NCBI GenBank assembly: GCA_946891915.1
Contig: CAMPNN010000001.1
Coordinates: forward strand, 71,730-135,729
Direction: 5' to 3'
DNA from: an uncultured Bifidobacteriaceae bacterium
Lineage (GTDB): Bacteria; Actinomycetota; Actinomycetes; Actinomycetales; Bifidobacteriaceae
Length of the DNA: 64,000 nt
The translations under genes were made by a program, and so were the position numbers. The notes under the pieces are model-generated. The model was not told the DNA's origin. It did no database searches and saw only the letters and a program-made list of their open reading frames with translations. Each line of letters begins with the position of its first letter. Positions within the stretch are counted from its first letter, which is position 1. Of the stretch, positions 1 through 64,000 are shown piece after piece.

Positions 1-1571
1 GATTCCTTTTTATCTTCTAAACTTTCATTATTCTTTGCTTTTAGTGTTACTAATCTTGCTCCTAAAGATTTTGCTTCTTGAAGATTATGCGTAATCATAA
101 CTATTGTTACGCCTTGATTATTAAGAGTTCGAAGAATTTTTAGAATACGCAACGATGCTTCAAAATCCAATCCTGCAGTTGGCTCATCAAGCACAATCAC
201 GCGCGGTTTACAAGCAAGAACGCCTGCTATTGCAACAAGACGCTGTTGGCCTCCAGAAAGCAAAAAAGGCGATTTTTCGGCCAAATGTTCAAGATTAAGC
301 ATTTTCAACGTTTCGTCTACGCGCTCTTTAAGTGCGTTTCCGTTTAGTCCAAAATTTTTAGGACCATAAGCAACATCTTCGCGTACAGTTTCTGCAAAAA
401 GCTGCTGCTCTGGAAGTTGCATAACGTAGCCAATAGTTTCGCGAAGTTTTTGACGATTCTTTTTAGAAGTTTTCGCGCTAACAGGTATTTTTTCTACGCT
501 TATAGATCCAGATTTTACTTTTAATAATCCGCACAAAGCTTTAGCAAGAGTAGATTTTCCGCATCCGTTTTCGCCCATTATTGCAACGATTTCGCCATTT
601 TTTACTTCCATAGAATAGTCGCTAATTGCGTCTGGCAATTTATCGTCGTAGCTAACAGTTAAGTGCGATATTGAAATTGCTGTATTTGCGTTTTTGTTAT
701 TAGCTTTTTTCGAAAAATCCGACTTAGAAAAATCTGATTTTGAAAAATCCTGCTTCGAAAAATCCTGCTTCGAAAAATCCTGCTTCGAAAAATCCTGCTT
801 AAAATTATCGAAATATGATTCAAGCTCTTCTAAACTAATTTCGCGAAGCACACCATCTTCTAACAGAAGTATTCGATCTGCATGCTTGCATTCGTCAAAT
901 CGGTGCGTAATTTGCATAATACTCGTGCCGTTTTTATGCAAATTTCCAAATAATTCGTCAACATCTTCTAAAGCTTTAGAATCCAGCATAGAAGTTGGTT
1001 CGTCTAGCACAAGTAGCTTTGATTGCATTGCAATTGATCCTGCTAAAGCAACTCGCTGCATTTGCCCGCCGCTCATAAGGCTAGGGTTAGATAATCGATG
1101 TTTTTCCATGTGAACAGCTTCTAAAGCATTATCTATAAGTTTTCGCATTTTATGCTGTTCGACGTTTAAATTTTCCAGCCCAAAAGCAACATCATCTTCA
1201 GTAACAGTAGTCACAATCTGATCTTCTGGGCTTTGAAACAGAGCGCCAATAAACTTTCGTGCGCTTTTGTAAGCATCAGCATAAGCAGTAGTATTTTCAA
1301 AAACTTTTTCGCCACACAACTTAACGTAACCACTATCCGGAGCAGCTAATCCTGCAATAATTTTCGCTAGAGTAGATTTTCCGCATCCGTTTGCGCCAAC
1401 AATTGCCACTCGCTCGCCAGAGTGAATTGTAAGACTTAGATTATTAAGTGTCCAAGTTTTTCCATCATCGTAGCTGAAGCAAATATTGCGCAGTTCTACT
1501 GGCGTATTTTCGCTAACATCGCATGTTACTGTTTCTTTGAGATTGCTACTGCTTATGCTTGTATTTTGCAT
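1..1571 (-). CDS. Fused double ATP-binding protein of an ECF vitamin transporter (partial)
   Basis: This is the energy-coupling ATPase of an ECF-type vitamin importer with both ATPase halves on one chain. The reading frame is open from ATG 1571 to the left edge, so the C-terminus lies outside the window. The first half has Walker A GANGCGKST, signature MSGGQMQRVALAG and Walker B LLVLDEPTSMLD. The second half has GENGCGKSTLA, LSGGQQRLVAIAG and VIVLDEPTAGLD. A charged linker of pentapeptide repeats joins them (711-800). The gene starts 21 bp after ribU, under the FMN riboswitch, which points to riboflavin as substrate. The T component (EcfT) would be expected beyond position 1. The N-terminal start has only a weak ribosome site. 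The family call is secure; whether other S components share this ATPase cannot be seen. Confidence 0.9.
   Translation of the reverse strand, partial: MQNTSISSSNLKETVTCDVSENTPVELRNICFSYDDGKTWTLNNLSLTIHSGERVAIVGANGCGKSTLAKIIAGLAAPDSGYVKLCGEKVFENTTAYADAYKSARKFIGALFQSPEDQIVTTVTEDDVAFGLENLNVEQHKMRKLIDNALEAVHMEKHRLSNPSLMSGGQMQRVALAGSIAMQSKLLVLDEPTSMLDSKALEDVDELFGNLHKNGTSIMQITHRFDECKHADRILLLEDGVLREISLEELESYFDNFKQDFSKQDFSKQDFSKQDFSKSDFSKSDFSKKANNKNANTAISISHLTVSYDDKLPDAISDYSMEVKNGEIVAIMGENGCGKSTLAKALCGLLKVKSGSISVEKIPVSAKTSKKNRQKLRETIGYVMQLPEQQLFAETVREDVAYGPKNFGLNGNALKERVDETLKMLNLEHLAEKSPFLLSGGQQRLVAIAGVLACKPRVIVLDEPTAGLDFEASLRILKILRTLNNQGVTIVMITHNLQEAKSLGARLVTLKAKNNESLEDKKE
711..800 (-). repeat. Six tandem 15-bp units coding a KQDFS linker
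   Basis: Six head-to-tail 15-bp units (711-725, 726-740, 741-755, 756-770, 771-785, 786-800). The four units nearest 800 are near identical, with core cgaaaaatcctgctt. On the minus strand they read in frame as K-[QS]-D-F-S, giving a hydrophilic linker between the two ATPase domains. The unit length keeps the reading frame, so copy-number change would only alter linker length. Confidence 0.95.
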
Positions 1572-1592
1572 AGTTTATGCCGTTTAGAAGAT

Positions 1593-2171
1593 TTACTTGC
1601 CTTGGTGAAGTAGTTTAGAAATTGGCTTGTAAACAAGCATCGTAACTACAACGTGAATCGCAAGTTTAACAATATTAAACGGAAGTAATGCTGGAATAAT
1701 AAGAGCGGCAACCTGCGAAACAGTCATATGAGCGTAAAGCGGCGTAATAATAAGGTTTCCTACTATTGCGAGCGCAATTGCAACAACAGAGCCAGATATA
1801 AGGCTAATTATTGCGCCTTCTTTGGTATGCATTTTTTTGTATACGATTGCTGCTGTAACGCTGGCTCCTAAAGAAACCAGCACTGCCATAATTGTGCCAA
1901 GTGGGTTTGTAAACAAGTGTGGAGCGAATCCGAGTATGCTTACGATTGCTGCAGCTGCCGGCCCGTATGCGAATCCTGCAACTAGGCACACGATTCCTGA
2001 AGGATCGTATTTTAGGAATGAAAAGTCTGGAATAAGTGGGAATTCTATGAAACTTACTGCCATTGAAAGTGCTACGAATAGCGCATATTTTGCTATTTTT
2101 TCGCTTGACCAGCGTGCGTTTGAAGAGTTGATTTTATGATTGTTATGATTGCTTGTATTAGAAATGCCCAT
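1593..2171 (-). CDS. ribU: Riboflavin ECF transporter substrate-binding subunit RibU
   Basis: A 192-residue membrane protein with about five or six hydrophobic segments after a polar N-terminus of roughly 25 residues. The conserved stretch SFLKYDPSGIVCLVAGFAYG resembles the RibU family, in which the S component binds riboflavin and docks on EcfT and EcfA. An upstream in-frame ATG at 2261 would lie inside the riboswitch, so ATG 2171 is preferred; GGAG at 2179-2182 is its ribosome site. The FMN riboswitch directly upstream supports riboflavin rather than another vitamin. The ATPase gene follows after 21 bp. RibU from sequence alone is likely; with the riboswitch it is strong. Confidence 0.9.
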   Translation of the reverse strand: MGISNTSNHNNHKINSSNARWSSEKIAKYALFVALSMAVSFIEFPLIPDFSFLKYDPSGIVCLVAGFAYGPAAAAIVSILGFAPHLFTNPLGTIMAVLVSLGASVTAAIVYKKMHTKEGAIISLISGSVVAIALAIVGNLIITPLYAHMTVSQVAALIIPALLPFNIVKLAIHVVVTMLVYKPISKLLHQGK

Positions 2172-2182
2172 GATGGGTCTCC

Positions 2183-2319
2183 GTTTCTTCCATCCGGACT
2201 GTAACCGTTGGCTTCGGATTTTAACCGAATCAGCAGCTTTTACGCCGCTCGCGGGCTTCAAAAAACGCGTAAAATACGTTTTTGTTACCGCCAGTAAGGA
2301 TTTTCACCTTCCCTGAAAC
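2183..2319 (-). promoter_or_regulatory. FMN riboswitch (RFN element)
   Basis: Read on the minus strand, the conserved RFN blocks appear in order: AGGGAAGGTGAAAATCC, CTGGCGGTAA, GCCCGCGAG, GATTCGGTTAAAATCCGAAG, then ACAGTCCGGATGGAAGA. The closing helix P1 is GTTTC (2319-2315) with GAAAC (2187-2183). The GGAG ribosome site of ribU is immediately 3' of P1 (2182-2179). I see no U-tract terminator between aptamer and start, so control at translation is more likely. High FMN would reduce RibU and ATPase synthesis. Confidence 0.96.
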
Positions 2320-2395
2320 TACTATTCTTTTGTATCTCATGCTAGGAACATTGTTTAGACAATCGTGTGGCGAGGGTAAGTGCAAGAATACAAGT

Positions 2396-3427
2396 ATGAG
2401 CGATACGAGTACATTTGAAAAAACTGACAATAATAACGCGAATATTGATAAGTTGGCTGTTGTTGTAGTCACTTATAAGCGTCAGGAGCTTTTGGATAAT
2501 TTGTTCCATTCTTTTGAATGTTTGAACGAGTGCCCTTGGAGAATTGTTGTTGTTGACAACGAGAATAGTGATAAGACTTGTGAAATGGTTTCGCGTCTTG
2601 ATTCTGATTTAACTAACCGTTGGGGTAAGGCAGAAAAAGATGCTGAAGGCAATCAATCTCATGTTGTTTACGCTCCGCAAACTGAAAATCTTGGTGGTGC
2701 TGGCGGTTTTAGTGCTGGAGTTAAGAAGGCTTATGAGCTTGGAGCTGAATGGTTCTGGGTTATGGATGACGATGTTGAAACAGTTCCTGAGTCTATTGAG
2801 CGTCTTGCTCCTTGGACTAAGAGTCACGCTGTTATTCAGGGTAGCCGCTTAGATTATGACGGCGGTAAATTCTATTGGCAGTATGATTTTCTGGTTCCTC
2901 TTGGCATTCCGAATCCTATTGCTCCTGCAGCTTTTGGTAATGCGGGTTATCGTGTGATGAATACGATGTGCTTTGAGGGTGGTTTAATTCGTCGAGATAT
3001 TGTTGAAAAAATTGGTTTCCCTGATTCTCGCTACTTTATTTATTGGGATGATACTACTTACGGCTATCTTGCAAGTAAGGTTACGAATCCTATTGTTATT
3101 CCGGATATTATTCTTCGTCGCACTCGTGATATTCCAAACTGGGATATTGCAGGAGTTCGTCAGTTGAATTCAACTTCGGACATGAATCGTTACCATATTA
3201 TGCGAAATCGTGGGTTTATGGCTCGTTACTTTATGGTTCATGGTGATTTTCGTCCGTTTATGTTTGCGCTTGGAACTGCTTTAACTGCTGCCAAAGAGGT
3301 TATTCGTCTTCTTGCGGTTGATCGTGAGCATATTCTATCCGGTATCTGTAAATTGTTTACTGGTTGGCTTGATTCTCGAAAAATTTTGCACGATAGCATG
3401 TGGAAGCCTATGCCATCTTTGAAGTAG
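2396..3427 (+). CDS. Family 2 glycosyltransferase
   Basis: A 343-residue GT-A fold glycosyltransferase of the RfbF/galactofuranosyltransferase-like group. VVVVTYKRQELLDNLF near residue 25 is the nucleotide-sugar binding start. NLGGAGGFSAG and the metal-binding MDDD near residue 123 are typical. FIYWDDTTYGY is the region of the catalytic acid. No membrane segment is obvious, so it probably acts at the inner face of the membrane on a polysaccharide or glycolipid precursor; donor and acceptor are unknown. Reading upstream to ATG 2339 or 2282 would enter the riboswitch, so ATG 2396 is chosen, although no good ribosome site precedes it. It diverges from ribU. Confidence 0.85.
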   Translation: MSDTSTFEKTDNNNANIDKLAVVVVTYKRQELLDNLFHSFECLNECPWRIVVVDNENSDKTCEMVSRLDSDLTNRWGKAEKDAEGNQSHVVYAPQTENLGGAGGFSAGVKKAYELGAEWFWVMDDDVETVPESIERLAPWTKSHAVIQGSRLDYDGGKFYWQYDFLVPLGIPNPIAPAAFGNAGYRVMNTMCFEGGLIRRDIVEKIGFPDSRYFIYWDDTTYGYLASKVTNPIVIPDIILRRTRDIPNWDIAGVRQLNSTSDMNRYHIMRNRGFMARYFMVHGDFRPFMFALGTALTAAKEVIRLLAVDREHILSGICKLFTGWLDSRKILHDSMWKPMPSLK

Positions 3428-3534
3428 AAGTGAGTTATAAGTTAGTAATCGGCAAGCGTGTCGTGTTTAAAATACGGTAGAATACTCTTGAATATTCTGT
3501 TATCGGCACACATTCAGAGGGGAGTGTTAGTGAG

Positions 3535-4311
3535 ATGATTAGCACTGCACAAGCATTTGGCGTTGATATTGGCGGCTCTGGCATTAAGGCTGCTCCAGTA
3601 AATTTGGAAAAGGGCGAGTTTGCTGAGCCTCGCTATAAGATTCTCACTCCTGCAGTTTCTACACCTCAGGCTGTTGCAGATATTGTCCGTCAGCAGCTTG
3701 AGCATTTCGCAGTCCCAGCAGATGTTCCTGTTGGTATTGCGTTCCCAGCTCCAATTAAGCCAGGCAAGAAGCTTGATTTTATGGCAAATCTTGACCAGTC
3801 TTGGATTGGTGTTGACGTTACTGAGGTTTTCAGTGAGGCTTGTGGTCGTCCTGTAACAGTGGTTAATGATGCTGATGCTGCAGGTTTGGCTGAGCAAAAG
3901 TTCGGTGCTGCTAAAGACAAGGATGGCTTAGTTATTGCAACTACGCTTGGAACTGGTATTGGTACTGCTTTGATTTACAATGGCGTACTTATTCCAAACA
4001 CTGAGCTTGGTCATATTCAGCTTGAAAAAGGTAAGGGAGATGCTGAAAAGTATGCTGCTTCTTCCGTTCGTGAAAAGCTTGATATGGGTTACAAGAAGTG
4101 GGCTAAGCGCTTAACTAAGTACTACGGTTTGATGGAAAAGTACTTCAACCCAGACTTGTTTGTTGTTGGTGGTGGAGTTAGCCGCGTAAGTGAAAAATTC
4201 CTTCCGCATATTGATATTAAGACTCCTATTGTTGTTGCTACTTTGCATAACGAGGCTGGAATTATTGGTGCAGCTTATTACGCAATGCAAAAGCAAAATC
4301 AGCAGGACTGA
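3535..4311 (+). CDS. ppgK: Polyphosphate glucokinase
   Basis: A 258-residue ROK-family kinase that phosphorylates glucose with polyphosphate (and usually ATP), a typical actinobacterial entry to glucose 6-phosphate. The N-terminus has the phosphate-binding DIGGSGIKAA (residues 11-20). VVNDADAAG near residue 110 holds the catalytic aspartate, TTLGTGIGTA follows, and the LDMGYKKWAKRL and KGKGDAEKYAAS segments are characteristic of PpgK rather than plain ROK glucokinases. Its length fits the family (about 250-270). AGGGGAG at 3518-3524 is the ribosome site for ATG 3535. A strong terminator follows at 4350. Confidence 0.93.
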   Translation: MISTAQAFGVDIGGSGIKAAPVNLEKGEFAEPRYKILTPAVSTPQAVADIVRQQLEHFAVPADVPVGIAFPAPIKPGKKLDFMANLDQSWIGVDVTEVFSEACGRPVTVVNDADAAGLAEQKFGAAKDKDGLVIATTLGTGIGTALIYNGVLIPNTELGHIQLEKGKGDAEKYAASSVREKLDMGYKKWAKRLTKYYGLMEKYFNPDLFVVGGGVSRVSEKFLPHIDIKTPIVVATLHNEAGIIGAAYYAMQKQNQQD

Positions 4312-4349
4312 ATATTAATAAGTAATACCGTTTTATTTGTTGTTGTTTT

Positions 4350-4387
4350 AAGCTGGGTGCAGATTTAATCTGTTGCCCAGCTTTTTT
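4350..4387 (+). terminator. Rho-independent terminator after ppgK
   Basis: AAGCTGGG (4350-4357) pairs with CCCAGCTT (4376-4383). The stem is extended inside by CAGAT...ATCTG, and the T-run TTTTTT follows directly. Confidence 0.92.
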
Positions 4388-4410
4388 ATGCCAAGTGTTA
4401 GTGTAGTGAC

Positions 4411-5595
4411 GTGCGATTTTCTTCAAGAGTAGACGTAAGCGAGCCAAATCCTATTATTTTAGCGCAACGAAAAGCTGTGGCTCAAGGTATAAAACTTACT
4501 AAATTAAACGATTCTAATCCTACTGTTCACTCTCTTGCTCCTAAATGCTTATCTGAACGTTATGCTGCAAATCCTAGGGGACCTATTGAATCTCGAAAGC
4601 TGTTAGCAGACTTTATTAATCAGCGTGATAATCGAAACGATACTTCCGTTCCAGCAAAGCTTAATCCGGATCAGCTTTACGTGCTTTCTTCAACATCTCA
4701 AGCTTACGCCTGGCTTATGATGCTTCTTTGCGATGCTGGTGATGCTGTTATTGGGCCTACTCCTGGATACCCGCTTATTGAGTCGATTGCGCGATTGCAA
4801 TGCGTGAACGCAATACCGTACCCTTTGCATTATGACGGTTCTTGGACTATTGATTTGCCTCGCGTAAAAGAGTTGCTTGAAAACAAGTCTTTGCGTATTA
4901 AAGCGCTTGTGCTTATCAACCCTAATAATCCTACTGGCTCTTACGTAAAGAGTGAAGAGCGTAAAGAATTATTGCAATTATGTCACGATAATGGCGTTGC
5001 AATTATTGCTGACGAAGTGTTCTACGATTATTATCTTGAGCCTTTTGAAACAAACGCTAGGCTTGCTGGTGAATCCTCTACGCTTGTTTTTGCTTTGGAT
5101 GGTTTTTCTAAAATGCTTGCAGCTCCTCACGCAAAAGTTGGTTGGATTGAAGTTTCAGGCCCTAAGGATGACGTTTGCGAAGCTCAAAAAAGGCTTGACG
5201 TTATTGCAGACGACTTTTTGCCTATTGGAACAACTGTTTCAGAGCGCATACCTGAGCTGCTAGAGTACGCTTCTTTGCAAACTCAAAAGGTGCGTAACAG
5301 GGTTAGTGAAAATCTTAAAACTCTTCGCGAGATTTTAGCTTCTTGGCCTAATTGTTGCGTAACTGCTTTGCGCGCTGAAGGTGGTTGGAATATTTTACTG
5401 CGTGTGCCGTCTTGCATTGACGATGACGTTTTAGCATTAAAACTTATAGAGGATTACAGATTAGTTTCTCAGCCTGGATACTATTTTGACATGCCTGCAA
5501 ACGGGTATCTTGCGCTTTCGCTACTTCCTGAACCTGAGCAGTTTGTTGATGGTGTAGAAAAATTATTGCGCACTGTAGATGCTTTGCTTGCGTAG
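4411..5595 (+). CDS. PLP-dependent class I/II aminotransferase
   Basis: A 394-residue fold-type I aminotransferase. Motifs in order are the substrate/PLP segment GPTPGYPL, NPNNPTGSY near residue 170, the ADEVFYDYY aspartate that binds the pyridine nitrogen, and the Schiff-base lysine in DGFSKMLAAP (Lys near 234), followed by KVGWI. The C-terminus carries PGYYFDMPANGYLALSLL, the region with the substrate carboxylate arginine or its substitute. The start is GTG 4411, with no clear Shine-Dalgarno. Substrate is not determinable; alanine/aspartate-type enzymes are closest in pattern. It stands alone between two terminated units. Confidence 0.85.
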   Translation: MRFSSRVDVSEPNPIILAQRKAVAQGIKLTKLNDSNPTVHSLAPKCLSERYAANPRGPIESRKLLADFINQRDNRNDTSVPAKLNPDQLYVLSSTSQAYAWLMMLLCDAGDAVIGPTPGYPLIESIARLQCVNAIPYPLHYDGSWTIDLPRVKELLENKSLRIKALVLINPNNPTGSYVKSEERKELLQLCHDNGVAIIADEVFYDYYLEPFETNARLAGESSTLVFALDGFSKMLAAPHAKVGWIEVSGPKDDVCEAQKRLDVIADDFLPIGTTVSERIPELLEYASLQTQKVRNRVSENLKTLREILASWPNCCVTALRAEGGWNILLRVPSCIDDDVLALKLIEDYRLVSQPGYYFDMPANGYLALSLLPEPEQFVDGVEKLLRTVDALLA

Positions 5596-5674
5596 TGATT
5601 ACTTGAGAATTTATAACTTACGTAATAATAACTTGCGTAAGTATTACTAGTAATTAATTATCTGCGATTGCATT

Positions 5675-7933
5675 TTACATTAGCGTAAGCCACGAGCGAA
5701 CCATATACCACAAGTCTGGGTTAAAGCGAAGAGTACTATCTTCACGGCCTGTAACGAACCAGCTCAATGCTGCAATAATAATAGAAACCAGCAATAAAAC
5801 TAAAATTACTGTTCGAAGTAAGTAAACGAATGTTTTTTTGCGCAAAGAATCTTCTTCTTGAACTGTAGCATTTTCCAGAAGAAGCGTAATGCCAACAACT
5901 GCAACAATTGCAAAAGACCAAGCAAAATCAGCAATATAACGCCAGCCAATTCCAGCTTTCAGACTGTCGAAAACAATAAGCACAACTCCTATTACTAAAG
6001 ACGTTACACAAGTGTGCCAAGCAACGCTTAAATGGCAGCGTTTTCGCATAATAAAAGCAAATATTACTCCTAGTAAAGCGAGCGGAGAAAGCACGAACAT
6101 TCCGCCAATCATAGGCTCAGCGTACTGCCATCTGTCAAAAGATACGGGCTGAATACCAATCCAAGGAAAAGTTGGAATAAAACGCAAAGGTAACGCAATA
6201 TAGCTAAAAATAGACGGCAAAATATTTTGCGAAGGCAAACGCATAGTCGTCATATCGGTAATAGTGATTTGATATTCGTTACCAAAGTTCAAAGCGGATC
6301 CGAAACGAAGGAAATTATATAATCCAAACGGAATCGCGGTAATTATGCAAGGAAGAACCCAAGCTGAAACGTATCGCAAAAGCTTATGCCAAAAATCGGG
6401 CTTGTTAAAAATCTTAATAAGATTAGAAAAATCTTTTTTAATATTATGGCAAGTATTAAGGCAGGTATTGAGGCAAGTAGGGGAGAAAGTGTGAGAGAAG
6501 GTATGAGAGAAAATAACTGGTATTGCAAAAAGAACAGCTATAACAAACGTAGGGCGGCAACCCAAGTTCAACGTAATAAAGAAAGAGCCGAGAATAATAT
6601 TTCTTAAAGGATGCGCTTTTAATGCACCAAGGTAGAACCATATGCCAATAGCGGTGAAGAAAAGCGAAGCTGCCATTGGAACAGAATAGAATGATGTTCT
6701 AAACCACAAATAAACAGTATTTGCGCTAATAAAGAACAGTGCTAACGCAATTGATACTGTTCCCAATGAAACGCTTTTTGAAGTTTGCTCAATAATTCGA
6801 ATAACAAGCAAAGACCCTGCAATAAGAAAAGCAATCAGAAACACAAGAGTTGCAACAGTGGTTGGAAGCATTGCGCCTCCAGGAATCCAAATACTAGTAA
6901 TAATTCGATACGGCAAAAACAGTAATACTGCAGGAAGCACGCCAAAATACGAATACCAGTGTCCTTTATAATATGCGTAATCCCAGTACATGTTGTGCAC
7001 GTAACGGTCAAGAAGATTATTCCTAGCCATAGGATCATAAGGATTTTGCAATTGAGCTAATTCGTGAGGAACCGGAAGATTAAGATGCACTTGACCTTTT
7101 AGAAGAGCGTCTGCTGTGTGAGCGTACTGGTCGAAATCGTAAGTGTAATTTCCTGCAGTGTCAAAATGCATTGGCGTAGCGTTACGCAAATTCCAAATAA
7201 TTGTTGCTACTCCAATAGCAATAAACGGCAACCAAGATAACGCAAGATACAAGCGCTGGCGTAAACAACTAGTGTCTAATTTAATGCGCCAAAGCTTAGA
7301 CCATGGATTCCATAAAGCTATAAGCATTGCAAAAACAACAAGAAGTCCTACTCGCCCCCAAGACCAGCTAAAAGGCGCTCTAACATTCGCTCTAGCATCT
7401 TCAATGTCAAGTACTGTTCCTAAAGGATGCTGCAGCCATACTCGCACGATGCAAGGTTGGCCGATTGCTTCTTCTGGAAGTGTTAATAAAGAAGCGCCCA
7501 ATGCGCGAGGATTCGTGCTTTGAGGCTCGCTCATATACTGGTTTGCTTCAACTCGAACATGAATATCGTAAGCAATTTTATTATTCGTATTTGTTTTCTG
7601 CGTTTTAATATTTGCAGGTTGCAGACGAATATAAGGTGATGTGCCGTCTGAAGTCACCTCCAAGTACGCTTCAGACGGGTCTGTTATAAGAAGACCTCCA
7701 GAGCTAAGGCGTTTAATACCGCTTCCAAGAGTATTGTGTGCGGATACGCTATCGGTGCTGCCGGTAACACTATTCCAAAAAGGAAGATTTCCAATAGAGC
7801 ACTCAAATAGCGTAATAAAAATCAGTATTAGCAAAGGAATACGCAAAAAATTCCATGCGCGTCGCATGTAACTACTATGAGTGCCGTTACCGCGATTATT
7901 ATCGCCAGATACTTGCGGCAAATCTTTACACAT
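5675..7933 (-). CDS. Large polytopic membrane protein, probable GT-C glycosyltransferase-like
   Basis: About 750 residues with one N-terminal membrane segment, an extracytoplasmic domain of roughly 150 residues, then about ten further hydrophobic segments. The stretch YDFDQYAHTADALLKGQVHL followed by DYAYYKGHWYSYFG resembles the first large outer loop of uncharacterised GT-C-like envelope proteins, where an early acidic pair is catalytic. I do not recognise a specific enzyme. Possible starts are GTG 7951, ATG 7933 and ATG 7867; none has a convincing ribosome site, and ATG 7933 is a compromise. A degenerate tetrapeptide array lies near residue 480. Together with the GT2 gene it may serve surface glycan synthesis. 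Confidence 0.6.
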   Translation of the reverse strand: MCKDLPQVSGDNNRGNGTHSSYMRRAWNFLRIPLLILIFITLFECSIGNLPFWNSVTGSTDSVSAHNTLGSGIKRLSSGGLLITDPSEAYLEVTSDGTSPYIRLQPANIKTQKTNTNNKIAYDIHVRVEANQYMSEPQSTNPRALGASLLTLPEEAIGQPCIVRVWLQHPLGTVLDIEDARANVRAPFSWSWGRVGLLVVFAMLIALWNPWSKLWRIKLDTSCLRQRLYLALSWLPFIAIGVATIIWNLRNATPMHFDTAGNYTYDFDQYAHTADALLKGQVHLNLPVPHELAQLQNPYDPMARNNLLDRYVHNMYWDYAYYKGHWYSYFGVLPAVLLFLPYRIITSIWIPGGAMLPTTVATLVFLIAFLIAGSLLVIRIIEQTSKSVSLGTVSIALALFFISANTVYLWFRTSFYSVPMAASLFFTAIGIWFYLGALKAHPLRNIILGSFFITLNLGCRPTFVIAVLFAIPVIFSHTFSHTFSPTCLNTCLNTCHNIKKDFSNLIKIFNKPDFWHKLLRYVSAWVLPCIITAIPFGLYNFLRFGSALNFGNEYQITITDMTTMRLPSQNILPSIFSYIALPLRFIPTFPWIGIQPVSFDRWQYAEPMIGGMFVLSPLALLGVIFAFIMRKRCHLSVAWHTCVTSLVIGVVLIVFDSLKAGIGWRYIADFAWSFAIVAVVGITLLLENATVQEEDSLRKKTFVYLLRTVILVLLLVSIIIAALSWFVTGREDSTLRFNPDLWYMVRSWLTLM
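6448..6507 (-). repeat. Five degenerate 12-bp units coding tetrapeptides
   Basis: Five consecutive 12-bp units on the plus strand: ggcaagtattaa, ggcaggtattga, ggcaagtagggg, agaaagtgtgag, agaaggtatgag. In the minus frame they code SHTF, SHTF, SPTC, LNTC, LNTC inside a loop of the membrane protein. The frame is preserved. Confidence 0.85.
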
Positions 7934-8006
7934 ACCCGTTGCAGTCACCACATAACCATTCTATTGCAAAGTTTCAAGCAAAACGTAACTTAGTTACTTA
8001 TGCTTA

Positions 8007-8055
8007 TAGCTTATTTTCTAGCTTATTCTTTTAGCTTATTTTCTAGCTTATTCTT
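8007..8055. repeat. Two-copy 25-bp direct repeat across the ABC-F stop codon
   Basis: tagcttattttctagctt plus ttattctt occurs at 8007-8030 and again at 8032-8055, with a 25-bp period and identical sequence. Each copy is itself a near-duplication of tagcttattyt. The second copy contains the stop codon (8048-8050) and last codons of the ABC-F gene. Confidence 0.9.
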
Positions 8056-9649
8056 CAGCAACCAAATCAAGATACTCGTCATTCCACAAATCTTCATCAC
8101 CGTCAGGCATAAGCAGCACGCGCTCAGGTTGCAAAGCCTCAACAGCGCCCTCATCGTGTGTAACAAGCACAATAGCGCCCTCATACTTAGCTATTGCTTT
8201 CAAAATTTCGTCACGAGACGCAGGATCCAAGTTGTTAGTAGGCTCATCGAGAAGCAGCACGTTAGCTTGCGAAGTAACAAGTGTTGCGAGCGCAAGGCGC
8301 GTTTTTTCGCCACCTGAAAGCACTTTAGCTGGTTTCATTGCGTCGTCGCCTGAAAACAGGAAGCTGCCTAGCATTGAACGAGCTTGAGTGTCGTCCAAGT
8401 TCGGCGCAACGTGCTGAAGATTCTCAAGAACCGTAGCGTCCAAATCCAAAGTGTCGTGTTCCTGCGCAAAATAGCCGATTTTGCATCCGTGACCGTATTG
8501 CACTTCGCCAGTATCTGCTGTTTCTTCGCCTGCTAAAATGCGCAAAGTTGTGGTTTTTCCAGCGCCGTTATAGCCTAAAATAACAACCCTAGAACCCTTA
8601 TCTATTGCAAGATTAATTCCAGCAAAAACAATATTAGAACCGTACGCTTTAGAAATATCTTTTGCCATAATTGGCGTGCGGCCGCATGGGGCTGGCTCTG
8701 GGAAGCGAATATCGGCAACTTTTTCGCGGCTTTGAGCTTCGCTTGTTTCACTAAGCAAACGTTCTGCTCTTCGCATCATATTTTGAGCTGCTACAGCTTT
8801 TGTGGCTTTTGCGTGCAAACGAATGCCTTGCTTCATAAGGCGTTCTGCTTTCTTTTCGGCAACTTCGCGCTCGCGGCGACGGCGTTCTTCGTCCACTACT
8901 CGCTGATGCAAGTATGCTTTCCAGCCCATTGAATACATATCTATTTTGGCAAGCTGAGCGTCCAAATGCCAAACTTTATTAACTACTTCGTCAAGGAGTT
9001 CCGTCGAGTGGGAAATAACAAGGAACCCACCTTCAAAGCGTTTCAAATAATTACGCAACCAAATAATCGAGTCAGCGTCCAAATGGTTGGTAGGTTCGTC
9101 AAGAATCAGCGTGTCGGCATCAGAAAACAGAATTCTTGCGAGTTCGATTCGCCTGCGTTGGCCGCCGGAAAGAGTTCCAAGAGCTTGTTGCATAACTTCT
9201 TGCGGCAACCCTAGGCTTGCAGCCATTGAGATTGCTTCAGATTGCACTGAGTAGCCGCCTGCTTTTTCAAAATCTTGCATAGCTTTGTCGTAGCGGTTCA
9301 TGGCTTTAGTCATAACGTCCGGATCAGGATCTGTCATTTCCTTTTCGGCTTTGCGAATACGCGAAACAATAGAAGAAATATCGCGAGCGCTCATAATGCG
9401 ATCTATAACGCTTTGTTCAGGGTCTGCTGCGTGAGTGTCCTGAGGTAAATAACCTAAGCCGCCGCTTACTCTAACGGATCCTCCTGCTGGAAGCATATCC
9501 CCAGTAATAACGCGAGTAAGTGTTGTTTTGCCAGCGCCGTTTCTGCCAACTAAACCAATTTTGTCGCCTTTTGTAACGTGAAAATCGGTAGGATTTAACA
9601 GCGTTCGCGCACCAATCTGAATGGTTAATGCTTGTGCGTCAATAGGCAT
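8048..9649 (-). CDS. ABC-F family ATPase
   Basis: A 533-residue soluble protein with two ABC ATPase domains and no membrane segments, the ABC-F architecture. Domain 1 has GRNGAGKTT near residue 35, LSGGQRRRIELAR and LILDEPTNHLD. Domain 2 has GYNGAGKTT, LSGGEKTRLALA and LLLDEPTNNLD. Between them lies the helical, arginine-rich interdomain linker (EERRRREREVAEKKAERL). ABC-F proteins act on ribosomes, either as translation factors or as protection proteins against ribosome-targeting antibiotics; which role applies cannot be decided here. ATG 9649 precedes MPIDAQALTI. Confidence 0.92.
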   Translation of the reverse strand: MPIDAQALTIQIGARTLLNPTDFHVTKGDKIGLVGRNGAGKTTLTRVITGDMLPAGGSVRVSGGLGYLPQDTHAADPEQSVIDRIMSARDISSIVSRIRKAEKEMTDPDPDVMTKAMNRYDKAMQDFEKAGGYSVQSEAISMAASLGLPQEVMQQALGTLSGGQRRRIELARILFSDADTLILDEPTNHLDADSIIWLRNYLKRFEGGFLVISHSTELLDEVVNKVWHLDAQLAKIDMYSMGWKAYLHQRVVDEERRRREREVAEKKAERLMKQGIRLHAKATKAVAAQNMMRRAERLLSETSEAQSREKVADIRFPEPAPCGRTPIMAKDISKAYGSNIVFAGINLAIDKGSRVVILGYNGAGKTTTLRILAGEETADTGEVQYGHGCKIGYFAQEHDTLDLDATVLENLQHVAPNLDDTQARSMLGSFLFSGDDAMKPAKVLSGGEKTRLALATLVTSQANVLLLDEPTNNLDPASRDEILKAIAKYEGAIVLVTHDEGAVEALQPERVLLMPDGDEDLWNDEYLDLVAEE

Positions 9650-9793
9650 AATATTTATCCGTTCCCCGAAACTACCAAAATTTTTTTAGGTTGCTATTAC
9701 TTGTTACTAAATAAACTGATAACCAAACTCACCATTATACCGCCTACTGGTCACGAACGCAGCTTGCTTACGGTAATAAAATGCTTTACTTTT

Positions 9794-9809
9794 TCGAACA
9801 CTTGTTCTA
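9794..9809. promoter_or_regulatory. LexA-type SOS box upstream of uvrA
   Basis: TCGAACACTTGTTCTA matches the actinobacterial and Gram-positive LexA pattern CGAAC-N4-GTTC with one half-site deviation. It lies about 85 bp upstream of the uvrA start, a common position for an SOS operator. Confidence 0.75.
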
Positions 9810-9892
9810 TGATTGTTTTCTATAGGTGAATAAGAATTGAGGGGATTCTTAGTTTTTACGTGTTCTAATATTGATATTAGTTGGAGGTTGCA

Positions 9893-12847
9893 ATGGTTCA
9901 GCAGGGGAATAATCAGTTAGATGCTTTACAGAGCTTGCTTGACTCTGCGCCGCTTAACGAAAATAACGGAACAATTATATCCGATTTGTCAAAAGTTCCT
10001 TCGGAATGGAAAATAACTATTCAAGGAGCGCGTGAACACAATCTTAAAAATGTTAGTTTATCTATTCCGCGAAATCGCATGGTTGTGTTTACTGGGCTTT
10101 CTGGCTCTGGCAAATCTTCTTTAGCTTTCGACACACTTTTTGCAGAAGGTCAACGCAGGTATGTTGAGTCGCTTAGTGCTTATGCTCGCCAATTTTTAGG
10201 GAGAATGGACAAGCCGGATGTTGATTTTATTGAAGGTTTAAGCCCAGCTGTTTCGATTGACCAAAAAACCACCAACCGTAACCCTCGTTCTACTGTTGGC
10301 ACAATCACAGAAATATACGATTATTTAAGATTATTATTTGCTAGAGTTGGCGTTCCTCATTGCCCTGAGTGCGGTGAGTTGGTAAGTGCGCAAACTCCTC
10401 AACAAATGACTGATACTTTGCTTTCAATGCCAGAGCGCACACGATTGCAAATTTTGGCTCCTGTTGTTCGAGGACGCAAAGGAGAATTCAAAGATACGCT
10501 AGAATTGTTGCGCGCTGACGGATATGCTCGCGCAATTATTGATGGCAAAATGCTAGAGCTTTCAGAAGATATTACGCTTGCCAAACAAAAAAAGCACACT
10601 ATTGAAGTAGTGATTGACCGTCTAGTTATAAAAGACGGCATTCGTGTTCGACTAACCGATTCAATTGAAACAGCACTAAAACTTTCAAAAGGTGTTATGG
10701 TTGCGGATTTTGTTGACGAAGCTGAAAACTCGCCAAAAAGGCGACAACTATTCTCAGAGCATAGAGCATGCCCAAATAATCATCAACTAGAACTTGACGA
10801 AATAGAGCCCCGCACATTCTCATTCAACGCACCATACGGAGCATGCCCAGAATGTTCTGGAATTGGGTACAATCTTGAAATCGATCCTGAACTAGTCATA
10901 CCAGACACAAGCAAATCCCTTGCTCAAGGAGCAATCGAACCTTGGGCAATGAATAAGTCTGCAGGAATGTACTATCAGCACCTACTATCTGGCCTTGCAG
11001 AAGACTTAGGCTTTAGCATGAGCACGCCTTGGAAGGATCTTCCTGAAAATATAAAACAAGACATAATGTACGGACACGATTTTACAGTACAAGTTTCATA
11101 CACAAACAGGTGGGGTAGGCAACGCGAATATTCAACAGGATTCGAAGGAGTTGTGCGAACGCTTATGCGCAAACACGACGAAACAGACTCAGAACAAATG
11201 CGGCAATACTACGAATCGTACATGCGCGAAGTTCCATGCCAAAGCTGCAAAGGTAAACGTTTACGCCCAGAAGTGTTAGCAGTTACAGTAGCGAACACTT
11301 CCATTGCTGAAGTGTGCGATATGCCAGTTGAACGCAGCCTAGAATGGGTAAACTCACTAAAACTAGAAGGCTCCAAAGCGCTTATTGCAGGAGAAGTATT
11401 AAAAGAAATACGCGCTCGACTTGGATTCTTAAACGACGTAGGCCTAAGCTATCTCACACTATCCAGAGCTGCAAAAACATTATCTGGAGGTGAAGCACAA
11501 CGTATTCGACTCGCAACACAAATAGGATCAGGATTAGTCGGCGTTATGTACGTGCTAGACGAACCATCTATTGGACTTCATCAGCGAGACAATGAGAGAC
11601 TTATTGCCACACTGCACCACTTAAGAAACCTAGGCAACACGCTTATTGTGGTAGAACATGATGAAGATACTATTCGACAAGCAGACTGGCTTGTTGACAT
11701 AGGTCCTGAAGCAGGCGAAAACGGTGGAGAAGTAGTATATTCTGGACCATCTGCACAGATTACAAAAGCAAAACGCTCAATTACCGGAGACTACATTGCC
11801 CACAGGCGATTAATTGAAGTGCCAAAAAAACGCAGGCTTGCAGACGAAAACCGCATGCTACATATTATTGGCGCTCGCGAGCACAATCTTAAAAACATTG
11901 ACGTAAGCATACCTCTGGGCGTATTCACATGCATAACTGGAGTATCTGGATCAGGCAAATCAACACTAATAAACTCAATCCTTTACCCAGTTCTTGCTGA
12001 CAAACTAAACGGCGCTCGCATTGTGCCTGGAAAGCATACGCGCGTAGAAGGATTAGAATATTGCGACAAAGTAGTTCATGTTGATCAAAATCCTATTGGT
12101 AGAACTCCGCGTTCTAACCCTGCAACATACACAGGAGTCTGGGATAAAATCCGCAATTTGTTCGCTCAAACTCCGGAAGCAAAAGTTCGAGGCTACGGTC
12201 CTGGAAGATTCTCCTTCAACGTAAAAGGTGGTCGCTGCGAAGCATGCCATGGAGACGGCACGCTAAAAATTGAAATGAACTTCTTGCCGGACGTGTACGT
12301 AGAATGTGAAGTGTGTCACGCAAAGCGATACAACAGGGAAACTTTGGAAGTTACGTATAACGGAAAATCGGTTGCAGATGTTCTTAACATGCCAATTTCT
12401 GAAGCTGCAGAATTTTTCAAAGCGTATCCGTCTATTTCGCGCTACTTGGATACGTTAGTAAAAGTTGGATTAGGTTACATTCGTTTAGGTCAAAGCGCAA
12501 CAACACTTTCTGGCGGCGAATCTCAACGCGTAAAACTCGCAACCGAATTGCAACGCAGGTCAACAGGCAAAACAGTTTATATTCTTGACGAGCCAACTAC
12601 CGGGCTACATTTTGAAGACGTTAGAAAACTATTAACTGTGTTGCAATCACTAGTAGATAAAGGCAATAGCGTTATTGTTATTGAGCACAATCTTGACGTT
12701 GTTAAATCAGCTGATTGGATTATAGATTTAGGTCCAGAAGGTGGAGATAAAGGAGGAACTGTAATTGCAGAAGGAAGCCCAGAAAGCGTTGCGCGTTGCA
12801 ATGAAAGCTGGACTGGTAAATTCTTAAAAACAATGTTAGATTCTTAA
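9893..12847 (+). CDS. uvrA: Excinuclease ABC subunit A
   Basis: A 984-residue damage-sensing ATPase of nucleotide excision repair that loads UvrB on lesions. Two ABC modules are visible: Walker [10 protein letters not shown] and GVSGSGKST, and signatures [12 protein letters not shown] and [12 protein letters not shown]. Zinc-module cysteines appear as CPECGE, CPECSG, CQSCKG, CEACHG and CEVCHA. ATG 9893 follows GGAGGT at 9883-9888; an in-frame TTG at 9881 is rejected because the ribosome site would overlap it. The N-terminus carries about 30 residues before the usual [11 protein letters not shown]. uvrC follows after 72 bp, and a LexA-type box lies upstream. Confidence 0.97.
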
Positions 12848-12919
12848 AAATTAAACTCGCATATTAGGCGTAAAACTTAAAAGCAATTGTTTATATTTTG
12901 TGCTTGAAAGGAGGTGAAA

Positions 12920-15232
12920 ATGGAAAGTAACAATACTAAATATTCGCAGAAATTAGCGGACTTGCAAGGAGAAAATCAAACGCAAAACAATGAAAACTGG
13001 CATAAAACTAAATCTGATGTAGTAAATCTTAGTGAAGTAGCGCAAAACGAAAGTGGTGTTAATGCTTTAGGAGCACCATTATTAGGTGATACTCGCGATT
13101 TATTCCGTCCAGCTGCAAAAGATATTCCGGCGCAACCAGGAGTGTACAAGTGGCGTGATGAAGACGGACGCGTTATTTACGTAGGAAAAGCAAAAAATTT
13201 ACGCAACCGCTTAGCAAACTATTTTCAGCCTCTATACCAGTTACACCCAAGAACTCAGTCCATGGTTCTTACTGCCAGAAGCTTGGAATGGACTGTTGTA
13301 GCAACAGAATTTGAAGCTTTAACTCTTGAATACACTTGGATTAAAGCATTCGATCCGCGTTTTAACGTTGTTTTTCGAGACGATAAAACATATCCTTACG
13401 TTGCTGTTACAGCGGGTGAGACTTTCCCTAGAGTATGGATTACCAGGAATCGTGGCACAAGAAACACTAGGTATTTTGGTCCATATGCGAAAGTGTGGCC
13501 TTTGCGGCACAGTTTGGATTCGCTGCTTAAAACTTTCCCGGTACGCACTTGCTCGGCATCTGTTTTTAACAAAGCGCACAGAACCGGTAGGCCATGCTTG
13601 CTTGCTTCAATTGGCAAATGCTCAGCTCCATGCGTTGGGAAAATTAAGCCGAATGATCATCGTGAGCTTGTTGAGCACTTGGTTGGTGTTCTTACAGGCA
13701 GTATTGGTGAGTCATATATTGCGAAGATTACTCGTGAAATGAAGCAGGCGAGTGAAGATTTAGAGTTTGAGCGTGCAGCTAAGTTGCGCGACGAGATTTC
13801 AGTTCTTAAAACTGTTATGCAGCAGAATGCTGTGATGTTTGATGACGATGTAGAAGCTGATATTTTCGGATTGTGTTCAGATGATCTTGAAGCGTCGATT
13901 CACGTATTTTTTGTGCGTGCTGGAATGATTCGTGGAGAGCGCAATTGGTCAGTGGAACGAAATGAGCAGATTAGTGACTGCGATTTGTTGGCTGATTTAT
14001 TGGCTCACGTATATGCAGAATATGAGCAGGATTCTTTACAAACTCAGCAGGATTCTATTAATATTAGGCAAATTCGCGATGCTGTTGGCAGCACTCAGAA
14101 AACTACCGCAACGGATTCTATTCTGCGAGCGCAAGCTACTCGCACTCGACGTGAGCGGCAAGAAACTACAGGCAGAGAGGATTTACTTGCTCCTATTTCG
14201 CCGGTTCCGCGCGAAATTATTGTTCCAATTGATATTTCTAAAAGTAGGCTTGAAGAGCTTGAATCGTGGCTGAGTAATATGCGCGGCTCTAAAGTGAGTA
14301 TTCGAGTGGCTGAGCGTGGAGAAAAACGTGCTCTTATGCAGCGAGCAAACGATAACGCTTCGCAAGCATTAAAGCGCATAAAATCTAGTCGTATTAACAG
14401 CATAGAAATGCGCACTAAAGCTATGAATGAAGTGTCGAAAGCTCTTGGCATGAAGGAAGCTCCTTTGCGCATTGAATGTTACGATATTTCGAATACGGTA
14501 GACGGAAGTTATCAGGTTGCTTCGATGGTCGTATTTGAAGATGGTATTGCTCGCCCTAGTGAATACCGTCATTTTAAGATTCGTGGCGAAAACGGTGATG
14601 GAAAGCTCGATGATTTAAGTGCAGTATACGAAACATTGTTTAGAAGGTTTAAGCATGAGTCTGCAGATTCTACTGCTGATCAAGTTTCTTCTTCTACTTC
14701 TTCTTCTACCGATGTTACTTCTTCTGCTGCTGCTACTACTTCTTCTACTACTAAGCAACGTTTTGCTTACAAACCGCAGTTGATTATTGTTGATGGTGGC
14801 CGTGAGCAAGCAAAAGCTGCCAGACGAGCTATTGAAGATGCTGGTGTTGATGATATTGCCGTATGCGGGTTAGCTAAAAAACTCGAAGAAGTATGGCTTC
14901 CTGATGACGATTATCCGATTATTTTGAAAAGAAGCTCTGAAGGATTGTATTTGCTTCAGCGCGCAAGGGATGAGTCACATCGCTTCGCTATTACATATCA
15001 TCGTAACAGTCGCAGAAAATGTGAGTTGCGATCGGCTTTTGATGTTATTCCTGGAGTTGGAACAGTTTATCGTAAACGATTGCTTTCTGCTTTTGGTTCT
15101 ATAAAAGAATTGAAAAAAGTGTCGTTAGAAGATTTGCAAAAAGTTCCTGGAGTAGGTAAGAGCCGTGCAAAAGCTATTTATGACGCTTTACATATTAAAC
15201 TTACAAAAACTGACGAAAACGCAGAAAAATAA
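12920..15232 (+). CDS. uvrC: Excinuclease ABC subunit C
   Basis: A 770-residue dual-incision nuclease of excision repair, longer than the usual 600-680. The GIY-YIG domain starts at PGVYKWRDEDGRVIYVGKAK near residue 75, after an unusual polar N-terminal extension of about 60 residues. The UVR motif is DLEFERAAKLRDEI. The RNase H-like 5' nuclease region includes RIECYDISNT and LIIVDGGREQ. Two helix-hairpin-helix motifs close the protein (IPGVGTVYRKRLL, VPGVGKSRAKAIY). A Ser/Thr-rich insert (14686-14753) interrupts the nuclease domain before KPQLIIVDGG. ATG 12920 has a full AAGGAGGT site. Confidence 0.96.
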   Translation: MESNNTKYSQKLADLQGENQTQNNENWHKTKSDVVNLSEVAQNESGVNALGAPLLGDTRDLFRPAAKDIPAQPGVYKWRDEDGRVIYVGKAKNLRNRLANYFQPLYQLHPRTQSMVLTARSLEWTVVATEFEALTLEYTWIKAFDPRFNVVFRDDKTYPYVAVTAGETFPRVWITRNRGTRNTRYFGPYAKVWPLRHSLDSLLKTFPVRTCSASVFNKAHRTGRPCLLASIGKCSAPCVGKIKPNDHRELVEHLVGVLTGSIGESYIAKITREMKQASEDLEFERAAKLRDEISVLKTVMQQNAVMFDDDVEADIFGLCSDDLEASIHVFFVRAGMIRGERNWSVERNEQISDCDLLADLLAHVYAEYEQDSLQTQQDSINIRQIRDAVGSTQKTTATDSILRAQATRTRRERQETTGREDLLAPISPVPREIIVPIDISKSRLEELESWLSNMRGSKVSIRVAERGEKRALMQRANDNASQALKRIKSSRINSIEMRTKAMNEVSKALGMKEAPLRIECYDISNTVDGSYQVASMVVFEDGIARPSEYRHFKIRGENGDGKLDDLSAVYETLFRRFKHESADSTADQVSSSTSSSTDVTSSAAATTSSTTKQRFAYKPQLIIVDGGREQAKAARRAIEDAGVDDIAVCGLAKKLEEVWLPDDDYPIILKRSSEGLYLLQRARDESHRFAITYHRNSRRKCELRSAFDVIPGVGTVYRKRLLSAFGSIKELKKVSLEDLQKVPGVGKSRAKAIYDALHIKLTKTDENAEK
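14686..14753 (+). repeat. Trinucleotide-rich tract inside uvrC
   Basis: A run of tct/act/gct triplets coding Ser, Thr and Ala (SSSTSSSTDVTSSAAATTSS). The triplet unit keeps frame, so slippage would lengthen or shorten a surface loop. Confidence 0.85.
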
Positions 15233-15257
15233 ATAAATCTAAATAATAAATAAGCAC

Positions 15258-15329
15258 GAAAACTCCTCTATGTACCTTGTTTATTGCGCGTTTTATTTGC
15301 GAAATATCAAGATACAAGGAGGAGTTTTC
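15258..15329. terminator. Long inverted repeat between convergent uvrC and the Rv3235-like gene
   Basis: GAAAACTCCTC (15258-15268) is exactly complementary to GAGGAGTTTTC (15319-15329), with a 50-nt loop that can form a competing CCTTGT/ACAAGG stem. It lies between converging genes. The T-rich tails on both sides suggest a bidirectional terminator. Confidence 0.6.
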
Positions 15330-15398
15330 TGTAATTTTGTTTGTTTATCATAAAGCTATTTATGTATATTGCAACATCACTAACTTTTGATTGCATAG

Positions 15399-15983
15399 TT
15401 ATCCTAAGTCTGCATAAGTGCAAATCCACTTGTTCTGCCGTAATTCCAAAACAAGCGACAGCCAATACTGCACAGGGCCAGCTGAAATTTTCACAACTCC
15501 CTCAAAATGATTAGGGCTAACAAACATGCCATTAACCAAATTTGGAATCGGCGGCAAATTGCAGAATGCAGCGCGGCTCTTTGCATCGTTTTTATATTTT
15601 AGATATTCGTCTACTAGTTTCCACATGTTCGTCAATTTATCAATACATTTTTGTGTTAATAACTGCGACATAACTGGGGAAATAGGTCTGCCTCTTGAAA
15701 TGTCTGTGGCGATACAAGCGATTTTGCAAGTTCTCAATGCAATGTCAATAAATTCTCTTTCTTCTTTATTGTCATTGTAACATTTGCTAATGTGGTACTC
15801 TAATTTTCCGTTTGAAAAAGCAACAGGCAACTTTCCTTCGTACACAGGCAAAAAATTATTCTTCTCATGTAAACCATGCGGAGGATGACCCTTTTTATTA
15901 TTGTCACCGTAATCGTTGTTTTTCGGCTCGTCGTCATCGTCTGTGTTGCCCATGCTATAGGCATCCATAAAATCGATTTTCAT
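15399..15983 (-). CDS. Rv3235-like small protein (DUF6459 pattern)
   Basis: A 194-residue protein. The first 60 residues are polar and acidic (GNTDDDDEPKNNDYGDNNK). The C-terminal half has the layout of the actinobacterial Rv3235 family: ALRTCKIACIATDISRGRPI, then a helix, then VVKISAGPVQYWLSLVLELR and a final KWICTYADLG strand. The function of that family is not established; in other actinobacteria it often sits near secA. There is no signal peptide or membrane segment. It stands alone, convergent with uvrC. The family call rests on motif layout only. Confidence 0.55.
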   Translation of the reverse strand: MKIDFMDAYSMGNTDDDDEPKNNDYGDNNKKGHPPHGLHEKNNFLPVYEGKLPVAFSNGKLEYHISKCYNDNKEEREFIDIALRTCKIACIATDISRGRPISPVMSQLLTQKCIDKLTNMWKLVDEYLKYKNDAKSRAAFCNLPPIPNLVNGMFVSPNHFEGVVKISAGPVQYWLSLVLELRQNKWICTYADLG

Positions 15984-16188
15984 TTTCTTCTTCTTCCTGT
16001 ATAAATAAGAGCAAAAGCCATTATTTCCAAATCTTTCAGAATTCGTATTTTATAAAATTCAGAAAGTTAAGATAAAATCTTACAACCTAATTTTTGATTA
16101 ACTGTCTAATTTACAAAAATGTGGATAAATTACAAAATATTTGCCATTTTTATTGAAAATAAACGCTTTTAAGTGTGTCGAATTATAC

Positions 16189-16211
16189 ACATTACGGTTT
16201 AAGCGTAATGT
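16189..16211. promoter_or_regulatory. Inverted repeat in the 311-bp gap upstream of guaB3
   Basis: ACATTACG (16189-16196) and CGTAATGT (16204-16211) form a perfect 8-bp inverted repeat with a 7-nt spacer, about 85 bp upstream of guaB3. It could be an operator or an mRNA hairpin. The rest of 15984-16294 is A+T-rich with no gene that I can support. Confidence 0.35.
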
Positions 16212-16294
16212 CGTAATAACAAAAATATTTGTAAACAACCCAAAAAAGCAGTATCAAGTCCACTTCGTCAGCATAGGGCACTAGCCTAAGAAGT

Positions 16295-17425
16295 ATGTCT
16301 CAAGAAATTGAAATTGGTTTGGGCAAAAAAGCCCGAGTTGCATATTCGCTTGACGATATTGCTATCGTTCCTTCGCGCCGTTCGCGCGATCCTCAAGCTG
16401 TATCTACTTCATGGCAGGTAGATGCTTACACGTTTGACATCCCAATTATTGCCGCACCAATGGATTCGGTTACTAGCCCGGATACTGCGATTGCAATTGG
16501 GCAAATGGGCGGTCTTGGAGTTCTTGATTTGGAGGGTTTGTGGACTCGTTACGAGAATCCAGAGCCTCTTCTTAAGGAAATATCCGAGCTTCCTGCAGAT
16601 TTGGCCACACGTCGTATTCAGGAAATTTATTCTGAGCCTATTAAGCCAGAATTAATTGCTAAACGTTTGCACACTATTCGTGACGCTGGCGTTACTGTTG
16701 CTGGTGCTCTTTCTCCACAGCGCACGCAAGAGTTTTACAATACTGTGTTGGAAGCTGGCGTTGACTTGTTTGTAATCCGCGGAACCGCAGTTTCTGCAGA
16801 GCATGTTTCAAAAGATCATGAGCCGCTCGATTTGAAGAAGTTTATTTACGATCTTGACGTTCCTGTGATTGTTGGCGGTTGCGCTGACTACACTTCTGCT
16901 TTGCATTTAATGCGCACTGGTGCTGCAGGCGTTTTGGTTGGCTTTGGCGGCGGAGCTGTTTCCGCAACCATGAATACTTTGGGTGTGCAGGCACCTATGG
17001 CTACTGCAATTGCTGATGTTGCTGAGGCTCGCCGAGACTACATGGATGAATCTGGCGGTCGCTATGTTCAAATTATTGCTGACGGTGGTATGGGCAATTC
17101 TGGAAACTTCATTAAGGCTCTTGCAATGGGTGCTGACGCTGTTATGCTTGGCACTCCTCTTGCTCGTGCAACTGAAGCTCCAGGTCATGGCACTCATTGG
17201 GGTGCTGAAGCCCGCCATGCTTCGCTTCCTCGCGGCGTGCGTTCAAAGGTTGGCACGGTTGCTCCTTTGGAGAATATTCTCTTCGGTCCAAGCCATGAAG
17301 CTGACGGCACTACCAACTTTGTTGGCGCTTTGCGTCGCACTATGGCGTCTACCGGCTACGTGGATGTAAAAAGTTTCCAGCGTTGCAGCGTAGTATTTAA
17401 CCCGTTCCATCAGGATGTGCGTTAA
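16295..17425 (+). CDS. guaB3: GuaB3-type IMP dehydrogenase-like protein
   Basis: A 376-residue TIM-barrel protein of the IMPDH/GMP reductase superfamily, the actinobacterial GuaB3 branch, without CBS domains. Seen are IAAPMDSVTSPDTAIAIG near residue 50, the glycine-rich phosphate loop IIADGGMGNSGNFIKALAMG and ADAVMLGTPLARA. The region where true IMPDH has the catalytic cysteine reads VIRGTAVSAEHV, so that cysteine is absent. Members of this family have GMP reductase-like or uncertain activity. The gene is monocistronic, with its own terminator at 17453. Confidence 0.9.
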   Translation: MSQEIEIGLGKKARVAYSLDDIAIVPSRRSRDPQAVSTSWQVDAYTFDIPIIAAPMDSVTSPDTAIAIGQMGGLGVLDLEGLWTRYENPEPLLKEISELPADLATRRIQEIYSEPIKPELIAKRLHTIRDAGVTVAGALSPQRTQEFYNTVLEAGVDLFVIRGTAVSAEHVSKDHEPLDLKKFIYDLDVPVIVGGCADYTSALHLMRTGAAGVLVGFGGGAVSATMNTLGVQAPMATAIADVAEARRDYMDESGGRYVQIIADGGMGNSGNFIKALAMGADAVMLGTPLARATEAPGHGTHWGAEARHASLPRGVRSKVGTVAPLENILFGPSHEADGTTNFVGALRRTMASTGYVDVKSFQRCSVVFNPFHQDVR

Positions 17426-17452
17426 TAGTATTAATTTTGCTTACGTTTGCAT

Positions 17453-17496
17453 AAAAGTAGCGGTTCAGTATTTCGGTGCTGAGCCGCTACTTTTTT
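17453..17496 (+). terminator. Rho-independent terminator after guaB3
   Basis: AAAAGTAGCGGTTCAG and CTGAGCCGCTAC form a long stem with a short loop, followed by TTTTTT (17491-17496). Confidence 0.93.
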
Positions 17497-17573
17497 GTAC
17501 TTACTTTTGTATCTTCTTTTTGACTTATAATCCTACTTTTTAGTATTTTTAGTATTTATTTTTTACTACTTTA

Positions 17574-17639
17574 TTCGTATAACTTTCGTATAAGTTCTGT
17601 ATAAATTTCGTATAAATTTCGTATAAATTTTTATAAAAA
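17574..17639. repeat. Six 11-bp tandem units (ttcgtataaat)
   Basis: Units of 11 bp start at 17574, 17585, 17596, 17607, 17618 and 17629. All carry gtata or a close variant; units 4 and 5 are identical. The array lies in the 320-bp gap upstream of the acyl-CoA synthetase gene. Confidence 0.9.
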
Positions 17640-17644
17640 ACCAG

Positions 17645-17692
17645 CGTCTTATAGTGCGTCTTATAGCTCATCTTATAGAGCTTTTTATAGTA
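17645..17692. repeat. Four 12-bp tandem units (cgtcttatagtg)
   Basis: Units start at 17645, 17657, 17669 and 17681, each with core cttatag. The array begins 6 bp after the 11-bp array and ends about 54 bp before the acyl-CoA synthetase start. Confidence 0.88.
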
Positions 17693-17745
17693 CTTTTGTT
17701 TACTAGCAACAACATGAGCTTATATTTTTTGTATTAATCGCGGTC

Positions 17746-19866
17746 GTGTCGACTTTGCTATCAAGTACAATTGATAACATGCTCCGAGAATTTTCTGTAG
17801 AAGTTATTCACCCAACTCAAAACGGTGATACCATTTATTCGCTCCTTGCTAATCGTGCTATGCGTGACCCTCAGGGAGTTGTTGCGCAGTGGCAAGATGA
17901 TGACACTCGCCAATGGCATGATGTTACTTCTTCCGAAATGCTTAGTAAAGTCCGCTCCGTAGCTCGTGGATTGATCGCCCTTGGTGTTCAGCATGGGTCG
18001 AAAGTTGTTATTTACTCTGCTACCTGCTACGAGTGGGGTGTTGTTGATTTTGCGTGTGCTTGCATTGGTGCGGTTACTATTCCTATTTACGAAACCGATT
18101 CTGCTTTGCAAGCGGCGGAAATTATTGACGAAGTCAAGCCGGTTATAGCTTTTGCTGGTGACGATGCTCATGCGCAGTGCTTAGAGCGTGTTCGTCAGGA
18201 TCATAAGCGCATTACTTTGAAAACTGTTTTTAATTTCAAAGCTGGAGGCTTGGAAGCAGTTATTGATTTTGGCAAGTCGATTAGTGATGACGAGCTAAAT
18301 GAGTTTGTTTCAGCCGTTAAAGCTGATGATTTGGCCACAATTGTTTACACTTCTGGTTCTACAGGAAGGCCAAAGGGAGCTATGCTTTCGAACCGTAACT
18401 TTACGCATATTGTTTTTGCGGGTTACGATGTTCTTAGTGATATGCTTTGTAAGCCGAATCGTTTGCTTCTATTCCTGCCTTTGGCACATTGCTTTGCGCG
18501 CTACATTCAGTATGTTGCTATCGGTGCGCACGGTGTTATTGGCTATGTTCCTAACGCTAAGCATTTATTAGCAGACTTGCGTAGTTTTAAGCCTACCTAT
18601 TTGCTTGGTGTTCCACGAGTTTTTGAGAAGGTTTATAATGCTGCTTCTCAAAAAGCTGGTGCTGGTATTCGCGGACGCATTTTTGCTAAAGCTGTTCAGC
18701 ATTTCATTCAGTGGTCGCGTGACAATGTTGAAGGCAAAGCTCATTCTCTTGCTGCTCGCATAAATCATGCTTTGTATATGAAAACTGTTGGTTCTTCTAT
18801 TCGTTCAGCTTTGGGACCGAATCTTTCCTGGCTTGCGTGTGGAGGAGCGCCGATTAATGCTGATTTAGCTCACTTCTTTAACGGTTTAGACGGTATTACG
18901 TTTATTCAGGGTTATGGAATGACTGAAACCGCGGCTCCGTGTGTTGTTAATTTTGAGCATGCTAATCAAGTAGGTTCAGTTGGTCGTCCTGGTCCTGGAA
19001 TCACTATTCGTCTTGCTGACGATAACGAAGTTCTTATTAAGGGACCTAATGTTTTTATGGGCTACTATAACAAGCCTGAGCTTACAGCTGAAGTTATTGA
19101 TGAAGATGGTTGGTTGCATTCCGGCGATCTTGGTGAAATTGATGATGAAGGTTTCCTTTCCATTACTGGTCGTAAGAAGGATATTATTATTACCGCTGGT
19201 GGAAAGAACATTAGTCCTGCTCCTATGGAAAGCATTATTGCGCAATGCCCACTAGTTTCTCACGCTGTAGTTGTTGGTGATGGTAAGCCGTTTGTTTCTG
19301 CTTTAATTGAGCTTGAGCCAGATATGGTTCGTTCTTGGCTTAAAAACAAGGGTATGGATGTTGATCTTCCGCTTAGCGAAATTGCAGAAAATGATGCTGT
19401 TCGTTCTGTAATTCAGCAATTTATTGATCAGGCAAATAGTACTGTTTCTCGCGCTGAGTCTGTACGTAAATTTGTTATTTTGCAAGATGAGTTTACTCAA
19501 GATGCCGGTACTTTGACTCCAAGTATGAAGATTGTGCGTCCTAAGATTCTTGCTAAATATGCGGATATTATTGAAACGCAGCTGTATGCTCCTAAGCCAA
19601 ATGTGCGTCCTTTGCCGGCAACGGTTAAGATTCTCGATAAAACCACTGAAACGGTTAAGCAAGCTCAAGAAACAGTTAAGCAAGCTCAAGAAGCGGTAAC
19701 GCCAAGAGTTCGTCAAGCCATTAATCAAGCTGCAACTCATTTGAAGCATTTTAGCGAAGAAACATCTTATGATTCTTCAGATTCCGCCGATGCTGTTCAT
19801 CATAAACACAATGAGAATGATGAACATGAGCCTAATGCTTACGAAGAGCGTAGTAGCAACAACTAG
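17746..19866 (+). CDS. Long-chain acyl-CoA synthetase (AMP-forming)
   Basis: A 706-residue ANL-superfamily enzyme that activates fatty acids through an acyl-AMP intermediate. The P-loop YTSGSTGRPKGAMLSN lies near residue 202. GYGMTETAAP, LHSGDLGEIDDEGFLSITGR and KDIIITAGGKNISP are the adenylation motifs; the final lysine region is PSMKIVRPKIL. The C-terminal 90 residues form an extension with three heptad-like repeats (ETVKQAQ) and a charged tail, which is unusual. The start is GTG 17746 without a clear ribosome site; ATG 17779 is an alternative. Upstream are two short tandem arrays. Confidence 0.9.
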   Translation: MSTLLSSTIDNMLREFSVEVIHPTQNGDTIYSLLANRAMRDPQGVVAQWQDDDTRQWHDVTSSEMLSKVRSVARGLIALGVQHGSKVVIYSATCYEWGVVDFACACIGAVTIPIYETDSALQAAEIIDEVKPVIAFAGDDAHAQCLERVRQDHKRITLKTVFNFKAGGLEAVIDFGKSISDDELNEFVSAVKADDLATIVYTSGSTGRPKGAMLSNRNFTHIVFAGYDVLSDMLCKPNRLLLFLPLAHCFARYIQYVAIGAHGVIGYVPNAKHLLADLRSFKPTYLLGVPRVFEKVYNAASQKAGAGIRGRIFAKAVQHFIQWSRDNVEGKAHSLAARINHALYMKTVGSSIRSALGPNLSWLACGGAPINADLAHFFNGLDGITFIQGYGMTETAAPCVVNFEHANQVGSVGRPGPGITIRLADDNEVLIKGPNVFMGYYNKPELTAEVIDEDGWLHSGDLGEIDDEGFLSITGRKKDIIITAGGKNISPAPMESIIAQCPLVSHAVVVGDGKPFVSALIELEPDMVRSWLKNKGMDVDLPLSEIAENDAVRSVIQQFIDQANSTVSRAESVRKFVILQDEFTQDAGTLTPSMKIVRPKILAKYADIIETQLYAPKPNVRPLPATVKILDKTTETVKQAQETVKQAQEAVTPRVRQAINQAATHLKHFSEETSYDSSDSADAVHHKHNENDEHEPNAYEERSSNN
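19648..19701 (+). repeat. 21-bp units coding ETVKQAQ in the acyl-CoA synthetase tail
   Basis: Units at 19648-19668 and 19669-19689 are near identical, and a diverged third begins at 19690. They code heptads that could form a short coiled coil or amphipathic helix. Confidence 0.8.
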
Positions 19867-19939
19867 AATAAAACTTACTAGTGTTTAATCTGTGATTATT
19901 CTTAGTAGTTGTACTATTTGTTTGAATAAGGAGTTTTGA

Positions 19940-20428
19940 GTGGCTATTAGAAGAATCCGTGTTGTTCCGGATCCTGTATTGCGCACGCCTTGTGACGAAA
20001 TACGCGAAATTAGTCCGGCAGTTAAGCGTTTAGTTGAGGATTTGCTGGAAACAGTAAACGATCCGGGTCGTGCAGGGTTGTCAGCTAATCAAATTGGCGT
20101 GAGCTTAAGGGCTTTTTCGTACAATATTGACGGACGCATAGGCTATATTCTCAATCCTGTGCTTGAAGAGCTTAGTGGAGAACAGTACGATGACGAAGGA
20201 TGCCTTTCGGTTCCAGGATTATGGTACAAAACTCGCAGAGCTAATTATGCGCGTGCGCGAGGTATTGATTTAGACGGCAAAACCGTTGTGCTTGAAGGTG
20301 AGGGTCTTATGGCCCGCATGTTGCAGCATGAGTGTGATCATTTAGATGGCCACATTTATTTGGATCGTCTTGAGAAAGATGTTCGTCGTCAAGCCTTGCG
20401 CGAGCTTCGTAATAATATGAACAACTAG
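19940..20428 (+). CDS. def: Peptide deformylase
   Basis: A 162-residue metalloenzyme that removes the N-formyl group from nascent proteins. All three motifs are present: [17 protein letters not shown] with the metal-binding cysteine, and QHECDHLDG with the HExxH-type metal ligands and catalytic glutamate. GTG 19940 is preceded by AAGGAG (19928-19933). The C-terminus is basic and short. A terminator follows at 20479. Confidence 0.96.
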
Positions 20429-20478
20429 TTTTTATCGGTTAGGTTATTTAGATTAGTTAGATTATTTGCGAAAAACGT

Positions 20479-20522
20479 CGGTACTTTTTGTTGCTTGTAA
20501 AGCTTAAAAAGTACCGATTTTT
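20479..20522 (+). terminator. Rho-independent terminator after def
   Basis: CGGTACTTTTT (20479-20489) pairs with AAAAAGTACCG (20506-20516), followed by ATTTTT. Confidence 0.9.
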
Positions 20523-20535
20523 AGTATTTAGTATC

Positions 20536-20544
20536 TGTTATAAT
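20536..20544 (+). promoter_or_regulatory. Extended -10 promoter for rpsB
   Basis: TGTTATAAT is a perfect extended -10 element (TG-N-TATAAT), with TATAAT at 20539-20544. The -35 region is weak. It implies a leader of about 195 nt before rpsB. Confidence 0.75.
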
Positions 20545-20653
20545 CTAGCTTCGTGCGTCCCTTTTGAGCATGATTATTGTCGCGTTATATGATTGCTCGC
20601 TTTTTTATTGTCTACAATGATGCACAAATACGCGCCATGTACGCGTCCGTTCG

Positions 20654-20730
20654 TGTCGGTCGGCTTGATTTTAGACGTATGTCTTAAGCCAAGTTGCATG
20701 CGAGCAGACATGGCCAGGCAAGAACCGACA
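20654..20730 (+). promoter_or_regulatory. Candidate three-way-junction leader of rpsB
   Basis: TGTCGGT (20654-20660) pairs with ACCGACA (20724-20730). Inside are hairpin A, GGCTT/AAGCC (20662-20666 with 20686-20690) with a TAGAC/GTCTTA tip, and hairpin B, TTGC/GCAA (20694-20697 with 20718-20721). The closing helix ends directly before the AGAAAGG ribosome site. This layout suits autoregulation by ribosomal protein S2, but I cannot match it to a named leader family. Confidence 0.55.
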
Positions 20731-20746
20731 AGAAAGGTATATTGAT

Positions 20747-21565
20747 ATGGCACAGATTACCATGAGTGAAATGCTGAAGGCTGGTTTGCACTTCGGCCAT
20801 CAGACTCGTCGCTGGAATCCAAAGATGAAGCAATTTATTCTTACCCAGCGCAATGGTATTCATATCATCAATTTGTTCAAGTCTCTCGACATGATCGACA
20901 AGGCTTATGACTTCATTAAGCAGACTGTTGCTCACAACGGCACCGTGCTTTTCGTTGGTACTAAGAAGCAGGCTCAGGAAGCTGTACAGAATCAAGCTAC
21001 TCGCGTGAACATGCCTTACGTGTGCGAGCGCTGGCTTGGTGGTATGTTGACTAACTTCCAGACTGTTTCCACTCGCGTTAAGCGCCTCAAGGAACTTGAG
21101 GAAATGGACTTTAGTGATGTTCGTGGCTCCGGCTTGACCAAGAAGGAACTTTTGCTTCTTGAGCGCGAGAAGGATAAGCTTTCAAAGCAGCTCGGTGGTA
21201 TCCGCAACATGAACCGCACTCCTTCTGCAATGTTCGTTGTTGATATCAACAAGGAAGCTTTGGCTGTTGAAGAAGCTCACAAGCTTGGTATTCCAGTTGT
21301 GGCAATCGTTGACACCAACACTGATCCTGAAGCTGTTGAGTATCCAATCCCAGCTAACGACGACGCAATTCGCGGCGTTGAATTGTTGACCAGCCTTATG
21401 GCCGACGCTGTAGCTGAAGGTTTGCTCGAACATGCTGGTAAGGGCGCTAAGTCTGAAGGTGCTGACGCTCAGCCAATGGCAGCTTGGGAAAAGGAATTGC
21501 TCACCAAGGAAGGCGAAGCTGAAGCTAAGCCTGCTGAGGAAGAAAAGACTGAGGCAGAAGCCTAG
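20747..21565 (+). CDS. rpsB: 30S ribosomal protein S2
   Basis: A 272-residue small-subunit protein needed for S1 docking and initiation. The start [19 protein letters not shown], the segment [23 protein letters not shown] and [20 protein letters not shown] are diagnostic of bacterial S2. The C-terminal tail is acidic and rich in Ala/Glu, as in other actinobacteria. ATG 20747 follows AGAAAGG. It heads the conserved rpsB-tsf-pyrH-frr series. Its codons are more C/G-ended than neighbouring genes, as expected for high expression. Confidence 0.98.
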
Positions 21566-21588
21566 TTAAGCAATTTTGCAACCAGACT

Positions 21589-21646
21589 CTTAAAATAAAG
21601 CTGCAAATCACGTAGCGTGTAACACCAGTGTTTTGCAGCTTTTAAG
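21589..21646 (+). terminator. Hairpin between rpsB and tsf (attenuator-like)
   Basis: CTTAAAA...GCTGCAAA (21589-21595, 21600-21607) pairs with TTTGCAGC-TTTTAAG (21632-21646). The stem is long with a bulge, but the U-tract is short, so it may only partly stop transcription and set the rpsB:tsf ratio. Confidence 0.55.
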
Positions 21647-21672
21647 AATCATTTTGATACGAGGAGAACAAA

Positions 21673-22524
21673 ATGGCAGCAATTACTGCAGCGTTGATTA
21701 AGCAGGTGCGTGAAGAAACTGGCGCCGGCATGATGGACGTTAAAAAAGCTCTTACTGAAGCTGAAGGCGACGTTGCCCGCGCTAAGGAAATCATCCGCGC
21801 TAAGGGTATTCAGGCAGCTGGCAAGCGTGAAGGTCGCAAGGCTCAGGAAGGCACCATCGCTTATAAGGTTGTTAAGTCTGCTGAAGGCGAAACTGGTTAT
21901 GCAGTTGAGTTGAATTCCGAAACTGACTTCGTGGCAAAGACCCCTAAGTTCGTGGAATTCTCCAACACTGTTCTTGGCCATGCTGTTGAAGCTTCCGCTT
22001 CTACTGCTGAAGAAGTACTTGCAGCACCAGCTGATGGCGCAACTGTTAAGGAATCGGTCGAAGAAGCAGCAGCTTTGTTCGGTGAGCACGTCAAGGTTGG
22101 CCAGGTTGCTAAGGTAAGCGGTCCACACGTTGAGATTTATGCTCACAAGAAGTCCGTGGAATTGCCTCCAAGCATTGTTTCCATGATTGCTACTGACGAA
22201 GCTGGCGCAAAGGTCGCTCACGAAGCAGCTTTGCAGATTTCCGCTATGGGTGCTCAGTGGCTTCGTCGCGAAGATGTTCCAGAAGAAGTTTTGGAATCTG
22301 AGCGTCGCGTTGCTACAGAGAAATCCTTGGCTGAAGGCAAGCCAGAGAAGATTGTTCCAAAGATTGTTGAAGGCCGCATGAACGCCTTCTTCAAGGAGAC
22401 TGTGCTTCTCGAACAGGCTTACGTTAAGGATCCATCCAAGAGCGTTGGTGACTTGTTTAAGGAAGTTGGCGGCACCGCTTTGGCTTTCGCTCGTCTTGAG
22501 GTTGGCAAGGGCGCTGCTGAGTAA
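21673..22524 (+). CDS. tsf: Elongation factor Ts
   Basis: A 283-residue guanine-nucleotide exchange factor for EF-Tu. The N-terminal UBA-like domain reads LIKQVREETGAGMMDVKKAL, the hallmark of EF-Ts. The EF-Tu contact motif appears as ELNSETDFVAKTP near residue 78. The C-terminal module includes FFKETVLLEQAYVKD. ATG 21673 follows GAGGAG. The gene is cotranscribed with rpsB through the hairpin at 21589 or made from the same leader promoter. A strong terminator follows. Confidence 0.98.
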   Translation: MAAITAALIKQVREETGAGMMDVKKALTEAEGDVARAKEIIRAKGIQAAGKREGRKAQEGTIAYKVVKSAEGETGYAVELNSETDFVAKTPKFVEFSNTVLGHAVEASASTAEEVLAAPADGATVKESVEEAAALFGEHVKVGQVAKVSGPHVEIYAHKKSVELPPSIVSMIATDEAGAKVAHEAALQISAMGAQWLRREDVPEEVLESERRVATEKSLAEGKPEKIVPKIVEGRMNAFFKETVLLEQAYVKDPSKSVGDLFKEVGGTALAFARLEVGKGAAE

Positions 22525-22536
22525 GCATTGCTTATT

Positions 22537-22604
22537 GTAAGAATCAAAATTGATTCTTACTTAAACCAATGGGTTGTGTGCTTTTTGCGCACAACCCATT
22601 TTTT
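22537..22604 (+). terminator. Double hairpin terminator after tsf
   Basis: The first hairpin is GTAAGAATCA/TGATTCTTAC (22537-22560). The second is AATGGGTTGTGTGC/GCGCACAACCCATT (22568-22600), followed by TTTT. Confidence 0.93.
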
Positions 22605-22703
22605 ATGTTTATCTAACGTTTAATGTGCGTTTTGAGTGTCGCGTTTTATAGATAAACTAGCAAAGATATACTTGCATTCGCCGTGATGACTGGAGGAATC
22701 TGT

Positions 22704-23453
22704 ATGGCTGTTGCACAAGCAGAGGAAGGCAAGTCCCGCAGAGTTTTGTTAAAGCTTTCGGGTGAGGCATTTGGCGGAGGTGCTGTTGGCATTGACACTC
22801 ATGTTATTCGCAGAATTGCTGGTGAAATCATGATTGCAGTGCGTGAAGGTGTTCAGGTTGCCATTGTTGTTGGCGGCGGTAACTTCTTTAGGGGAGCCGA
22901 ACTTCAGCAGGCTGGTATTGATCGTAGCCGTGGTGACTATATGGGCATGTTGGGTACGGTTATGAATTGCTTAGCACTTCAAGATTTTTTGGAGCAGGCA
23001 GGTCAGGCAACGCGCGTTCAAACTGCTATCACAATGGGTCAGGTTGCAGAGCCTTATATTCCGCTAAAGGCTATTAGGCATCTTGAGAAGGGTCGTGTGG
23101 TTATTTTCGGCGCTGGTGCCGGTATGCCATATTTCTCAACAGACACTGTTTCTATTCAACGTTCTCTGGAAATTCATTGTGATGAAGTATTGATGGGCAA
23201 GAATGGCGTTGATGGTGTTTACAGTGCAGATCCTCGCAAGGATCCTAATGCTCGTAAATTCTTAACTCTAAATTATCATCGCGCTCTTGTTGATGGCTTA
23301 GCTGTAATGGATGCTTCTGCGCTTTCTATGGCTCGCGATAACAATCAGAAGATTCGCGTATTTGGTTTGGAAGGTGAAGGAAACGTAACTCGCGCTCTTG
23401 TTGGCGATTCTATTGGTACTTTGGTATCTGACGCTGAACCAACATTTGCATAA
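22704..23453 (+). CDS. pyrH: UMP kinase
   Basis: A 249-residue amino-acid-kinase-fold enzyme that makes UDP from [16 protein letters not shown] near residue 15 is the nucleotide-binding start; [24 protein letters not shown] and GTGNPYFSTD-type [13 protein letters not shown] follow in the expected order. [18 protein letters not shown] is typical. ATG 22704 has GGAGGAA just upstream; an in-frame ATG at 22683 is further from any ribosome site. It is separated from tsf by a terminator, so it probably has its own promoter in 22605-22690. Confidence 0.97.
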
Positions 23454-23580
23454 GTATTTGTGCTGATAATGCGTTTTGTGCGCAATTGCTGAATAGCAAT
23501 TTAGTATTTTCGCGTTATGTCATGCTAAGTTTTGTATTAGGTATTTTTGTACGTGTATCTAACACTGTAAAGGAGAACAA

Positions 23581-24135
23581 ATGTCAGCAATTATTGATCA
23601 AGCCAAGGAGCAGATGAATAAGTCCGTGGAAGCCACTAAGGAGAATTTCATGGGCATTCGTACCGGCCGCGCTAATCCTGCTTTGCTAAACGGCATTATG
23701 GTTGATTATTACGGCGCACCGACTCCAATTAAGGCTGTTGCTTCAATCGGTGTTCCAGAGCCTCGCACTCTTTCTGTGACTCCTTTTGACGCTTCTCAGG
23801 CTAATGCTGTTGAGAAAGCTATTCGCGACTCTGACTTAGGCGTGAGCCCTAATCGTGACGGTAATGTTATTCGTGTAACAATGCCGGAACTTACAGAGGA
23901 ACGTCGTAAGGAATACGTCAAGCTTGCTAAGAACAAGGCTGAAGAAGGCAAGGTGGCTGTGCGAAATATTCGTCGTAAAGCCAAGGAAACTATCGACAAG
24001 TCCGTTAAAGATGGTGAGCTTGGTGAAGACGAAGGCGATCGTTTGCTTAAGGAACTTGACAAGCTAACTAAGCAAGTTACTGATTCTTTGGATGTTTTAC
24101 TTGACGGTAAGCAAAAAGAAATTATGGAAGTTTGA
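23581..24135 (+). CDS. frr: Ribosome recycling factor
   Basis: A 184-residue protein that splits post-termination ribosomes with EF-G. MSAIIDQAKEQMNKSVEA, RTGRANPALL, VPEPRTLSVTPFD, PNRDGNVIRVTMPELTEERR and the KEEE-like charged C-terminal helix are all in place, and the length is exactly typical. ATG 23581 follows AAAGGAGA. A small hairpin (AATTGCT/AGCAATT, 23484-23501) lies between pyrH and frr. cdsA follows closely. Confidence 0.98.
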   Translation: MSAIIDQAKEQMNKSVEATKENFMGIRTGRANPALLNGIMVDYYGAPTPIKAVASIGVPEPRTLSVTPFDASQANAVEKAIRDSDLGVSPNRDGNVIRVTMPELTEERRKEYVKLAKNKAEEGKVAVRNIRRKAKETIDKSVKDGELGEDEGDRLLKELDKLTKQVTDSLDVLLDGKQKEIMEV

Positions 24136-24167
24136 GGTTTTATAGTTTCAATCTGAATGGGTGTCGT

Positions 24168-25193
24168 ATGAATAAAGAAGAACAGCATGATTTTGCCAAT
24201 GAAGCCAATAAATCGAGTGCTGAGCACACTGTGAATGAATCCAATTCGTCTACTGGTGTGGCAAGCTCTAACGGCACCCATGAAACTTTAATAGATATTA
24301 ATCGCAGAACCGGCCGTAATATGCCTCAGGCTATTGCAACTGCCGCAGTTCTTGTTGTGGCCATTATTGCATGTTTGCTTATTAGCATAGATGTTTTTGT
24401 GGTTCTTATGGCTGCTTTTATGGTTCTTGCGCTTTGGGAGCTTCATGTTGATTTTGCAACTATCGGGTTGCACATTCCGTTTGTTACGTTGTCTTTATGC
24501 TCGCTAATTACTATTTTTGCAACTTATTATGCAAAATGGCATGCTGTAGCTATGGCTAGTGGTATTACAGCATCGCTGCTACTCACGTTGATTTGTGCAA
24601 CATTAAGCAATACTGTTTCTGCTAGAACCATGCAAGCTGTTGAAAAGAAACTTCAAGGTTCTACACACGCTTCGCACGAGCACACTTTATTTACGAATAT
24701 GTCTGTTTCACTATTCGTAGTTTTGTATATTCCACTGTTGGCTTCTTGTATTGTTCTTGCTTTAACTAATACGCGTTATGCTGTTGCTCATGCTATGCTA
24801 CTAGTATTCTTGCCTGCTTTAAGCGATACTGGTGGTTTATTTGCTGGTGCTTGGTTTGGTAAGCATAAGCTTTCTCCGCGTATCTCACCTAAAAAGTCTA
24901 TTGAAGGCTTAGTTGGTTCCATGCTTTTTGCAATTATTGGTGCGTATGCGATTATTGCAGGTTTTTATGGATCTTCATGGCTTAATTTCTGGTGGATGCC
25001 GCTTATTATGGGTATTGCTTCTGGAATAGTTGGTACCTTTGGAGATTTGTGTGCTTCTATGTTGAAGCGCGATATTGGTATTAAAGATATGGGTCATTTG
25101 CTTAAAGGTCATGGCGGTGTTCTTGACCGCGTAGATTCCATTTTGCTTTGTGGTCCTGTGCTACTTGTTCTTTTGCATCTCGCTAATTTTTAA
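24168..25193 (+). CDS. cdsA: Phosphatidate cytidylyltransferase
   Basis: A 341-residue membrane enzyme that makes CDP-diacylglycerol from phosphatidate and CTP. The C-terminus has the family signature SMLKRDIGIKDMGHLLKGHG followed by GVLDRVDS. About eight hydrophobic segments are seen after a polar N-terminus of about 60 residues. ATG 24168 lies 32 bp after the frr stop, with only a weak GGGTG site; an overlapping TTG at 24132 seems unlikely. Its product feeds PgsA further along this cluster. Confidence 0.95.
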   Translation: MNKEEQHDFANEANKSSAEHTVNESNSSTGVASSNGTHETLIDINRRTGRNMPQAIATAAVLVVAIIACLLISIDVFVVLMAAFMVLALWELHVDFATIGLHIPFVTLSLCSLITIFATYYAKWHAVAMASGITASLLLTLICATLSNTVSARTMQAVEKKLQGSTHASHEHTLFTNMSVSLFVVLYIPLLASCIVLALTNTRYAVAHAMLLVFLPALSDTGGLFAGAWFGKHKLSPRISPKKSIEGLVGSMLFAIIGAYAIIAGFYGSSWLNFWWMPLIMGIASGIVGTFGDLCASMLKRDIGIKDMGHLLKGHGGVLDRVDSILLCGPVLLVLLHLANF

Positions 25194-25228
25194 TCTAGCA
25201 ATCGTGGGCTTCGACTAATATCGACGCC

Positions 25229-26167
25229 ATGACAGTCTGTTATATTCCTTCGCCAAGTATTTCTCAATTTTCACTTGGTCCTATCAATATAAGGTTTTAT
25301 GCGCTTTCGATTCTTGCTGGAATTTTGATTGCAATGTACATTACTACTCGCCGTTGGAAGCGAGTAGGTGGTGATTTTAACCAAATTCTTGATTTAGTTC
25401 TTGTTAGTCTTCCGGCTGGTATTGTCGGTGCTCGCTTGTATCACGTCATAACTACTCCTGAAAAGTTTTTTGGTTCGCAGGGTGATTTTTTTGAAATTTT
25501 CAGAATTTGGAATGGCGGATTAGGTATTTGGGGTGGGATATTTTTAGGTGCGCTGGCTGCGTGTGCGTTTTGTAAGTATCGTAAATATCCTGTTGGCCTT
25601 TTGGCTGATTCTGCAGCTCCAGCGGTTCTTATTGCTCAAGGTGTTGGTAGGCTTGGAAACTGGTTTAATCAGGAACTTTATGGCGCTCCAACAACTTTGC
25701 CTTGGGGTTTGAAACTAAATTATGCTGCAACTCAAGCAATTGGCCATTCTGAACGTTGCTACGATGGGTTGACTTGTCCTGCGGGAACATTGTTCCACCC
25801 AACATTCTTGTATGAGATGATTTGGAATTTTGTTGGTGCTGCATTGCTGATTTGCTTTGGCAAAGTTCTTTATAAGAAGTTAAAAGCTGGCTCTTTGTTT
25901 GCGTTGTATGTTATGTGGTATACGGCTGGGCGAGTTTGGATTGAAGCGTTACGCATAGATTTTTCGCACGTTTTTTTGGGTGTTCGCATTAACGTATGGG
26001 TTTCTATTATTGTGTTTATTGTGGGAGCGGTATGTTTTGCGATTTTGCAGCGCAGTAATAGTACGCGCGAATCTCTTAATAATCGTCTTATTGACATAAC
26101 TTCTGATGAGCGCGAGCGTGAAGCACAAAATATTTCTAGTAGTAGCAAGTCTACTTCTAAAAATTAG
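25229..26167 (+). CDS. lgt: Prolipoprotein diacylglyceryl transferase
   Basis: A 312-residue membrane enzyme that adds diacylglycerol to lipobox cysteines. The Lgt signature GRLGNWFNQELYGAPT, the upstream RFYALSILAG, VGARLYHVIT and HPTFLYEMIWN are all visible; seven hydrophobic segments are predicted. The C-terminus ends in a Ser/Lys-rich tail. A likely client in this window is the lipoprotein GluB. ATG 25229 has no strong ribosome site. Confidence 0.96.
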   Translation: MTVCYIPSPSISQFSLGPINIRFYALSILAGILIAMYITTRRWKRVGGDFNQILDLVLVSLPAGIVGARLYHVITTPEKFFGSQGDFFEIFRIWNGGLGIWGGIFLGALAACAFCKYRKYPVGLLADSAAPAVLIAQGVGRLGNWFNQELYGAPTTLPWGLKLNYAATQAIGHSERCYDGLTCPAGTLFHPTFLYEMIWNFVGAALLICFGKVLYKKLKAGSLFALYVMWYTAGRVWIEALRIDFSHVFLGVRINVWVSIIVFIVGAVCFAILQRSNSTRESLNNRLIDITSDEREREAQNISSSSKSTSKN

Positions 26168-26223
26168 CTTAATATTAAAATTTGCTAGTACTCTAGTCGC
26201 TTGCATTTCCTAGAATGGATTTT

Positions 26224-26889
26224 ATGAATATACAAATAGCACCTAGTATTCTTTCCGCAGATTTTTGCAATCTTGAGCGCGATCTTGATGCAATTTCAAA
26301 CGCGGATCTTGTTCACGTTGATGTGATGGATCATCATTTTGTACCTAATTTAACGTTGGGTGAGCCAATTGTTAAGAGAATTTGCGAAGTAACTAAGCTT
26401 CCTGTTGACGTTCACTTAATGATTGAGGATCCTGATCGTTGGGCTCCTGAATACGCTAAGCTTGGAGCTGCTTCTGTTAGCTTCCATATGGGTGCCACTC
26501 ATGCTCCTGTGCGTTTGGCGCGTCAACTTCGTGATATGGGCTGCAAAGCTTGTTTTGCTGTGCGCCCTGCAGAGCCTGTGGAGCCTATTTTTGATATTCT
26601 TGACGAATTTGACATGGTTCTTATTATGACTGTTGAGCCAGGTTTTGGTGGTCAAAAGTTCTTAAGTAACCAAATGAATAAAGTTCGTCGTTTGCGTGAT
26701 GAAATCACTCGCCGAGGACTTCAAACGCATATTCAGGTCGATGGTGGTGTGAGTCCTTCTACTGCTGCCACAGTTGCTGAAGCTGGCGCTGACGTTCTTG
26801 TTGCTGGTTCTGCAGTTTATGGTGCTGCAAGTCCAGCTGAGGCGATTGAGGCTATTCGCAATACTGCTCAGGCTGCTTGGCGCTCATAG
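26224..26889 (+). CDS. rpe: Ribulose-phosphate 3-epimerase
   Basis: A 221-residue TIM-barrel enzyme that interconverts ribulose 5-phosphate and xylulose 5-phosphate. The substrate for the bifid shunt phosphoketolase is xylulose 5-phosphate. Motifs: IAPSILSADF, VHVDVMDHHFVPNLT with metal ligands, DVHLMIEDP, MTVEPGFGGQKF and the phosphate-binding QVDGGVSPSTA. ATG 26224 fits the family length; an ATG at 26215 adds three residues. No clear Shine-Dalgarno is seen for either. A hairpin terminator follows at 26901. Confidence 0.96.
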   Translation: MNIQIAPSILSADFCNLERDLDAISNADLVHVDVMDHHFVPNLTLGEPIVKRICEVTKLPVDVHLMIEDPDRWAPEYAKLGAASVSFHMGATHAPVRLARQLRDMGCKACFAVRPAEPVEPIFDILDEFDMVLIMTVEPGFGGQKFLSNQMNKVRRLRDEITRRGLQTHIQVDGGVSPSTAATVAEAGADVLVAGSAVYGAASPAEAIEAIRNTAQAAWRS

Positions 26890-26900
26890 TTTGCATATTA

Positions 26901-26935
26901 TTGGGGGCATATGTGTAGTATGTCCCCAATTTATT
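26901..26935 (+). terminator. Rho-independent terminator after rpe
   Basis: TTGGGGGCATA (26901-26911) pairs with TATGTCCCCAA (26919-26929), followed by TTTATT. Confidence 0.75.
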
Positions 26936-27007
26936 AAGTTTGTAGCGTTTTGTAATTTGCGCTCTTTTATTAAAGCGTGTGAGCGTGTGAAATTAAAGGA
27001 ATATATT

Positions 27008-27622
27008 ATGGCTAAGTTTGTGATCAATCAGGAATATAGCCCTGAAGCGATGAATCGCGTCCTAACTGTGCCTAATATTATTAGTTTCTTACGTATATGC
27101 TCGATTCCGTACCTTGCTTGGCTAATTACGCAACATAATATGATGTTAGCTCTTGTTGTTTTAGCTATTTCAGCATTTTCGGATTGCCTTGATGGTTACA
27201 TTGCAAGACGCTGGAATCAAGTGAGTAAATTAGGGCAGATTCTTGATCCTATTGCAGATAGATTACTGATTATTTGCAGCACTTTAGCTTTAGCTATTGC
27301 GAATGTAATACCTTGGTGGGCACTGGTTCTGGTTGTTTTACGCGATATTATTATGGCGATTTTAGTTGTTGTGTTAGCTCAACATGATTATGGTCCTTTA
27401 CCTGTGAATTTTGTTGGAAAAGCTGGTACTGCTTTACTTATGCTTGCAATCGTTTCTCTTATGATTGTGTACGCTATTGCAACAGAATCAATGTTTTTGC
27501 TTTACGCTTCAGCATTAGCTTGCGGTGTGTGGGGGATTGTTTTGTACTGGTATGCTGGCCTGCTTTACTACAGGCAAGCTTATGCGCTTCTTGTTAATTC
27601 AAAGGCGAAATCAGGCATGTAG
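27008..27622 (+). CDS. pgsA: CDP-diacylglycerol--glycerol-3-phosphate 3-phosphatidyltransferase family protein
   Basis: A 204-residue CDP-alcohol phosphatidyltransferase. The complete signature DG-x2-AR-x8-G-x3-D-x3-D is seen in DCLDGYIARRWNQVSKLGQI followed by LDPIADR. Six hydrophobic segments are predicted. It most likely makes phosphatidylglycerophosphate, the precursor of phosphatidylglycerol and cardiolipin; a cardiolipin synthase activity cannot be excluded because family members look alike. ATG 27008 follows AAAGGA. It begins the block pgsA-DUF881-sbp-DUF881-FHA-MerR that is also seen in mycobacteria (there Rv1822-Rv1828). Confidence 0.9.
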   Translation: MAKFVINQEYSPEAMNRVLTVPNIISFLRICSIPYLAWLITQHNMMLALVVLAISAFSDCLDGYIARRWNQVSKLGQILDPIADRLLIICSTLALAIANVIPWWALVLVVLRDIIMAILVVVLAQHDYGPLPVNFVGKAGTALLMLAIVSLMIVYAIATESMFLLYASALACGVWGIVLYWYAGLLYYRQAYALLVNSKAKSGM

Positions 27623-27628
27623 GCGCGT

Positions 27629-28675
27629 ATGACCCAGCACGATGTATTAGCTAGTTCGCAGGATAGCAGTAAAAATGCTGAAAGCAGTCATACTGCTCAT
27701 AGTAGTATGCCAGCATCTTTTATTGCTCCTGTTGGAATGATGTTTTCGCGTCGTCGTGCCTTGTTTTCTCGCTCTTTTACGTGTCTTGAATCTCATCATG
27801 TGTCTATAACTGCCAATCGTTTTGCGCATAGTCATGATCGCAGGCGTTACATTGACGATTACGCTTTGCGTCTTATTGATGATTTAACAAATCGTCCAGT
27901 TGATCCGTTGTTTATGGATGCTAGATTGAGTAAACAGCCTGTTAAGACTTGGCATAAGTGGTTTACGCGCATAATTGTGTTTATTGTGTGTGTTGCTATT
28001 GGCACTGTTGGCAGTCAGTTTGTTCGTAAATTGCACACTGATCCTCGTAAAGCAATACGTTCATCACTTGCTAATGAGCTTGTTGGATACACCACTCGTT
28101 TCGATAAACTTGTTAAAGACGTAACTCTTCTTCGCAATAATGTTGATCATGAATCGCAACGTATTACTACTCCAGAAGAAGATGAAGTGAGTAAATCGGA
28201 CGATATGTTAAATGGAACTCGCGCCGCAGAAGGAAGCGGAGTTACTTTAACCATTGCGAATCCTATTTCGGCTGGAACGGATGCGAATTCTGGCGCTTTG
28301 CCTCGTGAAAGTAATGGTGCTCGTATGCGGCTTGTTACAGATCGAGATATTCAAATGCTTGTGTCAACATTGTGGGAGGCTGGCGCTGAAGCGATTGCTG
28401 TTAATGGTCATCGTTTGGGTGCTCAAACTTCTATTCGCGTTGCTGGTCAAACGATTCTTGTTGGTGTTAATCAAACGCAAAGCCCTTATGTTATTGAAGC
28501 TATTGGCGACACCAATGATTTAATGCGCGCGTGCAAGGATCTTTCTAAAGTGCGCTGGTATGTTTCATTGCTTAATGCTGGTATTAATCCGCAGATTTCA
28601 CCTTCTCGTGTAATAAAATTAACTGCAGCAAGCACTGGTGATATAAACTTTGCAAATGAAAGAACTAGGAGATAA
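27629..28675 (+). CDS. DUF881 family membrane-anchored protein (first copy)
   Basis: A 348-residue protein with about 110 cytoplasmic residues, one membrane segment (WFTRIIVFIVCVAIGTVGSQ) and a coiled-coil stretch before the DUF881 domain. The domain shows the usual VTDRDIQMLVSTLWEAGAEA and AVNGHRLGAQTSIRVAG. DUF881 proteins resemble dimerising division-associated proteins, but no activity is established. The gene starts 6 bp after pgsA and ends 2 bp before sbp, so it is part of the operon. The long N-terminal region is unusual relative to the second copy. Confidence 0.88.
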   Translation: MTQHDVLASSQDSSKNAESSHTAHSSMPASFIAPVGMMFSRRRALFSRSFTCLESHHVSITANRFAHSHDRRRYIDDYALRLIDDLTNRPVDPLFMDARLSKQPVKTWHKWFTRIIVFIVCVAIGTVGSQFVRKLHTDPRKAIRSSLANELVGYTTRFDKLVKDVTLLRNNVDHESQRITTPEEDEVSKSDDMLNGTRAAEGSGVTLTIANPISAGTDANSGALPRESNGARMRLVTDRDIQMLVSTLWEAGAEAIAVNGHRLGAQTSIRVAGQTILVGVNQTQSPYVIEAIGDTNDLMRACKDLSKVRWYVSLLNAGINPQISPSRVIKLTAASTGDINFANERTRR

Positions 28676-28677
28676 GA

Positions 28678-29010
28678 ATGGCAGCAATTCTTGGCTTAAT
28701 TTTGGGAGTATTGATTGGCATTGTTGTACACCCGGATATCCCTGTTGTGATTCAGCCTTATTTGCCAATTATGGTTGTTGCGGCACTTGATGCGTTGCTT
28801 GGAGCTGCAAGAGCGTATTTTGAGCGAAACTTTTCGGATAAAGTTTTTGTTATTTCGTTCTTTTCAAATGTTATTGCGGCAACATTGCTCGTTTTGCTTG
28901 GCAATCAGCTTGGCGTAGGCGCTCAGTTGCAGACGGCTGTTATTGTTGTTCTTGGCATTCGTATTTTCTCTAATGTGTCAGCAATTCGTCGCTTTATTTT
29001 CAGGAGCTGA
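28678..29010 (+). CDS. sbp: Small basic membrane protein Sbp (DUF1290)
   Basis: A 110-residue protein with three hydrophobic segments: ILGLILGVLIGIVVHPDIP, an AALDALLGAARAYFER region, and VFVISFFSNVIAATLLVLLG. This is the DUF1290/Sbp pattern, first named in Bacillus, where the gene lies near ftsAZ. Its function is unknown. ATG 28678 follows AGGAGAT. It lies between two DUF881 genes with gaps of 2 bp on each side, which implies coupled translation. Confidence 0.92.
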   Translation: MAAILGLILGVLIGIVVHPDIPVVIQPYLPIMVVAALDALLGAARAYFERNFSDKVFVISFFSNVIAATLLVLLGNQLGVGAQLQTAVIVVLGIRIFSNVSAIRRFIFRS

Positions 29011-29012
29011 GT

Positions 29013-29849
29013 ATGGGCAATTCTTTTTCTCGCTCTACAAAAGGTGACGATATTCTTCATAAAATGCGCAGGCAGAATGCGCATGATCGTGAAAGTGACG
29101 AAACTCAGACTGGTTCTTTTCCTGCTGTTCAGCGTAGGGTAAAGCCTTCTCTAAGCGGACACATTACGCGCACTCGTATTTTTACTGGTTTTCTAATGAT
29201 GCTTCTTTGTGCGCTTTTAGGATTTGCTTATATGATTCAGGTTAATCGCAGTAGTTCTTTGCTTTATGAAACAATGAGCGAAGAAGAATTGACACGTCTT
29301 ATTACGGAAACGCATTCTCAGATTCAAAGTTTGGAAAATAGAAAAGCTGAATTAACTGGACAGCTTAATTCTTTGCGCGAAGCAGTTGATAAGCAGGATG
29401 AGGCTCGTCGTATTGCTCAGCAAAATGCGCAAACTAATGGTCTTATTTCTGGGCGTCTTCCTGCAGTTGGTAAGGGTATTGTTATTCATATTACTGCTGG
29501 TGAAAAGGAAAATATTGATGCTGCAACAATGTTTCAGCTCATAGAAGAGTTGCGTAATGCTGGCGTAGAAGTTATGTCTATTAACGATGTGCGCATTGTA
29601 ACGTCGAGTTATATTTCACAAACAAAACATGGTCTTTTATGCGATAGCGTTATGATTGATCCTCCTTATATTGTGAAAGCTATTGGAGACCCTCAGAATT
29701 TGCAGAATGCTGTGAATATTGCGGGTGGTGTTGGATCGCGTTTGAAGATTAAATTTGGTGCTTCTGTTGTTGTTTCTGCGCCTGACGAGGTAGAAATTAC
29801 CACGACACGCGAGCCAAAACAGTATGAATATGCCAAACCAGTCGAGTAA
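29013..29849 (+). CDS. DUF881 family membrane-anchored protein (second copy)
   Basis: A 278-residue protein with a cytoplasmic start of about 50 residues, one membrane segment (IFTGFLMMLLCALLGFAYMI), a coiled coil (SQIQSLENRKAELTGQLNSL) and the DUF881 domain with GKGIVIHITAGE and IEELRNAGVEVMSINDVRIV. It overlaps nothing and follows sbp by 2 bp. The pairing with the first copy suggests a heteromeric envelope complex, an inference from the conserved order. Confidence 0.9.
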   Translation: MGNSFSRSTKGDDILHKMRRQNAHDRESDETQTGSFPAVQRRVKPSLSGHITRTRIFTGFLMMLLCALLGFAYMIQVNRSSSLLYETMSEEELTRLITETHSQIQSLENRKAELTGQLNSLREAVDKQDEARRIAQQNAQTNGLISGRLPAVGKGIVIHITAGEKENIDAATMFQLIEELRNAGVEVMSINDVRIVTSSYISQTKHGLLCDSVMIDPPYIVKAIGDPQNLQNAVNIAGGVGSRLKIKFGASVVVSAPDEVEITTTREPKQYEYAKPVE

Positions 29850-29867
29850 CAAGGTAGAATAGCAAGT

Positions 29868-30308
29868 ATGACTGAACCAATTCCTACCGCTGGCGAAACC
29901 ACTATTATCGGCATGCCAGCTATTCATATTCCAATGAATACAACTTCTGATCGTCCTTTGCAGCAGGATGATTTTGAAACAATAGCAAAATTGCTGCCTG
30001 GCACTGCTTTGCTGATTTCAACTAGGGGAGCGGTGTCCGGTTCTCGTTATCTTCTTGACGAGGATTTGGTATCAGTTGGCCGTGATTCGCATGCTGATAT
30101 TTTGCTTGATGATTCTACAGTTTCTCGTGCTCACGCAGTGTTTAAGCGCAATGGTGGCGTGTTTAGTATTGTGGATGCTGGTAGTTTGAATGGCACGTAT
30201 GTGAATCGTGAGCGTGTCGATGAAGCTGTGTTGCATAATGGCGATGAAATTATGATTGGCAAATTCCGATTGGTATTTTTCGCTCATGACGCAGTTACAG
30301 TCCGATAA
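29868..30308 (+). CDS. FHA-domain protein, GarA/OdhI-like
   Basis: A 146-residue protein with a C-terminal forkhead-associated domain (VSVGRDSHADILLDDSTVSR, then SLNGTYVNRE) that binds phosphothreonine. The N-terminus has GETTIIG, resembling the phosphorylated ETT site of GarA/OdhI, where self-binding after phosphorylation by Ser/Thr kinases switches control of glutamate and 2-oxoglutarate metabolism. Whether the same targets exist here is doubtful, since Bifidobacteriaceae lack a full TCA cycle. It sits in the position of garA in the mycobacterial cluster. Confidence 0.88.
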   Translation: MTEPIPTAGETTIIGMPAIHIPMNTTSDRPLQQDDFETIAKLLPGTALLISTRGAVSGSRYLLDEDLVSVGRDSHADILLDDSTVSRAHAVFKRNGGVFSIVDAGSLNGTYVNRERVDEAVLHNGDEIMIGKFRLVFFAHDAVTVR

Positions 30309-30888
30309 TCAGGATGATGCTGTTCAAGGGGAGCTTTTTAACTTTTCTCTCTGTGCTGATCAGTCCTGTGGATACCGCGGTAGCGTAGCTATGAAGGTTG
30401 CCGGTATTACTTACCGGCAACTTGATTATTGGGCGCGCAAACGCATTATAGAGCCGTCAATTCATCCTTCTAGCGGCTCGGGTTCTCGTCGTTTATATTC
30501 GTTTAAGGATATTGCGATTATGGCAGTTGCAAAGAGGCTGCTTGATGCCGGAGTTAATTTGGTAAATGTTACTACGGCTATTATTTTTCTTAATCGTTAT
30601 TCTGAGTCGCGTTTGCGAAATATGACGATTATTTGTGACGGCCAGTCTGTGCAAGAGTGTGATGAGAATCAAGAAAATATGCGTCGCATGCTTGCTTCTG
30701 GTTTTGCTGTGTTTGCTATTGCTGTTGGAAGTATTGTTTCGCGTGTTGAAGCTGATTTGGATTCTGAGACGTCAGTTGGATTATGTGATCTTGAAGGAAA
30801 ACGCCAAGTTGATGATCTAAAGTCTTCTGTAAAAAGCAGTGGAGCAAAAGGTGGTTCTTGGAATCTTGTTCAAGAAACGTGGGGGTAA
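30286..30888 (+). CDS. MerR-family regulator, FtsR/Rv1828-like
   Basis: About 200 residues with a MerR-type winged helix: VAGITYRQLDYWARKRIIEP, GSGSRRLYSFKDIAIMAV and RLLDAGVNLVNV. It lacks an effector-binding cysteine pattern. In mycobacteria and corynebacteria the neighbour of the FHA gene is Rv1828/FtsR, which acts on ftsZ expression; the same is inferred here. The start is ATG 30286, 23 bp inside the end of the FHA gene; an in-frame ATG at 30256 would deepen the overlap. The C-terminal tail is Ser/Lys-rich and poorly conserved in appearance. Confidence 0.85.
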   Translation: MTQLQSDNQDDAVQGELFNFSLCADQSCGYRGSVAMKVAGITYRQLDYWARKRIIEPSIHPSSGSGSRRLYSFKDIAIMAVAKRLLDAGVNLVNVTTAIIFLNRYSESRLRNMTIICDGQSVQECDENQENMRRMLASGFAVFAIAVGSIVSRVEADLDSETSVGLCDLEGKRQVDDLKSSVKSSGAKGGSWNLVQETWG

Positions 30889-30893
30889 ATAGT

Positions 30894-31289
30894 ATGTGTG
30901 AGGCTATTATCGCTGCGGTTATTATTTGCTGGTTTGCAGCAGTAGTACTGTTTATATGTAGTTTGTTTATTTCGCTGCGTTTTTTATTTAGATTTCAAAA
31001 AATAGCTTCTAAAAGTTCTGTAGATTCTGCGCGTAAAAATGTAATGCAGGAACGCAATGGTATGCGATTAATGCCGTGGAGTATTGTTATTACACATTGT
31101 TGCGGATTGCCGTGTGCAATGCTTTCTTACATGCTTTTGCAGTCTATTCGTGATTTTGGGTTTGTTGACAATAATCATTTCTTATTAATGAACTCAACTT
31201 TGATTCCTTCATATGTAATTATTATCGTGCTTATTTTTGCAAACATTTCTGCGATGGTATTTTGTTCGTACAGAAACATAAAAGCTTAG
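30894..31289 (+). CDS. Small hypothetical membrane protein
   Basis: A 131-residue protein with three hydrophobic segments (residues about 4-32, 60-83 and 104-126) and a short basic cytoplasmic loop. I do not recognise it. ATG 30894 follows GGGGGT, 5 bp after the MerR stop, so it probably closes the pgsA operon. An upstream in-frame ATG at 30858 would overlap the MerR gene. Cysteines are frequent (CEA, CW, CSL, HCCGLPC). Function unknown. Confidence 0.6.
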   Translation: MCEAIIAAVIICWFAAVVLFICSLFISLRFLFRFQKIASKSSVDSARKNVMQERNGMRLMPWSIVITHCCGLPCAMLSYMLLQSIRDFGFVDNNHFLLMNSTLIPSYVIIIVLIFANISAMVFCSYRNIKA

Positions 31290-31428
31290 ATTATTTTCAA
31301 ATAGGGTTATAGCTGGCAATTGGGTGAGGTTTTTATTGTCGATTTATTTGCTTACTATAGCAATTTGACATAACGTACATTATCGGATAAATATAATATG
31401 CAATTCACACAACGAAAATAGCTAATAT

Positions 31429-31584
31429 CGACATTTCTTTTACAGTCACGTACAGAAAATAACGAAATTTCAACAAAATGCGATTATTCCTTTACAGCTG
31501 TGTACAGAAAATGTCGAAATCTCGCCAAAATACGATTATTCCTTTACAGTTACGTATAGAAAATGTCGCATGCGCGAAAAATCT
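31429..31584. repeat. Three tandem 52-bp units with paired TACAG sites
   Basis: Units start at 31429, 31481 and 31533. Units 2 and 3 share cgattattcctttacag; unit 1 is more diverged. Each unit holds two tacag or tatag motifs exactly 10 bp apart (for example 31441 and 31451). The array fills the 302-bp gap between two convergent genes; nothing else is evident in that gap. Confidence 0.9.
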
Positions 31585-31591
31585 CAATGCT

Positions 31592-32329
31592 TTAAGCAAA
31601 ATACTCTAAAACAGCTGTGCTCAATTCACTTACGCTGTCAATAATTCTGTAAGATCCGTGCGCCTTAAGCTCGCCAGGCTCAGCATAGCCCCATGCGCAT
31701 CCTAAACAATCCAGCCCGCATTCCTTTGCGCCATCAGCATCAGTCCAACGGTCGCCAACCATAAGCGCTTTGTCGCCTTTAGATGGATCGTAGTCAATCT
31801 CGTCAAAAACGTAGCGAATAACTTGAGGCTTAGTAATGCGAGTCATATCTCTACTTGCGCCATAAATTCCGTCAATAAGATTATTAAATCCAAAATAATC
31901 GCAAATTGGTTTCATTTGATATTCAGGCTTGCAAGATGCAGTCGCCAAATAAAAACCTGCTTCGCGCAATTTAATAAGCTGCTCAGGAATACCATCATAT
32001 ACTTTATTAAGCAAGCAGCCTGGAATTTTCTTACCGGGATTATTAGAATCGTCAAATGCAGCAATCTCGGAATAATATTTGCGATAAATCGCAAGTCCCT
32101 GCATTTGCAGATTTTCCGGAACTTTAATTCGCTGGAAGGATTCCAAAATAGACGGTCCTATAAAACGCTGCATTTCAGCTTCGTCAGGAATAGGTTGACC
32201 TATTTCTTTCAAAGCAAGTTTAGCGCATGTAATAATGCCTTCATCAGACTTCGTTAAAGTGCCGTCAAGATCAAGCAAAACGACGCGTCTAGCATTATTA
32301 CGTGAAGCTGTTAAGCTTTCATCACTCAT
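31592..32329 (-). CDS. HAD-family phosphatase, phosphoglycolate phosphatase-like
   Basis: A HAD hydrolase of about 245 residues. Motif I is LLDLDGTLTKSDEG, with the nucleophile aspartate in DLDGT. Motif II/III is seen around ATASCKPEY (conserved lysine in SKP) and motif IV is VGDRWTDADGAKECG. The cap domain is helical (C1 type). Phosphoglycolate, pyrophosphate or sugar phosphates are possible substrates. The start may be ATG 32329, which overlaps the rbpA stop by 8 bp, or ATG 32350. Translational coupling with rbpA is likely. Confidence 0.85.
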   Translation of the reverse strand: MSDESLTASRNNARRVVLLDLDGTLTKSDEGIITCAKLALKEIGQPIPDEAEMQRFIGPSILESFQRIKVPENLQMQGLAIYRKYYSEIAAFDDSNNPGKKIPGCLLNKVYDGIPEQLIKLREAGFYLATASCKPEYQMKPICDYFGFNNLIDGIYGASRDMTRITKPQVIRYVFDEIDYDPSKGDKALMVGDRWTDADGAKECGLDCLGCAWGYAEPGELKAHGSYRIIDSVSELSTAVLEYFA

Positions 32330-32669
32330 AGTCAGGAATCCAACCTTCATGATGCATCTTTAAGCGCTTATCGAGTAAAGTCTTTAACTCTTCCTCGCTA
32401 CGGCGTTCAAGAAGCATATCCCAATGAGTACGAGATGGCTTGTTAAAATCATCATCCGGGCGGTCGTTTTCACCTTCTCGATGCGCAATCGTACCACAGC
32501 GGCATTCCCACTCTTCAGGGATTTCAGCGCCCTGAGCAAAAGGAAGAATTGTGCGATGACCCTTTGGGCACACATACACAACATCATTACGTGCAGCAAA
32601 ATCTACGTTGTCATCAGATTCCAATGATTTTGCACCAATGCTCATACCGCGTAAACTGCGTTCTGCCAT
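32322..32669 (-). CDS. rbpA: RNA polymerase-binding protein RbpA
   Basis: A 115-residue actinobacterial transcription factor that binds sigma and stabilises the open complex. The core domain has VCPKGHRTILPFAQGAEIPE followed by WECRCG, a zinc-ligand arrangement. The C-terminal sigma-interacting segment contains the hallmark RTHWDMLLERRSEEEL. The N-terminal tail begins MAERSLRGMSIGAKS. ATG 32669 follows AAGGAG. A perfect extended hairpin lies just upstream (32705-32740). The gene is unique to Actinobacteria, which supports the assignment of the organism. Confidence 0.97.
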   Translation of the reverse strand: MAERSLRGMSIGAKSLESDDNVDFAARNDVVYVCPKGHRTILPFAQGAEIPEEWECRCGTIAHREGENDRPDDDFNKPSRTHWDMLLERRSEEELKTLLDKRLKMHHEGWIPDYE

Positions 32670-32704
32670 AGTATCTCCTTATTTAGTACTTTATAAAATT
32701 ACCG

Positions 32705-32740
32705 AATTGCACGGACGAGACGCCTCTCGCCTAGGCAATT
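32705..32740 (-). terminator. Two-tier hairpin between helY and rbpA
   Basis: On the minus strand the outer stem is AATTGC/GCAATT (32740-32735 with 32710-32705). The inner stem is GGCGAGA/TCTCGTC with loop GGCG. It follows the helY stop by about 40 nt and may terminate helY, or belong to the rbpA leader. The following TTTTAT is a weak U-tract. Confidence 0.6.
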
Positions 32741-32781
32741 TTCAAGCAATAAATTTTTTAAGCATACACTACTTATTAATG

Positions 32782-35418
32782 TTATACATCCGAATATGCT
32801 ACAACTCCATGATTTATAAGTTCTGCAGCTTTGTGTGCGCAGGAAGCAAGATTTGAATCAACATTATCAATATCTTGCAAATATTTTTCTGCAGCAGCAA
32901 GTTGAGTAAGCAAATCAATAAGACGCTTTGCTTGTCGCACGAAATCGCCGCCAGTACTGTCAGTATTTCGCAAAATATCAGCCAATTCAGCACCATCAGC
33001 CCAATCGTACATAATATCTACAGCGCCAAATTCAAGCGGTCTTAACGCAGGTAAATGAGCGTTAGAACATAACGCACTAGTACGCATAAAAAGCTCTTTC
33101 ATACGCAGAACCGTAGTAAATATTGCACCATCTTGGCCGCCTGGGTATCGTCGTGGCTCTCCTCCTGAAGGTCCCCTAGATTCATAAACTAATGCAGACA
33201 AGCAAGACAATAATTCAAGCGGAGTAAGATTGTTAAAAATTCCTTCGCAAATAGCCTCTGCAAACACAATATCTAGCTCGTTATACAGTCTTCGTAACAG
33301 TTGGCCACGTTTAGTAAGTTGCAAAACATTATTCTTTGAAGAATCATCGCAAGGTTGCAAATAATCCAAACTGTACAATACGTCGCAAATATGGTCAAAA
33401 GTGCGTGCCACAGAACCAGTGCGAGATTCATAACGTTCACGCACCTGCTCAAGCTCTTTATGCTCTCGCATCCAATGGTATCCCCAACGCAAATGCTGCT
33501 GAATATCCGGGCATCCTGCGCAAGGGTGATTACGTTCAGCTTCTCGCAAGTGCGCAATAGTTTCATCTAAAGCCTTAAAAGCTGCAGAACGCTCGGCATC
33601 CGTCTGGAACAAAGTGTGCTTAAGCTTACGACGCTGATCGTGCTGAGCATCTTTAAGCTGCATACGCAACTGCAGGAACTCAGCAAAATCGCCTTTATCG
33701 CAGTAGAATGCTTCCTCGTAGCCTTTAAGTGCTTCTTCAAGATCTGACATTCGTTCATGCAAACGTTGCGCTGAAGAATTCGCCTCCCACTGAGCGAAAG
33801 AACGATCCAAAGTCGTACGAGCAGTATCAGCATCGCTTGAATGAAGCAGATTAACCGCCATATTAAACGTAGGTACAAAGCTAGAATGTAAAGGATACAC
33901 GCGCTTACTAGAAAGTGCTGCAGCCTGCTGAGGCACAAAATCAGCATGATCTACAAGAACAGCGTGACCAATATCATCAATACCGCGCCTTCCAGCACGC
34001 CCTGTAAGCTGCGTAAATTCGCCTGGAGTAAGCGGCACGTGACCTGTGCCATCAAACTTTACTAGCTTTTCTACAACCACACTTCTTGCAGGCATATTTA
34101 AGCCTAAAGCTAGTGTTTCAGTAGCGAAAACAACTTTAATAAGTCCGCGCTCGAACAGTGTTTCAACGATATGCCTAAATAGTGCAATCATTCCAGCATG
34201 ATGAGCTGCAAATCCTTGCTCAAGTGCAAAACGGAAACGTTCAAAACTTAAAGCATGCAAATCTTCTTTAGAAAGTTGATTTGCAACCATGCTGTCAACA
34301 ATTTTGCGAATTTCATACATTTCATCGTCGGAAGTAAGTATTAATCCAGCATTTAAGCATTGCTGAACAGCCTGATCGCAGCCGGAACGAGAAAAAATAA
34401 AGTAAATTCCCGGCAACATTCCTAAGTAATCTAATTCGTCAATAACAGCCCAACGTTTAGGAGTGTGACGTCGAGTAGACTTATCTGACTCGCCCACTCC
34501 CCTTTTAACAACGTGTTTTTTACCTTTTCTGTAGCGGTATTTACTATCGCTATATGACTCTTGACGACGACGTGCTCTATGTTCCCAATCGTTAAGTTTC
34601 CGAGTCAACGTTGGGTTTACTCGCTGAGTAATATTGCCTTTTGCATCATGATCATACAAATCTAATAATTCAGGCTCAGTTGCAGAATCTTCTTGAATAA
34701 CAACATGACGTTCAAGCGGCACAGGCCTATGCTCGTCAACAACCAAATGGGTTTTTCCGCGCACAGACTCAAGCCATGCGGAAAAATCTTCAACATTTGA
34801 CACAGTTGCCGATAATCCGATAATTTTTACTGATTCCGGAAGATGAATAATAACTTCTTCCCACACAGCTCCGCGGAATTTGTCCGCAAGATAATGAATT
34901 TCGTCTAAAATAACAAAGCCAAGAGATTGTAAAGTAATCGAATGCTCATATAGCATATTTCGCAAAACTTCAGTAGTCATTACTACGATATCTGCTTCAG
35001 GATTTACAGAAGTATCTCCCGTTAATAAGCCAACTCGATCCGCACCGTACAGTTCGCAAAAATCGTGATATTTTTGATTACTTAACGCTTTAATTGGCGT
35101 AGTATAAAAAGCTTTTACATTACGTTTCTGTGCAAGAAACACAGCAAAATCAGCGACAACAGTTTTTCCAGCACCCGTTGGAGCTGCAACTAAAACGTTA
35201 CTGCCAGATTCCAAAGCTTCAATTGCTTCCTGCTGAAAATCGTCTAAATCAAATGGTAATGAATGCTCAAATTGTGCTGCCATAGACTTTTCATGTTCCA
35301 TAGAAGCTCGGAAAGCAGCAAATCGTTGCGCTGGAGATAATTCGGTTTCGTTCTCATCGTAGTCTGTATATTGCGCATCACGAGTTTTGTTAGATTGATG
35401 ACGTGATGAATGAGACAT
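32782..35418 (-). CDS. helY: Ski2-like DEAD/DEAH RNA helicase HelY
   Basis: An 878-residue superfamily 2 helicase related to Ski2/Mtr4. Motif I is APTGAGKTVVADF, motif II DEIHYL, motif III LSATVSN, motif VI QLTGRAGRRG. A basic insert (YRYRKGKKHVVKRG) sits between the RecA domains, and the C-terminus has a DSHCT-like helical region. In mycobacteria helY is near pafBC, as here. Biochemical role in bacteria is not settled; RNA processing or decay is the best guess. The start ATG 35418 has no clear ribosome site. Confidence 0.93.
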   Translation of the reverse strand: MSHSSRHQSNKTRDAQYTDYDENETELSPAQRFAAFRASMEHEKSMAAQFEHSLPFDLDDFQQEAIEALESGSNVLVAAPTGAGKTVVADFAVFLAQKRNVKAFYTTPIKALSNQKYHDFCELYGADRVGLLTGDTSVNPEADIVVMTTEVLRNMLYEHSITLQSLGFVILDEIHYLADKFRGAVWEEVIIHLPESVKIIGLSATVSNVEDFSAWLESVRGKTHLVVDEHRPVPLERHVVIQEDSATEPELLDLYDHDAKGNITQRVNPTLTRKLNDWEHRARRRQESYSDSKYRYRKGKKHVVKRGVGESDKSTRRHTPKRWAVIDELDYLGMLPGIYFIFSRSGCDQAVQQCLNAGLILTSDDEMYEIRKIVDSMVANQLSKEDLHALSFERFRFALEQGFAAHHAGMIALFRHIVETLFERGLIKVVFATETLALGLNMPARSVVVEKLVKFDGTGHVPLTPGEFTQLTGRAGRRGIDDIGHAVLVDHADFVPQQAAALSSKRVYPLHSSFVPTFNMAVNLLHSSDADTARTTLDRSFAQWEANSSAQRLHERMSDLEEALKGYEEAFYCDKGDFAEFLQLRMQLKDAQHDQRRKLKHTLFQTDAERSAAFKALDETIAHLREAERNHPCAGCPDIQQHLRWGYHWMREHKELEQVRERYESRTGSVARTFDHICDVLYSLDYLQPCDDSSKNNVLQLTKRGQLLRRLYNELDIVFAEAICEGIFNNLTPLELLSCLSALVYESRGPSGGEPRRYPGGQDGAIFTTVLRMKELFMRTSALCSNAHLPALRPLEFGAVDIMYDWADGAELADILRNTDSTGGDFVRQAKRLIDLLTQLAAAEKYLQDIDNVDSNLASCAHKAAELINHGVVAYSDV

Positions 35419-35523
35419 AAAACGCGTGTCACTTTCTAGTAAGTAAGTTAGTAAGAGAATTTATACTTTGCACAACAATTAATAAAACTTGGCTATGCTT
35501 ATGCTTTTAGTCTACGAAAAATA

Positions 35524-35862
35524 CTAAAACTGTACATCTTCTTCTCGAAGTGATTTTTCATCCCAGTGTTGCCATATTTTACGGTGGTTCTCACGAATTT
35601 TTTGATGATGCTCAAGTACTTTTTCTCTGGTTTTCTCATAGCGATCTGCCGCTTTTTGAATTGGCAGAGTAAAAAGAGGATCTCTAAGTTCGTCGTCGCT
35701 TTTATTAGAATCGTTCAAAGCTTCAAACTTAGATGCGGCAGCATCTGTAAAACTAAAGCAAGTTTTGGCTAGTCTTATTGCGCTTAAAACAACTACCACT
35801 ACTCCGGCGGCAATCATGCACAGCATAAACAAAGTAATCAGTGGCCAAATCCACCAAGGCAT
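35524..35862 (-). CDS. Single-pass membrane protein between pafBC and helY
   Basis: A 112-residue protein. Residues about 4-28 are a hydrophobic anchor (MPWWIWPLITLFMLCMIAAG), followed by a long charged region predicted to be helical (KAADRYEKTREKVLEHHQKI). I recognise no family. It begins 2 bp after pafBC ends, so it is cotranscribed. The position is where mycobacteria have tatA, but it lacks the FGxKKLP hinge of TatA and is not one. Function unknown. Confidence 0.7.
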   Translation of the reverse strand: MPWWIWPLITLFMLCMIAAGVVVVVLSAIRLAKTCFSFTDAAASKFEALNDSNKSDDELRDPLFTLPIQKAADRYEKTREKVLEHHQKIRENHRKIWQHWDEKSLREEDVQF

Positions 35863-35864
35863 AA

Positions 35865-37790
35865 CTACTCCTCCGAGTTTGCATTGTCAGAGTGATCAAC
35901 GCTTAATTCACGCTTAGCGCGAGCAATAATCATGCTGCGAAGTGTCTCTGGTGCAACAGCAGTAATATGACGTGCGTGCGCAATACAGAAAGCTACGAAC
36001 CACGAGTCTGATGAAACAGTAAGATGAACTTTAACACCATTTGCGTAAGGCTCCATGGTTGCTCCCGAAAGATTCTTCAAGAAGTTAAGTTCAGTTTCGT
36101 CAGTAATGAAGCAGGTTTCTGTGCCATTATCGAAACTCCATTTACGAAGTTCGCTTACTGGAACGTCTGGAATTTCAAGTTGCGAAGTAGGTTCCACAAC
36201 TTCTGCTCGCTCAATGCGTGCAACGCGAAGAACCTGCCAAATTCTAGGCAAACCGTTTGCTTTGTTAATTGTTGTGTCTTTAGCAACAAATTCGCGCTTA
36301 TCTTCTGGAGTCTGCTGTTCAACATCAGTCCACACCGCAACGTAGTAGACACCTTCATCAACGTAAATCTTAGAAGGTGCAACAATCTTTCTGCGAATAC
36401 GCCCAGCGCCATCAGTGTACTCCATATCCAAAAGAGATGAAGTGTTAATAGCGCTACGAACAATAGAGCAGTTTCGAGGCTCAATTTCGTAACCTGTTAA
36501 ACTAAGCCATGGAGTCTGCCCTGGAAGTACGTGGCGGCGCAAACGCTTATACAAAGATTCAGCTTGTGCGCGCTGTTCAGTAGGAAGCAATAATGAATGA
36601 GCTAAATAATTAGCTGAAGCTGTTAGCATGCTCAAATACTGTTGTGAAATACCGGCAAGACGTTCCAAACCTAAAGAGTTTGTGGCAGAAACAATGCCCT
36701 CATTTTCAAGAAGAGTCCAATCAATGTCAAAGAATTGGCTACCAGCCATCTCTCCGTCGTCGGAAACAGTAGTAAGTGTATTAATATCTTTGTGAAGAAT
36801 AGTGACAAAACGACGAAGTTCGTCCTCGTTCTTTGGCTTTCCAATAAAACGTTCAGCAAGTTCGTTTAACGGGAAGTCTTCACCAAGATGTGCAGAAAGG
36901 AAAAGCATCAAACGCAAGCGACGATCCACTTCGCTGCCAGTTTGGAATGAAGAGCCTTTCTTTGAATGAGATTTATCTGCAGCAGATTCTTGGCTTCCGT
37001 CAGCATTCTGTTGTTCATCAGTAGAGTTTTCAACATTGTTTTGCTGGTCGACTTCAGTGCAAGAAGCGAATTCTACAGCAGCATGTAAGCGGCGGTGGAA
37101 TGCGTCAACGGCTTCTTTTGGACTTACAACGCTAGAACCAGGATGTTCTAGCACAAACATCGCCAAATCGTCAGCATCAGTGTACGCAACGTTTAAGTGT
37201 TCGCCATCAACATCCACAGTTGCAGCAAAACGACGAGAGTCAATAACTTTTACCAAAGAATCAGGAAGCATCTGAGTGCCAAGTCCAGGTGCAATAGAAT
37301 CCAATCCCAATCCAGGAATAGGAGTTTGTGGAACCCTTGGTGCCGTGCGAGAAGTGCGCTGCTGCTCGTGCTGATCCGACTCAAGCGAAGAAATAGACAT
37401 TGAGCGAGCTAAATAGTTTGCCGCAGCCAATACTGGCAATTCGGACTGGTCAAAGCGCAAACGAACTCTAGGCTCATCGCCTAATTGCAAACGATACGAT
37501 GCAAAATCTTGACCTTCAGACTTTGAAGAATATTCAGGCTGCCTAGACTCGATTGCAATACCCATAGCAGCGAGTTTTGCGCGGTCGCGCTGGAATTGCT
37601 TTGCGAACGCGGCCTTAGCTGCTTGATCCGCAAGCTCTCCATAAGAATCTGCATAAGCTTTCACACGCTGTGCTATTTGCCGCGAAGTCAGCCATTGCGG
37701 GAATGCGGAAGACAATACAGCGAGTACGTCTAACTCGTGTTTGCCCCATTTGTCGGAAAAACGTCGCCTTCCGTTGCTTCCTTCTACCAT
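35865..37790 (-). CDS. pafBC: Fused WYL-domain regulator PafBC
   Basis: A 641-residue fusion of two PafB/PafC-like units. The first unit has an HTH (LTSRQIAQRVKAYADSYG with FQRDRAKLAAMGIAIE). The second has FPLNELAERFIGKPKNEDE with DINTLTTV and a WYL domain including LLDMEYTDGAGRIRRKIVAP. In mycobacteria PafBC is a transcription activator of the LexA-independent DNA damage response. Fused forms occur in some actinobacteria. No pafA, pup or proteasome gene is beside it. ATG 37790 follows AGGACC. It runs into the membrane protein and helY. Confidence 0.88.
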   Translation of the reverse strand: MVEGSNGRRRFSDKWGKHELDVLAVLSSAFPQWLTSRQIAQRVKAYADSYGELADQAAKAAFAKQFQRDRAKLAAMGIAIESRQPEYSSKSEGQDFASYRLQLGDEPRVRLRFDQSELPVLAAANYLARSMSISSLESDQHEQQRTSRTAPRVPQTPIPGLGLDSIAPGLGTQMLPDSLVKVIDSRRFAATVDVDGEHLNVAYTDADDLAMFVLEHPGSSVVSPKEAVDAFHRRLHAAVEFASCTEVDQQNNVENSTDEQQNADGSQESAADKSHSKKGSSFQTGSEVDRRLRLMLFLSAHLGEDFPLNELAERFIGKPKNEDELRRFVTILHKDINTLTTVSDDGEMAGSQFFDIDWTLLENEGIVSATNSLGLERLAGISQQYLSMLTASANYLAHSLLLPTEQRAQAESLYKRLRRHVLPGQTPWLSLTGYEIEPRNCSIVRSAINTSSLLDMEYTDGAGRIRRKIVAPSKIYVDEGVYYVAVWTDVEQQTPEDKREFVAKDTTINKANGLPRIWQVLRVARIERAEVVEPTSQLEIPDVPVSELRKWSFDNGTETCFITDETELNFLKNLSGATMEPYANGVKVHLTVSSDSWFVAFCIAHARHITAVAPETLRSMIIARAKRELSVDHSDNANSEE

Positions 37791-38086
37791 TGGTCCTCAC
37801 GTATCATGTTTGTATTCTGTTTACTTATGTGCAAAAGCACGCAAATAACTGGCTATTAGCAGTTTTATTTGCTTTCGCTATTTACACATGCCTTTTCTAT
37901 TTTAATGGTGTTTTGCGGCACGTGTGGACATTTTTCAAAAAACTTAAAATATTTATATATATTTTGTCCACGCGAATATCAACAACGTTGAAAATACGCC
38001 ATTTTTCCGCGACACGCCATACGTATTTTTCTATAAAAAATTTGTTATATGCCAATACAAAATCGTTTAATTTAGGAAAATTTGCG

Positions 38087-39514
38087 TTAAACCCAAGAGT
38101 CTGGTTCAATTCCTTGCGGTCCAACAAATTCCCCATTTGGCACATAACTCGGTTCCCCTCTATCTTCTAATACTGCGTCGGAAAACATTGAAACCTGATT
38201 TCCGAAAGTCCAGTCTCCCCTAATTGTCACTGATTTTGCAGCAGCTATTGTTGGAACAGAATATGGGAATCTTTCGTTAAAGTCGTCTATATTCTTGTAG
38301 TAGCGCGGATCTAAATCAATATCTGGGAAAATATAGTTACCATCTTCCATTTCGTAAGAATCAGTAAGATGGAAGCGATCTGAACGCATAATAAACAAGT
38401 CATTAGTTGTTTTAACAGGCAAAAATCGCATACGATCAACTTCAACGCAAATTGCCTCGTCAAAAAGTGATGCGATTGCTCCCATAGCTGTTTCTAATTG
38501 TATTACAGGAGCACTTTCTTCATTAGTTGGGTCAACAGTTTTTCTGTTGCAAATAACTGGAAGAGGCAAGATGCCATCGTATTCTTCAAGCTTTTTTTGC
38601 AAAGAATCAATACGAACCCAAATATTATTCGTATTAAAATAAGGGTGCTTTTTAATGCTTTGTGCACTTCTACGATCTTCAGAATGAACTTGCGTCATTT
38701 CTCGCAACATTAGTCGACCGGTTTGAGCGTCCCTAACAATGTGTCCGCCCTTACGGTCTGCTTGAGTACGTTTTGCAACTTCAATCATTATTGGAGCGCC
38801 AGTATTTTCAAAATGTTGTGCAAGAGTTCTAGACGGTCTAGCGCCTAGATTGTCTGAATTTGAAATAAACAAGTACTCAATTCCATGCTTTTTCAAAGTG
38901 CTTAATAAATCAGATTCCCAAAGCGTAGAGAAAATATCTCCGTGGCCTGGAGGACACCATTCAAGAGAAGAATCTGCTTCGTAAGAAACCGGCTCCCCCG
39001 TTTCTTCAACTAACTTTGGTTCCTGGTGTTGAATAATTTGTACAGGAATATCATCCTGAGTAAATTTACGATTTCGTTTTAGAACCTGCAAAGTGTCGTG
39101 AGAAGTGCGGAAAGAGTTCATAAAAATAAGAGGAAGCTCTACGCCTAATCTCTGTCTGGCCGTAAGAACTTGTCCAATAATAATATCAATAAAGCGCATC
39201 TGGCGCGCTTTGTGCCTGCGAACTGGGAGTAAAGACTTTGCGCAGGACAATCCCATTGAAGTTCCCAATCCGCCATTGAGTTTAATAAACGCGGTTTTTG
39301 CAAAAGCGTCCACCGCTTTATCGTGGTCAATTGTTTCATAAATTTCGTGGAAATTTGGGACCGTTTTTATTGGTTCTACATTGCTTTCGCGAATAAACTC
39401 GCTCAACTCGTCATTGCGCCACATACTGTACATGTGAGCAAATTGTGCAATAGAAGTGTCGCTCATATTGTGTTCGCGCATCTTTGCAGCGGACAACTCG
39501 AATGCGTCATCCAT
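38087..39514 (-). CDS. UTP--glucose-1-phosphate uridylyltransferase (UGP2 type)
   Basis: A 475-residue enzyme that makes UDP-glucose. It belongs to the eukaryote-like UGP2 family, not the bacterial GalU family: KLNGGLGTSMGLSCAKSLLP is the nucleotide loop, with SNSDNLGARP and the C-terminal left-handed helix region ending in GDWTFGNQVSM. Bifidobacteria use this type in the Leloir pathway. ATG 39514 follows AAGGAGG. The gene is separated by about 300 bp from pafBC, an A+T-rich stretch where I see only the likely pafBC promoter region. Confidence 0.93.
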   Translation of the reverse strand: MDDAFELSAAKMREHNMSDTSIAQFAHMYSMWRNDELSEFIRESNVEPIKTVPNFHEIYETIDHDKAVDAFAKTAFIKLNGGLGTSMGLSCAKSLLPVRRHKARQMRFIDIIIGQVLTARQRLGVELPLIFMNSFRTSHDTLQVLKRNRKFTQDDIPVQIIQHQEPKLVEETGEPVSYEADSSLEWCPPGHGDIFSTLWESDLLSTLKKHGIEYLFISNSDNLGARPSRTLAQHFENTGAPIMIEVAKRTQADRKGGHIVRDAQTGRLMLREMTQVHSEDRRSAQSIKKHPYFNTNNIWVRIDSLQKKLEEYDGILPLPVICNRKTVDPTNEESAPVIQLETAMGAIASLFDEAICVEVDRMRFLPVKTTNDLFIMRSDRFHLTDSYEMEDGNYIFPDIDLDPRYYKNIDDFNERFPYSVPTIAAAKSVTIRGDWTFGNQVSMFSDAVLEDRGEPSYVPNGEFVGPQGIEPDSWV

Positions 39515-39698
39515 GTATTAGCCTCCTTGTATGCATGTGACCCTAATAGTTTAGCGATTTGTGTGTCACTGTGCAAACATAGGCTTATTTTTTGATTATA
39601 TTTGGTAATTTTTACGATTTTACAGAGCTATAATTACTAAATTATGCTGAATCTGCAAGTAATTTTATACAAAATAATAAGTAATCTTACAAAAATAA

Positions 39699-39735
39699 TA
39701 AGCGTAGCCAATAATTTAATTACTGACTACGCTTA
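39699..39735 (-). terminator. Terminator after gluD
   Basis: TAAGCGTAG (39699-39707) pairs with CTACGCTTA (39727-39735). In the minus direction it is followed by TTATTATTTTTG. It closes the gluABCD operon. Confidence 0.85.
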
Positions 39736-39753
39736 CTTAAAACTCACCACAAA

Positions 39754-40908
39754 TTATGCTTTTGGAGTATTCTTGCGATTCTCCTTTTGATTATCGTTTC
39801 GATTAAATTTTGTGGTGTTTTTTGTATTTTTAGCAGATTTAGTATTATTGGTATCTTCTGTTTCGTCGCCAGTTTTCAGATGATGCTCATCATAGCCCTG
39901 CAAGTAGCGTGTGTGCTGCCAATGGCGAATAGAAGCATTAGTACCACGGTGGTGAACGTGATACTTGCGAGGTGTACCGCCATGAGGTAGCTCTTTAACT
40001 TCGTCAGCTACTGCCATCTGGTTCACGTTAGAAGGATCCATAATTGCGATTGGCGCAACTGGGTCAGCTTCTGTTGGTGCCGCAGTGCGATTCTTCAAAT
40101 GCGAAGGCAACCATTCTGCGAACCATGACAAAGCGAGGCAGATTAAGAAGTAAACAACTGCTGCAACGCTTAAGGTTTGCAAAATATTAAAGTACATTGA
40201 TCCAAGACGGCGAGATTCCTGAAGCAAATCAGTGTACATAATAATCGAACCAAGAGCAGTATCCTTCAACACAACCACAAGCTGAGTTACTGCTGCAGGC
40301 ATCATAGCAATAATAGCCTGCGGCATTTCGATTTGAGTAAGAGACTGGTACTCGCTTAAGCCCAATGCTAATGAAGCTTCACGCTGACCGTTTGGCAAAT
40401 TACCAACGCCAGATCGCACCAATTCTGCAACCACGGAACCGTTGTACATAATCAACGCCAAAACTACAGCCCAGTAAGATGCTTCCTTCATTCCGGAAAG
40501 TGCGAAAGCTCTCCACAAGAAAATCATGAGCATTAATACTGGCACAGCTCGGCAGAATTCAACGATTACTGCAGAAACGCTGCGAATAATGAAATTCGGT
40601 AACAAACGGCATAATCCGAAGAATAAACCAAAAACAATAGAGCCTACTACTGCAAGCAATGACGCTTTTAACGTCATCCACAAGCCTGGTAAGTAAAAAT
40701 CAATCCAAGCTTCAGACTCTAATGCAGGATTCCACAATACCCAAGAAAGCTGGTTTTCTCCCTCTGGAGGATTGCTTAAACGCATCAAAATAGCAATAAC
40801 TGCGATGGCAAAAATGCATCCTGCAATGATGTTTGCAAGGCGAATCTTCTTAAGGGCCTTTGGGCCAGGGGCATCAAATAATAATGATTGTTCACGTTGT
40901 TTAGCCAT
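39754..40908 (-). CDS. gluD: Glutamate-type ABC transporter permease (GluD-like)
   Basis: A polar-amino-acid permease of about 384 residues. The HisM-type loop is GQREASLALGLSEYQSLTQI (EAA motif), with VEFCRAVPVLMLMIFLWRAF upstream; five to six membrane segments are predicted. Compared with usual permeases it has an Asn/Lys-rich C-terminal tail of about 110 residues (TNNTKSAKNTKNTTKFNRND). ATG 40908 lies behind AAGGTGAT; a GTG at 40917 that overlaps the gluC stop is a less likely start. It is the last gene of the operon. Confidence 0.9.
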   Translation of the reverse strand: MAKQREQSLLFDAPGPKALKKIRLANIIAGCIFAIAVIAILMRLSNPPEGENQLSWVLWNPALESEAWIDFYLPGLWMTLKASLLAVVGSIVFGLFFGLCRLLPNFIIRSVSAVIVEFCRAVPVLMLMIFLWRAFALSGMKEASYWAVVLALIMYNGSVVAELVRSGVGNLPNGQREASLALGLSEYQSLTQIEMPQAIIAMMPAAVTQLVVVLKDTALGSIIMYTDLLQESRRLGSMYFNILQTLSVAAVVYFLICLALSWFAEWLPSHLKNRTAAPTEADPVAPIAIMDPSNVNQMAVADEVKELPHGGTPRKYHVHHRGTNASIRHWQHTRYLQGYDEHHLKTGDETEDTNNTKSAKNTKNTTKFNRNDNQKENRKNTPKA

Positions 40909-40913
40909 CTGTA

Positions 40914-41591
40914 TCACCTTCTCACAGCAAGCTTGTTAGACAGATACGTTGTCAAAATTCCAATAGGAATAATGAGAATGATGTATCCTAAAGCGAATAT
41001 TAAGAAGATTGGCACAATCAAATCCGCATGCTTCTCAATCATTTCGCTCATCATTGTTGAAGTTTCTGTTGCAACTGATGCGGCTGCGGCAACAGTTGAG
41101 TTTTTAAGCAAAGCAATAAACGTGTTGCCTAATGGTGCTACAGAACCGCAGAATGTTTGTGGCAAAATAACTTGAGTCGCTGACTGGAAGAAATTTAATC
41201 CGAGAGCTCGGCAAGCTTCAGCTTGACCAACAGGAACAGTATTAAGACCGGATCTTAAAGATTCGCACACAAACGCTGCCGTGTATAGAGACAAGCCAGT
41301 GATTGCAAGCCAGAAGAAATTCACTTCAAAAATTGGCGAGAATCCAAGTTTAAGCTGAGCGTACACGCCCAAAACCATGAAAACCATGATTATTGTAAGT
41401 GGCATGTTCTTAAACAGCTCAACGTAAGCGGTTGCCACCATGCGTAAAGATGCAACTGGGCAGATGCGCATGGTAACAAGTATTACGCCAATAATTGTGG
41501 AAAAAAGTACACTCCATAACGTGATTTCAATATTAACCAAGAAAGCTCCTGGAATATTGTATTCACTAAAAAGCTGTACGAAATCTTGCAT
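40914..41591 (-). CDS. gluC: Glutamate-type ABC transporter permease (GluC-like)
   Basis: A 225-residue HisM/GlnP-type permease with ITLWSVLFSTIIGVILVTMR, a conserved YVELFKNMPLTIIMVF, and the EAA loop GQAEACRALGLNFFQSATQV. About five hydrophobic segments are seen. It pairs with GluD to form the membrane channel. The start at 41591 lies 1 bp from the gluB stop, so translation is coupled. The substrate is assigned as glutamate or glutamine by gene order only. Confidence 0.92.
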   Translation of the reverse strand: MQDFVQLFSEYNIPGAFLVNIEITLWSVLFSTIIGVILVTMRICPVASLRMVATAYVELFKNMPLTIIMVFMVLGVYAQLKLGFSPIFEVNFFWLAITGLSLYTAAFVCESLRSGLNTVPVGQAEACRALGLNFFQSATQVILPQTFCGSVAPLGNTFIALLKNSTVAAAASVATETSTMMSEMIEKHADLIVPIFLIFALGYIILIIPIGILTTYLSNKLAVRR

Positions 41592-41592
41592 G

Positions 41593-42426
41593 TTAGTTCT
41601 CCCCCTCTTGAGGAATTGGCGGATTATACTTTGCGTTTGGCTTAAAACCAGTTCCGCGCAAATTATCGTCCAGTGCTCTCTTCCACGAACCGTTACGCAT
41701 CATGTCTTTTAATGCTGCGTTGATTCGTTTTGCCAAGCGAGTGTTGCCTTTTTTGATACCAATTCCGTAATATTCTGCGGTAAATGGTTTGCCAACAAGC
41801 TTTAAGCGACCGCGAGACGCAGTTGCTAAACCTGCGAGAATAATATCGTCTGTAGTTACAGCATCCACAATGCCTGAGAATAATGCTGTTGCGCATTCTG
41901 CATAGCCTGGCTGTTGCATAAGTTGCACTTTTGAAGAGAACTTCTCTTTAATAACTATTGCAGATGTTGAACCGGAAACTGAGCATAAACGCTTTCCATC
42001 CAAATCGTTTGGACCGTTTACATTATGCTCACCTTTACGAACTAATAAATCTTGGCCAGCAACAAAATATGGACCTGCAAAAGATACGATATTCTTGCGA
42101 GCGTCCGTAATAGAATATGTTGCTACAATAATATCGACATCGCCATTTTGAAGCATTGTTTCTCGCTGCTTAGAAGGCGATTCTTTCCATACGATTTGAT
42201 CTTCTGAATAACCAAGCTTTTTGGCAACATATTTAGCAACGTCAACGTCGAAACCTACGTAAGTTCCGGCTTTTTTGAAGCCCAAGCCAGGCTGATCAAA
42301 TTTAATGCCAATTCGTATTACTTTTTTGCCGTCGCTACGATCGCACGCGGTAAGCGGCATAACACAGCAAACGGTACAAAGTGCTGCCAGTATCGCACGA
42401 AAAATGCGATTGTGTAATATTTTCAT
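41593..42426 (-). CDS. gluB: Amino-acid ABC transporter lipoprotein (GluB-like)
   Basis: A 277-residue solute-binding protein, family 3. The N-terminus has basic residues, a hydrophobic run and the lipobox PLTAC with the lipidated cysteine near residue 28. The binding domain shows IRIGIKFDQPGLGFKKAGTY, GFDVDVAKYVAKKLGY, DIIVATYSITDARK and the C-terminal NAALKDMMRNGSWKRALD. ATG 42426 follows GAAGGG; an ATG at 42441 would place the ribosome site inside the coding sequence. Lgt encoded here would modify it. Confidence 0.92.
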   Translation of the reverse strand: MKILHNRIFRAILAALCTVCCVMPLTACDRSDGKKVIRIGIKFDQPGLGFKKAGTYVGFDVDVAKYVAKKLGYSEDQIVWKESPSKQRETMLQNGDVDIIVATYSITDARKNIVSFAGPYFVAGQDLLVRKGEHNVNGPNDLDGKRLCSVSGSTSAIVIKEKFSSKVQLMQQPGYAECATALFSGIVDAVTTDDIILAGLATASRGRLKLVGKPFTAEYYGIGIKKGNTRLAKRINAALKDMMRNGSWKRALDDNLRGTGFKPNAKYNPPIPQEGEN

Positions 42427-42499
42427 ATCTTTTCCCTTCATAAGAACTGTTTTTCATAGGTTTTGCCAGTCAAAGCTAAAACTAATTTGAAAAACGCTA

Positions 42500-43312
42500 T
42501 TAGTGCGTAAGAATCTTGGAAAGGAAATCTTTTGCTCGATCAGTTTTTGGATTCTCGAAGAATTCTTCAGGAGTTCCCTGTTCGAGGATTTGGCCGTCGG
42601 CCATGAAAACAATACGATCTGCTGCTTTACGAGCAAAACCCATTTCGTGCGTAACGCAAATCATTGTCATGCCTTCTTTTGCAAGCTCAACCATAACGTC
42701 AAGAACTTCATTAACCATTTCTGGATCGAGTGCAGAAGTTGGCTCGTCAAAAAGCATAACTTTTGGTTGCATTGCAAGAGCGCGAGCGATTGCAACGCGC
42801 TGCTGCTGACCGCCTGAAAGCTGTGATGGCATTTTATTTGCTTGGTTGTCAACGCCTACGCGTGTGAGCAGTTCCATTGCGAGTGTTTCTGCGCTCTGCT
42901 GATCCATATGACGGACTTTCATTGGCGCAAGAGTTACGTTTTCAAGAATCGTCTTGTTTGCAAAAAGATTGAATGACTGGAAGACCATGCCAACTTCTGC
43001 GCGCAGTGCTGCAAGCTCTTTTCCTTCTTGAGGAAGTGGATTACTATCTATGCGAATATCGCCAGAATCGATTGTTTCGAGACGGTTGATTGTGCGGCAC
43101 ATGGTTGATTTACCAGAACCGGATGGGCCAATAATTACGAGAACCTCGCCTTTATTGACAGTAAGATTAATATCTTTAAGAACGTGAAGTTTGCCATAAT
43201 GCTTTTCAACATGGCTTAATTCAACGAGGGGATTTGCCGCTTGTTGCACTTTAGCAGTGCTAATAGTCATATCCTCGGCGTTTGGATTTGACTTTGATAC
43301 TTGCTTATCCAT
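42500..43312 (-). CDS. gluA: Amino-acid ABC transporter ATPase (GluA-like)
   Basis: A 270-residue ATPase that powers the importer. [18 protein letters not shown] is Walker [16 protein letters not shown] the signature, [14 protein letters not shown] Walker B, followed by [13 protein letters not shown] with the switch histidine. This polar-amino-acid ATPase pattern (GlnQ/HisP) is clear. It is the first gene after the palindromic operator-like site at 43365 and sets the order gluA-B-C-D seen in corynebacteria. Confidence 0.94.
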
Positions 43313-43364
43313 AACAAGAAGTCTAGCTAAGCTGTGTTACGGTTATTTATCACTATCGTTACGT

Positions 43365-43386
43365 TTTGTAACTCTTACGTTACAAA
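43365..43386. promoter_or_regulatory. Palindromic operator candidate upstream of gluABCD
   Basis: TTTGTAAC (43365-43372) and GTTACAAA (43379-43386) form a perfect 8-bp inverted repeat with a 6-bp spacer. Further GTTACG half-sites lie at 43336 and 43358, spaced about two helical turns. The layout suits a dimeric repressor acting on the gluA promoter. Confidence 0.6.
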
Positions 43387-43388
43387 TA

Positions 43389-43429
43389 AAGCCGTTGACT
43401 GCGATTATTAAACCAACAATCAACGGCTT
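43389..43429 (-). terminator. Terminator after aspS
   Basis: AAGCCGTTGA (43389-43398) pairs with TCAACGGCTT (43420-43429). In the minus direction TTATTTG follows. It ends the hisS-aspS unit before the gluA promoter. Confidence 0.8.
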
Positions 43430-43457
43430 CGTAACAATTAAATTTTACAAGTAGATT

Positions 43458-45254
43458 TTACTCGTCTTCTTCTGGATCGTAGTCGACACCAGTTTCTGCG
43501 CGCTGCTCGTCCGAAATTGGAGCTGGGGCGCCAGTTAAAGGATCGCGTCCGCCGCCTGCCTTCGGGAAGGCAATTACGTCGCGGATTGAGCTTGCGCCTG
43601 CCAAAATTGCAGCAGTACGATCCCAACCCAAAGCAATACCAGCGTGAGGTGGAGCGCCATACTTGAAAGCTTCAAGCAAGAAGCCAAACTTTTCGTCCGC
43701 TTCTGCTTTATCAATACCAAGTACGTTCAAAACGCGATCTTGAATATCGTCGCGGTGAATACGCACGGATCCGCCGCCCATTTCGTTACCGTTGCAAACA
43801 ATATCGTAAGAATCGCTCATTGCATGCTCAGGATCTTTATCGAATTTATCAATCCAATCAGCAGATGGCATTGTAAATGGATGATGCATAGAAGTCCACT
43901 TGGAATGGCCGACTGCAACATCGTCATCATCAGGGTCATCAGTGCGCTTAAACAGTGGGAAGTCAACAACCCAAGTGAAAGCGAACTCGTCAGGATGAAG
44001 CAAACCTGCGCGGCTTGCCAATTCAACACGAACTGCACCAAGCAAAAGCTGAGAAGATTCACGAGAGCCTGCTGCGAAGAACACTGCGTCGCCATCTTCT
44101 GCACCAACAGCTTCCTTCAAACCTGCGCGCTCTTCTTCGCTGAGGTTCTTAGCAACAGGGCCTTTAAGCTCGCCGTCTTCACCGAAGACTACGTAAGCTA
44201 AGCCCTTAGCTCCACGCTGCTTAGCCCAATCCTGCCAAGCGTCAAACTGACGACGAGGAGTTGCAGCGCCGCCTTTAAAGAGCACAGCACCAACGTAAGG
44301 AGCTTGGAAGACTCTAAATGGAGTGTTCTTAAAGAAGTCAGTAAGTTCAACAAGAGGATTGCCAAAACGCAAATCTGGTTTATCGGAACCATACTTATCC
44401 ATTGCTTCTTGCCAAGTGATTCGAGGCAAAGGAAGAGTGATTTCGTGACCAGCTTCCTTCCAAATAGCTGCAATAACGCGCTCTGCCATAGCCATAACAT
44501 CTTCTTGGCTTGCAAAGCTCATTTCCATATCAAGCTGAGTGAACTCAGGTTGACGGTCCGCACGGAAGTCCTCGTCGCGGTAGCAGCGAGCAAGCTGGTA
44601 GTAGCGTTCAACGCCAGAAACCATAAGAAGCTGCTTCAAAAGCTGTGGAGACTGTGGAAGTGCGTACCAAGAGCCTGGAACTAAACGAGCTGGAACAACA
44701 AAGTCGCGTGCGCCTTCTGGAGTGGACTTAATAAAGGTTGGAGTTTCAACCTCAGTGAAGTCCATATCTTCCAAAGCGTGACGAGCAGCCTTAGCCATAT
44801 CGGAACGTAACTTCAAATTGCGCTGCATTGATGGGCGGCGCAAATCGAGGTAGCGGTACTTCAAACGCACATCTTCGCTAGGAAGCTTGTTTTCAGACTC
44901 GTTTTCCAAAGCTGTAGAAACTTGGAATGGCAAAGCGTCAGACTTTGCAAGAATACTAACAGTTTCCGCAACAATCTCAATCTTGCCAGTGGCCAAATGG
45001 TCATTCTCGTTACCATCTGGGCGTAAACGAACTTCGCCTGTTACTTGCACAACGAATTCACTACGTAACGGGCGTGCAGTTTCTTCATCATAAATAACAA
45101 CCTGCACTAAGCCTGTGTTATCACGGACGTCAACGAAAGCAACTCCACCGTGATCACGGCGGCGATCAACCCAACCAGCGATGGTTACTTTCTGCCCGAC
45201 CAATTCTTCAGTCACTTCAACGGCATGATGTGTGCGATACGCCGTCTGGCTCAT
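43458..45254 (-). CDS. aspS: Aspartyl-tRNA synthetase
   Basis: A 598-residue class II synthetase of the bacterial type, with the N-terminal OB-fold ([20 protein letters not shown]), motif 2 ([16 protein letters not shown]), a GAD insert domain in the middle and motif 3 ([20 protein letters not shown]). It ends in an acidic tail (DYDPEEDE). ATG 45254 follows GAGGAAGT; an ATG at 45293 adds 13 residues not seen in the family. It is cotranscribed with hisS 93 bp upstream. Whether it is discriminating or also charges tRNA-Asn cannot be read from this. Confidence 0.96.
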
Positions 45255-45347
45255 AAGTCCACTTCCTCTACAATCTAATTTTGATATATTCATTTGTTTC
45301 TATTGACACTATTTTGCGCTTAAAATCCAAGCATATTTGCAAGAATA

Positions 45348-46748
45348 TTATTTGGCGCAAGAAACTGTCTGCCGGGCATAAACAGTATCCGGTTGCCAAG
45401 ACGTGACATCTGCAGCTTCCTGCTCGCCCGTAATAATATTTTTGACTTCATCGTGAGAAGACTCAGATTCAGTGCTGTCAGCCGGGAACCATACGTAAGG
45501 AATACCAAGCTTATCTGCATACTTGATTTGCTTTCCAAGTTTTGCTGCGGTTGGTGAAACGTCAGCTGCAATACCGCGTTCGCGAAGCTTTCTAGCAATT
45601 TCGTTGCATGCAGGACGATCTTCCTCGTTCCATACAGCAACCATCACGGCAGCAGGAGAAACTCTAGAAACTGTAGCGCCTGCAGTGTGAAGCATATAAG
45701 AAAGTAATCGAGACATGCCAATAGACAAACCTACGCCTGGATACTTCTTCTTACCTTGCGAAACAAGATTATCGTAGCGTCCTCCAGAACAGATAGAGCC
45801 TAATGACGCTGCATTATCAAGGAAAGTTTCGTAAACTGAGCCAGTGTAATAATCAAGTCCACGAGCAATCTTCAAATCAGCAACCACGGCACCTGGTCGA
45901 ATGCGCGCTGCTTCGTCAACAATCATCGCAAGTGTTTCAACACCTTGCGAAGCTAAAGCATACGATTCGTTATTCTCGCTGCGCGAAATATTGTGCTTAT
46001 CGCATAATTCGTCGAAACGCAACTTTAACTCTTCGCCTGTTTCAGCAGTAAGCTCGGCCAACTCTAGGCAGGCTGCAGCTTGAGAATCCGTAGCGCCGCA
46101 CTCTTTTACCAAAAGCTTAGCTACTTCTTCAGCGCCGATTTTATCAAGCTTATCGATTTCTCGAAGTACACCTTCAATATCAGTTAAACCAATACCGCGG
46201 TAAAAACCTTCGGAAAGCTTACGATTATTAGCATGTACAGTAGCTTTAGGCAGGCCAAACTTGCGTAAACGTTCAAGAGCCTCAACCATAACTAACGGTA
46301 ACTCAACCTCGTAGTGAGATGGTAATTCTCCGTTTCCAACAACATCAATATCTGCTTGAACAAACTCGCGGAATCGACCTTCCTGTGGACGCTCACCTCT
46401 CCATACTTTCTGCATTTGCCAGCGTTTGAATGGGAATGCCAAATCGCCAGTGTGCTCAACTACGTAGCGGCTAAGCGGAACAGTTAAATCAAAGTGCAAG
46501 CCAATTCGTTCTTCAACTGGAGTGTCAGATTCTTGACCAACTTCTTGTAAGCGCGATAATAAATAAATTTCTTTACTGGTTTCACCCTTTTTTAACAAGC
46601 TTGAACCTTGCTCAACTGCGCGAGTTTCAATGCCTATAAAACCATTTAGTTCAAAGACCTCTCGTAGTGTGTCAATTACTTGCTGTTCTACAGCGCGTTC
46701 ACTAGGAAGCCATTCAGGGAAACCTGATATTGATGAGCCTTGTACCAT
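45348..46748 (-). CDS. hisS: Histidyl-tRNA synthetase
   Basis: A 466-residue class II synthetase. Motif 2 is VWRGERPQEGRFREFVQADI, the histidine-specific loop is ARGLDYYTGSVYE, motif 3 includes SIGMSRLLSYML, and the anticodon-binding domain has PAAVMVAVWNEEDRPACNEI. ATG 46748 has a weak ribosome site; GTG 46754 is possible. It is divergent from the DUF349 gene and leads into aspS, the common hisS-aspS order. Confidence 0.96.
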   Translation of the reverse strand: MVQGSSISGFPEWLPSERAVEQQVIDTLREVFELNGFIGIETRAVEQGSSLLKKGETSKEIYLLSRLQEVGQESDTPVEERIGLHFDLTVPLSRYVVEHTGDLAFPFKRWQMQKVWRGERPQEGRFREFVQADIDVVGNGELPSHYEVELPLVMVEALERLRKFGLPKATVHANNRKLSEGFYRGIGLTDIEGVLREIDKLDKIGAEEVAKLLVKECGATDSQAAACLELAELTAETGEELKLRFDELCDKHNISRSENNESYALASQGVETLAMIVDEAARIRPGAVVADLKIARGLDYYTGSVYETFLDNAASLGSICSGGRYDNLVSQGKKKYPGVGLSIGMSRLLSYMLHTAGATVSRVSPAAVMVAVWNEEDRPACNEIARKLRERGIAADVSPTAAKLGKQIKYADKLGIPYVWFPADSTESESSHDEVKNIITGEQEAADVTSWQPDTVYARQTVSCAK

Positions 46749-46843
46749 GTCCACTATAATAGGTGGTGTTGCGGAAAATCATGGCTTACCGTCATACTTA
46801 TTCGTGACACTGTTATTATGCATTTGCTGTAAGGAGTCGTCCC

Positions 46844-48214
46844 GTGACCGAACAGACTAAACCTGAAGAAACTACTCAATCCACTGCTAAGCCAAAGCCA
46901 CATGTGCCATCGCCAGCCAGCTTCGCTCATAAGGCTCGCGTTGTTGCTCAAGCACCAACTATTTCCTATAGCGAGGAAGATATTAAAGCTGCACAAGCCT
47001 TTGGACGCGTTGATGAAAACGGCACCGTTTATGTTACTGAAAACGGTGTTGAACGTGAGGTCGGTCAGTATTCCACTGGCACTCCAGAAGAGGCTTTGAC
47101 TTTCTACATTCACCGTTATCTTGATTTGAAGATTAAGCTCGATTTGTTTGCTAAGCGTTTGGAATCTTCTAACGTTAAGGTAAAAGAGATTGACGAAACG
47201 CTTAACACTTTGCAGTCTGAATTAGAAAATCCTGCAGCCGTTGGTGATATTGCTGCCCTACGCGCTCGACACGCCGAGTTGAAGGCAAAAGGCGACGAGA
47301 AAAAGGAAGCAATTGCAAAATCTCGTAAAGAAGCTCTTGAAAAAGCTTTGAAGGAACGCGCAGACATAGTAGAACGCGCTGAAGCGTTAGTTGCTCAAAT
47401 GACTGAATCCACAAACTGGCGTGAATTGAACGATAAGTTGCGCGCTCTATTTGACGAATGGCAGGAGCATCAGCGTACCACTATTCACTTAAACAAGGCT
47501 GACGCTGACGCATTGTGGCAGCGTTTCTCCAAGGCTCGTTCGGCATTCACCCAGGCTCGTAATTCTTGGGTTAAGGAACGTGAGCATGTTCGCAATAATG
47601 CTAAGCAGCTTAAGGAAGCCATTATTGCTGAAGCTGAAGCTTTGAAGGATTCTAAGGATTGGCGTGAAACTTCTATGAAGTTCAACGCTTTGATGGATCG
47701 TTGGAAGAAAGCTGGTAATGCCGGCCGTCAGCATGATGATGCTTTGTGGACTAAGTTCCGTGAAGCTGCTGATGCTTTCTACCATGCTCGTCAAGCTGAT
47801 CGCGAGAAGATGAATGCTGGTGAGCATGAGAATCTCGCTAAGAAGGAAGCTTTGCTTGAAAAGGCAGAAGCATTGTTGCCAGTAGAAAATGAAGAAGCAG
47901 CTAAGAATGCTCGTAAGGCTTTGGCTAAAATCCAAGAAGAATGGGATGCTATTGGTTACGTTCCTCGCGAGGATATGCGTCGTATTGAGGCTCGCTTAAA
48001 CGACGTTGATAAGAAGATTAAGGCTGTTGAGGAAGCTGCTTGGAGGGATGCTGATCCTGAAGCTAACGCTCGTAAGTCCAGCTTCGCTTTGCAATTGGAA
48101 GCTCAGCTTGAAGAGCTTAGCGCCGCTATTGCTAAGGAAACTGATAAGAAGCGCAAAGCTAAGTTAGAAGCTGAAAAGGCTACTAAAGAGCAGTGGCTTA
48201 ACGCTATTAAGTAG
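46844..48214 (+). CDS. DUF349 repeat protein
   Basis: A 456-residue, highly charged, largely helical protein with several DUF349 repeats of the form W-x-L-x3-W-x2-A-x10-D-x-LW-x2-F-x2-A (for example FNALMDRWKKAGNAGRQHDD, and LWTKFREAADAFYHARQADR). Coiled-coil prediction would be strong over residues 100-450. The function of the family is not established. The start is GTG 46844 after AAGGAG. It is divergent from hisS and has a terminator at 48249. Confidence 0.92.
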   Translation: MTEQTKPEETTQSTAKPKPHVPSPASFAHKARVVAQAPTISYSEEDIKAAQAFGRVDENGTVYVTENGVEREVGQYSTGTPEEALTFYIHRYLDLKIKLDLFAKRLESSNVKVKEIDETLNTLQSELENPAAVGDIAALRARHAELKAKGDEKKEAIAKSRKEALEKALKERADIVERAEALVAQMTESTNWRELNDKLRALFDEWQEHQRTTIHLNKADADALWQRFSKARSAFTQARNSWVKEREHVRNNAKQLKEAIIAEAEALKDSKDWRETSMKFNALMDRWKKAGNAGRQHDDALWTKFREAADAFYHARQADREKMNAGEHENLAKKEALLEKAEALLPVENEEAAKNARKALAKIQEEWDAIGYVPREDMRRIEARLNDVDKKIKAVEEAAWRDADPEANARKSSFALQLEAQLEELSAAIAKETDKKRKAKLEAEKATKEQWLNAIK

Positions 48215-48248
48215 TTTGCTTTATATCTAAAAAGTTTATATAGAACAA

Positions 48249-48290
48249 AAGTAGGGGTTACCTGAATAAGGCAGCCCCTACTTATTTTTC
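48249..48290. terminator. Bidirectional terminator between the DUF349 gene and mrp
   Basis: AAGTAGGGG (48249-48257) pairs with CCCCTACTT (48275-48283), followed by ATTTTT on the plus strand and TTTTG on the minus strand. Confidence 0.85.
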
Positions 48291-48340
48291 CTACTTATTT
48301 TTTAGTTACACTTATTTAGATTAAGTCAAGATTTATTTTT

Positions 48341-49468
48341 TTAAGAATTTTCCATTAAGGATTTAGCAAGTTTCACAAAAGTGTGAGCTAATTGAGAATC
48401 TGCTAATTTCCCTTCTTCGTTTAGTACTGCAGGACGGCCTGCTTCACCAATTTCGCGAATAGATGGATTCAATGGAAGTTGAGCCAAAAGAGGGACATTC
48501 GTATTAAGAGCGTTGCAAAGCTGCTCGCTTACTCGCTTTCCTCCTCCGGATCCGAATATTTCTAAGCGTTCGCCATTGTTTTCAAACCAGCTCATGTTCT
48601 CAACTACTCCGCGCACGCTTACGGGAATTTGTAAAGCCATAAGTCCTGCCCTAACAGCTACGTCCGATGCGCTAGGTTGAGGTGTTGTAACTACAACAAG
48701 CTCAACGTTAGGCAAAGATTGCGCAACAGCTAAAGCCATATCTCCTGTGCCTGGAGCTAAATCAAGCAGCAAAACGTCGGGATTTCCCCACCAAACGTCC
48801 GAAAGAAACTGCTCTAAAGAGCGCTGTAAGCGCGGCCCTCTCCACAAAATTGCGCGGTCTGTTCCAGCAAACATGCCGATTGAAATAAGCTTCACTCCCC
48901 AGGCTACGACGGGCATAAGCATTCCGTTTAAGTTAGTAGGCTGAGAATTTACTCCAAACATGCGCGGTAAAGAAAAACCGTATACGTCCGCATCAATAGC
49001 TGCGGTGTCGTAACCTAAAGCTGCAAAAGTTGCAGCCAAATTAGCAGTTATAGAAGATTTCCCAACGCCGCCTTTTCCTGATGCGATAGCAAAAATGCGT
49101 GTGCGTGTTCCAGCTTTGTTAAAAGGATTTTCTCTGCGCTCTGCTTTTAAGTCTGCTACTAGCTTTTCTAGCTTGTCTTTGCTCATAGCTGTAGCAGTAA
49201 CATGAGGAATAAGTGTTGCTTGAGGATATTTAGATACAGCTTCTTGAACGCGTCCTGTAATAATTTCCGCCAATGGACAATTTGGCACAGTCAGCTCAAG
49301 ATTAATTTCTACGTCATAAGCTGGTTTAGTTGCGTCTATGGCTACAGGTTTTTCTTTAACGTGTACGCCAGTTACCATATTTAATTCGGTAACTGAGCGT
49401 CCTAATTCTGGATCAATAACGCTACCCAGCAAATCGTAAACTTGTGTTTCGAGTTCGCTTGTGCTCAT
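48341..49468 (-). CDS. mrp: Mrp/ApbC family P-loop ATPase
   Basis: A 375-residue protein with an N-terminal MIP18/DUF59 domain (VIDPELGRSVTELNMV) and a deviant Walker A ATPase (ASGKGGVGKSSITANLAATF), plus LLDLAPGTGDMALAVAQSLP and PQPSASDVAVRAGLMA. Mrp proteins carry and deliver iron-sulfur clusters. The usual C-terminal CxxC is not visible, so cluster binding here is uncertain. It ends 60 bp from the bidirectional terminator, and its start lies 3 bp after the ligA stop, so it follows ligA in one unit. Confidence 0.92.
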   Translation of the reverse strand: MSTSELETQVYDLLGSVIDPELGRSVTELNMVTGVHVKEKPVAIDATKPAYDVEINLELTVPNCPLAEIITGRVQEAVSKYPQATLIPHVTATAMSKDKLEKLVADLKAERRENPFNKAGTRTRIFAIASGKGGVGKSSITANLAATFAALGYDTAAIDADVYGFSLPRMFGVNSQPTNLNGMLMPVVAWGVKLISIGMFAGTDRAILWRGPRLQRSLEQFLSDVWWGNPDVLLLDLAPGTGDMALAVAQSLPNVELVVVTTPQPSASDVAVRAGLMALQIPVSVRGVVENMSWFENNGERLEIFGSGGGKRVSEQLCNALNTNVPLLAQLPLNPSIREIGEAGRPAVLNEEGKLADSQLAHTFVKLAKSLMENS

Positions 49469-49471
49469 GCG

Positions 49472-52405
<2,934 letters not shown>

Positions 52406-52463
52406 TTATTTTATAAACATCCCGTATAAATATTATGGCCGCTTACGTATTTTTCTCACACTA

Positions 52464-55400
52464 TTACGCATTTAGTGAACGTAAAAATTGCGATTGCACT
52501 GCGCCTTCTACATATTCGTTGGACGACATTCGAATATGTGCAACGCACAGCGTTCTTGCAATTACAAACATTCCGTTATCAACCGTGAGTTTAGCAGCCT
52601 TGCCAATAATATGATTCGCTTCAATATTTGGCCAAACTGGAATGTCTTCATCTCTGAAACACTGTTTTACTTCATCCATGCTAGTTGGAGCTTTATAGCA
52701 CTGTGATCTCATGCGCGATAACAGCTCTTCAAGTTCCATTCTAAGCGGTTCAATTCTTTCAGGTGCTAAATAATCTGCCATTCGGTATGCGCTCGCTGCC
52801 AGCATAAACCTATCTTGCATCCACGCTGCGTAAGCTAATCTGTAGTACGCAAATGCTGCATCGTCCTTGTCAAAAGATACTCGCAAAGCGTTTAAGCAAG
52901 CTGCAATAACAGACTGCCAATCTTCTTGTTGTGACAATGCTGCTGCTAATCGTAAATGAGATAATGCGTATGTTGGAGCATACGAGACCATCATGTTTAA
53001 GTGCTTTATAGCAGCATCATTTTGGTGTAACTGTGAAAGTAAGTCAGCTAATTCCATATGTGAGTAGAATAATCCGTCTGGAATAAGTAGAGTATGCTCT
53101 TCAGGTGTTGCAAATATGCGATTGTATACTACTCTTTCAGCGTAGGAATTGAAGTATCTTGGCACAGTGTTTTCTACAGTAAACATTGAATCGAAGTGAG
53201 CAATATTTTTCTCATATTCTTCAATTCCCTGCTTAATATCTCCTTCCATAAGCTGCTCATGAGCTTTAATTCGCATGGATCTTATATCCTGCGATGCTGT
53301 GAAAGAAAGCTCTGGTATTGGAGTTTCATCGATGAGTGCGCGTGTTACATTGTTTGATTGAGCGCTAAGCTCGGGATCTCCAATATGCTCAATAATATTC
53401 ATGGCTTCCCTTGCTTTTTCAGCTGTTGTTTGAATTGGCTGAGCGGCAATATGATGGAAGTCTGTAACAGCTTGCTGAAGCAAATCTTCTCTCTGAATAG
53501 AAAGACCTTGTGAATGTTGAGTACCAAGTATTTCTTCCTGATCCTCATCGAATAATATGTCGGAAAATTCTGGTTCTTCTTGTGCTCCGCGAGGTGCAAA
53601 ACATGTATCATGCATGTCGAACGATGCTTCGATTGTGTCTAAAGATCCTCCTTTGCGCATGTTCATAGTTGCGTTAAAACGCTTATATAGTTCTACTGGA
53701 TTTTGTAAACCGTATTTGCGAATATATTTTACGAATTCTTCTCTTTTGAACGTCACTGTCATAAGCGCTCTAACTTCAGGAGGTTCGCTAAAAGCTGCTA
53801 AGGGATTTATAGTATTTTCGTTATTTTCGTTATTATTTTTACTTGCGTTACTTTCGATGCTTGCGTTACTTTCGCCGTTATTACTACTGCTTTTATTAGT
53901 TGATTCTTCAGATTCGTTATGACGCTCACCTTTTACAGAGCTTTCAAAATCGTCTGAGTGAGCATCTAACAAAGATTGTGCTGCTTCAACAACGTTAGAA
54001 AATGGTAAATTTTGCAAATCTTGAAGCTGAGAAGGATCTCCATGAATGTCACCATCCTTTGGATCTCCCTTCGCAGGAGTTGCGTCACTGTCCATGTTGT
54101 TAAGTGCTCTAAGAGTGCGGCTTAGCAAAGTATTAATAGCATTATCTTGTGCTGCAACCATTTCTTCCAAGCCGATTGAATCAAGACGAATAGAAACACT
54201 CTGTATTTTTTCACTCGCACCGAAAGCGAGCGTTGCAAGCATAATTCCAATGCGCAAATTGTAGTTTGTTGCAATAAACGATTTTTCAGTATCACTATAC
54301 TTATGCCACGCATTTTCAAAAGTATCATATTTGTATGCTGGCATAAGTGAAGATCCCGTAGCAGTAAAAGCTAACGCCACTTTTCCATCGTTAAGGTTAG
54401 AGCGAAAATCAGCATCAAAACGGAACGGTAAATACAAACTACGAATAAGCTCAGATAGCGACTGGCGGTACAACCATTCTCCAGCCTCGGTTTGCTTCAA
54501 ATATGAAGAAGACTGCTGGCGTTTGCGTGCCTTACGCCACAAGTGCATTAGAGGACGAATATTATCGTCCTCTAATGGGTTACCAAAAGATTGCATACCA
54601 GAAGATTCACTAGCAATAAAAGCAGGATCTTCAATAATCGCATTATCAAGAGCAGCTATGCGCTCGCAAGTAATAGTATTTTCTAAGCTTTTTCCGCCCT
54701 GTGAAGCGTTAGATTGTATGCACTGGTAGATTGCTTGCAAACGATTTAATGCTCCTTCAATGCGCAAAACTTTAAGTGCTGCGGAAGGCTCTAAGGAGTC
54801 ATCCCAAATCAAGTAGTGTGCAGAAGTTCGCTGTGCCTCTTCCAAATGTAGTCTTTCTGCACCGTGAACTGCCTCCAAGCTTTGAGTTGGCTCTAGTGCT
54901 CCAACGTCACGCATTACGCGCTCATAGTAGCTTTCTAATCCGGATACAAGCAGATTTTCCTCGCGTACACGTTTAATGTCCTTGACGCTTCTTCTGATTG
55001 CTCCTAAAGGAGCTTCTGTGTATAGACGATGCAATACGTGAGAATATCCAAATCCAATTAGCGCCTGGTGCAAATCTGGTATGAAAAATGTTGCGAAAAA
55101 TGCTGTGGCAACAGCATCAGCGTAGGAAAGATTGCATCGCAAGGAATCTGTCAATGCTACGCGCGTATTTTCAATCGTATACTTTTTGCGCTTACCATTG
55201 TTGTAGCAAAGCCAAGAAGAAACTTGATGCAACCCATCTTCTAAAGATAGTTGTGCAACAATATCTCCATAAATAATTGGTATATTTTTAGAGTTTTGAT
55301 TATTAGAAGATTGTGCATGCTTATATTTACGTTTTTTACAGCGCAATTTTCTCAATAATTGGCAGCATTTTTTAGAAATATTATCTGACTGCGTATTTGC

Positions 55401-55796
55401 GTTAGAACCGTAAAATCTCACATTGTTGTGCAAGTCAAAAGATCCTTGCTCAATGAATGACAGCTGTGGTAGTCGTTCAGCAGCTTCTGCAGGAGTTATT
55501 TTATCACCTGTGTAAATTCTCCCAACTTCGTCTGCAATAGCAAGCTGACGGAAATATTTTCCGCCTTCTTTGCATAATCCAAGTGCAATTCCAAATTTTT
55601 TACCTGGAATCTTAAACCAAGCTAATTGCGTGTGTGAAGGTAACCCCGGAAAATCATCGAAAATGTGATGTTTTGAGAATTTTGGGATAGACGTAACTTC
55701 TCCCTGCTCCCATAATGAAGTAATGGCATCTACTACTATTGACGTACTATCTTCCGCGGAAGATGCATATTCGGTAGATTGCACGTCGTCAGTCAT
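52464..55796 (-). CDS. Large TPR-like protein of unknown function
   Basis: A protein of about 1110 residues with no signal peptide or membrane segment. The C-terminal third has tetratricopeptide-like helices (LLSQLHQNDAAIKHLNMMVS; ALSHLRLAAALSQQEDWQSV; AFAYYRLAYAAWMQDRFMLA). The N-terminal part (IPGKKFGIALGLCKEGGKYF) and the middle resemble nothing I can name; a low-complexity Ser/Asn/Glu tract lies near residue 640. I do not recognise a function; TPRs suggest a scaffold. ATG 55796 is chosen over 55805 because of GGGG upstream. Confidence 0.7.
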   Translation of the reverse strand: MTDDVQSTEYASSAEDSTSIVVDAITSLWEQGEVTSIPKFSKHHIFDDFPGLPSHTQLAWFKIPGKKFGIALGLCKEGGKYFRQLAIADEVGRIYTGDKITPAEAAERLPQLSFIEQGSFDLHNNVRFYGSNANTQSDNISKKCCQLLRKLRCKKRKYKHAQSSNNQNSKNIPIIYGDIVAQLSLEDGLHQVSSWLCYNNGKRKKYTIENTRVALTDSLRCNLSYADAVATAFFATFFIPDLHQALIGFGYSHVLHRLYTEAPLGAIRRSVKDIKRVREENLLVSGLESYYERVMRDVGALEPTQSLEAVHGAERLHLEEAQRTSAHYLIWDDSLEPSAALKVLRIEGALNRLQAIYQCIQSNASQGGKSLENTITCERIAALDNAIIEDPAFIASESSGMQSFGNPLEDDNIRPLMHLWRKARKRQQSSSYLKQTEAGEWLYRQSLSELIRSLYLPFRFDADFRSNLNDGKVALAFTATGSSLMPAYKYDTFENAWHKYSDTEKSFIATNYNLRIGIMLATLAFGASEKIQSVSIRLDSIGLEEMVAAQDNAINTLLSRTLRALNNMDSDATPAKGDPKDGDIHGDPSQLQDLQNLPFSNVVEAAQSLLDAHSDDFESSVKGERHNESEESTNKSSSNNGESNASIESNASKNNNENNENTINPLAAFSEPPEVRALMTVTFKREEFVKYIRKYGLQNPVELYKRFNATMNMRKGGSLDTIEASFDMHDTCFAPRGAQEEPEFSDILFDEDQEEILGTQHSQGLSIQREDLLQQAVTDFHHIAAQPIQTTAEKAREAMNIIEHIGDPELSAQSNNVTRALIDETPIPELSFTASQDIRSMRIKAHEQLMEGDIKQGIEEYEKNIAHFDSMFTVENTVPRYFNSYAERVVYNRIFATPEEHTLLIPDGLFYSHMELADLLSQLHQNDAAIKHLNMMVSYAPTYALSHLRLAAALSQQEDWQSVIAACLNALRVSFDKDDAAFAYYRLAYAAWMQDRFMLAASAYRMADYLAPERIEPLRMELEELLSRMRSQCYKAPTSMDEVKQCFRDEDIPVWPNIEANHIIGKAAKLTVDNGMFVIARTLCVAHIRMSSNEYVEGAVQSQFLRSLNA

Positions 55797-55927
55797 AATC
55801 CCCATTCTTTCAATTCGATACCATTTACGTATACTGCGCGGAAGCGTTAGGCTTTAAGTTTTAAGTTTTAGTGCTTCAGTTTTAAGCATAACTTTTACAC
55901 GTTATTTGCGCTCTTAACATTATATAA

Positions 55928-55959
55928 AGTATATAAGCAGTATATAAGCAGTATATAGG
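55928..55959. repeat. 11-bp tandem units (agtatataagc)
   Basis: Two identical units at 55928-55938 and 55939-55949, and a partial third at 55950. They lie in the 329-bp gap between the TPR gene and a tRNA-Gly gene, with A+T-rich short repeats (ttttaag) at 55856-55885 as the only other structure in the gap. Confidence 0.85.
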
Positions 55960-56125
55960 AAAAGTTTGTTTGACACATAAACGTTTCAAAATTTGGGTTA
56001 TTTTGGGTTATTTCCCAAAGTTTGGTAGTCAGTATGAAAATAAATTGGAAAGTAGAAATATGAATTGTGCAAACATGACTTAGAAAAGTTGGAAACACAA
56101 TTTTAAGAAATAAAATAGTCAAAAA

Positions 56126-56201
56126 TGGAGCGGACAACGGGACTCGAACCCGCGGTCTCAACCTTGGCAAGGTTGCGCTTTACCAACTAAGCTATGTCCG
56201 C
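56126..56201 (-). tRNA. tRNA-Gly(GCC), CCA encoded
   Basis: On the minus strand the acceptor GCGGACA pairs with TGTCCGC, the anticodon loop TTGCCAA gives GCC, and the T-loop is GGTTCGAGTCC. The discriminator is T and the 3' end CCA is encoded. The body is identical to the second copy at 63465. Confidence 0.97.
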
Positions 56202-56254
56202 AAAACAAGTAGTTATAATAGTCAATTTTTTGCTTGAACGCAAGTCGGAATGTC

Positions 56255-56294
56255 GTAAGCCTTGCAATAACTTGATCGTACTTGCAAGGCTTAC
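56255..56294 (-). terminator. Strong hairpin after thiG
   Basis: A 13-bp perfect stem GTAAGCCTTGCAA (56255-56267) with TTGCAAGGCTTAC (56282-56294). It lies between the thiG stop and the tRNA. The U-tract is poor on the minus strand, yet position and stem strength suit the end of the TPP operon. Confidence 0.7.
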
Positions 56295-56328
56295 TTTGTT
56301 TCAGATTTTTTAGCGTTTTAGTCAGGCT

Positions 56329-57096
56329 TTACTTGCTTTCGTCGTCACGCTTTGGAGAAGATGGCGTTGCAGCCTTTTCAAGGACTCGACCAGGGCCTGC
56401 AAGATAAGCTGCGCGGCCTGCTTCAATACCAAGCTTAAAAGCTTTGGCCATAAGCACAATATCTTTTGCGGTAGCAACGCCAGTGTTTGCCATTACTGCA
56501 GCAGCACCCATTTCCATAGCTTCAGCAGCCTGGCTTGGTACTCCAATGCCGGCGTCTACAATAACAGGAAGATCAATCTCATCAATAATAAGCTGAATGA
56601 ACTTCTTAGTTTCCAAACCCTTATTTGAACCGATCAAAGATCCAAGAGGCATAATTGCTGCGGCGCCTGCGTCGCGCATGGCTTTAGCAAAGTACAAATC
56701 TGGGTACATGTAAGGCAAAACAGTAAAGCCTTCGTCAGCCAAAATTTTCGTTGCCTGCAAAGTGGCCTCATTGTTTGGAAGCAAATATTTGCGGTCAGGG
56801 ATAATCTCAAGCTTAATGAAGTTGCCGCAACCCATTTCGCGAGCAATATGAGCCGTATTCACTGCTTCTTCAACATTTACGCAGCCGCTAGTATTTGGCA
56901 AAATAGTAACGCCTTCTGGAATATGCTTCAAAATTCCGGCAGCCTTCTCACTGTAGCGAATTGCTACGGTAATCATTTCCGCCTTAGCGCTATTTACTGC
57001 AGCGTCAATAAGCTCTTCAGAATACTTTCCGGAACCCAAAATGTAGCGAGAAGTAAACTTCTTACCGCCCAATTCCAAATAATCTTCATTCTCCAT
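56329..57096 (-). CDS. thiG: Thiazole synthase
   Basis: A 255-residue TIM-barrel enzyme that builds the thiazole phosphate ring from deoxyxylulose 5-phosphate, ThiS-thiocarboxylate and dehydroglycine. Motifs: [22 protein letters not shown], the KLEIIPD segment with the Schiff-base lysine, [20 protein letters not shown] and [14 protein letters not shown] 57096 follows GGAGG and overlaps the thiF stop by 11 bp; an ATG at 57108 is less likely. Neither ThiH nor ThiO, the usual dehydroglycine sources, is encoded beside it. Confidence 0.96.
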
Positions 57097-57709
57097 AATT
57101 TCCTCCATTTTTAATCCATTTTAATGCTTCCAAAGCTTCTAAACTGGCAATAATTGAAACGTAAGGCAAATATAAGCCTTCTTCGGGTGAAGACTTAAAA
57201 TCACCTACTAAACACACGTTACCAGCATGTTTAATTTTAATGTTCCTAATATCTCCCAGTCCAGATAATCCAGAAGCGGTAATTACATATTTATTTGGAT
57301 GGTTCATGAAATAATCAAGAACCATAGATTTTGATTCGCGATTGTCAAACGCTTCAATAAACAAGTCGGAACGTTCAACAATCTCATCTAACGATTCTGG
57401 CGTAACTTTTTGAACAAAAGCTTCTACTTCAACATACGGCAAAGTTTCATTTAGGCGCGCCTTAGTTGCATTTACTTTGTGTTGTCCAACTTCGTGCATC
57501 GTATAATTTTGACGGTTCAAATTTGAGTATTCTATAGTGTCAAAATCATAAATGTAGAGTTTTCTTACGCCAGCTCGCGCGAGCATTAAAGCAATGTTCG
57601 AACCTAAACCGCCGCAGCCAAGTATCGATACTGATTGTTTAGAGAACAGATCATTATCTTCTTTTAGCTGACGTTTAAGAACTTTTGCGCGAATGTCGTC
57701 GTTTTCCAT
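57086..57709 (-). CDS. thiF: ThiF-type sulfur-carrier adenylyltransferase
   Basis: A 207-residue E1-like enzyme that adenylates the C-terminus of ThiS. The nucleotide motif is SILGCGGLGSNIALMLARAG, followed by YIYDFDTIEYSNLNRQNYTM. It is shorter than E. coli ThiF and lacks the C-x2-C zinc pairs, as in the compact ThiF type of Firmicutes and others. It lies between thiS (3 bp gap) and thiG (11-bp overlap), which fixes its partners. Confidence 0.92.
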   Translation of the reverse strand: MENDDIRAKVLKRQLKEDNDLFSKQSVSILGCGGLGSNIALMLARAGVRKLYIYDFDTIEYSNLNRQNYTMHEVGQHKVNATKARLNETLPYVEVEAFVQKVTPESLDEIVERSDLFIEAFDNRESKSMVLDYFMNHPNKYVITASGLSGLGDIRNIKIKHAGNVCLVGDFKSSPEEGLYLPYVSIIASLEALEALKWIKNGGNYGE

Positions 57710-57712
57710 GAA

Positions 57713-57910
57713 TCATCCCCCTCCCATAATGCTAAACACTTCAATTTTTGCATTATCTTTAACAATGAAAGTTCCAAAATCGTCGCGTTTGACCAGTTTG
57801 CCATCAACAGATATTGCAACGAAAGTAGTGTCGTAGCCTTCGCGTTTAAGTAGATCAAGCAAAGTTTCACCTTCAACGTACTCAACCATGTCGTGATTCA
57901 GCTTAAGCAT
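57713..57910 (-). CDS. thiS: Sulfur carrier protein ThiS
   Basis: A 65-residue ubiquitin-fold protein ending in the obligatory Gly-Gly (IMGGG), here Gly-Gly-Gly. ThiF adenylates it and a cysteine desulfurase supplies sulfur, giving the thiocarboxylate used by ThiG. ATG 57910 follows AAAGGAGGG; an in-frame ATG at 57925 would include this ribosome site. It starts 48 bp after the allantoinase gene. Confidence 0.92.
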   Translation of the reverse strand: MLKLNHDMVEYVEGETLLDLLKREGYDTTFVAISVDGKLVKRDDFGTFIVKDNAKIEVFSIMGGG

Positions 57911-57957
57911 TATCCCTCCTTTCATATAGCACTATCATACTTTATGACAACTTAGGT

Positions 57958-59334
57958 TTAACGCTGAGCTGGATGAAGAATAAACTTTCCTCTAAAATCT
58001 TTAGTAACACCGTTTTCTTTACTATAAATTTCTTCACCGCGAAGCAAAGTTCTTACAACCTGGCAGCCAATAGTGCGACCAACGTATGGGCTGAACTTGT
58101 TACGATACTCAAGATCTTCAGCTTTAAGAACATATGGAGCATTTGGCTTAATGAAAGCAAGATCTGCGTCGTAGCCTAAGCGGATGCTTCCTTTGCCTTT
58201 CAAATCGAAACGCTCTGCAGAATTCCTTGAGTTCAACGCCACAAATTGCGTCAACGACATTCCGCGTTTTTGCACTGCCTCATCGAAGAATACGTCAACA
58301 TCGTTCTGAACGCTTCCAATGCCTCCCCAAGCTGTGAATGCATCGTCGGTTTGCTTCAAACTCAAAGGAGCTGGAGAGTGATCGGACACGATGAAATTAA
58401 TAGAACCATCGAAAACTTTTTCCCACAAGCCATTCTGATTTTCCTTATCGCGAATTGGCGGAGTGCACTTAGCAATATTGCCAATTTCGTCGAGTTCAGA
58501 AGTGTCAAAATAAAGGTAATGGTTACAAGTTTCGCAGCTTACATCTACGCCATTTTTACGAGCGTCAGCAACAGCTTGAGCGCCTTCTGGAGAAGAAACG
58601 TGCACAATGTGAATTCGGCATCCGGTTTCCTTAGCAAAAATGCATGCGCGCACAATAGCTTCAACCTCAGTAAAAACAGGCCTTGTAGCTACAAATTCAG
58701 AAAGCTTGCGCGCTCCCATTTGATGAGCTTTCTTGCCAAGCTGATCCGTAATAGGAGCATTTTCGCAATGCATGATCAAAATTTTGCCGGTTTTTGCAAT
58801 CTGCTGCATGCCAGTGTATAGGGAATAATCGTCGCAATTGTACAAATCAACTTGCAAATCCTTGTCGCCGGTAGTGCCGAGGAATGCTTTGTAATTAACA
58901 ACACCCTGCTTATCTTGTTCGTTAATTCCGCCGTCCAGATTCTGCGGCTCCAAACCACCAGTTTGGCCAACGTCAACCTTAAGTTTTCCATCTGCTTCTT
59001 CAAGTACTGCTTCAAAAGACTTTCCATCAGTAGTTGCAGGAATCTGATTGCAAGGCATCTGAAGCATTGTAGTAATACCGCCCTTTGCGCCTGCAGAAGT
59101 GGCAGATACGAAACCTTCCCAATCGTCGCGCACTCCACCGCCAGGAGCGTTAATATGAACGTGGGAATCAACCTTTCCAGGAACAACTATTAAACCAGTT
59201 GCGTCAATAGTTTTTTCTGCGGTAAAGTTGCTTCCAAAAGCAGCAAACTTGCCGTCTTTAATAGCTACATCTGTTTTAGTTGCTTCGTTATCGAACACAA
59301 CTAAACCGTTGGTAACAACTACATCGTAGTTCAT
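57958..59334 (-). CDS. allB: Allantoinase
   Basis: A 458-residue cyclic amidohydrolase that opens allantoin to allantoate. Metal-site residues are visible: DSHVH (His58, His60), the carbamylated lysine in YKAFL (Lys149), MHCEN, HIVHVSS and SDHSPAP. From memory of the E. coli AllB sequence, long stretches agree (ATRPVFTEVEAI, WGGI, FDEAVQKRGMSL, SPYVGRTIG), which favours allantoinase over dihydropyrimidinase or hydantoinase. ATG 59334 follows AAAGGAAA. It lies between the permease and thiS in the TPP-controlled operon, an unexpected partner for thiamin genes. Confidence 0.88.
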   Translation of the reverse strand: MNYDVVVTNGLVVFDNEATKTDVAIKDGKFAAFGSNFTAEKTIDATGLIVVPGKVDSHVHINAPGGGVRDDWEGFVSATSAGAKGGITTMLQMPCNQIPATTDGKSFEAVLEEADGKLKVDVGQTGGLEPQNLDGGINEQDKQGVVNYKAFLGTTGDKDLQVDLYNCDDYSLYTGMQQIAKTGKILIMHCENAPITDQLGKKAHQMGARKLSEFVATRPVFTEVEAIVRACIFAKETGCRIHIVHVSSPEGAQAVADARKNGVDVSCETCNHYLYFDTSELDEIGNIAKCTPPIRDKENQNGLWEKVFDGSINFIVSDHSPAPLSLKQTDDAFTAWGGIGSVQNDVDVFFDEAVQKRGMSLTQFVALNSRNSAERFDLKGKGSIRLGYDADLAFIKPNAPYVLKAEDLEYRNKFSPYVGRTIGCQVVRTLLRGEEIYSKENGVTKDFRGKFILHPAQR

Positions 59335-59374
59335 TTTATTTCCTTTCTTTAGCCATTGTTGGCTGAAAATTTTT

Positions 59375-59455
59375 GTTAGTTTTTCTGATTTGTTAGTTTT
59401 TCTGATTTGTTAGTTTTTCTGATTTGCTAGTTTTTCTGATTTGCTAGTTTTGGTA
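59375..59455. repeat. 17-bp tandem units across the permease stop
   Basis: Units gttagtttttctgattt start at 59375, 59392, 59409 and 59426, with a partial fifth at 59443. The stop codon of the permease gene (59427-59429) lies in the fourth unit. As 17 is not a multiple of three, the units downstream of the stop would be read in different frames if the stop were lost. Confidence 0.92.
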
Positions 59456-60923
59456 ATTTTGGTAATTTTGATAGCAGTACTTGTAGCACAAAACCAGCTG
59501 CGAATCCTACAATCCAAGAGATTTTAGTAAGTGACGCAAAAGCAGGAATAAACTGCCCCGAAAGAGCTAGCAAAAGACCAAGAATTGTCGAAATATACGA
59601 TTTCAAATTCGTGCCAGAATAGGCTGATTCTTTCACTAAATCTGAATCTTTCGTATTGTAATACAACTGGTCAAGATCTATTTTGCAATGCTTTACTATG
59701 TAATAATCTGCAAGTAAAACACCGGCAATAGGCCCTAAAAGCATGCCGATAATATTCAAGAAACCAGTAATATTAGCCATAAACTTCCATGGCATTAGCA
59801 GAGTGCTTATAAGAGCTGCGATGATTACGCCACGCTTATAATTCACAAATCGCGGAGCTAAAGCAGTTAGCTGATACGCTGCAGGAACAATATTTCCAGT
59901 AGCGTTTGTGCAAACTGTAGTAAGCAAAAGCAAGCCAGTAGCTACAGCAATTGCAGGAAGATTATCCCACTTATTTATGATAACTAGCACATCTGTAATA
60001 GTTTCACGGTAAAAAAGTGAGCCTCCAACTAAAATAACCACGCTTGTAAAAGCAAAAAGCGCGTAGCTTAGCAGAAAACTTGCTACTTGGCCCTTAACCT
60101 GCGCAACAGTAGATTTCGCATTCTGCGTAAAATCAGCAATGGAAACAGCAGGAGCAGCCCAAACGCCCAACACGGAATTTACAATCATCATCATGAAAAG
60201 CCCGATGCCGCAATTAGCTGGAGTTTGAACCGTTGCATGATACTGCATAATCGCAGATAATCCGCCTGCACAGCTGATAGCCCATACACTCATGCAGCCA
60301 AACACAATGTAAATGAGAGGGCTAAGCACAACAGTAAGTTTATTTAGTGCTCCGCCTCCGCCTAAACCAATCGCCAAGTTAAGCAACCAAAATATTAAGA
60401 AGGAAATAATAATAGGTATATGCGAACCGACAAATGGTATTTTGCTTCCAAGCGTAAGAAATTCAGGGCAAATTTTTCCGACGAGAATCTCTAAAGCTTT
60501 TGCGCCAATATATGTTTGAATTCCATACCAGCATATTGCTGCAACTACTCCCCTAAGGAATCCTGGTAGTTGAGCGCCTGCTTTTCCGTATGTTGCGCGA
60601 AGATGCATAGAAAATGGTATGCCGTACTTAGAGCCGACCACTCCGTTTACAGACATAACAATTGCCGTAAGTATTGCGCCAAGCATAATGCCAAGCATTA
60701 TTAGCATTGGTGAGTAGCCCATAATTAAGAATGCGCCAACCGCAGCGTAATTGGGAATGTTATGAACTGATTGCATCCAAAGAGTACAAAAATTCAATGC
60801 GCTCATTGTACGTTTTTCTTTCGGCTTCGGCAACAAATCATCATTTGTATATCCGCGCTCGCGGTAGCAGTCTAATTGTTGACTATTTACTGGCTCGTCT
60901 TGCAGCAGCTTACTAATTTGCAT
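59427..60923 (-). CDS. NCS1 family permease, probable allantoin transporter
   Basis: A 498-residue transporter with about 12 membrane segments. MSALNFCTLWMQSVHNIPNY opens the core; the TM3 segment AICWYGIQTYIG has Trp and Gln four residues apart, as in hydantoin and allantoin carriers of NCS1 (Trp117/Gln121 in Mhp1). The family imports allantoin, hydantoins, uracil, cytosine or the thiamin pyrimidine (CytX), so the last is an alternative. ATG 60923 follows AAGGAGGT. It lies downstream of an attenuator-like structure (61041-61138), between allC and allB. Confidence 0.85.
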   Translation of the reverse strand: MQISKLLQDEPVNSQQLDCYRERGYTNDDLLPKPKEKRTMSALNFCTLWMQSVHNIPNYAAVGAFLIMGYSPMLIMLGIMLGAILTAIVMSVNGVVGSKYGIPFSMHLRATYGKAGAQLPGFLRGVVAAICWYGIQTYIGAKALEILVGKICPEFLTLGSKIPFVGSHIPIIISFLIFWLLNLAIGLGGGGALNKLTVVLSPLIYIVFGCMSVWAISCAGGLSAIMQYHATVQTPANCGIGLFMMMIVNSVLGVWAAPAVSIADFTQNAKSTVAQVKGQVASFLLSYALFAFTSVVILVGGSLFYRETITDVLVIINKWDNLPAIAVATGLLLLTTVCTNATGNIVPAAYQLTALAPRFVNYKRGVIIAALISTLLMPWKFMANITGFLNIIGMLLGPIAGVLLADYYIVKHCKIDLDQLYYNTKDSDLVKESAYSGTNLKSYISTILGLLLALSGQFIPAFASLTKISWIVGFAAGFVLQVLLSKLPKLPKLANQKN

Positions 60924-61040
60924 GTGCACCTCCTTACTTTTAATGCTTTGTAAATTTGTTTCATTTGTGTTGTAGTTCTTTTGTTTTTGGTTTTTGTGTT
61001 TTGCTTTTAAGTTTTTGAAAAAGAGTCGCAACTTTGCCCA

Positions 61041-61138
61041 AAAATAAAAAAGATACGAAAGGATATCGTACCCGTGGTGGTGCGCCCCTTCGTATCAGCC
61101 TCTTATTCGTGAATAAGTGTTGTACTCTCATTCGATAT
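61041..61138 (-). promoter_or_regulatory. Leader-like structure with intrinsic terminator upstream of the permease
   Basis: On the minus strand: possible P1 ATATCG/CGATAT (61138-61133 with 61068-61063), a perfect P2 hairpin CTTATTC/GAATAAG (61117-61102), then the terminator GATACGAA/TTCGTATC (61096-61089 with 61059-61052), extended by GG/CC and followed by T6-A-T5. The 5' arm of the terminator lies inside the possible aptamer, so the two folds exclude each other. It matches no riboswitch class I can name; a plain terminator is the simpler reading. Confidence 0.55.
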
Positions 61139-61223
61139 TCACTTTTCTTCGCCGCGATTAATTAGGCAGTGAAGTTTGCATCGTATTTGGCTTTTGTGCC
61201 TTCCTTCAGTTTTTACTTCTTGC

Positions 61224-61287
61224 TTTTAGTTTTAATTTTTAGTTTTAATTTCTAGTTTTAATTTATAGCTCAATTTTTAGTTCTCAT
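61224..61287. repeat. 13-bp tandem units across the allC stop
   Basis: Units ttttagttttaat start at 61224, 61237 and 61250. A diverged unit starts at 61263 and another at 61275. The allC stop (61277-61279) lies in the last unit. Confidence 0.88.
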
Positions 61288-62518
61288 AAGCCAAGCTATG
61301 TAACGCATCTCGTAAAAGCTTTACTCCATGAACGGCATCTTGTGGATCCGTGTACTCTTCTGGAGCGTGGCTAATACCATCTTTCGAAGGAACAAAAATC
61401 ATTCCGGACTTTACGAAAGGTGCAAAAATTTGCGTATCTTGGCCAGCGCCTGAATGCATAACTCTGTAAGCGTAACCCTGCTGATCTGCTTGATCTTTCA
61501 AAAGATTTATAATATCGTCACTAAGCGGTGTAGGGTCATCCGACATCCATTTGTCAATCCGCGCTGTAATACCATAAGCGTTTGCAGTTTTATGAATGTC
61601 ATCATCGAGTTCTTGCAAGAATTTATCAAGAAAAGCTTTGTCCGTGTGACGGCAGTTCATTGAAAAAGTGACCTCGCCTGGGACAATGTTTACCTGATTT
61701 GGTACCACGCTTATGCGACCAAAGGTGAGTACGAGAGGATCTCCTGCTTGCTTTGCTTTGTCGAGATTTTTGGAGATTATATGCGTCATGCAATCTACGG
61801 CATCGTGTCGGTAAGACATCATAGTTGTTCCAGCGTGGTTTTGCACACCTTTAAGATTAATATCCCAACGATGCTGACCAGCAATGCTAGTGATAATGCC
61901 TAAATCTTCGTGGTTGCTGTAAAGCGTTGGTCCCTGCTCAATGTGCAGCTCAATCCAAGCTTCGAGATTTGTAAACTTAGGTTCAGTGGTTTGATAATTG
62001 AACCCAGCTTCGCGCATAGCTGCTTCAAAAGGAACGCCTTCGCTATCGCAAATATTCTCTACATCTTCTTTTTTAGCAAGTCCAAAAAAGTTTTTTGAAC
62101 CCCAGAATACGTATGGGAAACGTGAGCCTTCTTCTTCTGCTAAGCAAATAATACGCAAACTCTTCTTTGGTTTTCCGTATCTAGTAAGTAAATTTTTTAC
62201 TGCTAAATAAGCTGCAACTATACCAAGCTGGCCGTCAAAACGACCTCCTCTTGAAACTGTGTCAATATGCGATCCGCAAGCTATTACGCTTTCAGGTTCT
62301 TCGCTTCCTTCAACAGTTGCAATCAGGTTTCCAACTGAGTCGAATTCTACGGTCATGCCGAGTTTTTCAAAACGTTGGCGAAGGGCGAAAAGAGCTTGTT
62401 TCCAAGATTGTGTATAAAGAGGGCGAGTAACTCCTGGTTCCCCCGGCTTCTCTGTGAATCCTGCAAGCCAGCTTATAGCAGATTCGATAGTTTCAGCATT
62501 GATGCTGCTATTAATCAT
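61277..62518 (-). CDS. allC: Allantoate amidohydrolase
   Basis: A 413-residue M20-family metalloamidase that converts allantoate to ureidoglycine, ammonia and carbon dioxide. Metal and substrate motifs: GSHIDTVSRGGRFDGQLG, EEEGSRFPYVFWGSKN, ELHIEQG, NHAGTT, NIVPGEVTFSMNCRHTD. From memory of E. coli AllC, agreement is long and close. One oddity: the usual SGAGHDA reads SGAGQDT (His to Gln). ATG 62518 follows GGAGG at an 11-bp distance; GTG 62557 is an alternative. First gene of the TPP operon; N-carbamoyl amino acid hydrolases are relatives. Confidence 0.86.
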   Translation of the reverse strand: MINSSINAETIESAISWLAGFTEKPGEPGVTRPLYTQSWKQALFALRQRFEKLGMTVEFDSVGNLIATVEGSEEPESVIACGSHIDTVSRGGRFDGQLGIVAAYLAVKNLLTRYGKPKKSLRIICLAEEEGSRFPYVFWGSKNFFGLAKKEDVENICDSEGVPFEAAMREAGFNYQTTEPKFTNLEAWIELHIEQGPTLYSNHEDLGIITSIAGQHRWDINLKGVQNHAGTTMMSYRHDAVDCMTHIISKNLDKAKQAGDPLVLTFGRISVVPNQVNIVPGEVTFSMNCRHTDKAFLDKFLQELDDDIHKTANAYGITARIDKWMSDDPTPLSDDIINLLKDQADQQGYAYRVMHSGAGQDTQIFAPFVKSGMIFVPSKDGISHAPEEYTDPQDAVHGVKLLRDALHSLAYEN

Positions 62519-62556
62519 TTTGCAGTATTCCTCCTTCTTTGGTTGAGTATTTTCCA

Positions 62557-62607
62557 CAAAACTGTAGTTTACGAAGCTGTAGTTCGCAAAACTGTAGTTT
62601 ACGAAGC
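62557..62607. repeat. 15-bp units in the allC leader
   Basis: caaaactgtagtttacgaag occurs at 62557 and 62587, 30 bp apart, and the intervening gctgtagttcgcaaa is a diverged unit, which makes three 15-bp units. They lie between the riboswitch and the coding start. Confidence 0.85.
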
Positions 62608-62748
62608 AATGTTGGATTGTGCTTTCAGTTTTGTTTTATTTAGTTTTGCTTTAGTTTTATTTAGTTAGTAGATACTTGTGTAATTGTTGCTTCGTTGCAG
62701 CATGCACGATACCACGAAAAATCGTGATAGAAAGAAATCACTTACTGT

Positions 62749-62823
62749 AATTGCTCCCTACGCATGTCTTAACAAAACAGGTTCAAAGGGTATTTCTCAA
62801 CTGTTTCCAGTACCCCTGCAATT
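62749..62823 (-). promoter_or_regulatory. TPP riboswitch (THI element)
   Basis: On the minus strand: closing helix AATTGC/GCAATT (62823-62818 with 62754-62749), P2 with GGGTA/TACCC, a P3 hairpin ACTG-GAAA-CAGT, then TTGAGA, TTTGAACCTG, GTTAAGACATGCGTAGGG. These are the ordered conserved blocks of the thiamin pyrophosphate aptamer. Downstream, AGTGAT/ATCAC followed by GATTTTT may be a weak terminator. It controls the allC-permease-allB-thiSFG operon. Confidence 0.95.
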
Positions 62824-62841
62824 TTCACTTGTACTCGGTTG

Positions 62842-62869
62842 AGTATAGCACGATACTAAACGAACGCAA
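62842..62869 (-). promoter_or_regulatory. Promoter of the TPP-controlled operon
   Basis: On the minus strand: -35 TTGCGT (62869-62864), 16-bp spacer, -10 TATACT (62847-62842), with an extended -10 TG one base upstream. The predicted start lies about 10 nt before the riboswitch. The leader to allC is about 315 nt. Confidence 0.8.
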
Positions 62870-63149
62870 AATTAACATTAGCCTGTGTGTTTCTGTTGCG
62901 TTTTTGTTGTGTTGTGCGAAGAAGTGATTGATTTATTGATTATTGGATTGATTATTGGTTTGATTTATTGATATGAGATATTGCTTCTCTTTGCGCATAG
63001 TGCGTGTTGCGCGGGTTGTATGGGTATTGCGTGCATGCTGTATGCGTTTCGTATCGGTATTACGTTTCAAAATTTGCAATCTGTAATTACTAGCAAGAAA
63101 TATTGGTTAGACAACAAAAAACGCAGTGCTTTACACTGAGTACCTATTG

Positions 63150-63222
63150 TGGGTGATATAGGAATCGAACCTATGACCCCTTCCGTGTGAAGGAAGTGCG
63201 CTAGCCGCTGCGCCAATCACCC
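63150..63222 (-). tRNA. tRNA-Val(CAC)
   Basis: Acceptor GGGTGAT/ATCACCC, anticodon stem CTTCC/GGAAG, loop TTCACAC gives anticodon CAC. T-loop GGTTCGATTCC. Discriminator A; CCA not encoded. Confidence 0.96.
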
Positions 63223-63263
63223 AAAATTTTTTTTAATTATGCGTGAAAGGCAATCCTTTCGAG

Positions 63264-63335
63264 TGGGCGATACAAGGTTCGAACTTGTGACCCCTTCCGT
63301 GTCAGGGAAGTGCGCTACCACTGCGCCAACCGCCC
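63264..63335 (-). tRNA. tRNA-Val(GAC)
   Basis: Acceptor GGGCGGT/ATCGCCC with a G-T pair, anticodon stem CTTCC/GGAAG, loop CTGACAC gives anticodon GAC. Discriminator A; CCA not encoded. The anticodon stem matches the neighbouring tRNA-Val(CAC). Confidence 0.96.
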
Positions 63336-63365
63336 GGTTGTGTATTAAGCTAACCTGCTTAATCG

Positions 63366-63436
63366 AGGTGGGTACGAGAGTCGAACTCATCTATACGGCT
63401 TTGCAGGCCGCTGCCTAACCGCTTGGCTAACCCACC
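63366..63436 (-). tRNA. tRNA-Cys(GCA)
   Basis: Acceptor GGTGGGT/ACCCACC, anticodon loop CTGCAAA gives GCA. The discriminator is T, the identity base of tRNA-Cys. CCA not encoded. Confidence 0.95.
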
Positions 63437-63464
63437 GTAAGGTCGAATAACTCATCGGACCTAG

Positions 63465-63537
63465 AGCGGACAACGGGACTCGAACCCGCGGTCTCAACCT
63501 TGGCAAGGTTGCGCTTTACCAACTAAGCTATGTCCGC
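63465..63537 (-). tRNA. tRNA-Gly(GCC), second copy
   Basis: The body is identical to the copy at 56126-56201, with anticodon GCC. Here the discriminator T is followed by CTA, so CCA is not encoded. It is first in the tRNA cluster in transcription order. Confidence 0.97.
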
Positions 63538-63685
63538 AATGCTTTCTTGCTAACTATGTCAGCGCCGAAGCACGAGTAACTACTATACTCGAAATATTCC
63601 CAAATGCAAGCCCTCGCCTATTTTGGCGTGTCGTTTGGTGATGTTTGCGCGCTGGATGGCGGTTTGTTGCTGACATGTTTTGCTG

Positions 63686-63785
63686 ATTACTGTTATTTTC
63701 TCAGTTTGTTAGCTGAGTTAGTAACAGTGTTCTGCTTATTACTGTTACTTTCTCAGTTCGTTAGCTGAGTTTTTAACGGTGTTGA
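63686..63785. repeat. Two 52-bp direct repeats, each a hairpin
   Basis: Units start at 63686 and 63738. Each folds through ACTGTTA/TAACAGT (TAACGGT in the second) and CTCAG/CTGAG. Most of 63538-63900 outside this holds no gene I can support. Confidence 0.85.
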
Positions 63786-63901
63786 AGAACTTGGCTTATG
63801 CCCACGAATATTCACAAGATTAGCTTTACGGACTCTTTCTGATTGCCCTACATTATGTATTAATTTTTTAAATTAAATAATTTAGTAAATAAGATTATAT
63901 A

Positions 63902-63980
63902 TGATACAATGATGGAACAAATGGATTGGGAGTACTCGGTCGGCGAAAGCTCTAGGCATCACGCCTAGAGCTTTTTGCTT
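63902..63980 (+). ncRNA. Possible short transcript with its own promoter and terminator
   Basis: TGATACAAT (63902-63910) is an extended -10 with TACAAT. A terminator follows: AAAGCTCTAGGC (63946-63957) with GCCTAGAGCTTTTT (63963-63976). A transcript of about 65 nt is expected, with room for a 15-codon ORF (63921-63968) whose stop lies in the terminator stem. No gene lies just upstream on this strand. It may instead be an attenuated leader of a gene beyond 64000. Confidence 0.5.
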
Positions 63981-64000
63981 TTTATTCTCGCTCAATCAAT

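What the first reader, a model, noticed from the sequence alone, without database searches (positions are those of the whole stretch)
56329..62869. TPP-riboswitch operon joining allantoin breakdown with thiamin thiazole synthesis
One promoter and TPP aptamer precede allC, an NCS1 permease, allB, thiS, thiF and thiG, all on the minus strand with short gaps. Seen in sequence: aptamer motifs, gene order, ThiS Gly-Gly, AllB metal residues. Known: allantoin genes are normally controlled by purine or nitrogen regulators, and TPP riboswitches control thiamin genes. A thiamin signal controlling allantoin uptake and hydrolysis suggests that allantoin feeds a thiamin precursor here.
Basis: partly seen in the sequence, partly recalled or inferred. 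Interest (0 to 1): 0.92.

Follow-up and report, generated by a model that had tools for sequence, protein, structure and literature searches.

The report
Ureide-fed thiazole operon in Gardnerella
A vitamin B1 operon in Gardnerella-type bacteria carries allantoin-uptake and allantoin-cutting genes where relatives carry the enzyme that supplies one building block of the vitamin, so purine waste may be turned into vitamin B1 without oxygen.

Summary
A TPP aptamer (62738-62827, minus strand) heads allC, an NCS1 allantoin permease, allB, thiS, thiF and thiG. The permease and allB thus sit under two thiamin-type signals. In 110 of 112 thiG loci fetched from other Bacillota, thiG is followed by thiH (106) or a ThiO-like gene (4); the other two end at the contig edge. 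In the Gardnerella operon and two Aerococcus christensenii-like loci neither is there; allC, allB or an allB remnant is. ThiH and AllE were not found in any of these five genomes, nor ThiO over its cut-off in the Aerococcus-like one. Linked AllC proteins share changes at otherwise invariant residues. Best reading: allantoin to allantoate to ureidoglycine to 2-iminoacetate, the ThiG substrate, an oxygen-independent replacement for ThiH/ThiO. The last step is chemical inference, and Gardnerella also keeps a ThiO operon. My ten literature searches listed no paper on this. It offers one answer to a published gap, the unknown iminoglycine source of some bacteria.

The parts
62842..62869 (-). probable promoter TTGCGT-16 nt-TATACT
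   Evidence: read from sequence; TATACT invariant in 5 leaders; weak -35, not listed by the scan
62738..62827 (-). TPP riboswitch aptamer
   Evidence: RF00059, 59.4 bits; nearly invariant in 5 leaders
61277..62518 (-). allC-like amidohydrolase, 413 aa (allantoate to ureidoglycine, inferred)
61041..61111 (-). terminator-embedded element of the thiS-motif (HMP-PP riboswitch) type
   Evidence: own covariance model built without Gardnerella or Aerococcus sequences: 45.1 bits, E 9.1e-9; no Rfam match on this strand
59427..60923 (-). NCS1 permease, allantoin-permease type
   Evidence: NF008476 684.1 bits against 620
57958..59334 (-). allB, allantoinase
   Evidence: TIGR03178 535.8 against 357.85; six metal-ligand positions kept
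57713..57925 (-). thiS, sulfur carrier ending GGG
   Evidence: TIGR01683
57086..57709 (-). thiF, ThiS adenylyltransferase of the short (fam2) type
   Evidence: NF006395 and TIGR02354 over cut-off
56329..57108 (-). thiG, thiazole synthase
   Evidence: PF05690 317.8 bits; 99% identical in G001-G003; nested among Bacillota ThiG
56255..56294 (-). inverted repeat downstream of thiG, possible end of the transcript
   Evidence: read from sequence; no T run follows
56129..56201 (-). tRNA-Gly(GCC), one of two identical copies flanking the operon (the other at 63465-63537)

Best explanation
The operon makes the thiazole half of thiamin and takes the two-carbon/nitrogen piece of the ring from ureides instead of from tyrosine (ThiH) or glycine plus oxygen (ThiO). 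Shown: gene content, a TPP aptamer at the head, a thiS-motif-type element between allC and the permease, no ThiH found in the relatives' genomes, replacement of thiH at the locus, purifying selection. Inferred: the NCS1 permease imports allantoin; AllB opens it to allantoate; the AllC-like enzyme hydrolyses allantoate to (S)-ureidoglycine; ureidoglycine loses urea, on its own or at an active site, to give 2-iminoacetate (dehydroglycine), or its breakdown products glyoxylate and ammonia recombine to it; ThiG joins this with DXP and ThiS-thiocarboxylate. Regulation, inferred from the known classes: TPP switches the operon off; HMP-PP in excess lets transcription run on into permease-allB-thiSFG, so allantoin uptake rises when the pyrimidine half waits for a thiazole partner. 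In Gardnerella this would be an oxygen-free supplement to the native ThiO operon; in the Aerococcus christensenii-like genome it may be the only source.
For: ThiG of the ureide-linked loci in the tree (11 rows) is one clade (99*) nested among other Bacillota ThiG. Around 112 other Bacillota thiG loci (all 114 places except the two of G120) 106 have thiH directly downstream (coverage at least 0.84, identity at least 29%), 4 an adjacent ThiO-like FAD oxidoreductase, 2 end at the contig edge, and none has allC or allB within the stretch fetched. ThiH: 0 of 112 genomes of the genus; none in G001-G004 or G120, over cut-off in 4 of 4 genomes chosen as positive controls. AllE: none in G001-G004 or G120, found in 3 of 3 catabolic controls. 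Second element, same type as upstream of thiS elsewhere; the published class is said to associate exclusively with HET-P genes (PMC6478431, parts read). Different architecture TPP-2HADH-allC-element-DAACS-thiSFG, and a second locus with an allB remnant before thiSFG. AllC, AllB and ThiG of a further unnamed lineage show the same longest-contig length, 132220. AllC of Gardnerella and of G120 group together apart from catabolic AllC, 100*. dN/dS 0.009-0.136 for all six genes. Ureidoglycine is unstable, and one paper proposes that at 60 C it would decay to glyoxylate, ammonia and urea (PMC4016543, passages); dehydroglycine is the ThiG precursor and hydrolyses spontaneously to glyoxylate (PMC9046217, passages).
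Against: G001-G004 also carry thiO-thiS-thiG-thiF, so the ureide route cannot be strictly needed there. AllC misses the AllC equivalog cut-offs, and in 10 of 10 linked proteins an otherwise invariant His is Gln, with further changes nearby in sequence to presumed active-site motifs, so its substrate may not be allantoate. G120 has no intact allB at either thiG locus; its 2-hydroxyacid dehydrogenase and DctA/GltP-type transporter do not fit an allantoin route without further assumptions. G120 does hold an FAD oxidoreductase that matches ThiO at 120 bits, below the cut-off of 250.8. Formation of 2-iminoacetate from ureidoglycine is not documented in what I read. The window's own genome is not held, so ThiO, ThiH and AllE were counted only in relatives. 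No expression or biochemical data.
Confidence: 0.62

Rival explanations
1. The operon serves thiazole synthesis, but the AllB/AllC pair acts on another hydantoin or carbamoyl compound, and its product (glyoxylate plus ammonia, glycine imine, or glycine for ThiO) rather than ureidoglycine reaches ThiG.
For: His to Gln at AllC 360 in 10 of 10 linked proteins against His in 120 of 120 others, plus Asp288Asn, Lys216His and Ala226Gln; long stem of 1.19 changes per column under the clade; linked AllB also has its own fixed changes; G120 keeps AllC but no intact AllB at its thiG loci, with another transporter and a 2-hydroxyacid dehydrogenase.
Against: The permease and AllB pass allantoin-specific cut-offs, though AllB misses the stricter NF005960; the zinc-site motifs of AllC and all six AllB ligand positions are kept.
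Confidence: 0.22
2. Allantoin is used as a nitrogen source; the genes came under thiamin control by chance when a cassette joined a thiSFG operon.
For: The nearest AllB relatives outside Gardnerella found in the genome scan lie in ordinary catabolic clusters with allE-, allD- and PucR-like genes; the operon occupies a variable site between two tRNA-Gly genes.
Against: No AllE in G001-G004 or G120; AllD, PucG and FdrA were not searched genome-wide. A related pairing occurs in an Aerococcus christensenii-like genome with other partner genes, and probably in a third lineage; the permease and allB sit behind an HMP-PP-type element; thiH is missing exactly there.
Confidence: 0.1
3. The M20 hydrolase salvages a thiamin breakdown product, as YlmB does for formylaminopyrimidine (recalled).
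For: YlmB-type deacylases are M20 enzymes found in thiamin regulons (recalled).
Against: AllC scores 530 bits to allantoate deiminase but 34.6 to the ArgE/DapE deacylases; no HMP-salvage gene is recognised in the operon; the element class marks HET-P genes (PMC6478431).
Confidence: 0.04

Closest known systems
thiS-thiF-thiG-thiH operons of Bacillota, some with the thiS-motif element upstream of thiS
   Same: same ThiG, ThiF and ThiS types; same leader element in 12 of 37 loci searched; thiS-thiF-thiG order as in L043
   Different: thiH is missing; allC lies upstream of the element, permease and allB between the element and thiS
ThiO route (thiO-thiS-thiG-thiF, native to Gardnerella)
   Same: feeds the same substrate to a ThiG; TPP aptamer just upstream in G001 and G002
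   Different: glycine oxidase that needs oxygen; a different ThiG (37% identical); no ureide genes
Allantoin catabolic clusters (as in L005, L006)
   Same: the first two enzymes and the permease, same order allC-permease-allB
   Different: no AllE in the thiamin-linked genomes tested, no PucR-like neighbour, thiamin riboswitches instead, thiSFG downstream
Tandem TPP + HMP-PP riboswitches (PMC6478431)
   Same: two thiamin signals on one transcript
   Different: here the switches are separated by a gene, so allC would answer to TPP alone

Membership tests
TPP riboswitch (RF00059) | covariance-model score over the gathering cut-off | tested here: met
   59.4 against 54.3 bits; L001-L004 57.7-58.4; L028 55.0
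TPP riboswitch (RF00059) | expression platform that answers to TPP | tested here: inconclusive
   no terminator listed right after the aptamer; leader folds gave no clear switch
HMP-PP riboswitch (thiS motif) | conserved aptamer embedded in an intrinsic terminator, upstream of HET-P genes | tested here: met
   model from 10 thiS-upstream copies finds the window copy at 45.1 bits, E 9.1e-9; paired cells 90.0% against 74.8 shuffled, on an alignment fitted to the model
HMP-PP riboswitch (thiS motif) | match to the published consensus; ligand HMP-PP | not testable with these tools
   consensus figure not held; no Rfam hit on this strand to E 10
Allantoinase AllB | TIGR03178 cut-off and metal-ligand residues | tested here: met
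   535.8 against 357.85; H59 H61 K146 H186 H242 D315 (positions recalled) kept in 7 of 7 linked and 119 of 119 other proteins. Misses the stricter NF005960 (626 against 688)
Allantoate amidohydrolase AllC | equivalog cut-off | tested here: not met
   507.6 against 597.75 (TIGR03176) and 530 against 532 (NF006768); filed as AllC-like only
Hydantoinase/carbamoylase family amidase | TIGR01879 cut-off | tested here: met
   430.1 against 204
Canonical bacterial thiazole pathway | an iminoacetate source ThiH or ThiO beside thiSFG | tested here: not met
   none in this operon or the two G120 loci; a separate ThiO operon in G001-G004
Allantoin catabolism | ureidoglycine processing by AllE | tested here: not met
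   0 of 5 thiamin-linked genomes, 3 of 3 controls; other downstream enzymes not searched

The most novel reading that the evidence does not exclude
A third, oxygen-independent route to the ThiG substrate: ureides (allantoin or allantoate) are cut by a specialised AllC clade so that 2-iminoacetate is released, in step with ThiG, replacing ThiH and ThiO in some Actinomycetota and Bacillota of the human urogenital tract (habitat recalled). Purine oxidation waste becomes a vitamin precursor under two thiamin riboswitches.
Probability: 0.55. Interest if true: 0.93.

Novelty: new variant of a known kind. Interest (0 to 1): 0.86.

Why it matters
The bacterial ThiG pathways described in the papers I read take 2-iminoacetate from ThiO or ThiH. 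A survey of gut bacterial genomes left 89 genomes, 62 of them Bifidobacterium, with no known source of this precursor (PMC6593275, passages). This operon would be a concrete third source, testable by complementation, and would join purine waste to vitamin synthesis in bacteria that live on people. It also places transport and hydrolysis of allantoin under an HMP-PP-type riboswitch.

Tried and rejected
Rejected: that thiG is broken in NR021 (L004); the apparent breaks lie at runs of N in the assembly. Rejected: that the allC-permease terminator is a plain or chance hairpin; it is conserved in 6 of 6 loci with the operon (window, L001-L004, L028) and occurs upstream of thiS elsewhere. Rejected: that such AllB is common in the genus; of 112 genomes 14 match at 1e-40 and only G001-G004 exceed 39% identity. 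Led nowhere: Rfam on the second element; promoter and terminator scan; leader folding for a TPP expression platform. Not pursued: structure prediction of AllC, because distances in a model cannot be measured here.

Limits of the counts. The pattern search gave 34 matches with up to 3 mismatches, many of them chance; one is a row of an alignment file. Of the 12 Bacillota copies, nine are the model's own training copies, and L018 is the tenth; one search also listed 12 weaker matches of 28.7 bits or less, among them L040, L041, L029 and L005-L007, which look like ordinary terminators. Of the ten linked AllC proteins six were read beside thiSFG (window, L001-L004, L028); P0241-P0244 were added by their identity (75-94%) and, for two, by shared contig length, so their grouping is partly by choice. 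Of the seven linked AllB four were read in context and P0121-P0123 were added by identity. AllB comparison left out L004 (gap), P0130 (fragment) and the L029 remnant. The AllC and AllB trees used every fourth of the other homologues; the ThiG tree took only loci whose ThiG came out among the longest non-overlapping ORFs, so most of the high-GC bifidobacterial ThiG are missing from it. Alignment A4 holds one row (L055, + strand) that is the reverse strand of a true copy.

Literature: ten searches, listings seen (call: listed of found): 11: 20 of 41; 12: 20 of 31; 54: 12 of 26; 55: 15 of 62; 56: 15 of 44; 57: 15 of 42; 58: 15 of 93; 66: 1 of 1; 67: 1 of 1; 102: none found. Thiamin + allantoate + riboswitch gave one paper, a yeast genome; TPP riboswitch + allantoin one, on Candida; HMP-PP riboswitch + allantoin none. 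Only open-licence PMC papers are held. One Gardnerella paper names allantoin utilisation among strain-specific virulence factors (PMC9549249, one passage), without thiamin; another says clade 2 of G. vaginalis lacks enzymes of thiamine biosynthesis (PMC5881158, passages).
Full report
WHAT IS THERE. On the minus strand between two identical tRNA-Gly(GCC) genes (56129-56201 and 63465-63537) lies one gene run: probable promoter (62869-62842), TPP aptamer (62827-62738), allC (62518-61277), a terminator-embedded element (61111-61041), an NCS1 permease of the allantoin type (60923-59427), allB (59334-57958), thiS (57925-57713), thiF (57709-57086) and thiG (57108-56329). Three further tRNA genes lie upstream. 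The window comes from a Gardnerella-like member of the Bifidobacteriaceae: its AllB is 96-97% identical to that of four Gardnerella-type genomes, while LigA is only 73-80% identical. No whole genome is held for the window.

THE SECOND SWITCH. Within it about 50 nt are nearly identical in five Gardnerella-type loci and in an Aerococcus christensenii-like locus whose neighbouring sequence and transporter differ. A pattern search of the fetched loci showed the same core (GGGG, a short spacer, CACCACC, two bases, GGGT, then the closing arm and a T run) upstream of thiS in thiSFGH operons of other Bacillota (chance matches also listed there). I built a covariance model from ten such copies, nine from Bacillota and one from Bifidobacterium, none from Gardnerella or Aerococcus. 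It finds the window copy at 45.1 bits (E 9.1e-9), the four other Gardnerella-type copies at 43.0-45.8, the Aerococcus copy at 51.7, and copies upstream of thiS in 7 of 7 bifidobacterial thiG loci fetched (32.6-54.1 bits; L018 is a training copy); 12 further matches in that call are weak, 28.7 bits or less. Of 37 Bacillota loci searched 12 have a sense-strand copy with E under 1e-6, nine of them training copies. Pairing is kept with changes on both sides in 15 of 21 pairs (alignment fitted to the model). Published work describes such an object, the thiS motif or HMP-PP riboswitch: an aptamer embedded in an intrinsic terminator, ON with HMP-PP, about 30% directly downstream of TPP switches, said to associate exclusively with genes for HET-P making and use (PMC6478431: outline, parts 1 and 2 of 9 of the main section, and passages). 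The consensus figure is not held, so identity with that class is a strong inference. The held text has no occurrence of allant-, Gardnerella or Aerococcus.

THE SWAP. A search of 398 Bacillota genomes with this ThiG gave 112 genomes and 114 places. I fetched all 112 places other than the two of G120. In 106, thiH lies directly downstream on the same strand within 600 nt (coverage at least 0.84, identity at least 29%); in 4 an FAD oxidoreductase of ThiO type is adjacent; in 2 thiG ends at or near the contig edge; in none was allC, allB or the permease found in the stretch fetched. ThiG of the ureide-linked loci in the tree (window, L001-L003, both G120 copies, P0001-P0004, P0006) is one clade (99*) inside a group that holds Anaerococcus- and Peptoniphilus-named ThiG. 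In G214 (L043), the one relative of that group read in context, the order is thiS-thiF-thiG-thiH. The simplest history is loss of thiH with gain of ureide genes.

A DIFFERENT ARCHITECTURE. One of 76 genomes of the Aerococcaceae group has this ThiG. G120 has two loci. In L028: TPP aptamer (7753-7842, 55.0 bits), a D-2-hydroxyacid dehydrogenase, allC (77% identical), the element, a DctA/GltP-type transporter, thiS, thiF, thiG. In L029: thiSFG preceded by a C-terminal remnant of allB and an nadC-like gene (my reading of the sequence). In G120 ThiH was not found, the best ThiO match has 120 bits against a cut-off of 250.8, and AllE was not found. AllC is thus the ureide enzyme that both intact arrangements share. 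A third lineage is suggested by three proteins whose longest contig has the same length, 132220 bases: ThiG P0002 (87%), AllB P0122 (81%), AllC P0243 (75%); a fourth by ThiG P0003 and AllC P0244 (59773). I could not read those contigs.

IS IT CATABOLISM? L005 and L006 show the ordinary setting: allC-permease-allB with allE- and allD-like genes and a PucR-like regulator nearby, a PucG-like gene in L005 and an FdrA-like one in L006 (my reading; the ORFs of L007 were not listed), and no TPP aptamer at the gathering score in L005-L007. In G001-G004 AllE was not found. AllD, PucG and FdrA were not searched genome-wide. Without AllE the chain would stop at ureidoglycine, which is unstable; one paper proposes that at 60 C it decays to glyoxylate, ammonia and urea (PMC4016543, passages). 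That it passes through 2-iminoacetate by loss of urea is my chemical inference.

ENZYME CHANGES. Ten thiamin-linked AllC proteins (six read in context, four added by identity) form one clade with 100* support and a long stem of 1.19 changes per column. Fixed differences against 120 other AllC proteins include His360Gln (120 of 120 His), Asp288Asn (120 of 120 Asp), Lys216His (118 of 120 Lys) and Ala226Gln (110 of 120 Ala, 10 Ser). The His is also present in the plant ureidoglycolate hydrolase and the hydantoinase-family chain printed. The motifs GSHIDT, DGQ, EEEGSRF, LHIEQG and ISH, which hold the zinc site (recalled), remain. So the enzyme is specialised; whether its substrate is still allantoate is open. 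Linked AllB is likewise one clade, with all six ligand positions kept and 21 fixed differences.

SELECTION AND SPREAD. Between the window and L001-L003, dN/dS is 0.009-0.136 for all six genes; in each pair synonymous divergence of the operon genes (0.37-1.36 overall) is below that of the two flanking genes (1.38-2.80), as expected if the operon moved among Gardnerella after the species split. In two Gardnerella-like genomes without it (G084, G113) an alcohol dehydrogenase-like gene sits between the same two tRNA-Gly genes; in a third, G112, one tRNA-Gly lies beside that gene in the stretch fetched. Of 112 genomes of the genus 4 carry this AllB, 10 carry ThiO over the cut-off and 0 a ThiH match at E 0.001 (in one search the model rang over its cut-off in 2 of 14 named control genomes).

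AGAINST. G001-G004 keep thiO-thiS-thiG-thiF, so the ureide route is an addition there, plausibly for oxygen-poor conditions, since glycine oxidase needs oxygen (PMC9046217, passages). Dehydroglycine hydrolyses spontaneously in water and is thought to need shielding on its way from ThiH to ThiG (same passages), so AllC and ThiG may have to cooperate. The G120 operon lacks an intact allB; it might import allantoate, and its 2-hydroxyacid dehydrogenase might reduce leaked glyoxylate; both are guesses. No TPP expression platform could be identified.

KNOWN OR NEW. [quoted passage not shown] an earlier survey notes that only two of 15 predicted actinobacterial producers had ThiH or ThiO (PMC4403557, passages). 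No paper in the listings of my ten searches (several listings capped) is about allantoin enzymes feeding ThiG. The other bifidobacteria have thiazole genes behind the same element but no ureide genes at the loci fetched, so this operon does not solve their case.

Noticed in passing
L016, L017, L018, L019, L020, L021, L023: Bifidobacterium thiazole operons carry the thiS-motif-type element upstream of thiS, yet the genus shows no ThiH (0 of 112) and ThiO over cut-off in only 10 of 112 genomes, those with the Gardnerella-type thiO operon: the iminoacetate source of the others is unknown.
   Followed up: partly
L028:7893-8852: A D-2-hydroxyacid dehydrogenase is the first gene of the TPP-headed thiazole operon of G120; role unknown, glyoxylate removal is a guess.
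   Followed up: partly
L029:8612-8887: C-terminal remnant of allB directly before thiSFG, with an nadC-like gene next to it: a decayed second copy of the ureide-thiazole arrangement.
   Followed up: partly
window 56129-56201 and 63465-63537; L040, L041: Two identical tRNA-Gly(GCC) genes flank a site of variable content: the thiazole operon in some Gardnerella-type genomes, an alcohol dehydrogenase-like gene in others.
   Followed up: partly
window 2178-2324: FMN riboswitch on the minus strand, 97.4 bits.
   Followed up: no
L012:8318-11386 and the matching loci L013-L015: Native thiO-thiS-thiG-thiF operon with a ThiG only 35-37% identical to the one in the window; TPP aptamers over cut-off lie just upstream in G001 and G002, none at the gathering score in L012 of G003.
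   Followed up: partly
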